Under the pieces are notes generated by a model. That model worked only from the letters and a program-made list of their open reading frames with translations, made no database searches and was not told where the DNA came from. The translations under genes and the position numbers were made by a program. From Phycisphaerae bacterium (GTDB lineage: Bacteria; Planctomycetota; Phycisphaerae; UBA1845; PWPN01), in assembly GCA_018003015.1 (NCBI GenBank), contig JAGNEZ010000051.1:1-47216 (forward strand): a stretch of 47,216 bases of DNA, written 5' to 3'. Of this stretch, positions 1 to 47,216 are shown one piece after another (position 1 is the first letter of the stretch; each line of letters begins with the position of its first letter).

Positions 1-57
1 ATCTTCAAGAGGGTAGGTTTCCACTACATCGCCGAAAACGCCATCCAACCCCGCTGA
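1..57 (+). CDS. C-terminal end of an unidentified protein (truncated by window edge)
   Basis: Frame 1 is open from the first base to a TGA at 55-57 and would encode the last 18 residues of a protein, ending in NAIQPR. The stretch contains FKRVGFHYIAEN, which has normal protein composition, but it is too short to assign to a family. The next gene is on the opposite strand, so this would be a convergent gene end. It could also be a chance open stretch. Confidence 0.35.
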   Translation: MFKRVGFHYIAENAIQPR

Positions 58-154
58 TCGCCCGGAGAACGCGGATGCCAACCCGAAGATCTTTTCAAAA
101 TCGCAGTTGTTCAGTAACTTGGGTTAGCGGGGGGAGGCGGGGCACGGAGGCCGG

Positions 155-1327
155 TTACTCGTCGTAGAAGCCGAACTCGCAGGCGGCATCGAACATGGCG
201 ACGATGTTCTGCGGGGGAACGCCGGCCTGGATGTTGTGGACGTTGTTAAAGACGTAGCCGCCGCCGGGCTTGAAGACCTCGAGGTTGGCGCGGACGTGTT
301 CGCGGATGACGGCTGGACTGGCGGACGGAAGGACGTGCTGGGCGTCGATGCCGCCGCCCCAGAAGGTGATCTGCCGGCCGAACTGCTGTTTGAGGGCCGT
401 GGGGTCCATGCCGGGGATGCCGATCTGGACGGGATTGAGGATATCCACGCCGTTGTCGATCAAGTCGGGGATATAGGCTGCGCAGGATCCGCAGGTGTGG
501 TACCAGATCTTCGCGGGGGTCATGGACTTGATATGTTGAACGAGGGCCTTATGACGGGGCTTGACCAGGCGGCGGTAGATTTTGGGATTGAACAGGGGGC
601 CGCGCTGGCCGGTCAGGTCGTCGCCGACCATGACCACGTCGACGAGGTCTCCGACCTCGTGGATGAAGCCGGTGTAGAAGTCTGTCCAGTAGGCGAGGAC
701 TTTATCGAGGAGGCGTTCGCAGAATTTCTCGTTTTCGAGCAGATCCATAAGCCAGCGTTCCAGGCCGCGCATGTACCAGCAGTGCTCGTAGATGACGCCG
801 CCGATGCCGGTACAGAGGGCGTAATGGGTATCCCTGCGCATTTTCAGGGCTTGCTCGCGGACGCCGGCGAAGCGTGTGGGGTCTTTGCCGTCGGGGAACG
901 GGTAGAGATCGAGGTCGGCGACGCTGGCGTTGGCGAGGGGGTGGAGGGAGACGTCCATGTACAGGGGCTGGTCGTCGGGCATGGACCAGACGACGCCCCA
1001 CTCGCTCTTGAGATCGTTCCAAAGGCGACCGTCGCGTTCATTGAGCTTGATTTCGCTCTTGAAGCCAGCGGGTTTGCGGGCGGTGATGTAACGGGTATCG
1101 ACGTGGAAGCGCTGGAGCACCTGCTCGCATGGTCGGGCCAGTTGCTGGACTGGATCCTGGATGACGATTTCAACCTGCACGTCGAGCAAGTCGAGCAGGG
1201 ATTGGTAGGCGCGTTTATGGATTCCGGTCTGGAAACCGCCCAGATCGATAGGGACACGGTCGGGGATTTGGTGGTTGACCGCCGCCAGCAGCCGTTCGCG
1301 CGAAGTCATTGTTTCTCGCTTGCTCAT
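155..1327 (-). CDS. Uroporphyrinogen decarboxylase (URO-D)-family protein
   Basis: A 390-residue protein of the URO-D superfamily, which includes uroporphyrinogen decarboxylase and the MtaA/CmuA-type cobamide methyltransferases. The N-terminus (about residues 10-31) has the family opening RERLLAAVNHQIPDRVP. An HTCG motif at 277-280 followed by Cys282 resembles the zinc ligands of the methyltransferase branch. Residues 325-382 carry the usual C-terminal GGID and GGGYVFNNVHNIQ segments. It lacks the arginine-rich N-terminal pattern expected of a true HemE, so a methyltransferase or a catabolic role is more likely than haem synthesis. No corrinoid protein gene lies nearby. The MFS transporter just upstream is on the same strand (82 bp gap), so co-transcription is plausible. 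The start is uncertain: the ATG at 1327 and the in-frame ATG six codons later both lack a strong Shine-Dalgarno. Confidence 0.85.
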   Translation of the reverse strand: MSKRETMTSRERLLAAVNHQIPDRVPIDLGGFQTGIHKRAYQSLLDLLDVQVEIVIQDPVQQLARPCEQVLQRFHVDTRYITARKPAGFKSEIKLNERDGRLWNDLKSEWGVVWSMPDDQPLYMDVSLHPLANASVADLDLYPFPDGKDPTRFAGVREQALKMRRDTHYALCTGIGGVIYEHCWYMRGLERWLMDLLENEKFCERLLDKVLAYWTDFYTGFIHEVGDLVDVVMVGDDLTGQRGPLFNPKIYRRLVKPRHKALVQHIKSMTPAKIWYHTCGSCAAYIPDLIDNGVDILNPVQIGIPGMDPTALKQQFGRQITFWGGGIDAQHVLPSASPAVIREHVRANLEVFKPGGGYVFNNVHNIQAGVPPQNIVAMFDAACEFGFYDE

Positions 1328-1409
1328 GGAGGGAAATGATAGCGTGGTGCGGCCAAAGGTAAAATGGCTCAGCAGCGGCTTAGCGGGCGAGCCCGCGGAA
1401 CCGCCCGCT

Positions 1410-2606
1410 CTACTTGTTGGTAGCGGCTGGCGGGTTGGTGGCCAGCCGGGCGTGGAGGGCGGCCTGGACAGCGACGGCCACCATCACGATGGCTGCGGTG
1501 ACGAGATATGAGGATGACGGGCTCTGGAGGTCGGCGACCAGGCCGCCGAGTGCCGGGCCGGCGATGCCGGTGAGGCCGACCATGGCCTCGTTGATGGAGA
1601 CATATCGGGCGCTACGTTCAGGATGGACCAGGGAATGGAAGACCAGGTAGAAGTACATGGAGCCGGTGTAGAGGCCGAGGCAGGCTGCCGCCACATAGAA
1701 GGTCGTTGAGGTTCCGGCGAGGGCGAAGAGGGTGAGAGCGACTGTGCCGGCGGCGCCGATCGCGAGGATCGGCCACGGGCGGTACATCCACCAACGGCCG
1801 TAGGCAAGGCTCATGCCCATCAGGCCCTGGGAGGCGCTGAGGGCGGCCATGGTGAGTCCCTGAGTTGACTTCGAGAGTTGCAGGTCGGCGCCGGTGGTTG
1901 GGAAGACTCCGCGGACCATGGAGACGGCCATACAGCAGACGCCGCCGAAGATCCAGCCCATCCAGGCGAGATCGGGCATCTTGGCATAGGGGGTGTTGTG
2001 GGTGCCGTTTTCAGGGGTAGTGTCGGGCTGGTGATCGGCGGCCGGATGGCTGGTGGCGTGGTGTTTAAGCAGCCAGATGCCGAAGGCGACGACGATCACG
2101 ACTGCAGCGTTGAGCAGGTGGCAATCGTGCCAGCCGAGCCGGTCCCAGAGGAAGCCGGCGGAGAACGGGCCGAGGGCGTAGCCGATGCTCCAGGACAGGG
2201 TATACAGTCCGACCGATTGGGTGATCGGGCGCTGGCGGCCCTCGCCGACGACCTTCATGAAGACCTGGAACGGGGTCCAGAACATGCCCATGGTCACGCC
2301 GAGCAGCCCGATGAGCAGGTACATACCCAGCAGGCCGGAGCAGCGGGCGAGAAGGGCGGATTGGATGGCTGTTGCGAGGCAGGCGGTGATCAAGAGCCAA
2401 GCCGCGTTGCGTCGGGTGACGACCCGGCCGATGGCCAGTGAGGCGAGCATGTAGATGACCGACCAGGCGCTGAGCAGGTTGGAGACGGCGGAGGCTTTGG
2501 CGCCGTTTTCGGCGGCCCAGACGGTGGCCATGAACAAAGCGCTGGACAGGACCATGTCCACGATCATTGGAAACAGGAAGACGAGTAGGTGGCTCAAGGG
2601 AGTCAA
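1410..2606 (-). CDS. Major facilitator superfamily transporter
   Basis: About 398 residues with some 12 hydrophobic segments in two groups of six, separated by a hydrophilic loop near residues 185-210 rich in His, Pro and Thr. This is the classic MFS layout and places the protein in the inner membrane. The cytoplasmic loop after helix 2 contains the GRVVTRRN stretch, a reduced form of the MFS motif A. The substrate cannot be deduced. The frame opens at a TTG (2606) without a clear ribosome binding site, and another TTG follows three codons later, so the true start may differ slightly. It sits upstream of the URO-D-family gene on the same strand and could move a substrate or product of that enzyme, but this is only inference from position. 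Confidence 0.85.
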   Translation of the reverse strand: MTPLSHLLVFLFPMIVDMVLSSALFMATVWAAENGAKASAVSNLLSAWSVIYMLASLAIGRVVTRRNAAWLLITACLATAIQSALLARCSGLLGMYLLIGLLGVTMGMFWTPFQVFMKVVGEGRQRPITQSVGLYTLSWSIGYALGPFSAGFLWDRLGWHDCHLLNAAVVIVVAFGIWLLKHHATSHPAADHQPDTTPENGTHNTPYAKMPDLAWMGWIFGGVCCMAVSMVRGVFPTTGADLQLSKSTQGLTMAALSASQGLMGMSLAYGRWWMYRPWPILAIGAAGTVALTLFALAGTSTTFYVAAACLGLYTGSMYFYLVFHSLVHPERSARYVSINEAMVGLTGIAGPALGGLVADLQSPSSSYLVTAAIVMVAVAVQAALHARLATNPPAATNK

Positions 2607-2699
2607 GTTTCAGGTTGAAAGGCTTGGTTCGGGCTCCGACCCGGGCCGTGGCTTACCGTTTTGGGGTTTGGGTGTATTGACGTTCTGACGTTCTGGGGT
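2607..2699. repeat. Intergenic short-word repeat stretch
   Basis: The gap between the MFS gene and the small hypothetical gene holds near-repeated short words. On the plus strand, CAAGTTTCAGGTTGAAAGG lies at the left and a tandem TGACGTTC TGACGTTC pair followed by TGGGG at the right (about 2679-2699). Between them is a GC-rich stretch containing CGGG-CTCCGA-CCCG. The composition is unlike the coding sequence around it and resembles the better-defined elements at 26031-26136 and 26598-26698. Confidence 0.4.
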
Positions 2700-3014
2700 T
2701 CACGCTTCCAGGTCCAGGAGGCGGCCTTCGATTTCGTCGCCGGTGGGCTTATCCTGGGCGGGGGGCTGCTGTTCCTCGGGCGTGGAGAATGGCCGGCCCT
2801 GGCTGCCGGTGCCCTCGGCCTCGGCGTAGATCTGGGTATCGTTGTCGGTTGTTTCAACCGTGGACTCCTGCTGGTCGATTGCGTTACTCTGTTTACGTCG
2901 AGCGGCCAATTCCTGGGCCCGTTCAGTGTCGCGCACCCGGGACACCTGCTGCTGAACCAAGTGGCTCTGCAGGAGGGGGCCGACCAGGTTAGGGGGCAGG
3001 GTGGACACGGTCAT
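2700..3014 (-). CDS. Small hydrophilic protein of unknown function
   Basis: A 104-residue protein rich in Gln, Glu, Asp and Thr, without signal peptide or membrane segment. It begins MTVSTLPPNL and has a predicted helical stretch (residues about 15-42), then an acidic, disordered-looking tail with ETTDNDTQIYAEAEGTGSQG. The ATG at 3014 follows a GGAG with a 4-base spacer. Codon use looks like that of real genes here. I do not recognise a named domain. It is transcribed away from the ThuA-DUF1080 gene. Confidence 0.6.
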   Translation of the reverse strand: MTVSTLPPNLVGPLLQSHLVQQQVSRVRDTERAQELAARRKQSNAIDQQESTVETTDNDTQIYAEAEGTGSQGRPFSTPEEQQPPAQDKPTGDEIEGRLLDLEA

Positions 3015-3193
3015 CTGACTCCATCGGCGAGGTGGTCAGGGTTGGGATTCGCATCCCGTGCCATAAACATCGGCCACCGCGTCGAGGATCCTTGACCGCT
3101 TCCTCCCTTGCCGGACCCCGTTTGTTGGGGGTAACCTGCCTGGCGAATCTGAAGGGGCATCATAAGGCAAGTGTTCACAAGGAGGTAGTCCTC

Positions 3194-4549
3194 ATGGCCA
3201 AGCGATTTTGTCTGTCGATGATTACGTCGGTCTTGGTCCTGGCGTTGGTGAGCGCGGTCCCGCCCGTCGTGGCGGCTGGGGAGGAAGGCCAGGTTTCGTC
3301 GCCGCCCTCCCGTCCCGATAAGATCCGGCTGCTGATTGTGACCGGGGGGCACGGATTCGAGCGCGATCCGTTTTTTGCCATGTTCAAGTCCTACCCGGAC
3401 ATGACGTTCAGGGAGGTCAAGCAGCCGGAGGCGCTCAAGTGGTACACGGCCGAGAAGAGCAGGGAATACGACGTTCTCGTCTGGTACGACCTGTGGGACG
3501 ATGTCAAGCCGGCTGACTTGGAGAACCTCAAGGCCCTGCTCGACAAGGGCAAGCCGCTGGTTGCCCTTCATCACAGCATCGCCAACTACCAGGACTGGCC
3601 GGAGGCGATCAAGATTCTGGGTGGCAAGTTCTACACCAAGCCGAGCGGCGGGCGGGGCACGTCCACCTGGAAGGAAGGCATCCAGCTCAGGATCCGTGTG
3701 GCCGATCCGAATCATCCGGTGACGCGGTTCATGAAGGACTACGACATTCACGACGAAGGGTATGGGGCGATGGAGTTCCTACCTGGGACGCACGCGCTGT
3801 TGACTACGGACAATCCGCACAGCGACAAGACCGTGGCATGGACGCACACTTACGGCAAGAGCGCGGTCGTCTACATGCAGGGTGGGCACGATCACTTCGC
3901 GTTCGAGAACCCGAACTACCGGCGACAGGTGGGGCAGGCGATTCGGTTTGTGGCCGGGCGGTTGCCGGATCCTTCGGAGAAGGGATTTGAGCCGATCTTC
4001 AACGGCAAGGACCTGGACGGCTGGACGGTGGTTGCTGATCGGGCGGGGTTCGTGGTCAAGGATGGCATTGTGCGCAGCGACAGCGGCAAGAACGGGCAGT
4101 GGCTCCGCTACAACCGCGAGTTGGGTGACTTCGTGCTTCGCGTCGAGTGGCGGGTGAGTAAGGACGGCAACGCGGGGGTGTTTATCCGCAGCAAGGCGGA
4201 GGGCAATCCGTGGGAGACGGGGCACGAGATCCAGATCAGCAACCAGCCGCGGGATGCGATGCACTGCACGGGGTCGATGTACGGCCGTGTGGCGGTCGAT
4301 CCGCGGCCGGATGAGTCGCCGGATGTCTGGCATGAGTTCGAGATCCAGTGCCGGGGTTCGAGGATCAAGGTGTTCGCGGACAACGTGCCGGTGATCGACG
4401 TGGATCAGAGCAAGGTTGAGTCGGCCAAGGGTATTCCGCTCAAGGGTTTCATTGGTCTGCAGGATTCGCACAATCCCACCGGATGGATCGAGTATCGCAA
4501 GGTGATGCTCAAGGAGTTGAAGGGGGAGAAGGCGGCGGACCCGTCGTAA
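3194..4549 (+). CDS. Secreted ThuA-DUF1080 (3-keto-disaccharide hydrolase-like) fusion protein
   Basis: A 451-residue exported protein. Residues 1-28 are a signal peptide (hydrophobic core TSVLVLALVSAVPPVVA). Residues about 44-254 form a ThuA/trehalose-utilisation-like, glutamine-amidotransferase-fold domain beginning RLLIVTGGHGFERD with a HH pair at 126-127. Residues about 265-442 are a DUF1080 (3-keto-disaccharide hydrolase) domain opening with FEPIFNGKDLDGW and containing the typical NAGVFIRS and HEIQISN segments. ThuA-DUF1080 fusions are common in Planctomycetota and are linked to 3-keto-glycoside metabolism. The frame is open from 3032, but AAGGAGG at 3179-3185 lies 8 bases before the ATG at 3194 and a signal peptide starts there, which fixes the start. 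It appears to be a single-gene unit. Confidence 0.9.
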   Translation: MAKRFCLSMITSVLVLALVSAVPPVVAAGEEGQVSSPPSRPDKIRLLIVTGGHGFERDPFFAMFKSYPDMTFREVKQPEALKWYTAEKSREYDVLVWYDLWDDVKPADLENLKALLDKGKPLVALHHSIANYQDWPEAIKILGGKFYTKPSGGRGTSTWKEGIQLRIRVADPNHPVTRFMKDYDIHDEGYGAMEFLPGTHALLTTDNPHSDKTVAWTHTYGKSAVVYMQGGHDHFAFENPNYRRQVGQAIRFVAGRLPDPSEKGFEPIFNGKDLDGWTVVADRAGFVVKDGIVRSDSGKNGQWLRYNRELGDFVLRVEWRVSKDGNAGVFIRSKAEGNPWETGHEIQISNQPRDAMHCTGSMYGRVAVDPRPDESPDVWHEFEIQCRGSRIKVFADNVPVIDVDQSKVESAKGIPLKGFIGLQDSHNPTGWIEYRKVMLKELKGEKAADPS

Positions 4550-4576
4550 TCGAGAGGTCTTGGGCGTCGGTGTTCG

Positions 4577-4621
4577 GCGGGCAAGGCCGCCGAGCCGGCC
4601 CAGGGGTAGTTCCGCCTGGGC
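4577..4621 (+). terminator. Tandem hairpins after the ThuA-DUF1080 gene
   Basis: Downstream of the ThuA-DUF1080 stop there is a hairpin GGCGG/CCGCC followed by a perfect 7-bp inverted repeat, GCCCAGG (4598-4604) and CCTGGGC (4615-4621), with a 10-base loop. There is no T-tract, so this would not be a classic intrinsic terminator. It may separate the ThuA gene from pilT or be part of the pilT leader. Confidence 0.3.
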
Positions 4622-4707
4622 TTGCGGGTGGTGGGGGGCCCTGCCACACAGGTTGCGACGGGGCCTTCGGCATGTCTGACGCGGTGCCGGCGGCTTGGAG
4701 CGATATC

Positions 4708-5841
4708 ATGGAGACGACCAGTTCAGTGCCACATGATGGGGAGTTGATGGGCTTTCTGGCGCAGGGGCTCGCGGCCGGGGCATCCGATCTTCACCTGGTG
4801 GCCGGGTACCCCCCTACCCTACGGATCCACGGTCGTCTGCAACCGCTGGCGGGAAGGCCTTCGTCGGGTGAAGGGATTGCCCGGATGATCGACCGTGTCA
4901 TGCCGGCAGCGTTGAAGCCGCAACGGGATCTCCGCAAGGATCTGGACTTCTCACTCTCGTTCAGCCAGGGAGATGAGCCGGCCCGCTTTCGAGTCAACGT
5001 GTTCCACAACCAGGGGTCGCTGGGGGCGTGTTTCCGGTTCATTCCGCCGACCATACCCTCCTTTGAGTGGATGGGTATCCCCGTTGACCTGGCCCGGCGG
5101 ATCGCGTCGCTACCGGGGGGGCTGGTACTGATCACCGGCGTGACCGGGGCGGGCAAGACCACGACGCTGGCTGGTCTGGTGCAGATGGTCAGCCAGTCGG
5201 GCAACCGCCGGATCGTGACCATTGAGGAACCGATCGAGTACATTTTCAAGGCAGCGGCCAACTCGGTGATCAGCCAGCGTGAGGTGGGTATCGACGTGGA
5301 CAGCTTCGCGGAGGGGCTCAAGTACAGCTTGCGGCAGGACCCGGACGTGATCCTGTGCGGCGAGATCCGCGATCGGGAGACGGCCCAGATGGCCATCAGT
5401 GCCGCGGAGACCGGGCACCTGGTGCTGACCACGCTGCACACCCAGGACGCCCGCGGGGCCATCACCCGGCTGGTGGACATTTTCCCGGTCGACCAGCACC
5501 AGGACGTTCGCAGTCAGTTGTCGCTGTCGCTGCGGTTCGTGATCAGCCAGCATCTGCTGCCTAACATCAAGCCGGACGAGAAGCGGGTGCTGGCTCTCGA
5601 GATCCTGGTGGCCAACGACGCGGTGCGAGCGGCGATTCGGATGAACAAGGTCGAGACCATTGACTCGCTGATCCAGACCGGCAAGAAGGTCGGCATGCAG
5701 TCGCTGGACGAGAACCTCTCGTACCTGGCGTGTACTCGAAGAATTGCCGCCCGGACCGCGCACCGGTTCGCCAAGAACCCGGCTGGTCTTCGGGCGATGG
5801 GTGTGCCGGACGTGGAATTGGAGAACGGGGTGTCGATCTGA
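4708..5841 (+). CDS. pilT: PilT-type twitching motility / type IV pilus retraction ATPase
   Basis: About 377 residues, typical for PilT hexameric ATPases that power pilus retraction at the cytoplasmic side of the membrane. The N-terminal PAS-like domain contains ASDLHL (25-30) and PTLRIHGRL. The RecA-like domain has Walker A GVTGAGKTT (144-152), the Asp box TIEEPIEY (171-178), Walker B with DPDVILCGEIRD (211-222) and the His box GHLVLTTLHT (236-245). The C-terminal AIRMNKV resembles the AIRNLI-type motif important for retraction in PilT. The frame is open from 4483, but the ATG at 4708 has GGAG seven bases upstream; an ATG at 4672 is an alternative. No other pilus assembly gene is adjacent; a prepilin-like gene lies 10 kb away. 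PilU cannot be excluded. Confidence 0.88.
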   Translation: METTSSVPHDGELMGFLAQGLAAGASDLHLVAGYPPTLRIHGRLQPLAGRPSSGEGIARMIDRVMPAALKPQRDLRKDLDFSLSFSQGDEPARFRVNVFHNQGSLGACFRFIPPTIPSFEWMGIPVDLARRIASLPGGLVLITGVTGAGKTTTLAGLVQMVSQSGNRRIVTIEEPIEYIFKAAANSVISQREVGIDVDSFAEGLKYSLRQDPDVILCGEIRDRETAQMAISAAETGHLVLTTLHTQDARGAITRLVDIFPVDQHQDVRSQLSLSLRFVISQHLLPNIKPDEKRVLALEILVANDAVRAAIRMNKVETIDSLIQTGKKVGMQSLDENLSYLACTRRIAARTAHRFAKNPAGLRAMGVPDVELENGVSI

Positions 5842-5956
5842 ACTGCGAGTCGACGGAGCGTGCCCCAGGGCGGGCTGTGCGATTTCGGGCGTGGTTGTGG
5901 AACCGTGTCGCGGTTCAAGATGGGCGACGCCCACGGCCATCGGATGCACGGGGGTT

Positions 5957-5984
5957 TTCGCGGTCCTGAGGCTCCAACCGCGAA
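5957..5984. terminator. Inverted repeat between convergent pilT and lysA
   Basis: A perfect 8-bp inverted repeat, TTCGCGGT (5957-5964) and ACCGCGAA (5977-5984), ends one base before the lysA stop codon and lies in the 143-bp gap between convergent genes. A second stem GAACCG-TGTCG-CGGTTC lies about 50 bases to the left. On the plus strand TTTT precedes rather than follows the stem, so a Rho-independent terminator is not certain. A two-way transcription barrier is the likely role. Confidence 0.35.
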
Positions 5985-7268
5985 TCAAGCGTTCTCTTCC
6001 GCCGCGATCAGGTCGTCGTAGGTTTCGCGGCGGCGGATGGTCCTGAAGGAATCGCCGTCGACGAGGACTTCGGCCGCGTTAGGGCGGGAGTTGTAGTGGC
6101 TGGCCATGACGAAGCCGTAGGCGCCGGCGGTGAAGACGGCGATGAGGTCGCCGCGTTTGATCGGCGGCAGGTAGCGGGCCTTGGCCAGGAAATCGGCGCT
6201 TTCGCAAACTGGGCCGACGATGTCCACTTCGACGCTGCCGGGCAAGTTGAGGTCGGCCTGGCGGACCGGCGGCACGAAGGCCGAGCCTGGCTGTGCCGGC
6301 CAGGCAAAATGGAAGGCGTCGTACAGGGCTGGGCGGATCAGTTCGGTCATGGAGCCGTCGACGATCACGAACTGCTTGTCCGGTCCCGGCTTCACGAATG
6401 TGGTCCGAACCAGGAGGATGCCGGCGTTGGCCGAGATCGAGCGTCCCGGTTCGATGACCGTTTTCAGCCCGCGGCCGCGGATGAGCGGGACGAGTTTCTC
6501 GGCGTACTGGGCGAGTTCGGCCGACTGGCCCTCCGTGTAGTTAGCGCCGAATCCGCCGCCGAGATCGAGGGTATCCACCTCGAACCGAGCGGAGCGAAGA
6601 TCCTCGATCAGCTGGACGGCCTTGGTTACCGCCTGGACGTAGGGTTCGACGGTATTGACCGGGGAGCCGATGTGCAGGTGGATGCCACAGAGTCGGACGT
6701 GGGAGTTGCGGCCGTATTGCTCGAACACGCGGCGGGCTCGCTCCAAGTCGACGCCGAACTTGCTTTCGCGTTTGCCGGTGGCGGTATGTCGGTGGGTCTT
6801 CGGATCGACGTCGGGATTCACCCGCAGGGCTGCTCGGGTGTTCCGGCCGGTCTGGCGGGCGAGTTCGATGAGATTGGCCAGTTCGGCCTCGGACTCGATG
6901 TTGAATAGGCCGATGCCGGCCGCGAGGGCCTGCCGGATTTCGGGGTCGGTCTTGCCCACGCCGGCGTAGGAGATTCTGGCGGGGTCGGCCCCGGCCTTGA
7001 GGGCCCGGAACAGTTCGCCGCCGCTGACCACGTCCATTCCGGCCCCCAGGCCGACCAGCAGCCGCAGGATATGCAGATTCTGGCAGCTTTTGATCGAGTA
7101 GCAGACCGTCGGATTCAGCTCGGCGAAACTCCTAGCGATGGCCCTATAGTGATTTCGGAACGTCTCGGTGGAATAGACGTAGGTTGGCGTACCGACGGTC
7201 TCGGCGATGCGCCGGACAGGCAGCTGCTCGCAGTACAGCTCTCCATCACGATAGGCGAAGCTATCCAC
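5985..7268 (-). CDS. lysA: Diaminopimelate decarboxylase
   Basis: A 427-residue fold-type III PLP decarboxylase that converts meso-diaminopimelate to lysine, the last step of lysine synthesis. The PLP lysine is Lys60 in CYSIKS. The barrel carries HLHIGS (197-202), GGGFG (237-241) and EPGRS (273-277). The C-terminal domain has GPVCESADFLA (352-362), in which Cys355 and Glu356 fit the substrate-binding CES motif of LysA, and ends with GAYGFVMASHYNSRP (382-396), also typical of LysA. The start is a GTG with GAGG seven bases upstream (plus-strand 7276-7279). The CESxD motif favours LysA over ornithine, arginine or carboxynorspermidine decarboxylases. No other lysine gene is adjacent. Confidence 0.92.
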   Translation of the reverse strand: MDSFAYRDGELYCEQLPVRRIAETVGTPTYVYSTETFRNHYRAIARSFAELNPTVCYSIKSCQNLHILRLLVGLGAGMDVVSGGELFRALKAGADPARISYAGVGKTDPEIRQALAAGIGLFNIESEAELANLIELARQTGRNTRAALRVNPDVDPKTHRHTATGKRESKFGVDLERARRVFEQYGRNSHVRLCGIHLHIGSPVNTVEPYVQAVTKAVQLIEDLRSARFEVDTLDLGGGFGANYTEGQSAELAQYAEKLVPLIRGRGLKTVIEPGRSISANAGILLVRTTFVKPGPDKQFVIVDGSMTELIRPALYDAFHFAWPAQPGSAFVPPVRQADLNLPGSVEVDIVGPVCESADFLAKARYLPPIKRGDLIAVFTAGAYGFVMASHYNSRPNAAEVLVDGDSFRTIRRRETYDDLIAAEENA

Positions 7269-7456
7269 GGTTTGGCCTCATGCCGGGGGTCGCCGAATCA
7301 CGATCAGGCGAATAGGGTATTAGACCCGACCGTGGTCTAGGATGCAATGCAGGGGCGGGCTCGAGGTTCCAGGCGGCTTTTTTCGTGTCCCAAACAGGAC
7401 TCACTAACCTCGGTTGTATGGCGCGCCTACCATACAGCACACAACCGGCGTTCGCG
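7269..7456. other. Intergenic leader between divergent lysA and aceE
   Basis: Part of a 306-bp gap between divergent genes. Reading toward lysA there is a weak promoter-like pair (TTGCAT, 19 bases, TAATAC near 7315-7350). A small direct repeat CGGTTGTATGG / CCATACAGCACACAACCG around 7413-7446 forms an imperfect inverted pair. No gene is seen. Confidence 0.35.
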
Positions 7457-7485
7457 TTGACCTTGCCGGGCGGTTCGGCCATACT
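7457..7485 (+). promoter_or_regulatory. Candidate sigma-70 promoter for the pyruvate dehydrogenase operon
   Basis: TTGACC (7457-7462), a 17-base spacer and CATACT (7480-7485) match the sigma-70 pattern in 5 and 4 of 6 positions. Transcription would start near 7492, some 80 bases before the aceE start. Confidence 0.45.
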
Positions 7486-7574
7486 GGCCGCCGGCTGGCC
7501 AGTCATGGTTGGTGGCAGGTGAGGGCCAGAGGTGTCCCGCATTGGGTACGTATGGGATTGGGGTTTGAGAGGTT

Positions 7575-10247
7575 ATGGCATCGGACCCGACACGACCGTC
7601 TGAGGGGTCGGCGGAAGAGACCCGCGAATGGCTGGAGTCCCTGGACTATGTCCTGCGGGAGCAAGGGCCGGAGCGGGCCTGGGAACTGGTTGAGGTGCTG
7701 CGGGCATGGCTGTGCAAGAAGAGTGGAGCGCCGGTTTTTTCCGCCCACACGCCTTACGTCAACACGATCCCGGCGGCCAGCCAGCCTGCCTACCCGGGCA
7801 ATCGGGAGGTTGAGAAGCGGATCAAGAGTCTGATTCGTTGGAATGCGATGGCGACGGTGGTGAGGGCGAACCGCGAATCGTCGGGGATTGGGGGGCACAT
7901 TTCGACCTTTGCGTCGGCGGCCACGCTCTACGAAGTGGCCTTCAATCACTTTTTCAGAGGGAAAGACGGCGCGTCCTCGGGCGACCAGATTTACTTCCAA
8001 GGTCATGCCACACCGGGCATCTACGCGCGGGCCTTTTTGGAGGGGCGGCTTCGTCCGGAGCAGCTGCAGAACTTCCGGCGCGAACTCAAGAGTGGCGGCG
8101 GGGTCTCCTCCTATCCGCATCCGTGGCTGATGCCGGGTTTCTGGGAGTTTCCCACGGTTTCGATGGGGCTTGGCCCGATCATGGCGATCTATCAAGCCCG
8201 GTTCAACCGTTACCTGCACGATCGCGGCATCAAGGACACCCGTAGCAGTCGGGTATGGGCGTTCCTGGGGGATGGCGAGTGTGACGAGCCGGAGACGCTT
8301 GGCGCGTTGACTCTGGCCTCGCGTGAGAAGCTCGACAACCTGCTTTTCGTGATCAACTGCAATCTGCAGCGGCTGGATGGTCCGGTCCGAGGCAACGGCA
8401 AGATCATCCAGGAACTGGAGGCGGCGTTCCGTGGTGCCGGCTGGAACGTGATCAAGGTGATCTGGGGTAGCGACTGGGATCCGCTGCTGGAGCAGGACAA
8501 GGATGGGTGGTTGGCCCGCCGGATGCAGGAAGCGGTGGACGGCGACTACCAGAAGTACTCGGTGTCGCCGGGCTCGTACACCCGGGAGCATTTCTTCGGC
8601 AAGTACCCGGCGTTGGCGGCGATGGTCAAGCACCTCTCTGACGACTTCATCCAGCGGATGCGTCGTGGCGGGCACGATCCGGAGAAGGTTTACGCGGCCT
8701 ACAAAGCGGCGATCGAGCACAAGGGTGCGCCGACGGTGATCCTCGCCAAGACGATCAAGGGTTACGGACTGGGGGAGGCTGGCGAAGGCAAGAACATCAC
8801 GCACCAGCAGAAGAAGCTCAACGAGCAGGAGCTGCGCGAGTTCCGCAGCCGTTTTGGCATTCCGATCTCGGACAGCGAGGTTGCTGCCGCTCCGTTCTAC
8901 CGGCCGCCGGAGGACAGTCCGGAGATCTGTTATCTTCGCGAACGTCGGCAAGCGCTGGGCGGATTCGTGCCGACGCGGGTGGTCGGATCAGAGCCGGTGG
9001 CCGCTCCGCCGCTGGAGGTCTTCAACGAGTTGCTCGAGGGTACCGGAGAGCGTGAGGCATCGACGATGATGGCCTTCGCCCGGCTGTTTACCCGACTGCT
9101 GCGGGAGAAGGATATCGGCCGGCTGGTTGTCCCGATCATTCCGGACGAGGCTCGGACTTTCGGCCTCGAGCCGCTGTTCCGCCAATGCGGCATCTACGCC
9201 AGTACTGGTCAGCTCTACGAGCCGGTGGACCGGGATACGCTGTTGTACTACCGCGAGGCCAAGGACGGCCAGATTCTCGAGGAGGGCATTACGGAAGCGG
9301 GATCGATGTCTTCGTTCATTGCTGCCGGGACGGCGTATGCGACTCACGGCGTGAACATGATCCCGTTTTTCATCTACTACTCGATGTTCGGATTCCAGCG
9401 GATTGGTGACCTGATCTGGGCGGCGGCGGACATGCGCTGCAAGGGTTTCCTCATTGGGGGTACGGCTGGTCGGACCACCCTGGCGGGCGAGGGGCTCCAG
9501 CACCAGGACGGCCAGAGCCACCTCCTGGCCTCGGTTGTGCCGACCATGCAGGCGTATGACCCGGCTTTCGCCTACGAGCTTGCGGTGATCATTCAGGACG
9601 GCATCCGGCGAATGTACCAGGCCCGCGAGGACGTGTTCTACTACTTGACGATCGGAAATGAGAACTACCAGCAGCCGAAGATGCCTGACGGGGTAGCCGA
9701 GGGTATTCTGAGAGGTCTGTACCGTTACCAGCAATCGGGCCTGGTCAGCGACCGGAGGGTGTTGCTGTTCGGCAGCGGATCGATTCTTCGGGAAGGGCTA
9801 CGGGCGGCCGATATACTGGCGGAGCGGTATGGCGTAGCCGCCGATGTCTGGAGCGCGACCAGCTACAACCTGCTGCGGCGCGAGTGTTTGGAGGTCGAGC
9901 GTTGGAACCGGCTTCACCCGGACGGAGCTCCGCGGAAGTCGCACCTTGCGGCCGCTCTGGGGGACGATTCCGCCCCGGTGGTAGCGGCTTCGGACTATAT
10001 GAAGATCGTGCCTGACCAGATCGCCCGCTGGGTACCGGGGGGTTTGACCACGCTGGGGACTGACGGGTTCGGGCGGAGCGAGGACCGGCCGTCGCTGCGG
10101 CGGCACTTCGAGGTCAATGCCGAGCACATTGTCGTGACGGCGATTGACGCTCTGGCCAGTCGCAAGATGGTAAAGAGGGACCTAGTCCGGCAGGCGATTG
10201 CGGACATGGGTGTGGACCCGGAGGCGACTGACCCGTCGCGGGCGTGA
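7575..10247 (+). CDS. aceE: Pyruvate dehydrogenase E1 component, homodimeric type
   Basis: An 890-residue thiamine-diphosphate-dependent E1 that decarboxylates pyruvate and transfers the acetyl group to the E2 lipoyl arm; E. coli AceE has a nearly identical length (887). The TPP/magnesium motif GDGECDEPE (232-240) pairs with NCNLQRLDGPVRGNGKI (261-277). GHISTFASAATLYEVAFNHFF (108-128) and the later GTTAGRTTL-like region (GGTAGRTTLAGEGLQHQDG) are hallmarks of the AceE family. It heads an aceE-aceF-lpdA set that would form the whole complex in the cytoplasm. The ATG at 7575 is preceded closely by GAGAGG (7567-7572), a short spacer. A candidate promoter lies at 7457-7485. Confidence 0.96.
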   Translation: MASDPTRPSEGSAEETREWLESLDYVLREQGPERAWELVEVLRAWLCKKSGAPVFSAHTPYVNTIPAASQPAYPGNREVEKRIKSLIRWNAMATVVRANRESSGIGGHISTFASAATLYEVAFNHFFRGKDGASSGDQIYFQGHATPGIYARAFLEGRLRPEQLQNFRRELKSGGGVSSYPHPWLMPGFWEFPTVSMGLGPIMAIYQARFNRYLHDRGIKDTRSSRVWAFLGDGECDEPETLGALTLASREKLDNLLFVINCNLQRLDGPVRGNGKIIQELEAAFRGAGWNVIKVIWGSDWDPLLEQDKDGWLARRMQEAVDGDYQKYSVSPGSYTREHFFGKYPALAAMVKHLSDDFIQRMRRGGHDPEKVYAAYKAAIEHKGAPTVILAKTIKGYGLGEAGEGKNITHQQKKLNEQELREFRSRFGIPISDSEVAAAPFYRPPEDSPEICYLRERRQALGGFVPTRVVGSEPVAAPPLEVFNELLEGTGEREASTMMAFARLFTRLLREKDIGRLVVPIIPDEARTFGLEPLFRQCGIYASTGQLYEPVDRDTLLYYREAKDGQILEEGITEAGSMSSFIAAGTAYATHGVNMIPFFIYYSMFGFQRIGDLIWAAADMRCKGFLIGGTAGRTTLAGEGLQHQDGQSHLLASVVPTMQAYDPAFAYELAVIIQDGIRRMYQAREDVFYYLTIGNENYQQPKMPDGVAEGILRGLYRYQQSGLVSDRRVLLFGSGSILREGLRAADILAERYGVAADVWSATSYNLLRRECLEVERWNRLHPDGAPRKSHLAAALGDDSAPVVAASDYMKIVPDQIARWVPGGLTTLGTDGFGRSEDRPSLRRHFEVNAEHIVVTAIDALASRKMVKRDLVRQAIADMGVDPEATDPSRA

Positions 10248-10365
10248 AGAGCGGGCCGGTTTGGAGGTTTTGGGGTCTGAATCAGGAGCCTCCCTTGGTC
10301 TCCCCTCGGTCGAGGGGGGGAAGGGATGGCCGATTGGGTGACCGCTGAATGCTGAGAGCTTCCGC
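10248..10365 (+). repeat. aceE-aceF spacer with hairpin and short-word repeat
   Basis: The 118-bp spacer contains a perfect stem CCCCTC-GGTC-GAGGGG (10302-10317) and, just before aceF, the near-tandem words GCTGAAT GCTGAGA (10344-10357). The second word supplies the weak GAGAG upstream of the aceF ATG. It may lower read-through or be a small intergenic repeat like those at 2.6 and 26 kb. Confidence 0.4.
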
Positions 10366-11700
10366 ATGAGTCTTCAGGAAATCAAGTTGCCGGATCTGGG
10401 CGAAGGGGTCAAAGGGGGCGATGTCATCCAGGTGCTTGTCTCACCTGGCGACGTGGTCAAGCCCGAGCAGACGGTGGCCGAGGTCGAGACCGACAAGGCG
10501 GTGCTTGAGGTTCCGTGCCCGGTGGCGGGTAAGGTCGTTCAGGTTTCGGTCGCTCAGGGGGATCACATTGTCGTCGGGCAGACGCTGATCAGCGTGGAGA
10601 CGGACGTCACTGCGGCGGTGGCGGCGACTCCGCCGGCGGCGGGGCCCGCGCCGGCCGCGGACCGCGTAGCCCGGCCCTCTGCCCCGCAGGTCACTGCGCC
10701 GGTTGAGGAGACTGTGCCGGTCGCCGGGCCGGTTTCGGCTCATTCGGTCGCATCGCCTGCGGCCCCGGCAGGGCCTGCCCGTGACGAGGCGCCGATTGCA
10801 GCCGGTCCGGCCACACGACGGCTGGCACGGGAGTTGGGCGTCGATCTCCGGGTCATCGCCCAAAGCCATCCCGGCACCCGAGTAACGGACGAGATGGTCA
10901 AGGCCTTTGTCAAACAGGCCATGACGACGGGTGCGGCGGCGGCTGGAGGGGGCACGTGCGTGGTGGCCGCCCCCCCGCTCCCCGACTTCAGTCAGTGGGG
11001 GCCGGTGGACCGGGTACCGTTCTCGAGCTTGCAGCGGAAGACAGCCGAGGCCCTCTCGGTCGGCTGGAGTCTAGCCCCGCACGTGACCCAGTTCGAGCAG
11101 TGCGACATCACGCGGGTGGAGGTTCTCCGCAAGCGATTCCGCGACACGCCGCAGGGCAAGGAAGCCAAGCTCACGGTGACGGCCTTTGTGCTCAAGGCAT
11201 TGACCACGGTTCTCAAGGCCCACCCGCAGTTCAACGCGTCCTTTGAGCATCGCACCAACGAGTTGATTCTCAAGCGTTACTACCACATTGGCGTGGCGGT
11301 GGATACTGAGGCGGGGCTGATTGTCCCCGTGCTGCGGGACGTGGATCGCAAGGGCGTGCTGCAGATCGCGGCGGAGATGAACGAACTGGCCGAGCGGACG
11401 CGGAAGCGCAAGGTGGGCTTGGACGAACTGAAGGGTGGCACCTTCACGGTGACCAACCTGGGGGGGATTGGGGGCACGGCCTTCACGCCGATCATCAACT
11501 ATCCGGAGGTGGCGATTCTCGGGCTGGCTCGTTCGAAGGAGGAGCCGGCGGTGGTTGACGGGAAACTGACCACGCGACTGATGCTTCCGCTGTGCCTGTC
11601 GTACGATCATCGGGTCATCAACGGAGCCGACGGGGCGCGGTTCATTCGCAAGCTGGCCGGCCTGCTGGAGGACCCGGAGGTGCTGCTCCTGGGGGCATGA
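10366..11700 (+). CDS. aceF: Pyruvate dehydrogenase E2, dihydrolipoamide acetyltransferase
   Basis: A 444-residue E2 core protein. It has one lipoyl domain (about 1-80) with the lipoylated Lys44 in ETDKAVLEV, a long Ala/Pro-rich flexible linker (about 82-144), a peripheral-subunit-binding domain (about 145-182, ATRRLARELGVDL) and the acetyltransferase domain (about 210-444). The catalytic motif reads SYDHRVINGADG (412-423) with His415. The position four residues after His is Asn rather than the more common Asp; I recall the same in Pseudomonas-type E2p, so loss of activity need not follow. E. coli AceF has three lipoyl domains, this one only one. It lies between aceE and lpdA. A branched-chain or 2-oxoglutarate E2 is less likely given the neighbours. 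Confidence 0.94.
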   Translation: MSLQEIKLPDLGEGVKGGDVIQVLVSPGDVVKPEQTVAEVETDKAVLEVPCPVAGKVVQVSVAQGDHIVVGQTLISVETDVTAAVAATPPAAGPAPAADRVARPSAPQVTAPVEETVPVAGPVSAHSVASPAAPAGPARDEAPIAAGPATRRLARELGVDLRVIAQSHPGTRVTDEMVKAFVKQAMTTGAAAAGGGTCVVAAPPLPDFSQWGPVDRVPFSSLQRKTAEALSVGWSLAPHVTQFEQCDITRVEVLRKRFRDTPQGKEAKLTVTAFVLKALTTVLKAHPQFNASFEHRTNELILKRYYHIGVAVDTEAGLIVPVLRDVDRKGVLQIAAEMNELAERTRKRKVGLDELKGGTFTVTNLGGIGGTAFTPIINYPEVAILGLARSKEEPAVVDGKLTTRLMLPLCLSYDHRVINGADGARFIRKLAGLLEDPEVLLLGA

Positions 11701-11751
11701 GCGCGGGCGGCGGGGCCGACCACGCAGGCCAGGTGCGGAGGATGATGACAC

Positions 11752-13209
11752 ATGAGTGATGCAGCGGTCCGTGAAACCGACGTGGTGGTTATTGGTGCCG
11801 GGCCCGGGGGTTATGCGGCCGCGTTTGCGATCGCCGACCGGGGGTTCAAGGTCGCGGTGGTGGACGCCGATCCGGAGCCGGGTGGTGTGTGTCTGAACCG
11901 GGGGTGTATTCCATCGAAGTCACTGCTGCACGTGGCTCGCCTGATCGGCGAGGTTCGGGAGGCCAAGGAGTGGGGTCTTTCGTTCGGAGAGCCGCGGATC
12001 GACGTGGCCCGGTTGCGGAGTTGGAAGAACGAGGTTATCGGGAAGCTGAACGGAGGCATCCGGCAGATGGCCAAGCTTCGCCAGGTAGATCTGGTGCGGG
12101 CGTGGGCGCGGTTCGAGGATTCCCAGACGCTTCTGCTCAGCACCGAGCGTGGGGCGGCTCCCGACCGAGGTCGTCTGAAGTTCAAGCGGGCGGTGGTGGC
12201 GGCCGGCTCGCGTCCCGCGGTCATTCCGGCGTTCGACATCGGCAGTCCGCGGATTTGGAACTCGACTTCCGCATTGGAGCTCAGCGCCGTACCGCAGACG
12301 CTGCTGATCGTGGGCGGCGGGTACATTGGCCTGGAGATGGGGACGGTTTACGCAGCCCTGGGCAGCGAGGTCACCGTCGTGGAGATGACCGAGGGGCTGC
12401 TGCCGGGCGCGGATCGCGATCTGGTTCGCGTTCTCGAGCTGCGGCTCAGGAAGGCGTTCAAGAGCGTCTACTTGAACACCAAGGTGTCGAAGGTAACCGA
12501 GGCCGGCAGTGGGGTCGCGGTCACGTTCGAGGCGGTCGGGGGGGCCAAGGCCGGCCCCAAGGCGCCGCCGGCGACCGCGGAGTTTGAGCGGGTGCTTGTG
12601 TCGGTCGGCCGGACGCCGAACAGCGACGGGCTGGGGCTGGAGAACACGAAGGCCAAGGTGACCGGGCGTGGTTTCGTCGAGGTAGACCCACAGCTGCGTA
12701 CGGACGACGCGCACATCTGGGCGATTGGCGACATTGCCGGGGAGCCGATGCTGGCCCACAAAGCGGCCTACGAGGCCAAGGTGGTGGCCGAGGTGTTTGC
12801 GGGGCACAAGGCGGCCGTGGATGCGAAGGCCATCCCTGCGGTGGTTTTCACGGATCCGGAGATCGCCTGGGCCGGTTTGACCGAGAATCAGGCCAAGGCG
12901 GCGGGGACCGAGGTTAAGATTGCCAAGTTCCCGTGGGGTGCTTCGGGACGAGCCACGGCCAACGGTCGCAACGACGGGGTGACCAAGGTTATCGCCTCAC
13001 CGGCCAGCAAGCAGGTTCTGGGCGTCGGCATCGTGGGTTCTGGAGCGGGCGAGCTGATTTCGGAGGCGGTCGTGGCGATCGAGATGGGTGCCACGGCTGA
13101 AGACCTGGCCTTGTGCATCCATCCCCATCCGACGTTGTCGGAGACGGTCATGGAAGCGGCCGAGGCGGTCTTCGGAAGCTCGACACACCAAGCCCCCCCG
13201 CGACGATAA
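11752..13209 (+). CDS. lpdA: Dihydrolipoamide dehydrogenase (E3)
   Basis: A 485-residue FAD disulfide oxidoreductase that reoxidises the E2 lipoamide with NAD+. The FAD-binding motif VVIGAGPGGYAAA starts at residue 12. The redox-active pair is in GGVCLNRGCIPSKS (Cys47 and Cys52). The NAD-binding motif is VGGGYIGLEMG, the second FAD motif is AIGDIAGEPMLAHKA, and the C-terminal HPHPTLSE supplies the catalytic His-Glu dyad. The ATG is preceded by GGAGG (11737-11741) at a 10-base spacing. It is the last gene of the pyruvate dehydrogenase operon, 51 bp after aceF. Confidence 0.96.
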   Translation: MSDAAVRETDVVVIGAGPGGYAAAFAIADRGFKVAVVDADPEPGGVCLNRGCIPSKSLLHVARLIGEVREAKEWGLSFGEPRIDVARLRSWKNEVIGKLNGGIRQMAKLRQVDLVRAWARFEDSQTLLLSTERGAAPDRGRLKFKRAVVAAGSRPAVIPAFDIGSPRIWNSTSALELSAVPQTLLIVGGGYIGLEMGTVYAALGSEVTVVEMTEGLLPGADRDLVRVLELRLRKAFKSVYLNTKVSKVTEAGSGVAVTFEAVGGAKAGPKAPPATAEFERVLVSVGRTPNSDGLGLENTKAKVTGRGFVEVDPQLRTDDAHIWAIGDIAGEPMLAHKAAYEAKVVAEVFAGHKAAVDAKAIPAVVFTDPEIAWAGLTENQAKAAGTEVKIAKFPWGASGRATANGRNDGVTKVIASPASKQVLGVGIVGSGAGELISEAVVAIEMGATAEDLALCIHPHPTLSETVMEAAEAVFGSSTHQAPPRR

Positions 13210-13304
13210 CCGATGGGTTGGAGAGGCCCGTTCTCTGGTCTGTGGCCGAACCGGTTGTGTCGGGCTGCGAGCGGGCCAGCCGTTGCCTGCCCACGGGTTT
13301 CCGT

Positions 13305-13811
13305 TCAGATGCGGTCGGGCATGGGCACCAAGCCACATCGCTGGCCGAACAACCGGACGGCGATCCCCACGCGATCACCTTCACCGTTGGCGTTGATGAG
13401 GAGTTCGGTACGGACGATCAGTCCCTGTTGGGTGATCATCTGTCCGGAGCCTGGCTCGGGCCCGCGCTCGCGGATGGCAAGCTGGAAGGTATAACGCTGG
13501 CCGATCGCCACGCCGTAGCCGATGGGCACGATGCCGTACAATCCGCCGTCGCCGAACTCGACGACATGGCCGACGATGCGGGCCGGCTGGGTATCGCTGA
13601 CATCTTCGGGACAACTGAGCAGGGTCATTTCGCAGCGAAGGCTGCGCCGCCTCCCCTGCCGTTTCTCATCGTCTGGGGTCGCGCGGACCCACTGCATCAG
13701 GCACGCTCGACGTGCCGCAGCGCTCTGGAGATCGGGGAAACCCGTATCTGCCTGGAACGGGGGCAAAGCGTACTCTGGTAATCGTTGGTGGGATTGACTA
13801 ACCGCTGGCAT
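13305..13811 (-). CDS. Divergent PilZ-like protein
   Basis: A 168-residue protein. From about residue 48 it has EKRQGRRRSLR, similar to the RxxxR signature of PilZ c-di-GMP receptors, followed about 35 residues later by VVEFGDGGLYG, which occupies the place of the (D/N)xSxxG motif but is degenerate. Beta-rich segments then continue to the end (RIVGHVVEF, YTFQLAIRE, RVGIAVRLFG). The start chosen (ATG at 13811) has GGAGG six bases upstream. The frame stays open to 14084 but that extension has no protein-like character; an ATG at 13697 is another possible start. It is convergent with lpdA. The PilZ assignment rests on pattern only, and c-di-GMP binding is doubtful given the altered second motif. 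Confidence 0.55.
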   Translation of the reverse strand: MPAVSQSHQRLPEYALPPFQADTGFPDLQSAAARRACLMQWVRATPDDEKRQGRRRSLRCEMTLLSCPEDVSDTQPARIVGHVVEFGDGGLYGIVPIGYGVAIGQRYTFQLAIRERGPEPGSGQMITQQGLIVRTELLINANGEGDRVGIAVRLFGQRCGLVPMPDRI

Positions 13812-13848
13812 TTCTGGCCTCCGTGCTTCTTTCCCGAACAGGTTTTCC

Positions 13849-13960
13849 GCGGGGCGGCGCGTCCGCCGCCTTCGACCACGACCGCGTGCCCGGCTCCAAA
13901 GGACCGGTGTTCCTGAGCTGGTGCCGCTTCCCCGTCGGCCACCCTCCAGGCCGACGGACC
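13849..13960 (-). other. Hairpin-rich leader upstream of the PilZ-like gene
   Basis: Within the 463-bp non-coding stretch between the PilZ-like gene and mnmG there are two perfect inverted repeats: a 7-bp stem GGCGGCG-CGTC-CGCCGCC (13853-13870) and a 9-bp stem CCGTCGGCC (13932-13940) with GGCCGACGG (13949-13957) and an 8-base loop. Read on the minus strand they would form a folded 5' leader of the PilZ-like mRNA. It does not match a riboswitch class I know. Confidence 0.4.
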
Positions 13961-14196
13961 GTGTTGCATGACTGGGACGAAACCTCGGGGATCGCGAACT
14001 GACGGCTGCTCCACACAGGCCCCATACGATTCCCACGAGTGACGACACGGTCTTCCTTGACGCGTGATGTCCGAATCGTCCCACGCAAATTGGCGTGACT
14101 TGGACTGTGATTTCTCAGGTTAACTATACACCGCGGTTTTCCGCCGGGTCGAGAAAAGTGGGGCAAAACAGATGAATTGCGTCATTTCTCTGTCGA

Positions 14197-14225
14197 TTGA
14201 CCCTGAATCATCAGCCCGCTAGCCT
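14197..14225 (+). promoter_or_regulatory. Candidate promoter of mnmG
   Basis: TTGACC (14197-14202), a 17-base spacer and TAGCCT (14220-14225). The -35 box is good, the -10 box weak. A second possible promoter lies at 14100-14130 (TTGGAC, 19 bases, TATACA). Either would serve mnmG; neither is decisive. Confidence 0.25.
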
Positions 14226-14274
14226 GATATTCGGACGGTGAACGCGGGTGACTTGAGTGTTGACGAGATCAGGT

Positions 14275-16101
14275 ATGGACTACGACGTGATTGTGGTGGG
14301 TGGTGGACACGCGGGCACGGAGGCCGCCTGGGCTGCTGCCAGGATGGGGTGTGGAACGGCTTTAGTCACGATGAACGTGGAGGCCATCGGGCGGATGTCG
14401 TGTAATCCGGCGATCGGCGGCATCGGCAAGGGCCACATTGTCCGGGAGATCGACGCCTTAGGGGGTCTGATGGCCCTGGCCGCGGACGAGGGTGGGATTC
14501 AGTTCCGGGTTCTCAACCGAAGCAAGGGTCCGGCGGTCTGGGCCCCGCGGGCGCAGGCCGACCGGAAGCTATACGCTGAAGCCGTTCAGGGTTTGTTGTC
14601 CACGGCGGGCTCGTTGGACATCATCGAAGGCCTGGTTGAGGCGTTGGTGGTCGAGGCCGGTGTGAGCGGGACGGCCCGTCAACGGGCAGCCGGTGTCCGC
14701 CTGGCCGACGGGCGGCAACTTCAGTCCAGAGCGGTGGTTATCACTACGGGCACGTTTCTTCGCGGCCTGATGCACTGCGGCACGCGTCAATGGGAAGGTG
14801 GGCGGCTCGGTGAAGGGGCGGCCGCAGGTCTCAGCGAGCATCTCAGCCGCCTCGGCTTCACGCTCGGGCGCCTCAAGACTGGGACACCTCCACGGATCGA
14901 CCGAGGGTCTATAGACTACGCCGCGGTTACCGCGCAATCGGGCGACGAACCTCCGGTTCCTTTTTCGTTCCTGACGCCAGCCATTACCCGGCCGCAGATC
15001 CAGTGCTGGATCACCTCCACGAACGAACGGACGCATGCGATCATCCGCGGCAACATTCAGCGGGCGCCGATGTATTCCGGGCAGATCAAGTCGCGGGGGC
15101 CGCGGTATTGTCCGAGCGTGGAGGACAAAGTGATGCGGTTCGCCGACAAGGACTCGCATCAGGTTTTTCTTGAGCCGGAGGGGTATGGCAGTCCGCTGGT
15201 CTACTGCAATGGGATTCCGACCTCGCTGCCGTCCGACGTGCAGGATGCGATGGTCCGCTCGATTGCCGGTCTGGAGCGTGCCAGGATCATGCAATACGGA
15301 TATGCCGTGGAGTATGATTGGGTTCCCACTGACCAGATTGACGCCACGCTGGAGACCAAGCGGATGGCCGGTCTGTACCTGGCCGGGCAGATCAACGGGA
15401 CCAGCGGCTACGAGGAGGCGGCGGGTCAGGGTCTTATGGCGGGCATCAACGCGGTCGCTGGGATCAGGGGGTGTGATTCGGTGGTACTCGGGCGTGATGA
15501 GGCCTACATCGGGGTGATGGTTGACGATCTGGTCACCAAGCCGCCTGACGAGCCGTACCGCATGTTCACGTCGCGGGCCGAGTACCGGCTGCACTTGCGT
15601 AGCGACAACGCCGACCAGCGTCTGACGCCCATTGGACGACGGGTTGGTCTGGTCGATGACCGTCGCTGGTCGGCATTCGAGGCCAAGCGGGCCAGCATTG
15701 GGCTTCTGACGGCGGCGTTGAAGGCGACCCGGCTGGACGGGGTCTCACTGGCGGAGTGGCTTCGGCGACCTGAGGTTCGTCTGGCAGAGCTGGGAGTTCG
15801 GGTACCTGAGCTGGCCGTGGACGGCTATCCAGCTGCAGTTCGCGAAGCGGTGGAGATTGAGGCCAGATACGCCGGTTACCTGGAACGTGAACACCGGCTG
15901 ATTGAGCGGTATCGGCACCTTGAGTCGCGGTGTATTCCCGCGGGGCTCGACTATGATTCGCTGACGGAATTGCGTTTCGAAGCCCGTGAGAAGTTCGCCC
16001 GATTCCGTCCCCGGAACCTGGGTCAAGCGGCCCGTATCAGTGGGATCAGTCCGGCGGACATCACCACGCTGAGTTTGTACGTAGCGAGGCCGGGGCGATA
16101 A
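14275..16101 (+). CDS. mnmG: tRNA uridine-5-carboxymethylaminomethyl modification enzyme MnmG (GidA)
   Basis: About 608 residues. MnmG binds FAD and, with MnmE, uses methylene-tetrahydrofolate to build the 5-carboxymethylaminomethyl group at wobble U34 of several tRNAs. The N-terminal FAD motif is VVGGGHAGTEAAWAAARMG. The family signature SCNPAIGGIGKGHIVREIDALGG follows near residue 40. Further family segments are TGTFLRG, LKTGTPPRID and the C-terminal GYLEREHRLIERYRHLE region ending in ARISGISPADI. The start is taken at the ATG (14275) beginning MDYDVIVVGGG; a GTG six codons upstream (14257) is possible. No mnmE is in the window; mnmA, which thiolates the same uridine, is at 37 kb. Confidence 0.95.
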   Translation: MDYDVIVVGGGHAGTEAAWAAARMGCGTALVTMNVEAIGRMSCNPAIGGIGKGHIVREIDALGGLMALAADEGGIQFRVLNRSKGPAVWAPRAQADRKLYAEAVQGLLSTAGSLDIIEGLVEALVVEAGVSGTARQRAAGVRLADGRQLQSRAVVITTGTFLRGLMHCGTRQWEGGRLGEGAAAGLSEHLSRLGFTLGRLKTGTPPRIDRGSIDYAAVTAQSGDEPPVPFSFLTPAITRPQIQCWITSTNERTHAIIRGNIQRAPMYSGQIKSRGPRYCPSVEDKVMRFADKDSHQVFLEPEGYGSPLVYCNGIPTSLPSDVQDAMVRSIAGLERARIMQYGYAVEYDWVPTDQIDATLETKRMAGLYLAGQINGTSGYEEAAGQGLMAGINAVAGIRGCDSVVLGRDEAYIGVMVDDLVTKPPDEPYRMFTSRAEYRLHLRSDNADQRLTPIGRRVGLVDDRRWSAFEAKRASIGLLTAALKATRLDGVSLAEWLRRPEVRLAELGVRVPELAVDGYPAAVREAVEIEARYAGYLEREHRLIERYRHLESRCIPAGLDYDSLTELRFEAREKFARFRPRNLGQAARISGISPADITTLSLYVARPGR

Positions 16102-16219
16102 GTCAGAGCCGGTGCGGCAAGGTGGACGAGCCAGCAGGGATTACTTAAGTACACTGTCAGGTGAACGGATTAGCTATGGGGTGCCTGGTGGAGAGGGTGG
16201 GGGCAAGGCTTGTGTCGCC

Positions 16220-16248
16220 GTGACATGGAACGTGGAGGTCGCTATACT
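16220..16248 (+). promoter_or_regulatory. Candidate sigma-70 promoter of the prepilin-like gene
   Basis: GTGACA (16220-16225), a 17-base spacer and TATACT (16243-16248), each matching 5 of 6 consensus bases. It lies in the 261-bp gap after mnmG; transcription would start near 16255, about 108 bases before the ATG. Confidence 0.5.
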
Positions 16249-16362
16249 AGGATGGGCCAGTTCGATGGCAGCCGCTCCATGGGTGCTGGGTTGCCGTGCG
16301 GGGCGGGGTCGAGTTTCACGATTGGCTTACTGGGAACGTAGCAGGCGAAGGATGGTGACTCG

Positions 16363-17229
16363 ATGCGTTCTCGAACCATACAAACGATTGCCCTGAGGGC
16401 CCGTCCGGCCTTCACGCTGATTGAGATACTGGTGGTGGTGGCGATCATTGCGTTGCTGATCGCCGTGTTGATGCCCTCGCTGGGGCGTGCGCGGGCGGCT
16501 GCGCGGACCACGCAATGCCTGAGCAACGAGCACCAGTTTGGGGTGGCGATTGCGGCGTATGCCACGAGCAATCGGGACTGGGTTCCCCGGGGCAGCAACC
16601 AGTTCGAGATCAACTGGACGATGCTGGTGGTGAAGATGTTGGGCGACCGTCGGCCGTACACGAACTGCAACGAGGTCCCGGTGGCCAAGCAAGGCGTGTT
16701 TCAGTGTCCGGAGCGAAGCAAGGCCCTTGCGAGTCCGTTTCTCGACTATGTGGTGAACGCCCTGGATTTTGACCGTGTGTCGAGGCCTGCCGGACAGGAG
16801 GGCCAATGGATTGAAGCCAAGATGTCGAATCTCGGCAAGGTGAAGCAGCCGACGGAGACCATCTTCCTGACGGACGCGGAGTATGAGGACCGGAACGTGG
16901 AGGGGCTTGGCCCTTCGTTGGCCACCTGTCGGAGGAACTACGAGAACGGCCAAGCGAGCGCGAATGGGATTGACGCGATGGACACGTGGTTGGGCGAACA
17001 CCTGCCGGAGGGCGGTGGTGGGGTGAACATCAACGACAGTCCCGGGACGAGGCGTGTGGCGCGAAAGATGCATCTTGGTCGTTTCACGAACGCGGTGTTT
17101 TTTGACGCTCATGCTGCGTCGGTGCCCTTGGCTCCGCGGGAGTGGGCGGACATGGACAAGTATGGTTACTGGCTGAAGCGTTTCGGTGTCCGGAATGCCG
17201 ACCGGGTGAAGGCGATGCCGATGAGGTGA
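16363..17229 (+). CDS. Prepilin-like protein (type II secretion / pseudopilin N-terminal domain)
   Basis: A 288-residue protein with a short basic leader and a type III prepilin cleavage site: PA then FTLIEILVVVAIIALLIAVL (17-36), where Phe17 would be the first mature residue and Glu21 the conserved Glu5. The residue before the cut is Ala rather than the usual Gly. The hydrophobic segment would anchor it in the inner membrane or a pseudopilus; the rest (about 41-288) is extracytoplasmic. The C-terminal part has FTNAVFFDAHAASVP, resembling the xDGH-type ending of the large planctomycete prepilin-like families. AAGGA (16348-16352) lies 10 bases before the ATG. Many planctomycete genomes hold dozens of such proteins; their roles are mostly unknown. 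Confidence 0.8.
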   Translation: MRSRTIQTIALRARPAFTLIEILVVVAIIALLIAVLMPSLGRARAAARTTQCLSNEHQFGVAIAAYATSNRDWVPRGSNQFEINWTMLVVKMLGDRRPYTNCNEVPVAKQGVFQCPERSKALASPFLDYVVNALDFDRVSRPAGQEGQWIEAKMSNLGKVKQPTETIFLTDAEYEDRNVEGLGPSLATCRRNYENGQASANGIDAMDTWLGEHLPEGGGGVNINDSPGTRRVARKMHLGRFTNAVFFDAHAASVPLAPREWADMDKYGYWLKRFGVRNADRVKAMPMR

Positions 17230-17293
17230 GGCGGGGCAGCTGGTGTTGCGGAGTGGATGGAAGTCCCTCCCTGCAAGTGGAATGGGATTCTCT

Positions 17294-20278
17294 ATGGGTC
17301 ATAAGCCGAACGAGCACGGGGCGAGCCCGCGTCGACGAGGTCATGCGCGGCCGGTTCTGCATCCTCCGCACGTCGTGGACTCAGCCCCGGACGGAGGCAC
17401 GGCGACGGGTGGGTTGGAGTTGGTCCTGGGGTTGTGGCGATGGACCTGGTTCTTCCTGTTTCGCAACCGATTCGCGATTGGGATTGCCTCGTTGGTGTGG
17501 CTGATCTGGCGGAGTGGCACGCAGCCGAGGCGGATGGCCTACCCCTGCCAGCAGGCTGCGGCGGCCAATCTTGGCGCCCTGGCGGTGCTGGTGGTTCCGA
17601 TTCTGGCTCGACGGAGGATGCAGCGGGTGGGGGCCGATCGCTGGCGGAGGGTTCGACTGGCGACGGGATCGGTGGCTCTGGCGAGCATTCTCTTTGTCCT
17701 GGTGTCTGCCGGGGTGAACGTGTACTCGAACGACGAGGAGGTGGCGGCCGCCGGTGTCCAGTTGCCGCCGCCGCGGACGTCGATACCCGAGCCGACCACG
17801 GTGGCCATTGTTCAGGATGTTGGTGAGCCGCTGGCGAATGCCGAGGTTGAGAGGATGGTCCGGAGGGTGGTGGGTCTGGCGGGTGGCTTAGGGAGTATTG
17901 TCCAACCGGGTCAAACGGTGGTGATCAAGCCGAATCTGGTGGAGACCCTGGCCCCGGCGGGTGACGGCATCACCACGGATCCACGGGTGGTTCGAGCCGT
18001 GGTGCGGCTGGTCCAGGAGGCCGGGGCGGGACGGATCGTGATCGCGGAAGGCACCGCCAGCTCGCGGAACAACGAAGACACGTCGCGGCAGGTGACCTGG
18101 AAGGCGTTCAAGGACTCCGGCTACGATGCGAACGGCGATCGCCTTGATGACGAGACTGGAGTGGAACTCTACGACCTGAATGATACTGGCGGCCTGGACA
18201 AGCGTGATGGGAACAGGGTCTCGGAAGTCACGATCCCGAACGGGGTGATTCGGACGAAGTACTGGGTTCCGAGGATGTTGCTGAAGCCGGCGGACGGCGG
18301 CTTCTGTGACGTGTTGATCAGTGTGCCGGTCTTGAAGAATCACGGCAACGGCGCGGTCACGCTGGCGATGAAGAATCGCGTGGGCTGTGCCCCGAGTGAC
18401 ATTTATCATGCCACGTTTGCCCCATACACCCAGCAGATGAAGTGGTCCCTGGTTCACACCACCTCGGGCGGGTTCGGGCGGACGGTGGTGGACGGCGGCG
18501 ACTATCCGGTTCCCGCGGCGACGAACGTTGAGAACTACGTCGTCCAGTACACGATCGTGGATCTCAACCTAGTGCGGCCGAACGATTTCGCGGTGGTGGA
18601 CGGGCTGGTGGGCATCACCAACGGGCCGGTGGGCGACGGCGGCGTGGTGACCAAGGCGTTGCCGGCCCGGAAGTTGGTCATAGCCGGTCGCGACTCGGTG
18701 GCGGTTGACACCATTGGCTCGTTGACCATGGGCTACGATCCGACGCAAGTAGGCCACATCGCCTGGGCGGACAATCGTGCCCTGGGCACGGGCGGGACCG
18801 CGCTGATCACGGTGGTGGGCGATCATGTGGCCGCGGTTCGGATGGACTTCCCCAACCGCGGTGAGTCGGTCGCAGCGGAGAGGAGCTCGCCCTGGCTGGA
18901 CAGTGTTTCGTTGGACGAAGGCCAGACGGTCGCGGGCACGATCAGGGTGACTGGTTCCGGCGTTGGCGACAACAACGGTCTGGCCAAGGCGGAGCTGATG
19001 GTCAAAGCCAGGAGACCGAATCTGCTGGTCAACGGTGATTTCGAGACTGGGGATGCCAGCGGCTGGACGGGTTGGGAATCGCCTTGGGGCGGCCCGTTCG
19101 TTCGCGATTTTGCGGATGCCGAGGCGGGGCATCAGGGCAGCTTCTGCCTGAAGCTCGGAGGTTCCTCGACCACGGGGAGCTTCGGCGTCCACCAGCAGGT
19201 GACGGTCGAGCCGGGCAAGACCTATCGCGTTGACGCCTTTTGGCGCGGGCAGAAGACCGGATCCTCGAACTGGTTCGAGATCCTGCTGCTGGACGGTCCC
19301 TTTGACATTGACCAGGCCGACAGTGGCGGCGAACCGGTGGTGCGCACCAACTACATGTATGCGTACGACAATCTGATCGGCACGGGTCTGGGAGGGAACG
19401 TCGGAGCGACCTTTGGCTGGCTCTGGGCTCACAGCCAGGACGGCACGAAGTACGACTACAACAGCCGCCACGGGGAGCGCACCGCCACGGGGAACACCCT
19501 GACGGTGGTGCTCAAAGCCGGCAACACCGGGGAGGGTGGAGCGGGTGTGGCCGCGTGGTTCGACGACGTCTCGCTGGTCGAGGTGGCCGAGGAGCGGGTC
19601 GTGGCCAGCGTGCGGGACCCGCAGGACCCCTTCCACTTGGAGTGGGACACGAGCACGCTGCCGCCGGGCGACTACACGGCCACGGTCGCGGTTTACGATG
19701 CGGCGATGAACGAAGCCGCGATCAGCCGCGGCGTCACGGTGACTCCGCCGCTGGCGCCGCTGATCGCGATCGAGCCGACGGCGTTCAGCCACACGTTCAG
19801 CTTTGGCGAGAGTCCTCCCGACGACACCTTCACGGTGAGGAATGCGGGAATTGGCACGCTGAATTACGAGATCTGGCCGGACAGCTCGTGGGTGGTCCTT
19901 TCGTCCACCCGCGGCGAATCGACGGGCGATACCGACGCTATCACCATCCATTACGATCTGACCGGGGTCGGCGCAGGCACACAGACCGCCACTTTGTTGA
20001 TCACGGACGCTGCGGCCTACAACGACCCACAGGTTCTCAGCATCAGGCTGGATATCACCACGGTCAAGTCGGACTTTGACCGGGACGGTGACGTGGATTT
20101 GGACGACTGGGGCCGATTGCAGGCATGCCTCACTGGCATCGGCGTGGTCCAGACCGATCCAGCCTGTGAGAACGCGAAGTTAGACGACGACGAGGACGTT
20201 GACAAGAACGACGCGGCCCTGTTCACGCAGTGCCTCAGCGGGGCGGGTATTCCGGCGGATCCGGACTGCATGGACTGA
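17294..20278 (+). CDS. Membrane-anchored DUF362 protein with lectin-like, BACON-like and dockerin-like domains
   Basis: A roughly 994-residue multidomain protein. Residues about 40-130 contain two or three membrane segments (LVLGLWRWTWFFLF; LGALAVLVVPILA; SVALASILFVLVSAG). Residues about 165-515 form a DUF362 domain starting TTVAIVQDVGEPL, with VVIKPNLVE and the DVLISVPVLKNHG stretch. Residues about 575-765 (NLLVNGDFETGDASGW) look like a beta-sandwich carbohydrate-binding domain. A short Ig-like segment (WDTSTLPPGDYTATVAVYD) and a BACON-like domain (about 822-922) follow. The last 70 residues have two EF-hand-like loops, FDRDGDVDLDDW and DDDEDVDKNDA, with CLTG/CLSG repeats, typical of planctomycete dockerin-like tails. 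The start is uncertain among GTG 17243, ATG 17282 and ATG 17294. The DUF362 domain's substrate is unknown. Confidence 0.8.
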   Translation: MGHKPNEHGASPRRRGHARPVLHPPHVVDSAPDGGTATGGLELVLGLWRWTWFFLFRNRFAIGIASLVWLIWRSGTQPRRMAYPCQQAAAANLGALAVLVVPILARRRMQRVGADRWRRVRLATGSVALASILFVLVSAGVNVYSNDEEVAAAGVQLPPPRTSIPEPTTVAIVQDVGEPLANAEVERMVRRVVGLAGGLGSIVQPGQTVVIKPNLVETLAPAGDGITTDPRVVRAVVRLVQEAGAGRIVIAEGTASSRNNEDTSRQVTWKAFKDSGYDANGDRLDDETGVELYDLNDTGGLDKRDGNRVSEVTIPNGVIRTKYWVPRMLLKPADGGFCDVLISVPVLKNHGNGAVTLAMKNRVGCAPSDIYHATFAPYTQQMKWSLVHTTSGGFGRTVVDGGDYPVPAATNVENYVVQYTIVDLNLVRPNDFAVVDGLVGITNGPVGDGGVVTKALPARKLVIAGRDSVAVDTIGSLTMGYDPTQVGHIAWADNRALGTGGTALITVVGDHVAAVRMDFPNRGESVAAERSSPWLDSVSLDEGQTVAGTIRVTGSGVGDNNGLAKAELMVKARRPNLLVNGDFETGDASGWTGWESPWGGPFVRDFADAEAGHQGSFCLKLGGSSTTGSFGVHQQVTVEPGKTYRVDAFWRGQKTGSSNWFEILLLDGPFDIDQADSGGEPVVRTNYMYAYDNLIGTGLGGNVGATFGWLWAHSQDGTKYDYNSRHGERTATGNTLTVVLKAGNTGEGGAGVAAWFDDVSLVEVAEERVVASVRDPQDPFHLEWDTSTLPPGDYTATVAVYDAAMNEAAISRGVTVTPPLAPLIAIEPTAFSHTFSFGESPPDDTFTVRNAGIGTLNYEIWPDSSWVVLSSTRGESTGDTDAITIHYDLTGVGAGTQTATLLITDAAAYNDPQVLSIRLDITTVKSDFDRDGDVDLDDWGRLQACLTGIGVVQTDPACENAKLDDDEDVDKNDAALFTQCLSGAGIPADPDCMD

Positions 20279-20347
20279 ACCCGACTCGCCGGACAGTGCA
20301 GCCAATCGACGCTGGCGCTCAGGTCGTTGACCGAGGTCTGGCGGTTT

Positions 20348-21547
20348 TCATTTCACTCGCGGGCCCGGCGGCCTGCCGGGCGTGTGTTCCCCGAGGACAG
20401 CTCCCCGATCGAAGCGAGGCTCTTTCTCCAGTGCCTCGAGGATGGGCATACGGCCATAGCTGGGATGGTCGAACCAGCTGTCGTTGGCGAACGGCGGCGT
20501 ATCGGCGTGGTAGATCCAGTTCATCTGGGCGAAGAGCGGATCGCCCCAATACCGTGGGTGATCCGGGTTGAATCGCCGGAGGATCTCGAGGTTGAGGTCG
20601 CGGTGACGTTCCGGTGTGACCGGCGGGTAGTTCTTGTCGTCGTGGTTGTCGGGGAAGGCTCCGCCCTCGGTGCCGAGGATGGGAATCGGGTGTGGCAGGT
20701 ACCTGGCCATCAGGTACTGGAGCAGTTCGACGCCGAGGTAGGTGGTATTGTCTTTCATGAGCGAGTCGAAACGGTCCTGCCGAGTCGCGTGGGGCAGGTT
20801 CTTCTCGAGATTGAAAGGGTAGTCGATCGGCCGGTTGAGGGGCCCGCAGTGAACGCCAAAGGCGCAACCCGCGAAGGCCTGTTCGATTGTGTCCATCTTG
20901 GCGAAGGTCTTGAAGCAATCGTCCCACCATTGGCCGGCGTTTCGCCCGTCGTTGCCACCGACGCTCATGGCGTAGAAGACGGGGATGCCGCCCTCTTCGG
21001 CGATCAGCCGACGGGTTCTGAGCCACTGCATGCACAGCCGCGTTTCGCGATTGCCCTTATCCCACTCTCCCTCTGACCACTCCAGGCTCAGATTGGGCTC
21101 GTTGCCGGCCTCGATGTAGTGTGCGCCGGCCGTCACGTAGGCCCGAACCAGCTTGCGGAACCCGGTCTCCTCGCCGCCCGGTCGCGGGTAATGTGGGCTG
21201 GGGCGATCGACGTACAGCCGGACCACCGGTTCAACGCCCTGGCGGCGGGCGGCCTCGACCACGTCGAGCTTGTTAGCCCCGCAGGCCAGCACCTTGAACC
21301 AGGTGAATCCGTAGCGACTGCGCAACTCCTTGAAGAACTCAGCGGGTCGTTCCGGTTTCCAGGAGCAGTTCGGGTTGTCATGGATTCCCCAGCCGGTATC
21401 CGGTGCCGGCGGGCGGGGATAGTCGGCGAGTGTTTTCCAGGGCGGCCTCAAGGCTGTCGAGGGTCTGGGGCGGGATTCGGCTGCGGCGGCGGCCTGTCCG
21501 AGAATGGAAACCGCGCACCATATGATGATGGAGTAGCGGTTGGCCAT
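20348..21547 (-). CDS. Secreted glycoside hydrolase-like protein (clan GH-A-like TIM barrel)
   Basis: A 399-residue protein with a signal peptide (residues 1 to about 23, SIIIWCAVSILGQAAAAA). The body reads as a TIM barrel: FTWFKVLACG, VEPVVRLYVDRP, HYIEAGNEPNL (144-153) and IPILGTEGG (288-296). In clan GH-A enzymes the acid/base is the Glu of the strand-4 Asn-Glu pair (here Glu150) and the nucleophile is a Glu on strand 7 (here Glu294 in GTEGG), so both catalytic residues appear present. The exact GH family and substrate are not clear; GH5- or GH39-like is possible. GGAG lies five bases before the ATG. The gene follows the dockerin-like gene by 33 bp on the same strand, so they are probably co-transcribed. 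Confidence 0.65.
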   Translation of the reverse strand: MANRYSIIIWCAVSILGQAAAAAESRPRPSTALRPPWKTLADYPRPPAPDTGWGIHDNPNCSWKPERPAEFFKELRSRYGFTWFKVLACGANKLDVVEAARRQGVEPVVRLYVDRPSPHYPRPGGEETGFRKLVRAYVTAGAHYIEAGNEPNLSLEWSEGEWDKGNRETRLCMQWLRTRRLIAEEGGIPVFYAMSVGGNDGRNAGQWWDDCFKTFAKMDTIEQAFAGCAFGVHCGPLNRPIDYPFNLEKNLPHATRQDRFDSLMKDNTTYLGVELLQYLMARYLPHPIPILGTEGGAFPDNHDDKNYPPVTPERHRDLNLEILRRFNPDHPRYWGDPLFAQMNWIYHADTPPFANDSWFDHPSYGRMPILEALEKEPRFDRGAVLGEHTPGRPPGPRVK

Positions 21548-21580
21548 GGCGTCTCCCGTCGAGGCGGGCGGTGCCCGGTT

Positions 21581-23461
21581 TCAGTTCACGCAGGTCGGAT
21601 CGGCAACGATGCCGGCTCCGCTCACGCAGAGGATGAACCGCTCGAAGTCTTTCTTGTCCACATCGAGGTCGTCGTCCAGGCGGGCGTCGGCGCAAGCCGG
21701 GTCGGCCTGGGTGACGCCAACGCCGGAGTAGCATGCCTGGAAGTGGGCGAAGTCATCCATATCCACGTCGGTGTCACGATTGAAGTCGGCAGGCACGGTC
21801 ACCACGTGGAGATTGACCGTGACGACCTGGGGCGTGTTCGTGGCACCTGAGGCCGACACGCGCAGGGTGCCCTGGTACGTGCCGAGCGGCAGGGCACTGG
21901 TGGCGTAGCTGATGGTGACCGTCTGTGGATTGCCGATCACCGTTCCGGTTCGCGGGGTCAGGTCGAGCCAGTTGAGGGTTTCGTCCACCTCGAAGGACAT
22001 TGTGCCGTTGCCACCGTTTGCGACACTGAAGAGGTCGGGGGCCGCATTGGCCCCGAGGAAGGCACTTCTTTCGATGACCGCCGGACTGCACTGGATGACC
22101 GGATCGAGGAGGGCGTACTCGACGACGGTCATGCACACGTCGTCTTGGGGCCGGCCCCCCCAGCCGCTGAGTGTCCAGATGAAGCCGTTACCCTGGTCGT
22201 AGCTGTCGTCGTTCATGATGAAGGGGTTGAAGCCCTGCGAATCCGAAGGAGGATCATGGACCTCGAACTCGATGAAGTAGGACTGGCCGGGGGTAAGGAG
22301 TATCTCGTTGGGGTTGTAGCTCACACCATGCAGGCCGACGCCGAAGGACTGGTAGGCCGCCTGGGTGATCTTGGTGGGTCCGATCTGCGGGCCGGTCGGT
22401 CCGATCTGGTTTGAACCGGGATACACTCTCCAGATGAACTCGAGGTCCCATTTGGAGTTAGCCCCGGCGGCCCAGACATCGACGGCGGCGAGGCTCGCCC
22501 CTCGTGCGGTGAAGGTCTGGCCCCACTTCCACGCGAAGTTACCGTCGCGCAGATCGCCGAGTCCTTTGGTCCGCTTGTTCATGGTGACCATGGTGTTGTC
22601 GTTATCGCTGAAGACGGTGATGCACAGGTCGTAGTTCATGGCCTTGCTGGAGGAATCGTAGGCCCGGCCGTGGGCGTAGCTGAGGCTGTCCTTGTTTCGT
22701 TTGTAGGGTTGGATGGTGTTGCCCTGGACGGTCAGGCGTACGGCATATTGCCTGCCTGGGACGGTGGGTGCCTCCGCGGATCGGAATCGCACCCAGTTGT
22801 CGGTCACGTCACTGATGCTCACGGAGTCGGTGCGTTCGGCGATCTTTCTCCACTTGCGGACGTCGGCATCGCCGTTGTCCTCGAGGATGGCGACCGCGAC
22901 GGGGTTCTTGTTCGGCCCGGCGAAGCTGAACGCCACGCCGCGGATGGCCGTTCCTGTGGCGACGAAGGTCTGGTACCAGGGGCTGTCCGGGGGGTGGGTG
23001 TCGGGGGCATTGCCGACCCAGTCGGTTTTGAAGTAAGTGGAGAAGTCCAGGCCGAGTTCGACATTGAAGGAGAGGTCGCCCGGATCCTGAACTGGGACGT
23101 TGGGCACGATCCTGGGAGCGACGAAGAACAGCGGCTGGTTGACCAGGATGGAGTAGGAGCCGGCCGACAACCCGTCGATGCAGTAAGAGCCGTCGTGCAC
23201 CGTCCGGATCACACACGACCCGTTTTCGTAGAGGGTGGTTCCCAACCGGCGGGCCGGGCCAGCGGGAAGCGAGTTCCAACCGGACAGGAACAGGTTCGTC
23301 TCGTAGAGTTCGAGATAGCCGGCGGCTGGCTTGCCCTTGATCTTCTCGAACCGGGCATGGCCCTGGAGCCGCCCGGCGGGTTCGGCGGCCAAGGCTGCGC
23401 CCGCCGCCAGGAGGACGAGCAGGGCAGCCGGCCCGTGTCGGTCATGGATGAGACATGCCAT
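21581..23461 (-). CDS. Secreted multidomain protein with BACON-like and dockerin-like C-terminus
   Basis: About 626 residues. A signal peptide lies at the N-terminus (AALLVLLAAGAALAA). Next is a small beta-rich domain resembling carboxypeptidase-regulatory domains (SYCIDGLSAGSYSILV). Two similar beta-sandwich-like regions follow, recognisable by WYQTFVATGTAIRGVAFSF and WGQTFTARGASLAAVDVWA; they read like a tandem duplication. A BACON-like domain (LNWLDLTPRTGTV) precedes the tail, which has two EF-hand-like loops FNRDTDVDMDDF and LDDDLDVDKKDF and the CYSG/CVSG words. The frame opens at 23533, but GGAGGG lies about eight bases before the ATG at 23461. No catalytic motif is seen, so a binding or structural role is likely. 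It forms a unit with the downstream GH-A-like gene. Confidence 0.75.
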   Translation of the reverse strand: MACLIHDRHGPAALLVLLAAGAALAAEPAGRLQGHARFEKIKGKPAAGYLELYETNLFLSGWNSLPAGPARRLGTTLYENGSCVIRTVHDGSYCIDGLSAGSYSILVNQPLFFVAPRIVPNVPVQDPGDLSFNVELGLDFSTYFKTDWVGNAPDTHPPDSPWYQTFVATGTAIRGVAFSFAGPNKNPVAVAILEDNGDADVRKWRKIAERTDSVSISDVTDNWVRFRSAEAPTVPGRQYAVRLTVQGNTIQPYKRNKDSLSYAHGRAYDSSSKAMNYDLCITVFSDNDNTMVTMNKRTKGLGDLRDGNFAWKWGQTFTARGASLAAVDVWAAGANSKWDLEFIWRVYPGSNQIGPTGPQIGPTKITQAAYQSFGVGLHGVSYNPNEILLTPGQSYFIEFEVHDPPSDSQGFNPFIMNDDSYDQGNGFIWTLSGWGGRPQDDVCMTVVEYALLDPVIQCSPAVIERSAFLGANAAPDLFSVANGGNGTMSFEVDETLNWLDLTPRTGTVIGNPQTVTISYATSALPLGTYQGTLRVSASGATNTPQVVTVNLHVVTVPADFNRDTDVDMDDFAHFQACYSGVGVTQADPACADARLDDDLDVDKKDFERFILCVSGAGIVADPTCVN

Positions 23462-23528
23462 AGGGATATCCCTCCTCGGCCAGCGTCCTGCCCGAGCGAG
23501 CGTTTTACGGCTGGCGTTTGGAGACTCC

Positions 23529-23537
23529 ATCATACCA
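23529..23537 (-). promoter_or_regulatory. Candidate extended -10 promoter of the dockerin/GH operon
   Basis: On the minus strand TGG-TATGAT forms an extended -10 element (TATGAT matches 5 of 6, with the TG two bases upstream). It lies about 68 bases before the start of the dockerin-like gene. No good -35 box is visible. Confidence 0.4.
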
Positions 23538-23888
23538 GGATGCCGCCTTGATTTCGCGGGGATCTCGGACCGGACGCAGGGGGTCAGCCTGCCGGGTGCG
23601 CGGGCCCGGCGGTACCGCAGCCATCTGCCGGACTCTGGTGTCCGGGGTTATATCGTTCCTGGCCCGCTGAGCCTGAACGATCGGCCGATGGCGACGTAAT
23701 AAGGTGAAAACCGCGTTGCCGGCGGCAGTGATCAGGGCGAGCCCGCGGCGCGGGGAGAAGGCCGTGACTGGCAGGGAGGTTGTCCGACCTGGCATCTTGC
23801 AGTTGAGGTTCATCTTGTGTTCAATAGTTCGCCTGCGGCGTGGCCTGGACCGGCCCGCCGAACGGCTGACAGAGGAGAAGAACGGGCC
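23538..23888. other. Divergent intergenic region upstream of the MoxR gene
   Basis: The gap between divergent genes (23462-23888) holds no gene I can support. A weak promoter-like pair for the moxR side is TTGCAG (23797-23802), a 17-base spacer, TTCAAT (23820-23825). GAGGAG at 23872-23877 is the likely ribosome binding site of the MoxR gene. Confidence 0.35.
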
Positions 23889-24887
23889 ATGGCCACCACG
23901 CAGTACGACATCAAGCAGATCGGCGAACAAGTCAGAGTCAAGAGCGAGCCCTTTCGGCTGCTGCTCCAGCAGATCCGGCAGGTGATTGTCGGCCAGGAGG
24001 ATCTGCTGCACAAGATGCTGGTCGGGCTGCTATCCAACGGGCACATTCTCATTGAGGGGGTCCCGGGGTTGGCCAAGACGACGGCGGTCTCGTGTCTGGC
24101 GGCCGGCATTCACACTGGCTTTCAGCGGCTGCAGTTCACGCCCGACCTGTTGCCGGCGGACCTGATCGGGACGATGGTTTTCCGACCGCAGGACGGCCAA
24201 TTCGTGGTCCAGAAGGGGCCGATCTTCTCCAACCTCATACTGGCGGATGAGATCAACCGAGCGCCGGCGAAAGTCCAGAGTGCCCTGCTCGAGGCCATGC
24301 AGGAGCGACAGGTGACCATTGGCAGGCAGACGTTCCCGCTCGAGGAGCCGTTTCTCGTTTTAGCCACGCAGAACCCGATCGAGCAGGAAGGGACGTACCC
24401 GCTGCCCGAGGCCCAGGTGGACCGGTTCATGCTCAAGCTGATCGTCTCGTACCCGAGCCGCAGTCAGGAGCGTGAGATTCTCGACCGCATGTCCACGACC
24501 CACCCGCACCGCTTGATCCAGCCGGTCATGGAGCCGGCCGCGATTCAGCAGGCCCGGGCGGTGGTCGACGAGATCTACATTGACGACAAGATCAAGGATT
24601 ACATTGTGGATCTGGTCGTGGCCACGCGGGACCCGGTTGCGGCGAGGGTACCGGTGGAAGGCCTGATCCAGTATGGTGCTTCTCCGCGAGCGACCATCTA
24701 TCTGACGCTCGGGGCCAAGGCGAACGCCTTTCTCGCTGGCCGCGGCTACGTCGTTCCGCAGGACGTGAAGGATGTTGCCCTGGACGTGCTTCGTCACCGC
24801 GTGATTGTCACCTACGAAGCCGAGGCCGAGGAGAAGAGCGCGGCGGATTTGGTGCAGGCCATCCTGGATCATGTGCCGGTACCCTAG
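23889..24887 (+). CDS. moxR: MoxR-family AAA+ ATPase
   Basis: A 332-residue AAA+ protein thought to act as a chaperone that activates or inserts metal or cofactor into partner proteins, often together with VWA-domain proteins. Walker A is GVPGLAKTT (57-65), Walker B LILADEINRAP (116-126), and the family signature QNPIEQEGTYPLPEAQ (161-176) is followed by DRF with the sensor region. The C-terminal lid (residues about 230-332) ends in HRVIVTYEAEAE. The frame is open from 23817, but GAGGAG at 23872-23877 points to the ATG at 23889. It begins a four-gene cluster with DUF58, Bat-like and VWA proteins, all on the plus strand. Confidence 0.93.
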   Translation: MATTQYDIKQIGEQVRVKSEPFRLLLQQIRQVIVGQEDLLHKMLVGLLSNGHILIEGVPGLAKTTAVSCLAAGIHTGFQRLQFTPDLLPADLIGTMVFRPQDGQFVVQKGPIFSNLILADEINRAPAKVQSALLEAMQERQVTIGRQTFPLEEPFLVLATQNPIEQEGTYPLPEAQVDRFMLKLIVSYPSRSQEREILDRMSTTHPHRLIQPVMEPAAIQQARAVVDEIYIDDKIKDYIVDLVVATRDPVAARVPVEGLIQYGASPRATIYLTLGAKANAFLAGRGYVVPQDVKDVALDVLRHRVIVTYEAEAEEKSAADLVQAILDHVPVP

Positions 24888-25152
24888 TGGCCCGGCAGGC
24901 GAGCGTGTGGAGTACTGCAGAACTTCCTGCCCCACCTGGCGAGGAGCTTCGAGACGTGCTGCCGGCTCGGATGGTATGAGCGGGCAAGGCAGCTGCTGGG
25001 AGATTGACACCGGCGGGATGTTCAGGAGGCCGATGAGCACATGAGGATCGCTGGGGCGATGGCCAGAAAGACGCAGGATGTCTTGGCAGACACCGGGGCA
25101 TGCGAATGACTGCTTCCTTCGAGTTGAGGCTTTCGGTTTTCGAGATGCGTTC

Positions 25153-26028
25153 ATGCTTCAGTCTGAACTCCTGAGAAAAGTCCGGCGTATCGAGATTCGC
25201 ACGTCGCACATGGTGAACGACGTGCTAGCCGGGCAGTATCACTCCGCCTTCAAGGGTCGAGGGATGGAGTTCGAGGAGGTGCGCGACTACCAGTATGGGG
25301 ACGACGTGCGGACCATCGACTGGAACGTGAGTGCCCGGTACGGCCGGCCGTTCGTGAAGGTCTTCCGTGAAGAGCGTGAGCTGACCGTCCTGCTGCTGGT
25401 GGACATGAGTGCGTCGCACGGCTTCGGCACTCGTGAGCAGCTCAAACGGGATCTGGTGGCTGAGATCGGGGCGACGCTTGCGTTTTCGGCGATCCGCAAC
25501 AACGACAAGATCGGACTGATGTGCTTCACGGACGAAGTCGAGAAGACCGTACCGGCTCGCAAGGGCGCGCGGCACGTACTTCGCGTGGTGCGCGAGCTGC
25601 TGTACCACCGCCCTTGCCGATCAGGCACCAACCTGGGAGCGGCGTTGGAGCACCTGAACCGGACCGTCAAGCGGCGGGCGGTGGTCTTCGTGGTCAGCGA
25701 CTTCCAGACCGGCAGCTACGAGGACGCGATGCGCGTTGCCCGCCGCCGGCATGATGTTATCCCGATCGTGATTTCCGACCCCTGGGAACAGAAGATGGAG
25801 GACATCGGCCTGGTCCAGTGGACGGACGCCGAAACGGGGCAGGTCGTGCTCGTGGATACCTCGAGCAGGCGCGTGCGAAGGCAATACGAGGAAGACATTC
25901 GCCGGATGACCGAGGAGCGGGATGCCCTGCTGCGCAGGATGAACATCGACACGATCGAGGCCCGAACCGGCGAGCCGTTTGTCGAGCCGCTCACCCGGTT
26001 CTTTCGGAAGCGGGAGACGAGGAGGTGA
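25153..26028 (+). CDS. DUF58 domain protein (VWA-like, MoxR partner)
   Basis: A 291-residue cytoplasmic protein. The DUF58 signature is GRGMEFEEVRDYQYGDDVR (35-53) followed by TIDWNVSAR, and the VWA-like strand carries a MIDAS-like DMSAS (84-88). No membrane segment is seen. DUF58 proteins nearly always lie next to MoxR ATPases and are presumed partners. The start is placed at ATG 25153 (MLQSELLRKVRR), as family members open in this way; the frame is open from 25078. A 265-bp spacer with no gene separates it from moxR, which is unusually long for this pair. Confidence 0.88.
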   Translation: MLQSELLRKVRRIEIRTSHMVNDVLAGQYHSAFKGRGMEFEEVRDYQYGDDVRTIDWNVSARYGRPFVKVFREERELTVLLLVDMSASHGFGTREQLKRDLVAEIGATLAFSAIRNNDKIGLMCFTDEVEKTVPARKGARHVLRVVRELLYHRPCRSGTNLGAALEHLNRTVKRRAVVFVVSDFQTGSYEDAMRVARRRHDVIPIVISDPWEQKMEDIGLVQWTDAETGQVVLVDTSSRRVRRQYEEDIRRMTEERDALLRRMNIDTIEARTGEPFVEPLTRFFRKRETRR

Positions 26029-26030
26029 CA

Positions 26031-26136
26031 GGGAGTTGAGAATGGAGAATGGAGAAAGGAAGAAGAGACGCTCGGAGACCGAGCCCGCACGCCGGGCCGG
26101 ACTCTCTCCGTTCGCCATCCGCCATTGTCCGTTCCG
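26031..26136. repeat. Short-word repeat element with central hairpin
   Basis: A roughly 105-bp element between the DUF58 gene and the Bat-like gene. Its left arm is built of near-repeated words (GAGAATGG AGAATGG AGAAAGG, 26039-26060). The right arm reads TTCGCCAT CCGCCATT GTCCGTTCC (26111-26135), that is, similar ATGG-type words on the opposite strand. The centre has a perfect stem GCTCGG-AGA-CCGAGC (26070-26084). Composition differs sharply from the flanks. It may be a miniature mobile or REP-like element, and it may supply an alternative start (ATG 26042) for the next gene. Confidence 0.55.
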
Positions 26137-26185
26137 ATGGCCGGAGTGTAGCACCCGCTGCCGGTTTGCGTGTGGGTCATGGATC

Positions 26186-27316
26186 ATGTTGAGCCTGGGG
26201 TTAGGTCTTGGCCTGGCCGGCGGTTGTCGTTGTTCCCAGCCTGCGGCCGAGGTTCCCAAGCCGTTCGAGGTCAACGCGAAAGACGGCCCGGTTGCGATGA
26301 CCGTTCGGGCAGCTAAGGAGCAGATTCTGGTGGCCGAGAAGCTGGGCTTGACGATCGAGGTGATCGCCCCCGACGACGTGGACATCGAGATGCCGAGATT
26401 CGAGGAACGAATCGGCGAGTTCCGCATCCGCCGCCATCGTGACGAACCTGCCATTCCCACGGACCGCGGTCGACGATGGCGGCAGGAATACGAGCTCGAT
26501 CAACTCATCGCCGGCAGCTACGAGATTCCGAGCATCGCCGTCAAGTACGTGGATCGCCGCTCTGCCAAGCCCACCGGCGCGAGTCCGAGCGATGCCTCTC
26601 CTACTCAGCACTCGGTACTCGGCACCCAGCCCTTGGCGCCAAGCACTCAACACTCGGCTTTCGATACTCATGATTCATCACTCACCGCTCACTACTTCTC
26701 CTCCACCCCGTTTTCGATCAAAGTCGTTTCGGCGATCGAAGGCGAGATCGACCTGGAGAAGTTTGAGGATATTCGCGGCACGGTTGAGCTTCCCGCGGCG
26801 CGCAGCCGGGCCTGGCTTTTCTGGACGGCCGGCGCGGCTACGGCGGTGCTGGCATTGGCCGGCCTATGGGTATACCTGCGTTGTCGCTCGGCGAGGCTTC
26901 GTTTTGCGCGGCCCATTCCGCCCCACGTTTGGGCTCGGGAAGAGCTGCGCCGGCTTCGCGAGGACAACCTGGTAGAGCGTGGTCTGGTGCACGAGCTGTA
27001 TTCGAGAATGACCGGCATTGTCCGCCTGTACATCGAGCGGCGATTCCGAATCATGGCCGCCGAGCAGACCACCGAGGAGTTCCTGGCGGCCGCGAAGAGC
27101 CACCCTGCGCTGGTTCAGGAGTATCGCGACTCGCTCGCCCGGTTTCTGCAAGCGGGTGACATGGTCAAGTTCGCCCGGTACACGCCGGAGCCATGCGAAA
27201 TCGACCAGGCCTTCGGGGCGGCGGAGACCTTCGTTGACCGGACGGCCGCACTGATCGCGCCTGCCGCATCGACTGCCGAGCGGGTGCGGGCGATGGAGCC
27301 CGAGGTGGGGCCATGA
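26186..27316 (+). CDS. Bat-like membrane protein in MoxR cluster (possible lipoprotein)
   Basis: About 376 residues. It starts MLSLGLGLGLAGGC, a hydrophobic segment ending in a Cys that could be a lipobox (AGGC), then an extracytoplasmic beta-rich region resembling BatD oxygen-tolerance proteins (VRAAKEQILVAEKLGLTIEV), a single membrane helix (AWLFWTAGAATAVLALAGLWVYL) and a cytoplasmic helical tail (REELRRLREDNLVERG; LYIERRFRIMAAEQTTEEFL) as in DUF4381-like proteins. An in-frame repeat element at 26598-26698 interrupts the periplasmic part with a Ser/Thr/His/Gln-rich stretch. An alternative start, ATG 26042, has GGGAG six bases upstream but would translate the first repeat element. Its stop overlaps the start of the VWA gene (ATGA). 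Confidence 0.65.
   Translation: MLSLGLGLGLAGGCRCSQPAAEVPKPFEVNAKDGPVAMTVRAAKEQILVAEKLGLTIEVIAPDDVDIEMPRFEERIGEFRIRRHRDEPAIPTDRGRRWRQEYELDQLIAGSYEIPSIAVKYVDRRSAKPTGASPSDASPTQHSVLGTQPLAPSTQHSAFDTHDSSLTAHYFSSTPFSIKVVSAIEGEIDLEKFEDIRGTVELPAARSRAWLFWTAGAATAVLALAGLWVYLRCRSARLRFARPIPPHVWAREELRRLREDNLVERGLVHELYSRMTGIVRLYIERRFRIMAAEQTTEEFLAAAKSHPALVQEYRDSLARFLQAGDMVKFARYTPEPCEIDQAFGAAETFVDRTAALIAPAASTAERVRAMEPEVGP
26598..26698. repeat. Short-word repeat element inside the Bat-like gene
   Basis: An approximately 100-bp stretch of near-tandem words of the kind ACTCAGC ACTCGGT ACTCGGC ACCCAGC, then a perfect 12-base palindrome CTTGGCGCCAAG (26632-26643), then CACTCAA CACTCGG, ATACTCATG and ATCACTCACC words. 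It is open in the gene's frame and encodes a Ser/Thr/Gln/His-rich stretch (QHSVLGTQPLAPSTQHSAF). The design, words around a palindrome, matches the element at 26031-26136 although the words differ. Confidence 0.6.
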
Positions 27317-28431
27317 TGTCCCTGAGTGGCTTCGAGTTCCAGGAGAATTCCCGCTGGGCACTCCTTTTGCTCCTGCTGGTGCCGGTCATCTGGTGGCGAG
27401 CCTACCTGCGTCATCGGCCGATCGCCGTTCGGTTTTCCTCGGTCACCCCCCTTGTCCGGTTGCCGCGTACCTGGCGAACGCGAGCCCGATGGCTGCTGCC
27501 GGCTTTGCGTACCGCCGCCCTGATCCTGCTGATTGTCGCGGTCGCTCGCCCGCGCAAAGGCAACGAACAGGCCCGCGTCCGGGCCGAGGGCATTGCGATT
27601 CAGCTTCTGGTCGATCGGTCGGGGAGCATGCAGGCCCTGGATTTCAAGCTGAACGGCAAGCGGGTAAACCGATTGACCGCCGTCCAGAACGTGGCTCGCG
27701 ATTTTGTGAAGGGATCCGGGAGCCTGGCTGGCCGGCCCGACGACCTGATCGGCATGATCAGCTTTGCCCGGTATGCGGACAGCAAGTGTCCGCTGACGCT
27801 GGACCACGATTTTCTGCTCGAGGCTCTGAGCAAGACCGAGATCGTCGATCCGCGTAAAGCCCAGGACGAGGATGGCACGGCGATCGGTGATGCGATCGCT
27901 CTGGGCGTGGAACAGATGCGGGCCCTGGATGAGCAGCGGCGATCTCGAGGTGGCCAGAAGGTCAAGAGCAGAGTCATGATTCTTCTGACCGACGGCGAGA
28001 ACAACGCGGGTGATATTGATCCTCTGCAGGCCGCTCAGATGGCCGCGACGTTCGAGACCAAGATCTACACGATTGGCGTGGGCACGCGGGGCCTGGCGGA
28101 AGTGCCGATGATCGATCCGTTTTCGGGTCGGACGGTCCTGCGCTCGACCCAGGTGCGCATTGACGAGGATGCGCTTCGGCGAATTGCCGCGGCCACGGGC
28201 GGCCGCTACTTCCGAGCCACCGACACCGACTCTCTCCGGGACATCTACACTGAGATCGACAAGATGGAGAAGGAGGAGACGGTCGAGAAGCGTTTCTACC
28301 AGTACAAGGAACTAGCAACCCAAGCCCTGCGTATCGGACCGCTCTCTCTCCCCCCCCTGCTAGTTGGCGTCTTCGTTCTTCTTGCCCTGGAGATCGTGTT
28401 GGCGAATACCTGGCTGCGACGTGTTCCGTGA
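27313..28431 (+). CDS. VWA domain membrane protein (BatA-like)
   Basis: A 372-residue protein. Two membrane helices lie near the N-terminus (about 15-29 and 61-79), the VWA domain spans about 95-320, and another helix is near 347-366 (PPLLVGVFVLLALEIVLA). The MIDAS motif is DRSGSMQ with Asp101, Ser103 and Ser105, and the later TDGEN fits the MIDAS Asp. The layout is that of BatA proteins of Bacteroides-aerotolerance-type operons. The start overlaps the previous stop as ATGATG, suggesting translational coupling. No BatB or BatC follows; the cluster ends here. Confidence 0.88.
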   Translation: MMSLSGFEFQENSRWALLLLLLVPVIWWRAYLRHRPIAVRFSSVTPLVRLPRTWRTRARWLLPALRTAALILLIVAVARPRKGNEQARVRAEGIAIQLLVDRSGSMQALDFKLNGKRVNRLTAVQNVARDFVKGSGSLAGRPDDLIGMISFARYADSKCPLTLDHDFLLEALSKTEIVDPRKAQDEDGTAIGDAIALGVEQMRALDEQRRSRGGQKVKSRVMILLTDGENNAGDIDPLQAAQMAATFETKIYTIGVGTRGLAEVPMIDPFSGRTVLRSTQVRIDEDALRRIAAATGGRYFRATDTDSLRDIYTEIDKMEKEETVEKRFYQYKELATQALRIGPLSLPPLLVGVFVLLALEIVLANTWLRRVP

Positions 28432-28672
28432 TTCGGGGCCGGCGGACCGGTCGGCGGCGGATCGCTGCGGCGGCGTCATCCCATGGTCGGGGATATTTGC
28501 CCAATAGTGGGGAAACGGTTCTTAGATGGAGGATTGGCGGAGATGGGGGACAATCCGCGGCTCAGGCGTCCGCTGGGGCTGGAGAGGGGGCGATTCCGGA
28601 GCGTGGGTGGCATGTCGTTTGCTTCCCATCTTAACGTCTGTAACTCACTGAAGGATAAAATGCTAAGTTGAT
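28432..28672. other. Non-coding stretch after the VWA gene
   Basis: No gene is supported. A 62-codon open frame (28483-28671) has no convincing ribosome binding site or recognisable sequence. The region ends in an AT-richer stretch (GGATAAAATGCTAAG) just before the dnaG promoter. Confidence 0.3.
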
Positions 28673-28701
28673 TTGACCGGCCCCGAAACTGGTGGTATAT
28701 T
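28673..28701 (+). promoter_or_regulatory. Sigma-70-type promoter of the dnaG-rpoD operon
   Basis: TTGACC (28673-28678), a 17-base spacer and TATATT (28696-28701), each matching 5 of 6 consensus bases. Transcription would begin near 28708, leaving a leader of about 145 bases before the dnaG GTG. Confidence 0.6.
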
Positions 28702-28851
28702 TTCCGGTCCTACCATTTGGCGAGGTGGGTGGCGGGGGCCTGGCTTTCTAGGCCTAACGTCCGGCAGAGCATAAGCTTAGATCATTGTCGGAGCATCGGG
28801 GACCCGGGGCGAACACGGCCGACCGGGCTGGGGCAAACACGAGGATTCAAG

Positions 28852-30714
28852 GTGCCAGCCGCTGATCGCGAAACCATCACCAGGCAGATCCGCGATAGTC
28901 TCAGCATCGTCGACGTGGTTGGCGGGTATATGACCCTCCGGCGAGCGGGGGCCAGTTTCAAGGGTTTGTGCCCCTTCCACGAGGAGAAGACGCCCTCGTT
29001 CATGGTGAATCCCGCGCGGCAGACGTTCAAGTGTTTCGGCTGTGGGGCTGGCGGGGACCTTTTCACCTTCGTTCAGCTCAAAGAGAAGGTAGATTTCGTT
29101 GAGGCGCGCCGGATGCTGGCTGAGCGAGCCGGGATCTCTGTGGAGTTCGAGCGTGTGGGGGGAACGGCCTCATCGGGGCCGGGCAAGAGCGACCTCGTTC
29201 GGGTGAATGACTGGGCTCAGCAGTTTTTTCGCCGTCAGTATCAAGGACCGGGTGGAGAGGTGGCTCGGCAGTACGTGGCGAAGCGTGGGTTGACGGACAG
29301 GTTGGTGGAGGATTTCGGGCTTGGCTACGCGGCCGACAGTTTCGACGAACTGATTCAACAGGCGGGGAAAGCGGGGATCGAGCCGGGGCTGCTGCTGGCG
29401 GCTGGTTTGGTGAAGGAGCGTGGGCGAGGGGGCAGTTACGACGCTTTCCGCCACCGGCTGATGTTCCCGATTCACGATGTGACGGGGCGGCTGATTGCCT
29501 TTGGGGGGCGGACGCTAGCTGACGATCCGGCGAAGTACTTGAACACGGCCGGCACCGTGCTTTTTGACAAGAGCTCGAGTCTGTTCGGGATCGAGCGGGC
29601 CAAGCACGCGGCCGCGAAGGCTGGTCGGATGGTTGTGGTCGAGGGCTACACTGACTGCATGATGGCCCACCAGTATGGCTTCAGCGAGACGGTAGCGACG
29701 CTGGGCACGGCATTGACCGAGGCTCACGCGGCGTTGCTTCGTCGTTATACGGACCGTGTGATCCTGGTCTTTGACTCGGATGAAGCGGGCCAGAGTGCGG
29801 CGGAGCGGGCGGTTTCGGTGACCCTGCTGGGCGGGTTGGAGGTGATGCTGGCCAAGGTCCCGGCGGGCAAGGACCCCTGTGACTACCTTGTGGCGGCTGG
29901 GGGGGGTGCTTTCGAGGAAGTGCTGAAAAACGCGGTCGGCGCGCTAGAATTCAGGTGGCACCAGGTTGTCCGGCAGTATGAAGCCGGGACGACTGGTCCT
30001 GCGCGGAGACGTGCGATTGAAGCGTATTTACAGGAACTGGCCGCCTGGACGGGTCGGGGCGTCATCGATCCCATCGAGAGGGGGTTAATGGTCAACCAGT
30101 TGAGCAAGATCCTGGGCTTGCCGGCGGAAGACTTGCATCGCCAGCTTGGCCGCCTGGCCCAGCGGTGGCGCCGTCCGCTCACGGCGGCGGTGAGCGGGGT
30201 TTCGGGGGAGGGTGAGAAGACCGGTTCGGCATTGCGTCTAGACGCAGAGCAGCGGGCCCTCTGGGAGATCGTGGAGGTTCTGTTGAACGCACCGGAGCTG
30301 TATGGGCGTGTGGCCGGCAAGTTTGAGCCTGAGCTGATTGCCGACGCCTCGGTGTGCCGGGTGGCCCGGGCCCTGGTCGAAGTGATGTCTGCAGGCGGGG
30401 CTTTCCGCCTGGCGGAGTTTATTGGGCGGTTTGAATCGACGGAGTTCGCTCAGCTGATCACCGATCTTCAAGCGGCCGGGGAGCAGATGGAGGATTACGC
30501 GGAGGTGCTGAACAGAGCGTTAGCCAGCCTGGAGTCATGCGCTCGGCTCCGGGAGACGCACCGGTTGGCAGAGAGCATCAGGCAAAAGCAGGCTGGCAGG
30601 GAAGGCGAGCCGGTTGGCGAGGAAGAAGACGAGCGGTTGCGGGCCCTTGCGGCCGGCATTCGGCAGACGCACTTTTCACCAGCGGGAGCTCGCCGCAAGT
30701 TCCTGCTGCAGTGA
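28852..30714 (+). CDS. dnaG: DNA primase
   Basis: About 620 residues. DnaG makes the RNA primers for DNA replication with the DnaB helicase. The N-terminal zinc-binding domain has Cys40, His43, Cys61 and Cys64 in [11 protein letters not shown] and [13 protein letters not shown]. The Toprim domain contains [14 protein letters not shown] and [13 protein letters not shown], which supply the acidic residues for metal binding. A DnaB-binding C-terminal region is less conserved, as usual. The start is a GTG at 28852, with GAGG at 28841-28844 (seven-base spacer); the frame is open from 28717 but the added residues do not match primases. It is followed by rpoD after 65 bp, the conserved dnaG-rpoD arrangement; rpsU, often first in this operon, is absent. 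Confidence 0.95.
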
Positions 30715-30779
30715 CCAAGAAAGGCACCGTGAGAGTGTGTGGCGCGGGTTGCTGCATCCCGCGTGCTTTGGAGACAACG

Positions 30780-32567
30780 ATGTCGGACACCGATCAGATG
30801 ATTCTGGATCCCGTGGATCGAGCAACCGAGATCCTGCTCGACCTGGGCCGCAAGCGCAAGTATCTGACCTGGCAGGAACTCAACGAGATTCTGCCCGACG
30901 AGGCGATTGCCCCGGACCATCTCGAGACCATCATGCTCAGGCTCGAGCAGAACAAGATCGAGATGGTGGACGAAGTCGAGGCCCAGCGGCTGGGTGGCAT
31001 TGCCGCGGAGGTTCTGGCCGCCGCCGCCCGGCAGCGGGCGCTCGAAGAGGAGCCCGAGACCGACGAAAGGGAGATTGATGCCGTCCTGCCGCCGCTGCCC
31101 GAACCCGAGGATCTTGGGGACACCGACGATGACGGCAAAGTGGAGGCGGTTGAGGCTGACGAGAGCGGCTCGCGGCGGATCGATGACCCGATCCGCATGT
31201 ACCTGACCCAGATGGGCGAGATTCCGCTGCTCACTCGCAAGGAGGAGATCGACCTGGCCAAGAAGATCGAGCTGACCCGCATGGCCTTCCGCAAGCAGGT
31301 CCTCGAGAGCGACTACTGCATCACCCAGGCGGTTGACATTCTTCAGCAGGTTTCGGACGGCCGGCTTCCTTTTGACCGTACGATGAAGATTTCGACGTCC
31401 GAAGCGATGGCCAAGAACACGATCACCAAGCTGTTGCCCGAGAACCTAGCCACGGTCCGCAAGCTGATGGAGCACAATACCGGCGACCATCAGCGGCTGC
31501 AGACCGTGCGTATGGCGGCGAAGGAGAAGGCGACCGCGATCCAGCAGATGAATGCCCGGCGTCGCAAGATTGCCAAGCTGCTGGAGGAGCTTTCGCTGCG
31601 TACCAGCAGGATCATACCCCTGATGCGCAAGCTCGAGTCGGTGCACCGCAAGATGCGTGACCTCGAGCGGCGGGTCGAGGAGGAGAAGAAGCGGGTTGAA
31701 TCGTCGGACGACGATCTCCAGGCGATGGGTGAGGAACTGGCCGGCATGGAGTCCCTGGTGCTCGAGAGTGGTGGCCAGCTGGGCGAACGGCTCAAGAGGA
31801 TGAAGCAGGTTTTCTCCGAGTACGAGGATGCCAAGCGGCGTCTGTCGGGCGGCAACCTGCGGCTGGTCGTTTCGATTGCCAAGAAGTACCGCAACCGCGG
31901 CCTGAGCTTCCTGGACATCATCCAGGAAGGGAACACTGGGCTGATGCGGGCGGTGGACAAGTACGAATATCGTCGGGGCTACAAGTTCAGCACCTACGCC
32001 ACCTGGTGGATTCGCCAGGCGATCACGCGGGCGATCGCGGACCATGCTCGCACGATCCGGATTCCGGTGCACATGATCGAGACGATGAGTCGGCTGCGGA
32101 ACATTGCCAAGCAGCTGCTGCAGGAGCTTGGCCGGGAGCCGACCATCGAGGAGATCGCCAAGAAGGCCAAGATGCCGGTCAGCGAGGCCCGGCGGGTAAT
32201 GAAGATCAGCCGGCATCCGATTTCGCTCGATCGCCCGGTAGGCGAGAGCGAGGACTCGTATTTTGGCGATTTTATTGAGGACGACAGCACCGAGTCGCCG
32301 GTTCAATCGGCCGGCAACGAGATGCTCCGCGACCGGATCGAGGAAGTGCTCAAGACGCTGACCTACCGGGAGCGTGAGATCCTCAAGTTGCGTTACGGGA
32401 TTGGCGACGGGTACACGTACACGCTGGAGGAGGTCGGCAAGATCTTCAAGGTGACGCGCGAGCGGGTTCGGCAGGTCGAGGCCAAGGCGATCCGCAAGCT
32501 TCAGCACCCGGTGCGATCCCGCAAGCTGGAAGGCTTCCTGGACGCCTCCAAGAGCGGGGAGCTTTAA
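30780..32567 (+). CDS. rpoD: Primary RNA polymerase sigma factor (sigma-70 / RpoD)
   Basis: A 595-residue primary sigma factor. Region 1.1 (about 15-75) includes [14 protein letters not shown]. Region 1.2 starts at [17 protein letters not shown] (135-151). A non-conserved insert of about 170 residues lies before region 2 and has a coiled-coil-like helical stretch (about 285-345). Region 2 holds [16 protein letters not shown] (360-375), [18 protein letters not shown] and [15 protein letters not shown] for -10 recognition and melting. Region 4 ends in [20 protein letters not shown] for -35 recognition. GGAG lies six bases before the ATG at 30780, so the longer frame from 30537 is not used. It is the second gene of the dnaG operon. 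Confidence 0.96.
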
Positions 32568-32579
32568 CGGACCTCGACC

Positions 32580-33368
32580 ATGCGGCTGACCCGAGAAGTG
32601 CGATTCAGCGTCGGTTCCCCGCTGGACCGGCCGATGACCAACAGTTGGGGGGGCTGGCCGAGCGCGGTGGGCATTCAGCCTCACCTGTCTTTGCGGGCCG
32701 GGGTCACGGGGGATCCCGATCCGATCACTGGTTACCTGTGCAACATTGCGGTGATCGACGAGATGATTCGTGACCGGGCGATTCCGATGGTGTGCTGTCT
32801 GTGGAACGAGCGGCCAGGCGTTACCGGCGAGCAGTTGATCCGGGCGGTAGCCGTCGATCTGCTGAACAGTCCCCCGCCTGGCACGTGGTGGGCCGACTGG
32901 CAACTCAACGTCACGCCCTTTCTCTCCTATGGCACGCAGGCGGGAGCGCCGAACATGGTGGACATTCAGCAGAGTTTCGAGTTTTCTGCCGCGCATCGCC
33001 TGCACTGTGCGACCATGAGCGACGAGGAGAACCGTCGCGTCTTCGGCAAGTGCAACAACCCCAACGGGCACGGGCACAACTACGGCCTGGAGGTTATGGT
33101 CACGGGTGAACCGGACCCGAGCACGGGTGTGCTTTTGCCGATTGAGTCGCTGGAGGACATTGTCAAGCAGCGGGTCATTGACCGGCTGGACCACAAGCAC
33201 TTGAACCGCGACTGTCCGGAGTTCGCTGCGGTGAATCCCTCGGTGGAGAACATTGCCCGAACGATCTGGGGGTTGCTCGAGGGGCGGATGGGGCCGGCCC
33301 GGCTGAAGCGGGTTCGGGTCTGGGAGACGCCGAAGACCTGTGCGGAATACGAGGGTCCTGCAGGCTGA
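32580..33368 (+). CDS. Tandem 6-pyruvoyltetrahydropterin synthase / QueD-like protein
   Basis: A 262-residue protein with two related halves. The C-terminal half (about 127-255) is a complete PTPS/QueD-like domain: zinc ligands in SAAHRLH (His139) and GHGHNY (His164, His166), Cys158 in FGKCNNPNGHG, the catalytic Asp204-His205 in DRLDHKHLN, and Glu249 in RVWETP. The N-terminal half (about 1-120) has a similar beginning (MRLTREVRFSVG) and GDPDPITGYLCNI echoing GEPDPSTGVLLPI in the second half, but lacks the histidines. The family makes carboxy-tetrahydropterin for queuosine or pyruvoyl-tetrahydropterin for biopterin. It lies 12 bp after rpoD and may be co-transcribed with it. Which pterin it makes cannot be told. 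Confidence 0.75.
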   Translation: MRLTREVRFSVGSPLDRPMTNSWGGWPSAVGIQPHLSLRAGVTGDPDPITGYLCNIAVIDEMIRDRAIPMVCCLWNERPGVTGEQLIRAVAVDLLNSPPPGTWWADWQLNVTPFLSYGTQAGAPNMVDIQQSFEFSAAHRLHCATMSDEENRRVFGKCNNPNGHGHNYGLEVMVTGEPDPSTGVLLPIESLEDIVKQRVIDRLDHKHLNRDCPEFAAVNPSVENIARTIWGLLEGRMGPARLKRVRVWETPKTCAEYEGPAG

Positions 33369-33400
33369 GCGGCGTGGAAGGCTGCGCACGGCCGGTCGAT

Positions 33401-34261
33401 TCACATCTCGTTGAGTGCTTCGCGGAGCTTGACCAAGGCTTCGCGTTCGAGCTGGCGGACGCGTTCGCGGGTCAATCCGACCTTGACGCCGATCTGTTTG
33501 AGGGTCATGGGTTCCTGGTTATCGAGGCCGTAGCGGAGCTTCAGGATGGTGGCTTCGCGTTCGTCGATCTTGCTGAGGAGTTTGCTGATGACCTCGGCGT
33601 CGGCGTTACTGAAGGCCGAGTCCTGGGGTGAAGGCGTTTTCTGATCGGCGAGCAGTTCGTTGAGGCCGAAGCTGCCGTCGGCGCTGCCCGACTGGGTGGG
33701 GGCACTGAACGCCTTGACCGCGCGGCGGATGATTCTCACCTTGCGTTCGGTGAGGTTCATGTGCCTGGCCATCTCCTGCAAGGTTGGCTGTTTGCCGTGT
33801 TTCTGCTCGAGTTCGGTGAAGGCTTTCTTCCAGTCGGCGATCATGGCGACCATATAGGCGGGGATGTGTACCGGCTGAACCGAGTTGATCAAGGCCCGCT
33901 TGATGGCCTGCTTGATCCACCAGGAGGCGTAGGTGCTGAACCGTGTCTCCATGGTGGGATCGTAGCCTTCGACACCGCGGAGGAGGCCGATGTTGCCTTC
34001 CTCGATGAGATCCGCCAGCGCCAGCCCGCGGTTGAGGTAGTTTTTGGCGATATTGACCACGAGGCGCAGGTTGGAGAGGATCATGCGATCGCGAGCCCGA
34101 GCGGCGGTGAGTTCGGCCTCTTCCTTCTGCTTGAGTGTGATCTCGTGCTGCTGGAAGAGGGCAGGCACTTTGAGGGCGTACTGGATCGCCCGCCCCAACT
34201 CCTGCTCCTCCTGGGCAGTCAGGAGCGGGGCTTCGTCGATCTGCTTGAGATAGTGCTGCAA
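33401..34261 (-). CDS. Second sigma-70 family factor (RpoS/SigB-like, group 2)
   Basis: At least 286 residues. Region 1.2 is at the very N-terminus (QHYLKQIDEAPLL). Region 2 has LRLVVNIAKNYLNRGLALADL, EEGNIGLLRGVEGYD and FSTYASWWIKQAIKRA. Region 3 has ARHMNLTERKVRIIRRA and region 4 ends MTLKQIGVKVGLTRERVRQLE. There is no region 1.1, as expected for alternative or group 2 factors. The coordinates use the only standard start, TTG 34261, which lacks a Shine-Dalgarno. A strong AGGAGG (plus 34288-34293) lies eight bases before an ATC codon (34279-34277); starting there would add AIESG before LQHYL, a more usual N-terminus. An in-frame TAG at 34292-34294 rules out a longer protein. It follows rpsA by 109 bp on the same strand. 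Confidence 0.9.
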   Translation of the reverse strand: MQHYLKQIDEAPLLTAQEEQELGRAIQYALKVPALFQQHEITLKQKEEAELTAARARDRMILSNLRLVVNIAKNYLNRGLALADLIEEGNIGLLRGVEGYDPTMETRFSTYASWWIKQAIKRALINSVQPVHIPAYMVAMIADWKKAFTELEQKHGKQPTLQEMARHMNLTERKVRIIRRAVKAFSAPTQSGSADGSFGLNELLADQKTPSPQDSAFSNADAEVISKLLSKIDEREATILKLRYGLDNQEPMTLKQIGVKVGLTRERVRQLEREALVKLREALNEM

Positions 34262-34370
34262 TCCACTTTCGATTGCGATGGCAGCGGCCTCCTATGCGTC
34301 GTGGCCCACGTCGTAGGGCGTGGGCCCGGTCAACTGACGGCGAACGAGGGCCACCGGCCCTCGGCGACGA

Positions 34371-36161
34371 TCAGGACTCGACATCCTTGTTCGGGTTCTC
34401 TTCCGGCGTACGGAACGGGAAATTGGTGATCACATCGGTCGAGGCCTGACCCGGGCCATGCAGGCCGCCTCGGCGGAGCTTGGGTTCGCCGGAGCGCGAG
34501 GTGCCTTCCTCGGTCGCCCACTCGGCTCGCTTCTTGCTTAGTCCGATCTTGCGTTCCTGCGGATCGACGCGCAGGATTTTGACCTCGATTTCCGCTCCGA
34601 CCTTGACCTCGTCGTGGGGATCCTCGACCTTGTGGTCGGCCAGCTCGCTCACGTGCAGCAGCCCCTCGAGGTCTGTCTCCAGCTCGACGAAGACGCCGAA
34701 GTTGGTGATCTTGGTGACCTTGCCCTTGACGATCTGGCCGGGGATATAGGTCTTGGGGATGGCCTGGATCCACGGATCCTCGCTGAGCTGCTTGGTACCG
34801 AGGGCGACGCGCATCTTCTCCTGGTCCACGCTGAGCACGACGCAGCGGACGGTATCGCCTTTCTTGAGCACCTCCGACGGGTGGCTGATCTTCTTGGTCC
34901 AGCTCATATCCGAGACGTGCAGGAGGCCGTCGATGCCCTCCTCGATCTCGATGAAGGCTCCGTAGTTAGCCAGGTTCCGCACCTTGCCCTCGATGATGGT
35001 GTTCGGCGGGTACTTCTGGGCGACGCTGGTCCAGGGGTTGGACTCGATCTGCTTCATGCCCAGGCTGATTTCCTGCTTGTCCTTGTTGATCTCGAGCACG
35101 ACGACCTCGACCTCATCGCCGAGGTTGACGATCTCGGACGGGTGATTGATTCTCCGCGTCCAGCTCATCTCGGAGATGTGGACCAAGCCCTCGACGCCGG
35201 GCTCGAGTTTCACGAAAGCGCCGTAATTGGTGATGTTGACCACCTCGCCCTTATGCCGCGAAAGCACCGGGTAGCGGGTCTCGATGTTCTCCCAAGGGTT
35301 GGGTGTCAGCTGCTTGAGGCCCAGGGCGATCTTCTCCTTCTCGCGATCGACATTCAGGACCTTGATCTCGACTTCCTGGTCGATCCGGAGCAAGTCGGAT
35401 GGATGGTTGACCCGGTCCCAGCTCATGTCGGTGATGTGCAGCAGGCCGTCGATGCCGCCCAGATCGACGAAGGCCCCGAAGTCGGCCAGGTTTTTGACGA
35501 TACCCTTGCGCACGTCGCCGATCTTGATGTCATTGAGCACGCGTTCCTTGGCGGTCTGGCGTTGCTCCTCGATGAATTTGCGGCGGCTGATGACGATGTT
35601 GCGGCGTTCGGTGTCGATCTTGAGGATTTTGGCGTCGATTTCGCGGCCGATGAACTCCCCGATGTCGCCTGGGCGGCGAATATCGACCTGTGAAGCGGGC
35701 AGGAACACGGGCACGCCGATGTCGACGAGCAGGCCGCCCTTGATCTTGCGCATGACCCGGCCGCGGACGTCATCGCCTTCGTGGGCGGTCTCGACGAGGC
35801 GCTGCCAGTTGAGCAGCCGGTCGGCCTTGCGTTTGCTGATGACCACCAAGCCGCTGTCGGACTCGACGCTTTCGAGCCAGACATCCACGGTATCGCCGAT
35901 ATCGATGGCCGACTTATCGTCCCACTCGCTGGCGGGTACCAGGCCCTCGCTCTTGAGGCCGACATCGATGATGACGTCGTCGCCGACCAAGCCGGCGATG
36001 CGGCCCTTGAGCAGCGTACCGGGCTGGAAGCTGCCCACAGTCGCGTCGATGACTGAGGCGATGGCCTCCTGGTCCGGCTCGCCGGAACCGAGGGCATCGA
36101 TCATCTGCTGTTCAATGCTGTTGTCCAGTTCGAGACTATGGATCAGGTTATAATCGACCAT
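34371..36161 (-). CDS. rpsA: 30S ribosomal protein S1
   Basis: A 596-residue protein with six S1 RNA-binding domains. The first two (from about residue 48, GTLLKGRIAGLVGDDVIIDV, and about 130, DDVRGRVMRKIKGGLLVDI) are the divergent ribosome-binding pair; the other four each carry a typical GxVxxxxxFGxFV core, for example RKGIVKNLADFGAFVDL, KGEVVNITNYGAFVKL, EGKVRNLANYGAFIEI and KGKVTKITNFGVFVEL, plus the GLLHxSxMSW words. S1 helps the 30S subunit bind and unfold mRNA. AAGG lies seven bases before the ATG. A candidate promoter is at 36326-36355, giving a leader of about 160 bases. Confidence 0.96.
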   Translation of the reverse strand: MVDYNLIHSLELDNSIEQQMIDALGSGEPDQEAIASVIDATVGSFQPGTLLKGRIAGLVGDDVIIDVGLKSEGLVPASEWDDKSAIDIGDTVDVWLESVESDSGLVVISKRKADRLLNWQRLVETAHEGDDVRGRVMRKIKGGLLVDIGVPVFLPASQVDIRRPGDIGEFIGREIDAKILKIDTERRNIVISRRKFIEEQRQTAKERVLNDIKIGDVRKGIVKNLADFGAFVDLGGIDGLLHITDMSWDRVNHPSDLLRIDQEVEIKVLNVDREKEKIALGLKQLTPNPWENIETRYPVLSRHKGEVVNITNYGAFVKLEPGVEGLVHISEMSWTRRINHPSEIVNLGDEVEVVVLEINKDKQEISLGMKQIESNPWTSVAQKYPPNTIIEGKVRNLANYGAFIEIEEGIDGLLHVSDMSWTKKISHPSEVLKKGDTVRCVVLSVDQEKMRVALGTKQLSEDPWIQAIPKTYIPGQIVKGKVTKITNFGVFVELETDLEGLLHVSELADHKVEDPHDEVKVGAEIEVKILRVDPQERKIGLSKKRAEWATEEGTSRSGEPKLRRGGLHGPGQASTDVITNFPFRTPEENPNKDVES

Positions 36162-36508
36162 TCGTAGACCTTTGTGCCTTTGCTCTCACTTTGCTCGATC
36201 CCGGGAGAGGAGAGTCATCTCACGACGTTGCGACTTGATGGGGAGGGCAGCCGCGACGGGGAAAAGAGACGTCGGCCACGCGGCGCGAACCTCTCGCGCC
36301 TGCTCCATCCGTGCCGAGCCTAGGCAGTATAGACGAATTGGCGGGCGGTTGCCAGCCCCGGGGCTGGCCCGGGTGCGGCGGCGGGCGGAATCGCCGTAAC
36401 TCATTATTTAAAAACAGGATACGACCGCGTGACCGGGCGTCTGGTCGGCGGGACAAGGGGGCCTGTGGGCCGCGCGGACCTGGACGGATCTGGTGTTCCG
36501 TCGGGGTG
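36162..36508 (-). promoter_or_regulatory. rpsA leader and candidate promoter region
   Basis: The 347-bp gap between the YjbQ-family gene and rpsA holds no gene. On the minus strand CTGGCA (plus 36350-36355), an 18-base spacer and TATACT (plus 36326-36331) form a reasonable sigma-70 promoter with 4 and 5 matches. The resulting leader of about 160 bases could carry S1 autoregulation, as in other bacteria; this is inference. An AT-rich island lies at 36402-36416 (ATTATTTAAAAA). Confidence 0.4.
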
Positions 36509-36922
36509 TCAGGGGCTGCCGGCCAGGCATCTGACCAGCAGTTGTCGTTGCCTCGGGCCGTCGAACTCGCAGAAGTAGATGCCCTGCCAGGTTCCCAGAA
36601 TGAGGCGTCCGCCCTCGACCAGGACGGTCTGGGACATGCCGATGAGCGAGCACTTGAGGTGGGCGTTGCTGTTTCCCTCGCTGTGGCGGAAGCCGCTGTC
36701 GTCGCGGGGGATGAGTTGATCCAGCTTCCAGAGGATATCGTGAACCACGTCCGGGTCGGCGTTCTCCTGGATGGTCACGCCGGCCGTCGTATGGGGCACG
36801 TAGCAGACAGCACAGCCGTCAACCAGGCCGGTTTCTCGAACTGCGGCTTGCACCTTGTCGGTCACGTCGATCATCTGACATTGCGAGTCGGTGCGTACAT
36901 TGAGTGTCTTGATCATGGCCAT
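36509..36922 (-). CDS. YjbQ/UPF0047-family protein (secondary thiamine-phosphate synthase-like)
   Basis: A 137-residue single-domain protein of the YjbQ (UPF0047) family. Family motifs are PHTTAGVTIQENADPDV, EGNSNAHLK and GTWQGIYFCEFDGPR, which include the conserved His and Glu residues around a probable metal site. Some members have weak thiamine-phosphate synthase activity, hence the common annotation; the physiological role is unsettled. Two ATGs, 36922 and 36916, compete; the GGGAG upstream is better spaced for 36916. It is divergent from mnmA. Confidence 0.9.
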   Translation of the reverse strand: MAMIKTLNVRTDSQCQMIDVTDKVQAAVRETGLVDGCAVCYVPHTTAGVTIQENADPDVVHDILWKLDQLIPRDDSGFRHSEGNSNAHLKCSLIGMSQTVLVEGGRLILGTWQGIYFCEFDGPRQRQLLVRCLAGSP

Positions 36923-36930
36923 TCTCCCGT

Positions 36931-36960
36931 TTGCGGGTCATGTCGGCGTGATTCTATAAT
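36931..36960 (+). promoter_or_regulatory. Candidate mnmA promoter
   Basis: A perfect TATAAT (36955-36960) lies 50 bases before the mnmA ATG. TTGCGG (36931-36936), 18 bases upstream, is a modest -35 box. It lies in the gap between divergent genes. Confidence 0.5.
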
Positions 36961-37009
36961 CGTCCCTGTCTGATGGCTCGTGATACACGGGATCCGGCAT
37001 CGAGGTCAA

Positions 37010-38128
37010 ATGTCGCATAGCCGTGGCAGGGTGGTCGTCGCGATGAGCGGCGGCGTGGACTCGAGTGTGGCCGCGTGCCTGCTGCGTGAGCAGGGGTACG
37101 AGGTCACGGGTCTGTTCATGCGTACCGGGGTGCAGGCCCCCACCCCCGCGGACGGCGAGGCTGGCGGTGTGAGCGAGGTCTCTGCGGCCAATCCTGACAT
37201 CCGCCACTGGAGTTGCTGCAGTGCCGCTGACGCGGCGGACGCCCGGGCAGTGGCCGGCATGCTGGGCATCCCGTTCTTTGCCCTGGACTTCAAGCCGGCC
37301 TTTGACCGGATCATCGATTACTTTGTTGAGGAGTACGTTCGTGGCCGGACCCCGAATCCGTGTGTGATGTGCAACGAGCAGCTCAAGTTCGGTCGGCTGG
37401 CGGACTACGGCCGGGCGGCGGGGGCGGATTGGGTGGCCACCGGGCACTATGCCAGGATAGTCGCCGTCGGTGAAGGGTATCGATTGTGCCGGGGGGTCGA
37501 CCCGACGAAGGATCAGTCGTACGTGTTGTTTGGGATCGACCGGGGCATGCTGGCCCGGGCGCTGTTTCCGATCGGCGGTCTGAGCAAGGATCAGGTCCGC
37601 AGCGAGGCCCGGCGGTTTGGGCTCAAGATCAGCGAGAAGCACGAATCTCAGGATATCTGCTTCGTACCGGACCGGGACTATGCCCGGCTGGTTCGTGAGC
37701 GGCGGCCGGAGGTGTTTCGCGAAGGACCGATTGTGGACCGATCGGGTCACGAGGTGGGCCGGCACGAGGGGGTGGTGAACTTCACCATTGGTCAGCGGCG
37801 CGGACTGGGGGTGGCTGCCGGACATCCCATTTACGTGACGCGTATCGACGTGGCGCGCAACACGGTGTTTGTTGGAGGGAAGGAGGATCTGGCCCGCGAT
37901 GTGCTGGAGGCCAATCGTGTTCACTGGCTGACTGATCCGCCGGCCGGGGCATTCCGCGCCGAAGTTCAGATCCGCTACAGCCATCGCGCAGCACCGGCGA
38001 CTGTGGAACTGCTGCCCGGCGAGCGGTTCCGGGCCCGATTCGATGCCGGACAGATCGCGATCACGCCTGGGCAGGCTGCCGTGCTTTACGAAGGCGACGC
38101 TGTTCTTGGCGGCGGGTGGATTGAGTGA
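37010..38128 (+). CDS. mnmA: tRNA-specific 2-thiouridylase MnmA
   Basis: A 372-residue ATP pyrophosphatase that puts sulfur on C2 of wobble U34 in Lys, Glu and Gln tRNAs. The PP-loop is AMSGGVDSS, followed by VTGLFMRTG. Family segments include NPCVMCNEQLKFG, with the first catalytic Cys; GHYAR; KDQSYVLFGI; and SQDICFV, with the second catalytic Cys. The C-terminal beta domain has GQRRGLG. The start ATG 37010 has GAGG (37002-37005) four bases upstream; a GTG at 36980 opens the same frame. Its stop overlaps the next gene's start (GTGA), suggesting coupling. Confidence 0.95.
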   Translation: MSHSRGRVVVAMSGGVDSSVAACLLREQGYEVTGLFMRTGVQAPTPADGEAGGVSEVSAANPDIRHWSCCSAADAADARAVAGMLGIPFFALDFKPAFDRIIDYFVEEYVRGRTPNPCVMCNEQLKFGRLADYGRAAGADWVATGHYARIVAVGEGYRLCRGVDPTKDQSYVLFGIDRGMLARALFPIGGLSKDQVRSEARRFGLKISEKHESQDICFVPDRDYARLVRERRPEVFREGPIVDRSGHEVGRHEGVVNFTIGQRRGLGVAAGHPIYVTRIDVARNTVFVGGKEDLARDVLEANRVHWLTDPPAGAFRAEVQIRYSHRAAPATVELLPGERFRARFDAGQIAITPGQAAVLYEGDAVLGGGWIE

Positions 38129-39084
38129 GCGCCAGAACACCGAAAGTCGAGCACCAAGACGGAGCCCCGGCGAATCGGGGCGATCCCGTGATTCTCGTCT
38201 TTCACCAGGGAGCGATCGGCGACTTTCTGTTGACGCTTCCGGTCATCCAAGCTGCGAGAGAGGCGGCCGGGGCTGCACGTGTCGAAGTGGTCGCTTCGGC
38301 GAGCTCGGCCCGGGTTGCGGCCGGGCGAAGCGTTGTCGATACCTGGACTTCGCCCGAGCAGGTGGGCCTCCACACGCTCTTTGGAGAGGGCAGCGATCTG
38401 GACGAGGGCCTCGTTCGGCGACTGGAGCAGGCGTCGCTGGTATTGAGCTTCCTCGGCGGACCGGCGGAGGCGTCTCACCACCGCCTTTGTGCGGCGACGC
38501 CCGGACGCGTCGTGTCGGTCGATCCTCGTCCGAACCAGGAGACCCTGGCGGCCGGGCGGCACATCACCGCCCAGTGGGTAGCGGCCGTTCGAGCCCAGGC
38601 TCTGGCGATCGGCAGCGCGAAGCCGACGTTCATCCGGATGGAGAAGACGCCGGCAGGGTCATCACCAGACAGCCCGGTTATTGGGGACACTGGCGAGAGC
38701 TCAGCGGCGCGGGTTGTCATTCATCCCGGCAGCGGTGGTCGAGGCAAGTGTTGGCCGGTCGAACGATTCATGGTGATGGCGGACGAGATGGACGGCGTGG
38801 CGATCGCCTGGATGCTTGGGCCGGCGGAATGCGAGGCAGGTGACGATCGCTTTGCCGGTCTGCGCGATCGAATCCAGCGGCGTGGCGAGAAGTTGATCAT
38901 CGAGGCGGATCTTCTCGTGGCAGCCCGGGAGATCGCCGAGGCCGACCTGTTTGCAGGCAACGACAGCGGCATGACGCATCTGGCGGCGGCCCTCGGCGTG
39001 CGTACGCTGGCCGTTTTCACGACCACTGATCCGCGCGTGTGGCGACCGCTGGGGGATCACGTGACCGTTCTGGCGTCAAGGTGA
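38125..39084 (+). CDS. Glycosyltransferase family 9 (heptosyltransferase-like)
   Basis: A 319-residue protein of the ADP-heptose:LPS heptosyltransferase family (GT-B fold). The N-terminal domain opens ILVFHQGAIGDFLLTLPVI, with the glycine-rich GAIGD acceptor-side loop. The C-terminal domain has VVIHPGSGGRGKCWPVERF and FAGNDSGMTHLAAALGVRTLAVF, where sugar nucleotide binds. It probably acts on lipopolysaccharide or another surface glycan at the inner face of the membrane. The GTG start overlaps the mnmA stop by four bases, so it is likely co-transcribed with mnmA, though no functional link is known. Confidence 0.87.
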   Translation: MSARTPKVEHQDGAPANRGDPVILVFHQGAIGDFLLTLPVIQAAREAAGAARVEVVASASSARVAAGRSVVDTWTSPEQVGLHTLFGEGSDLDEGLVRRLEQASLVLSFLGGPAEASHHRLCAATPGRVVSVDPRPNQETLAAGRHITAQWVAAVRAQALAIGSAKPTFIRMEKTPAGSSPDSPVIGDTGESSAARVVIHPGSGGRGKCWPVERFMVMADEMDGVAIAWMLGPAECEAGDDRFAGLRDRIQRRGEKLIIEADLLVAAREIAEADLFAGNDSGMTHLAAALGVRTLAVFTTTDPRVWRPLGDHVTVLASR

Positions 39085-39112
39085 TGTCTCGAGGCCGACC
39101 GCTGCGACCTGT

Positions 39113-40273
39113 TCATAGCAGTCGTCGAAGCGCGGCCAGGAGGCGGTCGATCATCTCTTGGGTGTGGCCGGCACAAACCGCGATTCGCATGTGGCCCTCC
39201 GGGCCGACGCCGGCATAGTTTCGCGTATGGGGTACGAGGAAGCCTCGCTCCTTGAGTGCCTCGTGCAGTTGCCGCATGCGCTCACCGGTGCCGCATCGAG
39301 CGGAGACGATAGGAGCGGGACTATCGGCCACAGCGATCCCGAGGTCGCGCAGGCCCCGGCGAAGGTGGAGCACGTTCCGGAGAAGCCGGGCACGTATTTC
39401 CGGCTTGGCCATGACGATCTCAAGGGCTCTCGCGCTCGCGGCGGCGGCGGCCGTCGGCGGGGCGCTGGCCCCGTCAAACAGATGGGAAGCCGAACGCAGG
39501 CGATCGATGAAGGCGGTTGTTCCGGGGATGATTCCACCGAAGCCGCCGAGGGCCTTGCTGAGGGTGCCGCAGAAGCACAGTCGGGTGGAGTTCGCGGGGC
39601 ATTCACTCGCGTCGGCGTTGACCCAGTCGGACCAGAGGCCCAGGTGGTCCAGTGTTCCTCGCCCGTTTTCGCCGACGGTTCCGACGCCGTGGGCATCGTC
39701 GAGCAGGATGGTCGCCCCCGGCCGGGCCCGGAGCACTGTCAGGTACGCATCGACGGGGGCGATCTCTCCGGTGGATGAGAAGACGCCGTCGGTCAGCACG
39801 AGGGGCCGTGTGGACACGGGCACGTGTTCGCGAAGGGCGGCGGCCAAGCCGTCCGGGTCGCAGTGGGGAAAGCGGTGAATCGGACGACCCGGCAGCGGGG
39901 CCGCTTCCATGACGCTGAAGTGGCAATGTTCGTCGGCCAGGATGAGATCGAACGTGTCGCCGAGGGCGTGGATGAGCGTGGTGGTACCGAAGTAGCCGGA
40001 CGGGAAGTAGAAGGCGCCGGCCGTGCCGAAGTAGGCGGCGGCCAACCGCTCCGCCTCGAGCGTGACGGGGTTGTTGCCGAAGCCGCGCCGGGAGGTCGCG
40101 GTGTGAATGCCGTACTTGCGGATTGCCGCACAGGCCGCCTCTATGATGTCCGGGTGGCCGTGCAGGCCGAGGTAGCTTGTACCTCCGAAGTAAACGTACC
40201 GCCGGCCGTCGATGACGGTCTCAGGGCCGGGCGGCGATTCCATGATACGCTGGGGAGTGAGCGGTTCGTTCAC
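39113..40273 (-). CDS. Alpha-oxoamine synthase family enzyme (BioF/KBL-like)
   Basis: About 386 residues of PLP fold type I. It has YVYFGGTSYLGLHGHPD near the N-terminus, LLDDAHGVGTVGENGRGT (with the PLP-contacting Asp and His) and GTLSKALGGFGG, where the Lys forms the internal aldimine. The family joins an acyl-CoA to an amino acid with loss of CO2: 8-amino-7-oxononanoate synthase (BioF), 2-amino-3-ketobutyrate CoA ligase or serine palmitoyltransferase. No other biotin gene is adjacent, so the exact role is open. The start is taken at GTG 40273, with AGGA six bases upstream; the frame continues to a TTG at 40327. It lies 207 bp downstream of the sulfatase on the same strand. Confidence 0.85.
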   Translation of the reverse strand: MNEPLTPQRIMESPPGPETVIDGRRYVYFGGTSYLGLHGHPDIIEAACAAIRKYGIHTATSRRGFGNNPVTLEAERLAAAYFGTAGAFYFPSGYFGTTTLIHALGDTFDLILADEHCHFSVMEAAPLPGRPIHRFPHCDPDGLAAALREHVPVSTRPLVLTDGVFSSTGEIAPVDAYLTVLRARPGATILLDDAHGVGTVGENGRGTLDHLGLWSDWVNADASECPANSTRLCFCGTLSKALGGFGGIIPGTTAFIDRLRSASHLFDGASAPPTAAAAASARALEIVMAKPEIRARLLRNVLHLRRGLRDLGIAVADSPAPIVSARCGTGERMRQLHEALKERGFLVPHTRNYAGVGPEGHMRIAVCAGHTQEMIDRLLAALRRLL

Positions 40274-40480
40274 GGAAGATCCTGTCTCGACTCTGGGTCT
40301 CGGAGGGAGCTCCCCCTCCTGCAACACATCCGGCGGGGAGGGACGCTCTCAAAGACCGAGCTTATACCACTTCGGGCAGCACTGCGGCAAACGCTTTCGC
40401 GGGGTCTGGTTTCTCAGCACACAGGATCGTTGCCGACCTTTCAGGCACCCCCTGAAAATGCGGAGGGTATTCGACGGCTC

Positions 40481-42013
40481 TTATCCAGCCTTCTTGGGAA
40501 ACCGATCGCCGTAGAGCATATCCGGGCGCGGCGAAACGAGCCTGCCGTCGCGAACGAAGGCGGGACCGCGCTCGGCCAGATGCCTGACCAAGCGGGCGCG
40601 CCAGGTCTCAAGCCGTTCGCGGTGGCCAGCGTCGCCGGCGAGATCGTGCAGTTCGCCGGGGTCCGACTGCAGATCGAACAACTGCTCCTTGCCGCTGTGG
40701 GAGAAGAAAATGTACTTCGTCCGCCCGTCGGTCAGAGCGTTCCAGTGTTCCGTGCCCTTGTAGCAGCGGCTATGCTCCAAGTCGATGAAGGGCCGCCAGC
40801 CGGCCGCGTTGCCGCGGACGAGTTCCAGCAGGCTCTTGCCGTCGAAAGCGTCCGCAGGTGCGGCCACGCCTGCGGCGTCGAGGAACGTCGGCAGTATATC
40901 GCGGAGCTCGACGGGCTGAGCCAGCACCTGCCCGCGCTCGGCCGCCATGCTCACAGGCCAGCGGATGAGCATCGGAATACGAACCGAGGATTCGTAGGCG
41001 TACGTCTTTCGCCACAGATGGTGGTCGCCGAGCATATCGCCGTGGTCGGCGGTAAAGAGGATGAGCGTATTGTCGAGCAGTTTGCGTTCGCGCAACGCCG
41101 CCAGGATGCGGCCGATCTGCTCATCGACGAATGTGACCGACCCGTAGTAGGCCCGGCGAGACTGGCGAACCTGCTCGGGGCCGAGATCGCCCCGCCAGCG
41201 ATTGTAGTCTGGCGGATCGAGCGGGACGTCGTTGCCGCTCGCCCAGCCGCCGAGGTGAGCGGCCGGGACTTGGGTATCTACGTACATCTTCATGAACCGC
41301 TCGGGCGGATCGTAAGGGCTGTGCGGGCGGGCGAAGGAGACCTTCAAGAAGAAGGGCGAAGCTCCGCTGTAGTTCTGGACGAATCGCACGGCTACGTCCG
41401 TCGTCCAGCGGGTTGGGTGCAGTTCCTCCGGCAAGGCGTAGGTCTTGGCCCGGTAGTCGTTCCAGCCAATGCCGGTGGCGTCCGGGTCGAGGGTCGGAGC
41501 CAGCGAGCGAAACCAGCAGCGGTAGTCGCTGACGAAGTCCGCTGTCTGGATGCGGCCGGACTCGTCCAGGATCGTCCTATCGAAGCCGTGAAGGTTGCGC
41601 TGCGGGTAGTAGTGCATCTTGCCGACGCCGATTGCGTAGTAGCCCGCCCCGTGGAGCAATGCGGGCAGCTCACGCTCGTAGTGTTCGGCCATCCGCCCCA
41701 TGCCGAGCATGCCATGATGCCACGGTGACAGACCGGTGAGCAGACCGCTGCGAGCCGGTGTGCAGGATGGTGTGGAGGTGTACGCACAGCGAAAGCGCGC
41801 CCCATCGGCCGCGAGGCCATCGAGGTTGGGCGTGCGAATCGCGTTGTTTCCGTCGCTGCCCAGACAGTCGGCGCGGAACTGGTCGGCCATGAGAAGGACG
41901 ATGTTCGGCCGAGCAGCAGGTCCGGTATCGGCGGCGAACGAACCGATGGCCGCTGCCGAGATGACCAATGTGGCAACCAGGACAGGATAAGACAATCGGA
42001 ATGTGTGCCTCAC
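40481..42013 (-). CDS. Secreted sulfatase (formylglycine-dependent)
   Basis: About 510 residues. A signal peptide (residues about 1-27, VLVATLVISAAAIGSFA) is followed by PNIVLLMADQFRADCLG, the first metal-binding segment, with Asp44-Gln45 rather than Asp-Asp. The active site is CTPAR (Cys84 to Arg88), a match to the CxPxR signature in which Cys becomes formylglycine. Other metal residues are in LILFTADHGDMLGDHHLW. The type-I sulfatase family hydrolyses sulfate esters on glycans or choline-O-sulfate-like compounds; the substrate is unknown. The GTG start at 42013 has GAGG eight bases upstream and yields a clean signal peptide; the frame extends to 42070. No anaerobic or FGE maturase gene is in the window. 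Confidence 0.9.
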   Translation of the reverse strand: MRHTFRLSYPVLVATLVISAAAIGSFAADTGPAARPNIVLLMADQFRADCLGSDGNNAIRTPNLDGLAADGARFRCAYTSTPSCTPARSGLLTGLSPWHHGMLGMGRMAEHYERELPALLHGAGYYAIGVGKMHYYPQRNLHGFDRTILDESGRIQTADFVSDYRCWFRSLAPTLDPDATGIGWNDYRAKTYALPEELHPTRWTTDVAVRFVQNYSGASPFFLKVSFARPHSPYDPPERFMKMYVDTQVPAAHLGGWASGNDVPLDPPDYNRWRGDLGPEQVRQSRRAYYGSVTFVDEQIGRILAALRERKLLDNTLILFTADHGDMLGDHHLWRKTYAYESSVRIPMLIRWPVSMAAERGQVLAQPVELRDILPTFLDAAGVAAPADAFDGKSLLELVRGNAAGWRPFIDLEHSRCYKGTEHWNALTDGRTKYIFFSHSGKEQLFDLQSDPGELHDLAGDAGHRERLETWRARLVRHLAERGPAFVRDGRLVSPRPDMLYGDRFPKKAG

Positions 42014-42217
42014 GGATTGATCCTCAACTCGCAACTCCCACGTTTTGGCGAGCGGACGCATTTCCGACACAGCGATTGACGCGGGGTATCATGTTCCTCT
42101 TGAACTGCTATCCGCCGCCGATGCGTATCAGTGAATGGCTGGCGTCCATCGTACATGGTACTCGTGCCTCATGCTGGCACGAAAGGAGAGCTGGACCGCA
42201 GGAGCCCAATGGCACGG

Positions 42218-42562
42218 TCAGGCTGTGCCATCGGGATCGGCATGGTTGTTCGCCCCGCTGAGGCACCGCTGGAACGGGCCACAATCGGTCTGGTCCACGT
42301 CGCCATCCGTATCCGCATCGAACAACCGACGGCTCATTGAACCGTCCTGGAGCGTCCTCGGGCCCGCAACGCAATGCCGCAATACCATGAAGCTGTCCAA
42401 ACCAACATCACCGTCGTGATCATAGCCGAAACGAGCGGACGCAGTAACCATAGTGGTCGCTTGGAGGGCGGAAGGGATCAGCGACTTAGACGGCCAAGGT
42501 TTAAAGAGACTTGCCCACGATGGCGGACTGGGCCGGCAAGGTGGCCAGGACCCGGATTGCAC
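42218..42562 (-). pseudogene. Orphan dockerin-like C-terminal fragment
   Basis: A minus-strand open frame whose last 70 codons encode a planctomycete dockerin-like tail: YDHDGDVGLDSF and FDADTDGDVDQTDCG loops, ending QRCLSGANNHADPDGTA. The first part of the frame (42431-42562) shows no signal peptide or domain, and no parent gene is present upstream. A neighbouring minus frame (42501-42743) contains AGAIRVLATLPAQ, possibly a frameshifted piece of the same lost gene. It is best read as the 3' remnant of a degraded secreted-protein gene. Confidence 0.55.
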
Positions 42563-42992
42563 CGGCGGTCGTGTCCGGACCGGGAGTATCTGTCGGATCG
42601 ACGAAGACGGCGATCGCCCTGACCGTCCGGCGTCTGGTGTCCGCGGACCTGGGCCGAGGCATGCTCGGGCGATGGCGACCGCCAGGTCTGGCGGGCTTCT
42701 CTATGTCCTTTTGCGGCAATGGGCTAACGCCGCCCATGGTCAACTCGCGGCCCGAACTTCAAGTTCGCCGGACGTGGGAGAAGAATGCTCGCCCGGACCG
42801 ATCGGTCCTGACGCCGGCTTGACAGCTTTGTCGGGCTTTGTTAGCGTGGATAGTGGAGGGGCATCATTCGCCTATGGGCGCATTTCAGGACCTTGTTGCA
42901 GCCTGCTGACGGGGAGCGACATGGTGTAGGGCTCTCCAGACCAGGCGAAGTGTGGAAGGAAGTCAATTCACCGCTTTTGAAGGGAGGAGAGG
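42563..42992 (+). promoter_or_regulatory. Upstream region of the PEP-CTERM gene with candidate promoter
   Basis: A 430-bp stretch without a supported gene. A perfect -35 box TTGACA (42819-42824) is followed after 17 bases by a weak -10 TAGCGT (42842-42847). The leader would be about 140 bases. The ribosome binding site AGGAGAGG lies directly before the ATG at 42993. The left part may contain decayed coding sequence of the orphan dockerin gene. Confidence 0.35.
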
Positions 42993-43646
42993 ATGAGACA
43001 GATTCACTTGGTGACGGCGGTCATCGCCGGGCTTGCCGTCAGCGCTTCCGCGTACGGTCAGCTGACCTACACGTTTGAGAATGATGAAGAGGGTTTCCAG
43101 AACGTCGCCTGGTCTCCCGCGGCCCCGGGTGACTGGTCGGGGACACCCACGGTCCAGCAGACGCATACGGCCGGGGGCTGGCAGATGATGATGACGAAGG
43201 AGTTCTCTTGGGCACCTGGGGGCGGAAACGACAACCAGCAGCTGGAGATGCAGAGGCTGGCGAACCTCGGGACCGCCCGGATCTCCTTCGACGCCATGGT
43301 TGATGGCGCCAGCTTCCCAGCGGGAGTCCAGACGTGGTTTCAGTTGAACATTGTGGGCAACAGCGCCGGCACCACAGGCTGGACCCAGACGGACAACATC
43401 TTCACCGTCTCCGGGTGGCATCCCGCCGACGACGCCGCATTCCTGACCATGCACTTTGACTATCCCTTCAGTCAGCTTGGCTGGGAACCTGGCGACGAGT
43501 GGTTCCAGTTCTGGACAGGCGCCAATTCCGACGCCGCGGTGCCTGTCAACTTCTACCTGGACAACGTGATCATAACGCCCGAGCCGGCCAGCGGCTTGAT
43601 CGCCCTGGCTGGTCTGCTTCTTATTCGCCGCCGGCGTCCCGCCTGA
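42993..43646 (+). CDS. PEP-CTERM-sorted secreted protein
   Basis: A 217-residue exported protein. A signal peptide lies at 1 to about 22 (LVTAVIAGLAVSASAYG). The C-terminus is a sorting signal: PEPASGLIALAGLLLIRRRR, that is, PEP motif, hydrophobic helix and Arg cluster, the substrate of exosortase/archaeosortase-type enzymes. The body (about 24-190) looks like a beta-sandwich, opening TYTFENDEEGFQ and closing FYLDNVIITP, the same plan as the three domains of the next gene. A strong ribosome binding site is present. No exosortase gene lies in the window. The role is unknown; glycan or surface binding is a guess. Confidence 0.82.
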   Translation: MRQIHLVTAVIAGLAVSASAYGQLTYTFENDEEGFQNVAWSPAAPGDWSGTPTVQQTHTAGGWQMMMTKEFSWAPGGGNDNQQLEMQRLANLGTARISFDAMVDGASFPAGVQTWFQLNIVGNSAGTTGWTQTDNIFTVSGWHPADDAAFLTMHFDYPFSQLGWEPGDEWFQFWTGANSDAAVPVNFYLDNVIITPEPASGLIALAGLLLIRRRRPA

Positions 43647-43751
43647 GGGCAGGTCGAGCGTTGGCCGGGCGGCTTCGCCCACGGCCCTGGTATTCGACGG
43701 TCCGGCCGGCATGGTGATCGAGTTGGGTTCTCGGTCGTCGTGTGGGCCGGC

Positions 43752-43832
43752 CCCCTGTTTGCGGGGAGGGTTTTCCGATGAGCCGCTGCATGGGTGGGGC
43801 GTGAAGAACGCCCTCGCGGAGCAGGCTCATCG
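43752..43832 (+). other. Hairpin-rich intergenic stretch (possible structured RNA or terminator)
   Basis: In the 367-bp gap after the PEP-CTERM gene there is CCCC-(7 bases)-GGGG at 43752-43766, then AGGGTTTT, and immediately after it a long stem: CGATGAGCC (43776-43784) pairs perfectly with GGCTCATCG (43824-43832), enclosing a second perfect stem GGGCGT-GAAGA-ACGCCC (43797-43813). A smaller stem CTGAGC/GCTCAG lies at 43940-43968. The first hairpin plus TTTT could be a terminator of the PEP-CTERM gene; the nested stems could be a leader of the following gene. Confidence 0.4.
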
Positions 43833-44013
43833 TTTCCGCCTGATGGCTACGACCCATCCGGTGTAGTGCATGTCATGTCGTCGCGGACACGCATGGCTTC
43901 GCAGCGTGGCGGCGCGTGTTGGCCGCATGGGGGCGCGCTCTGAGCATCGCAAGTCACCGACGGCTCAGTCGCCCGGGCGCGGGCCATGGTCTTACCTGAA
44001 TGGAGGTGCTGGA

Positions 44014-46326
44014 ATGTGGTCGCGGAACAAGATCGCCGGCCCGTGGGCGGTGCTGCTGCTTGGTCTGATGGTGCCCGCCGCGTTCGGGCAGATCGTCAAC
44101 ACATTTGACACCGCGGACGAAGTGCCCGGTTCGTGGTCCAAGGTCTGGGGTGACGCCAGCGTGCTCATGGACCTGCTCACCTTTGACGCCACCGCAGATG
44201 CCGCCGGCTCCGCTACCAGTGGGGCCATGAAGATCGTCTATCACTTCACCGACGCAACCGCCAACCGCCGTATCGCGATCGCCCGACCGACGCCGTTCGG
44301 CGACATGCTCAATGTCGCCACTCTGGATATGGACATCTACGTCACTTCGACTTCGGCCACGAGAAGCACTGGTGATCACGGTTACTTGACCATCGGCTAC
44401 TTCTACGGCAGTGTTGCGCAATCGCAATGGATGGGGCAGGCAGCCACAGCCCGATCCCTGGGCGGCGGCGTCAATGGCTTCAATGACGACCAGTGGTTTC
44501 ACGTCAGCATCCCCATGGCCTCTTTCAAGAACTACGCCGGCAACCCCAGTTCGGCTTCGAACGTTCAGGGAGTCGGTTTCGAATTGCTCGGCAAGATGGC
44601 CGGCGACGTCACCTTCTGGGTTGACAACATCAAGTTTGTTCCCAAGGAGCCGCCGCCCCCGCCGGCGACCGAGCCGCTGACCATCAACAAGTTCAACGAC
44701 CCGGCCGAGGCGGATCAGTGGGTGGCCGGCGAAAACATGGGCGGCGAGCTGGTTTCCAAAACCGTGGAAGGTGGGGAGATGAAGGTGGTGGTCAACTATG
44801 CCGGCGACGCCACCGACTGCGACGCCTGCGCGGGTACCGAGCACCAGGATGTATGCACCAACCCGGAAGACCCGGCCGACAGGGGCTGCAACAACTTCTG
44901 GATCACCAAGGATTTCGCCCTGAGTGGCACTCCGCCGGTAGGCCTAGACCTTCGCGGATATGGCTCGTTCGAGATTGACATGCGCGTCGATTTCGGCGCC
45001 CAGAACGAGGGCACCAGTGCCTACGTCGAGTTCGGACCCATCTACGGCCCGGATCTGACATGGGTGCGTTCCGGTGGTACGCGCATGAGCGGAGCCGGGA
45101 CGTACCACGTTTCCATGCCCATGAGCAACTTCTCCTCCCTGAATCTCAAGGACGTGCGTGCCTGGAGGATCCAGTTCTGGGGCAATGATCCCCGTTGGGA
45201 CACCGTCGCCCGGGTGACCGGCCCGGTCACCATTTGGATCGACAACATCGTGCTGGCCACGCCGCCCATAGCGCCCCAGGGTTTTCACGTGTGGAGCGAG
45301 TTCGACACGGCCGACGGTATCGCCGATTGGTGCCCCACCGGAGGCGATACATGCAACGCCACCGCCAACGCGGTTCCGAGCCACGTGGAGTGGGACGGCA
45401 CAGTGGATTACGCCGACAACCCCGCTTCCGGCTCCATGAAAGTCACGGTCACATGGGACAAGAACCTCACCCGCGACCAGAACCGACTCACCTTCCAGCG
45501 GGATGTCTCCACCGGCTCACCCCTTGGCATCGATTTGCGGGACTACAGCTGGATTATCGCCCGCGTGAAGTTTGACCCCGCCTCCCCCAAGACCACCTAC
45601 GGCGCCCACGCCCAAGGCGGAATCGTGTTCCGCAACATGGGCACGACCTGGGAGTATGTCCCCGGCTGGACAAACTTCCTCTCCAGCGGGGTGGGCGTGA
45701 ATGACCGGGGCTGGCACGTCGTTGACGCGTTCCTGCCGTCCTCCAGCGTTCCGGCGCGGGATCAACTTACCCAGGTCCTTCTCGACTTCATGGTGGACGA
45801 TGCGACCAGCTACACGAACGGCGACTGGAGCGGGACGGCCACTTTCTGGATTGACCACATCATGGTCGGCCGGCCCCAGACGTGCCAGGATCCCGACAAT
45901 TGCGAGATCTGCAACAACCTCCTGGACGAAAACGGAGACCAGTTGATCGACTGTGAGGATCCCGACTGCCAGGGCGTGGCGTCCTGCCCGGTGGAAACGG
46001 ACTGCACCAACTTCATGGATGATGACGGCGACGGGCTGGCCGACTGTGCCGACCCGGACTGCGGCCAAGACCCCAACTGCAAGGCCAACGTCCCCTTCGC
46101 CGACGTGGATGGCGATGGCGACGTGGATCAACAGGACTTCGGCTTCTTCCAGGTCTGCTTCAGCGGTCCCTTCGAGCGATACCGGATCGGCTGCGGATTC
46201 CTGGATCGCAACCACAATCTCGCCGTCGATGCAGAAGACTTCTGGGAGTTCCAGGCCTGCTTTAGTGGTCCGTCCATCAAGGCGACCCAGGCCAGCAACC
46301 CTGATTGCGAGGGCTTGACCCAATGA
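44014..46326 (+). CDS. Secreted protein with three repeated beta-sandwich-like domains, Asp/Cys repeats and dockerin-like tail
   Basis: About 770 residues. A signal peptide (AVLLLGLMVPAAFG) is followed by three similar domains: about 25-209 (starts NTFDTADEVPGSW, ends FWVDNIKFVP), about 223-412 (NKFNDPAEADQW to IWIDNIVLATP) and about 424-619 (SEFDTADGIADW to FWIDHIMVGRP). Residues about 622-690 have Cys-rich acidic repeats (CNNLLDENGDQLIDCEDPDC; FMDDDGDGLADCADPDCG), calcium-binding-like. The end is a dockerin-like pair (VDGDGDVDQQDFG; DRNHNLAVDAEDF). The frame opens at 43870, but GGAGG (44002-44006) lies seven bases before ATG 44014, where the signal peptide begins. The domains lack catalytic motifs; a carbohydrate-binding role is likely. 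Confidence 0.78.
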   Translation: MWSRNKIAGPWAVLLLGLMVPAAFGQIVNTFDTADEVPGSWSKVWGDASVLMDLLTFDATADAAGSATSGAMKIVYHFTDATANRRIAIARPTPFGDMLNVATLDMDIYVTSTSATRSTGDHGYLTIGYFYGSVAQSQWMGQAATARSLGGGVNGFNDDQWFHVSIPMASFKNYAGNPSSASNVQGVGFELLGKMAGDVTFWVDNIKFVPKEPPPPPATEPLTINKFNDPAEADQWVAGENMGGELVSKTVEGGEMKVVVNYAGDATDCDACAGTEHQDVCTNPEDPADRGCNNFWITKDFALSGTPPVGLDLRGYGSFEIDMRVDFGAQNEGTSAYVEFGPIYGPDLTWVRSGGTRMSGAGTYHVSMPMSNFSSLNLKDVRAWRIQFWGNDPRWDTVARVTGPVTIWIDNIVLATPPIAPQGFHVWSEFDTADGIADWCPTGGDTCNATANAVPSHVEWDGTVDYADNPASGSMKVTVTWDKNLTRDQNRLTFQRDVSTGSPLGIDLRDYSWIIARVKFDPASPKTTYGAHAQGGIVFRNMGTTWEYVPGWTNFLSSGVGVNDRGWHVVDAFLPSSSVPARDQLTQVLLDFMVDDATSYTNGDWSGTATFWIDHIMVGRPQTCQDPDNCEICNNLLDENGDQLIDCEDPDCQGVASCPVETDCTNFMDDDGDGLADCADPDCGQDPNCKANVPFADVDGDGDVDQQDFGFFQVCFSGPFERYRIGCGFLDRNHNLAVDAEDFWEFQACFSGPSIKATQASNPDCEGLTQ

Positions 46327-46509
46327 GCTGATGAGCACCGGCGGGATTCTCGCAATCTCAAACGCTGCGAGTCCGACCGATCAGGCCCGCGTCTGATGAT
46401 GTGGTCCATAGGTGAGCTTGTCTTCCCGAGCCGAATTGGCGCAGCCACCGCGGCACTTTCCAAACTTCCTGGTCACGCCACATCGAAGGCGCGTCGATCG
46501 GCGGCCGAC

Positions 46510-47216
46510 TCACTTGGCGGGTTGGGAAGTCAGCGAACGGTAGTATGCTTCCATCAGCAGTTCGTACTTGGGCAAGACGCGCTGGCGACCGACTTCCATG
46601 AGGTCGCGAGTCGTGTCGGGGGATCGCCGCGTTGAGGCATTGAGGCTCCTGGCCCCGGGCGCGGTCGGACTGCCGGCACGGAGAACCGCGCGATCGCCGG
46701 GAGGCTTCTCCTCGCGGAAGACTTGCGTGGTTGGGACAGAGGTGCGGTCGGCCCGGGGTGGCTGGGCTGACGGCTTGGCGCGCTTGTACGCATCGACGAA
46801 CTGTTGGGCCTGGGGGATGGTCCAGCCGAGATCGGCCAGGAGCTTCTCATCGACATCACCGCGACGCAGCGAGCGTTCGAGGGCGTCAACCGCCTGCTCG
46901 ATGCGTCCGGTGGAGGGAAGTCTGGGGCTAGGCTTGTCGGGCGACTCAAGGGGCTCGACGGAACCGCTGGGCTGGGTCGATGGGGTGCTCGACCGTTCGA
47001 CGCCGTAGCTGGAGTCCTGCGAGCCGCCGCTGCCCACAATCCCGCTCCCGCTGCCCTGCCCTGAACCCTTGCCTGAACCTTGCCCCTGTCCTTGTCCTTG
47101 GCCTTGCCCCGAACCTTGACCCTGCCCCGAACCCTGCCCTGATCCTTGTCCCTGCCCTTGGCCTTGGCCGCTGCCCTGTCCTGAGCCCTTGCCCGAACCC
47201 TGCCCTGATCCTTGTC
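46510..47216 (-). CDS. C-terminal part of a Gly/Gln/Ser-repeat protein (runs off right edge)
   Basis: The minus frame is open from the window edge to a TGA at 46510, giving 235 residues of a longer protein. The first 59 codons (47038-47216) are a GSGQGQ-type repeat with a few Lys. Then come a Ser/Pro-rich stretch and a compact helical segment (RIEQAVDALERSLRRGDVDE, then LLADLGWTIPQAQQFVDAYK), another basic linker, and a C-terminal LPKYELLMEAYYRSL. Similar Gly/Gln-rich regions occur in large planctomycete membrane proteins encoded near MoxR/Bat clusters, but I cannot assign a family. Local start codons such as GTG 47037 are probably internal. Confidence 0.65.
   Translation of the reverse strand, partial: QGSGQGSGKGSGQGSGQGQGQGQGSGQGSGQGQGSGQGQGQGQGQGSGKGSGQGSGSGIVGSGGSQDSSYGVERSSTPSTQPSGSVEPLESPDKPSPRLPSTGRIEQAVDALERSLRRGDVDEKLLADLGWTIPQAQQFVDAYKRAKPSAQPPRADRTSVPTTQVFREEKPPGDRAVLRAGSPTAPGARSLNASTRRSPDTTRDLMEVGRQRVLPKYELLMEAYYRSLTSQPAK
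47040..47216 (-). repeat. Low-complexity GGNCAR/GGNTCN hexamer tract
   Basis: A tract of GGN-CAR and GGN-TCN codon pairs encoding Gly-Gln and Gly-Ser dipeptides, within the partial gene at the right edge. Codon choice varies (CAA and CAG; GGA, GGC, GGG, GGT; TCA, TCG, AGC), so it is maintained as protein repeat rather than as a recent pure DNA expansion, although longer near-duplicates (CAAGGATCAGGGCAGGGTTC, twice) show some recent duplication. The tract continues past the edge. Confidence 0.8.

Follow-up and report, generated by a model that had tools for sequence, protein, structure and literature searches.

Degenerate seven-nucleotide repeat arrays between and within genes of a Phycisphaerae bacterium, and their counterparts in related genomes

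The STRR heptanucleotides of cyanobacteria are tandem repeats, mostly intergenic, which have a patchy distribution across phyla. Among other described systems, the arrays of GGGAATC in Xanthomonas and of GGGGAYT in Nostoc follow an outward rule and overlap stop codons, occur also as inverted pairs and vary in length, with quadruplexes being discussed for them (Rehm et al. 2015; PMC4692102). Beggiatoaceae carry TAACTGA repeats (MacGregor 2015; PMC4679880); the same article, in its summary of Mrazek (2007), states that heptanucleotides outnumber the other categories of repeats in the majority of the genomes studied, and refers to polymerase slippage. GTAG REPs supply TAG stops, form head-to-head dimers and occur in frame, for example in uvrA of Opitutus (PMC3733652). 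Palindromes that are in frame with the host gene have been reported for Rickettsia (Ogata et al. 2000, as reviewed in PMC10969869), while the tandem repeats of Borgs create disordered protein regions according to the account given of them in PMC9879509.

The DNA that we have analysed, hereafter called the window, is a contig of 47,216 nt (C51) in the draft genome of a Phycisphaerae bacterium (G000; 6.86 Mb in 144 contigs). It contains, in this order, the genes for a MoxR-type AAA ATPase (23889..24887, plus strand), a DUF58 protein (25153..26028, plus), a Bat-like protein without Pfam match (26186..27316, plus), a BatA protein with von Willebrand factor A domain (27313..28431, plus) and DnaG. 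One repeat element is located in the space that separates the DUF58 gene from the Bat-like gene and another within the latter, and these are the sole period-7 stretches of the window that have a lag-7/14 score of at least 0.6. Element 1 (26031-26136) is made of two inverted arms of degenerate heptamers flanking a small hairpin. Its left arm, GAGTTGAGAATGGAGAATGGAGAAAGGA (26033..26060, plus), reads GAGTTGA GAATGGA GAATGGA GAAAGGA and starts 5 nt past the DUF58 stop codon; the hairpin, GCTCGG-AGA-CCGAGC (26070..26084, no strand), has a perfect 6-bp stem; and the right arm, TCTCCG TTCGCCA TCCGCCA TTGTCCG TT (26104..26136, minus), has the opposite sense. The element sits at a gene border with its purine strand facing outward. 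The whole arrangement is present at the same site in the sister species (G001), where the hairpin is identical despite a divergence of 17.9% across the element, and both copies fold as RNA somewhat better than their shuffles (z -2.26 in the window, -2.14 in the sister species).

Element 2 (26603..26700, plus) has a different organization: It is a direct array of 14 degenerate heptamers of ACTCGGC type, kept in one register that is unbroken from position 26603. Units 1-7 are ACTCAGC ACTCGGT ACTCGGC ACCCAGC CCTTGGC GCCAAGC ACTCAAC, and units 8-14 are ACTCGGC TTTCGAT ACTCATG ATTCATC ACTCACC GCTCACT ACTTCTC. The original prediction, made before any comparison with other genomes, was right in seeing near-tandem words of seven bases at both sites, words that differ between the elements (GAATGGA type in element 1, ACTCGGC type in element 2) and, for element 1, arms around a central hairpin. 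It had also placed a plausible alternative start under element 1, but the candidate ATG, at position 26042 in the left arm and in frame, is ACG in the sister species; hence, this start is not conserved and is unlikely to matter. Nor does its view of element 2 as two arms around a palindrome survive, being ruled out by the continuous register, by the sister sequence and by the predicted fold. The supposed palindrome at the centre, CTTGGCGCCAAG, is the seam of two degenerate units. The sister species does not preserve it, having ACTCGACGCCAAGC at that position; element 2 has no inverted arms and forms no hairpin, its fold being no better than that of shuffled sequences (z +1.29).

The array of element 2 keeps the reading frame of the Bat-like protein, as had been predicted, and is translated as TQHSVLGTQPLAPSTQHSAFDTHDSSLTAHYF; in its sense direction frames 0 and 1 are open throughout while frame 2 has one stop. 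In the sister species the same site has 17 units and is longer by exactly 21 bp, namely three heptamers or seven codons, so that the frame is kept there as well. Between the two species the array has diverged by 14.3% vs about 7% for the remainder of the gene (Fisher p 0.017). The linker that contains the array measures 53 amino acids in the window and 60 in the sister species, vs 14-24 residues in seven genomes (G002, G004, G006, G007, G015, G021, and G030) and 30 in another (G016), in a comparison restricted to well-aligned orthologs from other genera that left out G005, G017, and G038 for their wrong frames. Orthologs free of the insert, which the prediction had named as a check, therefore exist, and the short linkers of other genera indicate that the array is a lineage-specific gain, common to two species of one genus. 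We infer that it constitutes an insert rich in Ser, Thr, His, and Gln in a loop or linker of the Bat-like protein, where it would be tolerated.

This situation recalls the palindromic elements of Rickettsia, also short repeat DNA that is translated in frame within unrelated protein genes and, as in the case of element 2, is missing from orthologs. However, the Rickettsia elements are, in the review cited above (PMC10969869), families of palindromic sequence, whereas element 2 is a direct array without palindrome. The tandem repeats of Borgs are similar in that repeat DNA in frame yields protein segments of low complexity; they differ in residing in archaeal extrachromosomal elements and, as far as their description in PMC9879509 goes, in not belonging to the heptamer class.

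Could the two elements be chance sequence of low complexity, corresponding to no feature at all? When the window alone is scanned lag by lag, the period-7 signal is not extreme, which is in line with chance. Yet the sites are conserved and change by unit steps between species, and relatives combine an excess of period 7 with a fixed polarity; we consider chance extremely unlikely. At the threshold used for the window, 847 kb of its own genome contain 9 period-7 stretches vs 0-3 for most lags not divisible by 3 (lag 4 has 6), and 1.25 Mb of it contain 11 period-7 arrays, nine of them intergenic, vs 0-3 for such other lags. Period 7 thus stands out against other lags in this genome, as it does in related ones, and the arrays consist of tandem 7-nt units, imperfect copies being allowed. 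We also considered whether intergenic DNA as a whole has a weak periodicity of 7 nt; it does not, and the arrays are discrete. Of the many genomic copies that the original prediction had asked for, there are none of whole elements, searches of the genome with element 1 and one further element having returned only array-like pieces; heptamer arrays of other words do occur (the 11 per 1.25 Mb just mentioned). The word GAATGGAGAATGGAG occurs in 33 places with up to two mismatches vs 2 for the reversed control, while the ACTC word is essentially single in this genome. Element 1 accordingly lacks the multiple identical stem-loops that characterize REPs.

For 20 arrays we located the orthologous site in the sister species, and most arrays are common to both genomes. 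Their number of units varies, with clean length differences of -14, +14, and -7 bp; the exceptions are L022_15639 (-24 bp) and L057 (-8 bp, for a region that includes the spacer), so that multiples of 7 bp apply to most, not all, changed sites. The L059 array is absent in the sister species, where the intergenic space is about 210-240 bp shorter, and no target-site duplication was seen at this single presence/absence site. At L071 the arms are common to the two genomes and the DNA between them differs by approximately 450 bp. In the sister species these arms, at L157:1830-2400 (G001:C67), enclose about 540 bp, vs less than 90 bp in the genome of the window; the DNA between the arms in the sister species has no obvious gene.

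The explanation we favour, to which we assign a probability of about 0.72, is that elements 1 and 2 are degenerate 7-nt repeat arrays which change in length stepwise and are tolerated in protein loops. They would represent a class of heptamer arrays, widespread and little studied, that is dispersed over this order of bacteria as well as many other phyla. Such arrays would gain or lose whole heptamers, most likely via slipped-strand replication, which we infer to be the engine of their length change. Their intergenic copies would often form hairpins of a word array (W), a spacer and the inverted array (W'), the arms sharing their word and the purine-rich strand being directed outward from the adjacent gene. 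Within a coding region an array would survive only when its length is divisible by three and the frame in use has no stops, a gain or loss of three units being neutral for the frame, and element 2 would be one such compatible array, situated in a Bat-like protein loop. Some facts count against this explanation: Slippage alone leaves unexplained the inverted arms and the entry into conserved genes; the genome of the window is poor in arrays as well as hairpins (5 per 1.25 Mb for the latter); and L022_15639 and L057 depart from the 7-bp step.

The relatives of the organism provide a larger sample. Matches to ACTCRNY arrays number 116 in genome G015, 47 in G007 and 45 in G024 and are zero in many other genomes, the words of the arrays varying both by genome and by element. 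In G015, an assembly of 7 contigs of which we examined 1.12 Mb, together with the genome of the window, all 11 pairs of the W..W' kind have the purine-rich arm first and none the reverse, and the two arms of a pair agree in their word more than shuffles do (p 0.002). The possibility that units had been copied in mirror fashion from one arm to the other was considered and discarded, the pairs having no unit-by-unit mirror order (combined z -0.17). In the same two genomes the purine strand faces outward in 31 of the 32 arrays located at most 40 nt from a gene border, whatever the direction of the gene. Seventeen of 33 intergenic arrays of G015 are no more than 5 nt away from a gene border vs 4.7 expected, and many begin at the stop codon; counts based on the distance to genes depend on our home-made gene caller. 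Arrays of GAATGGM are found across many phyla, cultured strains included, and 41 of 59 are oriented outward (p 0.004), albeit on crude gene calls in which 54 of 118 arrays fall in possibly spurious ORFs.

These properties largely coincide with those of the Xanthomonas and Nostoc arrays, which also consist of degenerate tandem units of 7 nt, often about four and intergenic, orient their G-rich strand away from the ORF on the 5' side, whichever its direction, overlap stop codons, form convergent inverted pairs and vary in length between close species (PMC4692102). In principle, then, our arrays could form quadruplexes and act in regulation, which is the proposal made for the GGGAATC arrays, given that the placement rule equals the published one (PMC4692102). 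However, there is no GGG tract in GAATGGA, GAGTAGC, GAATGGC, or ACTCGGC; arrays of these words exist, and the intergenic ones obey the rule nonetheless, which makes this explanation very improbable. Unlike the Xanthomonas and Nostoc systems, moreover, there are several words per genome here, and G015 has hairpins and arrays in frame within conserved enzymes. The class itself is thus of a known kind; what is new are words without G-tracts, arm words that are shared and hairpins in frame in conserved enzymes. Since words without G-tracts here obey the placement rule published for G-rich heptamers, and the purine-first order applies also within genes, the question shifts from quadruplex regulation to how the arrays are made.

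Alternatively, the arrays could be functional DNA or RNA signals, either bidirectional terminators or hairpins that stabilise 3' ends at gene borders, in which case element 2 would be a stray copy. Outward polarity and adjacency to stop codons are in line with this possibility, and so are the strong hairpins of paired arrays (median z -7.3 for the pairs of G015). Conversely, arrays are present in no more than a few per cent of the intergenic regions and many have no detected partner arm, their polarity does not change inside genes, and both words and spacers vary in a distribution that is patchy across related genomes. On balance, we regard a signalling function as unlikely.

How, then, did arrays enter genes? 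A scan of G015 for inverted repeats produced 11 heptamer hairpins, all with the architecture of arm W, spacer and reverse-complement arm, and five of these are within genes, where their polarity is that of the hairpins outside; this suggests that polarity belongs more probably to the element than to the gene border. The spacers are mutually dissimilar, which argues against the simple copying of a fixed element. The 1267-aa CarB of G015 has two heptamer hairpins in frame, which correspond to gaps with respect to E. coli CarB (query 686-725 for chain 549-558, and 797-831 for 630-636) with conserved blocks resuming on both sides, the empty sites being defined by the E. coli structure sequence and by BLAST coordinates for G025. 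UvrA and pyruvate:ferredoxin oxidoreductase of G015 also have heptamer hairpins in frame, and GcvP and PurH have heptamer arrays. These hairpins within genes possess the palindromic structure that element 2 lacks. CarB, PurH, and GcvP of G015 are consequently natural test cases for the tolerance of essential enzymes to foreign sequence and for the passage of repeat DNA into protein.

An inverted hairpin architecture is not known to be the rule for STRR or TAACTGA repeats, which differ from our arrays also in having a single conserved word. With the TAACTGA repeats the arrays share a tandem heptanucleotide structure, a patchy presence across phyla and a mostly intergenic location (PMC4679880). 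The original prediction had proposed a class of small elements defined by architecture rather than sequence, able to insert into genes without breaking them. The class is supported by the uniform architecture and differing words of the G015 hairpins, and placement compatible with genes by those in frame in enzymes; the idea of discrete inserting elements fares less well, considering the unlike spacers, the absence of a duplication at L059 and the structure of element 2. In a stronger version of that proposal, heptamer-armed hairpins would be a mobile class across this bacterial order, each with a purine-rich 7-nt word repeated three to six times, a free spacer and the reverse complement, made or inserted with fixed polarity by an activity of some kind and carried as translated inserts in essential enzymes. 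We find this doubtful.

Another candidate for mobility, which we likewise find doubtful, is the REP/RAYT system, in which the arrays would be REPIN- or REP-like arms mobilised by RAYT transposases (IS200-like, Y1), with the tag arm repeated in heptamers; they would insert as hairpins, often providing the upstream gene with its stop codon and at times landing in frame. Published GTAG REPs do share head-to-head hairpins, the supply of TAG stops and an in-frame insertion in uvrA with the heptamer arrays (PMC3733652), which begin at or overlap stop codons and have a polarity that, being purine-first inside genes too, is probably their own. The G015 word GAGTAGC includes GTAG, the PurH and GcvP genes of G015 contain RAYT-like genes in frame with flanking inverted repeats, and among 41 genomes the count of Y1_Tnp matches correlates with that of ACTC-type arrays (Spearman 0.50, p 0.0008, kinship ignored). 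But REPs share a fixed family of stems and may border RAYT genes (PMC3733652), whereas heptamer arrays have repeated words and free spacers unlike one another, and none was seen to flank those RAYT-like genes of G015 that we examined. The window words GAATGGA and ACTCGGC, furthermore, contain neither GTAG nor CGTC tags, the genome of the window has 2 Y1 matches and no whole-element copies, and L059 has no target-site signature. Within the array explanation that we favour, the first arrival of an array at a new site by REP/RAYT-like insertion is possible.

The RAYT-like inserts of G015 have features of their own. In PurH (914 aa; L303:16548-19292, G015:C1:616548-619292, minus strand) a RAYT-like (Y1) transposase, with a Pfam Y1_Tnp match below cut-off, lies in frame and is bounded by inverted repeats of CACCGGTTTCCAACCGGTG and CACGGGTTTCCAACCCGTG type, after which PurH homology resumes. 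In GcvP (1204 aa; G015:C1:698412-702026, minus strand; L307/L308) the RAYT-like protein in frame has a Y1_Tnp match above cut-off and is flanked by repeats of GTAGCCCGGCCG type; the same gene has an in-frame GAAGTCA heptamer array translated SEVRSQKSEV. More generally, the 1.12 Mb of G015:C1:1-1120000 (L121-L136, L289-L308, and L329-L348) contain 228 inverted-repeat hairpins, vs 2 in 600 kb of triplet-shuffled sequence. The largest family has 75 copies (TCCGAACCC...GGGTTCGGA), and 26 of the hairpins fall within high-scoring genes. At G015:C1:924329-928159 a hairpin element is repeated five times in tandem and translated SEPGAPSTGVTSNRPAVASPPVSSPISNGTPPLGAAGSE within one frame of 1277 aa. Finally, many Y1_Tnp matches are located in open frames of 800-1700 aa (e.g., G025:C11, G037:C18, and G040:C9), and these may be further in-frame insertions of transposases.
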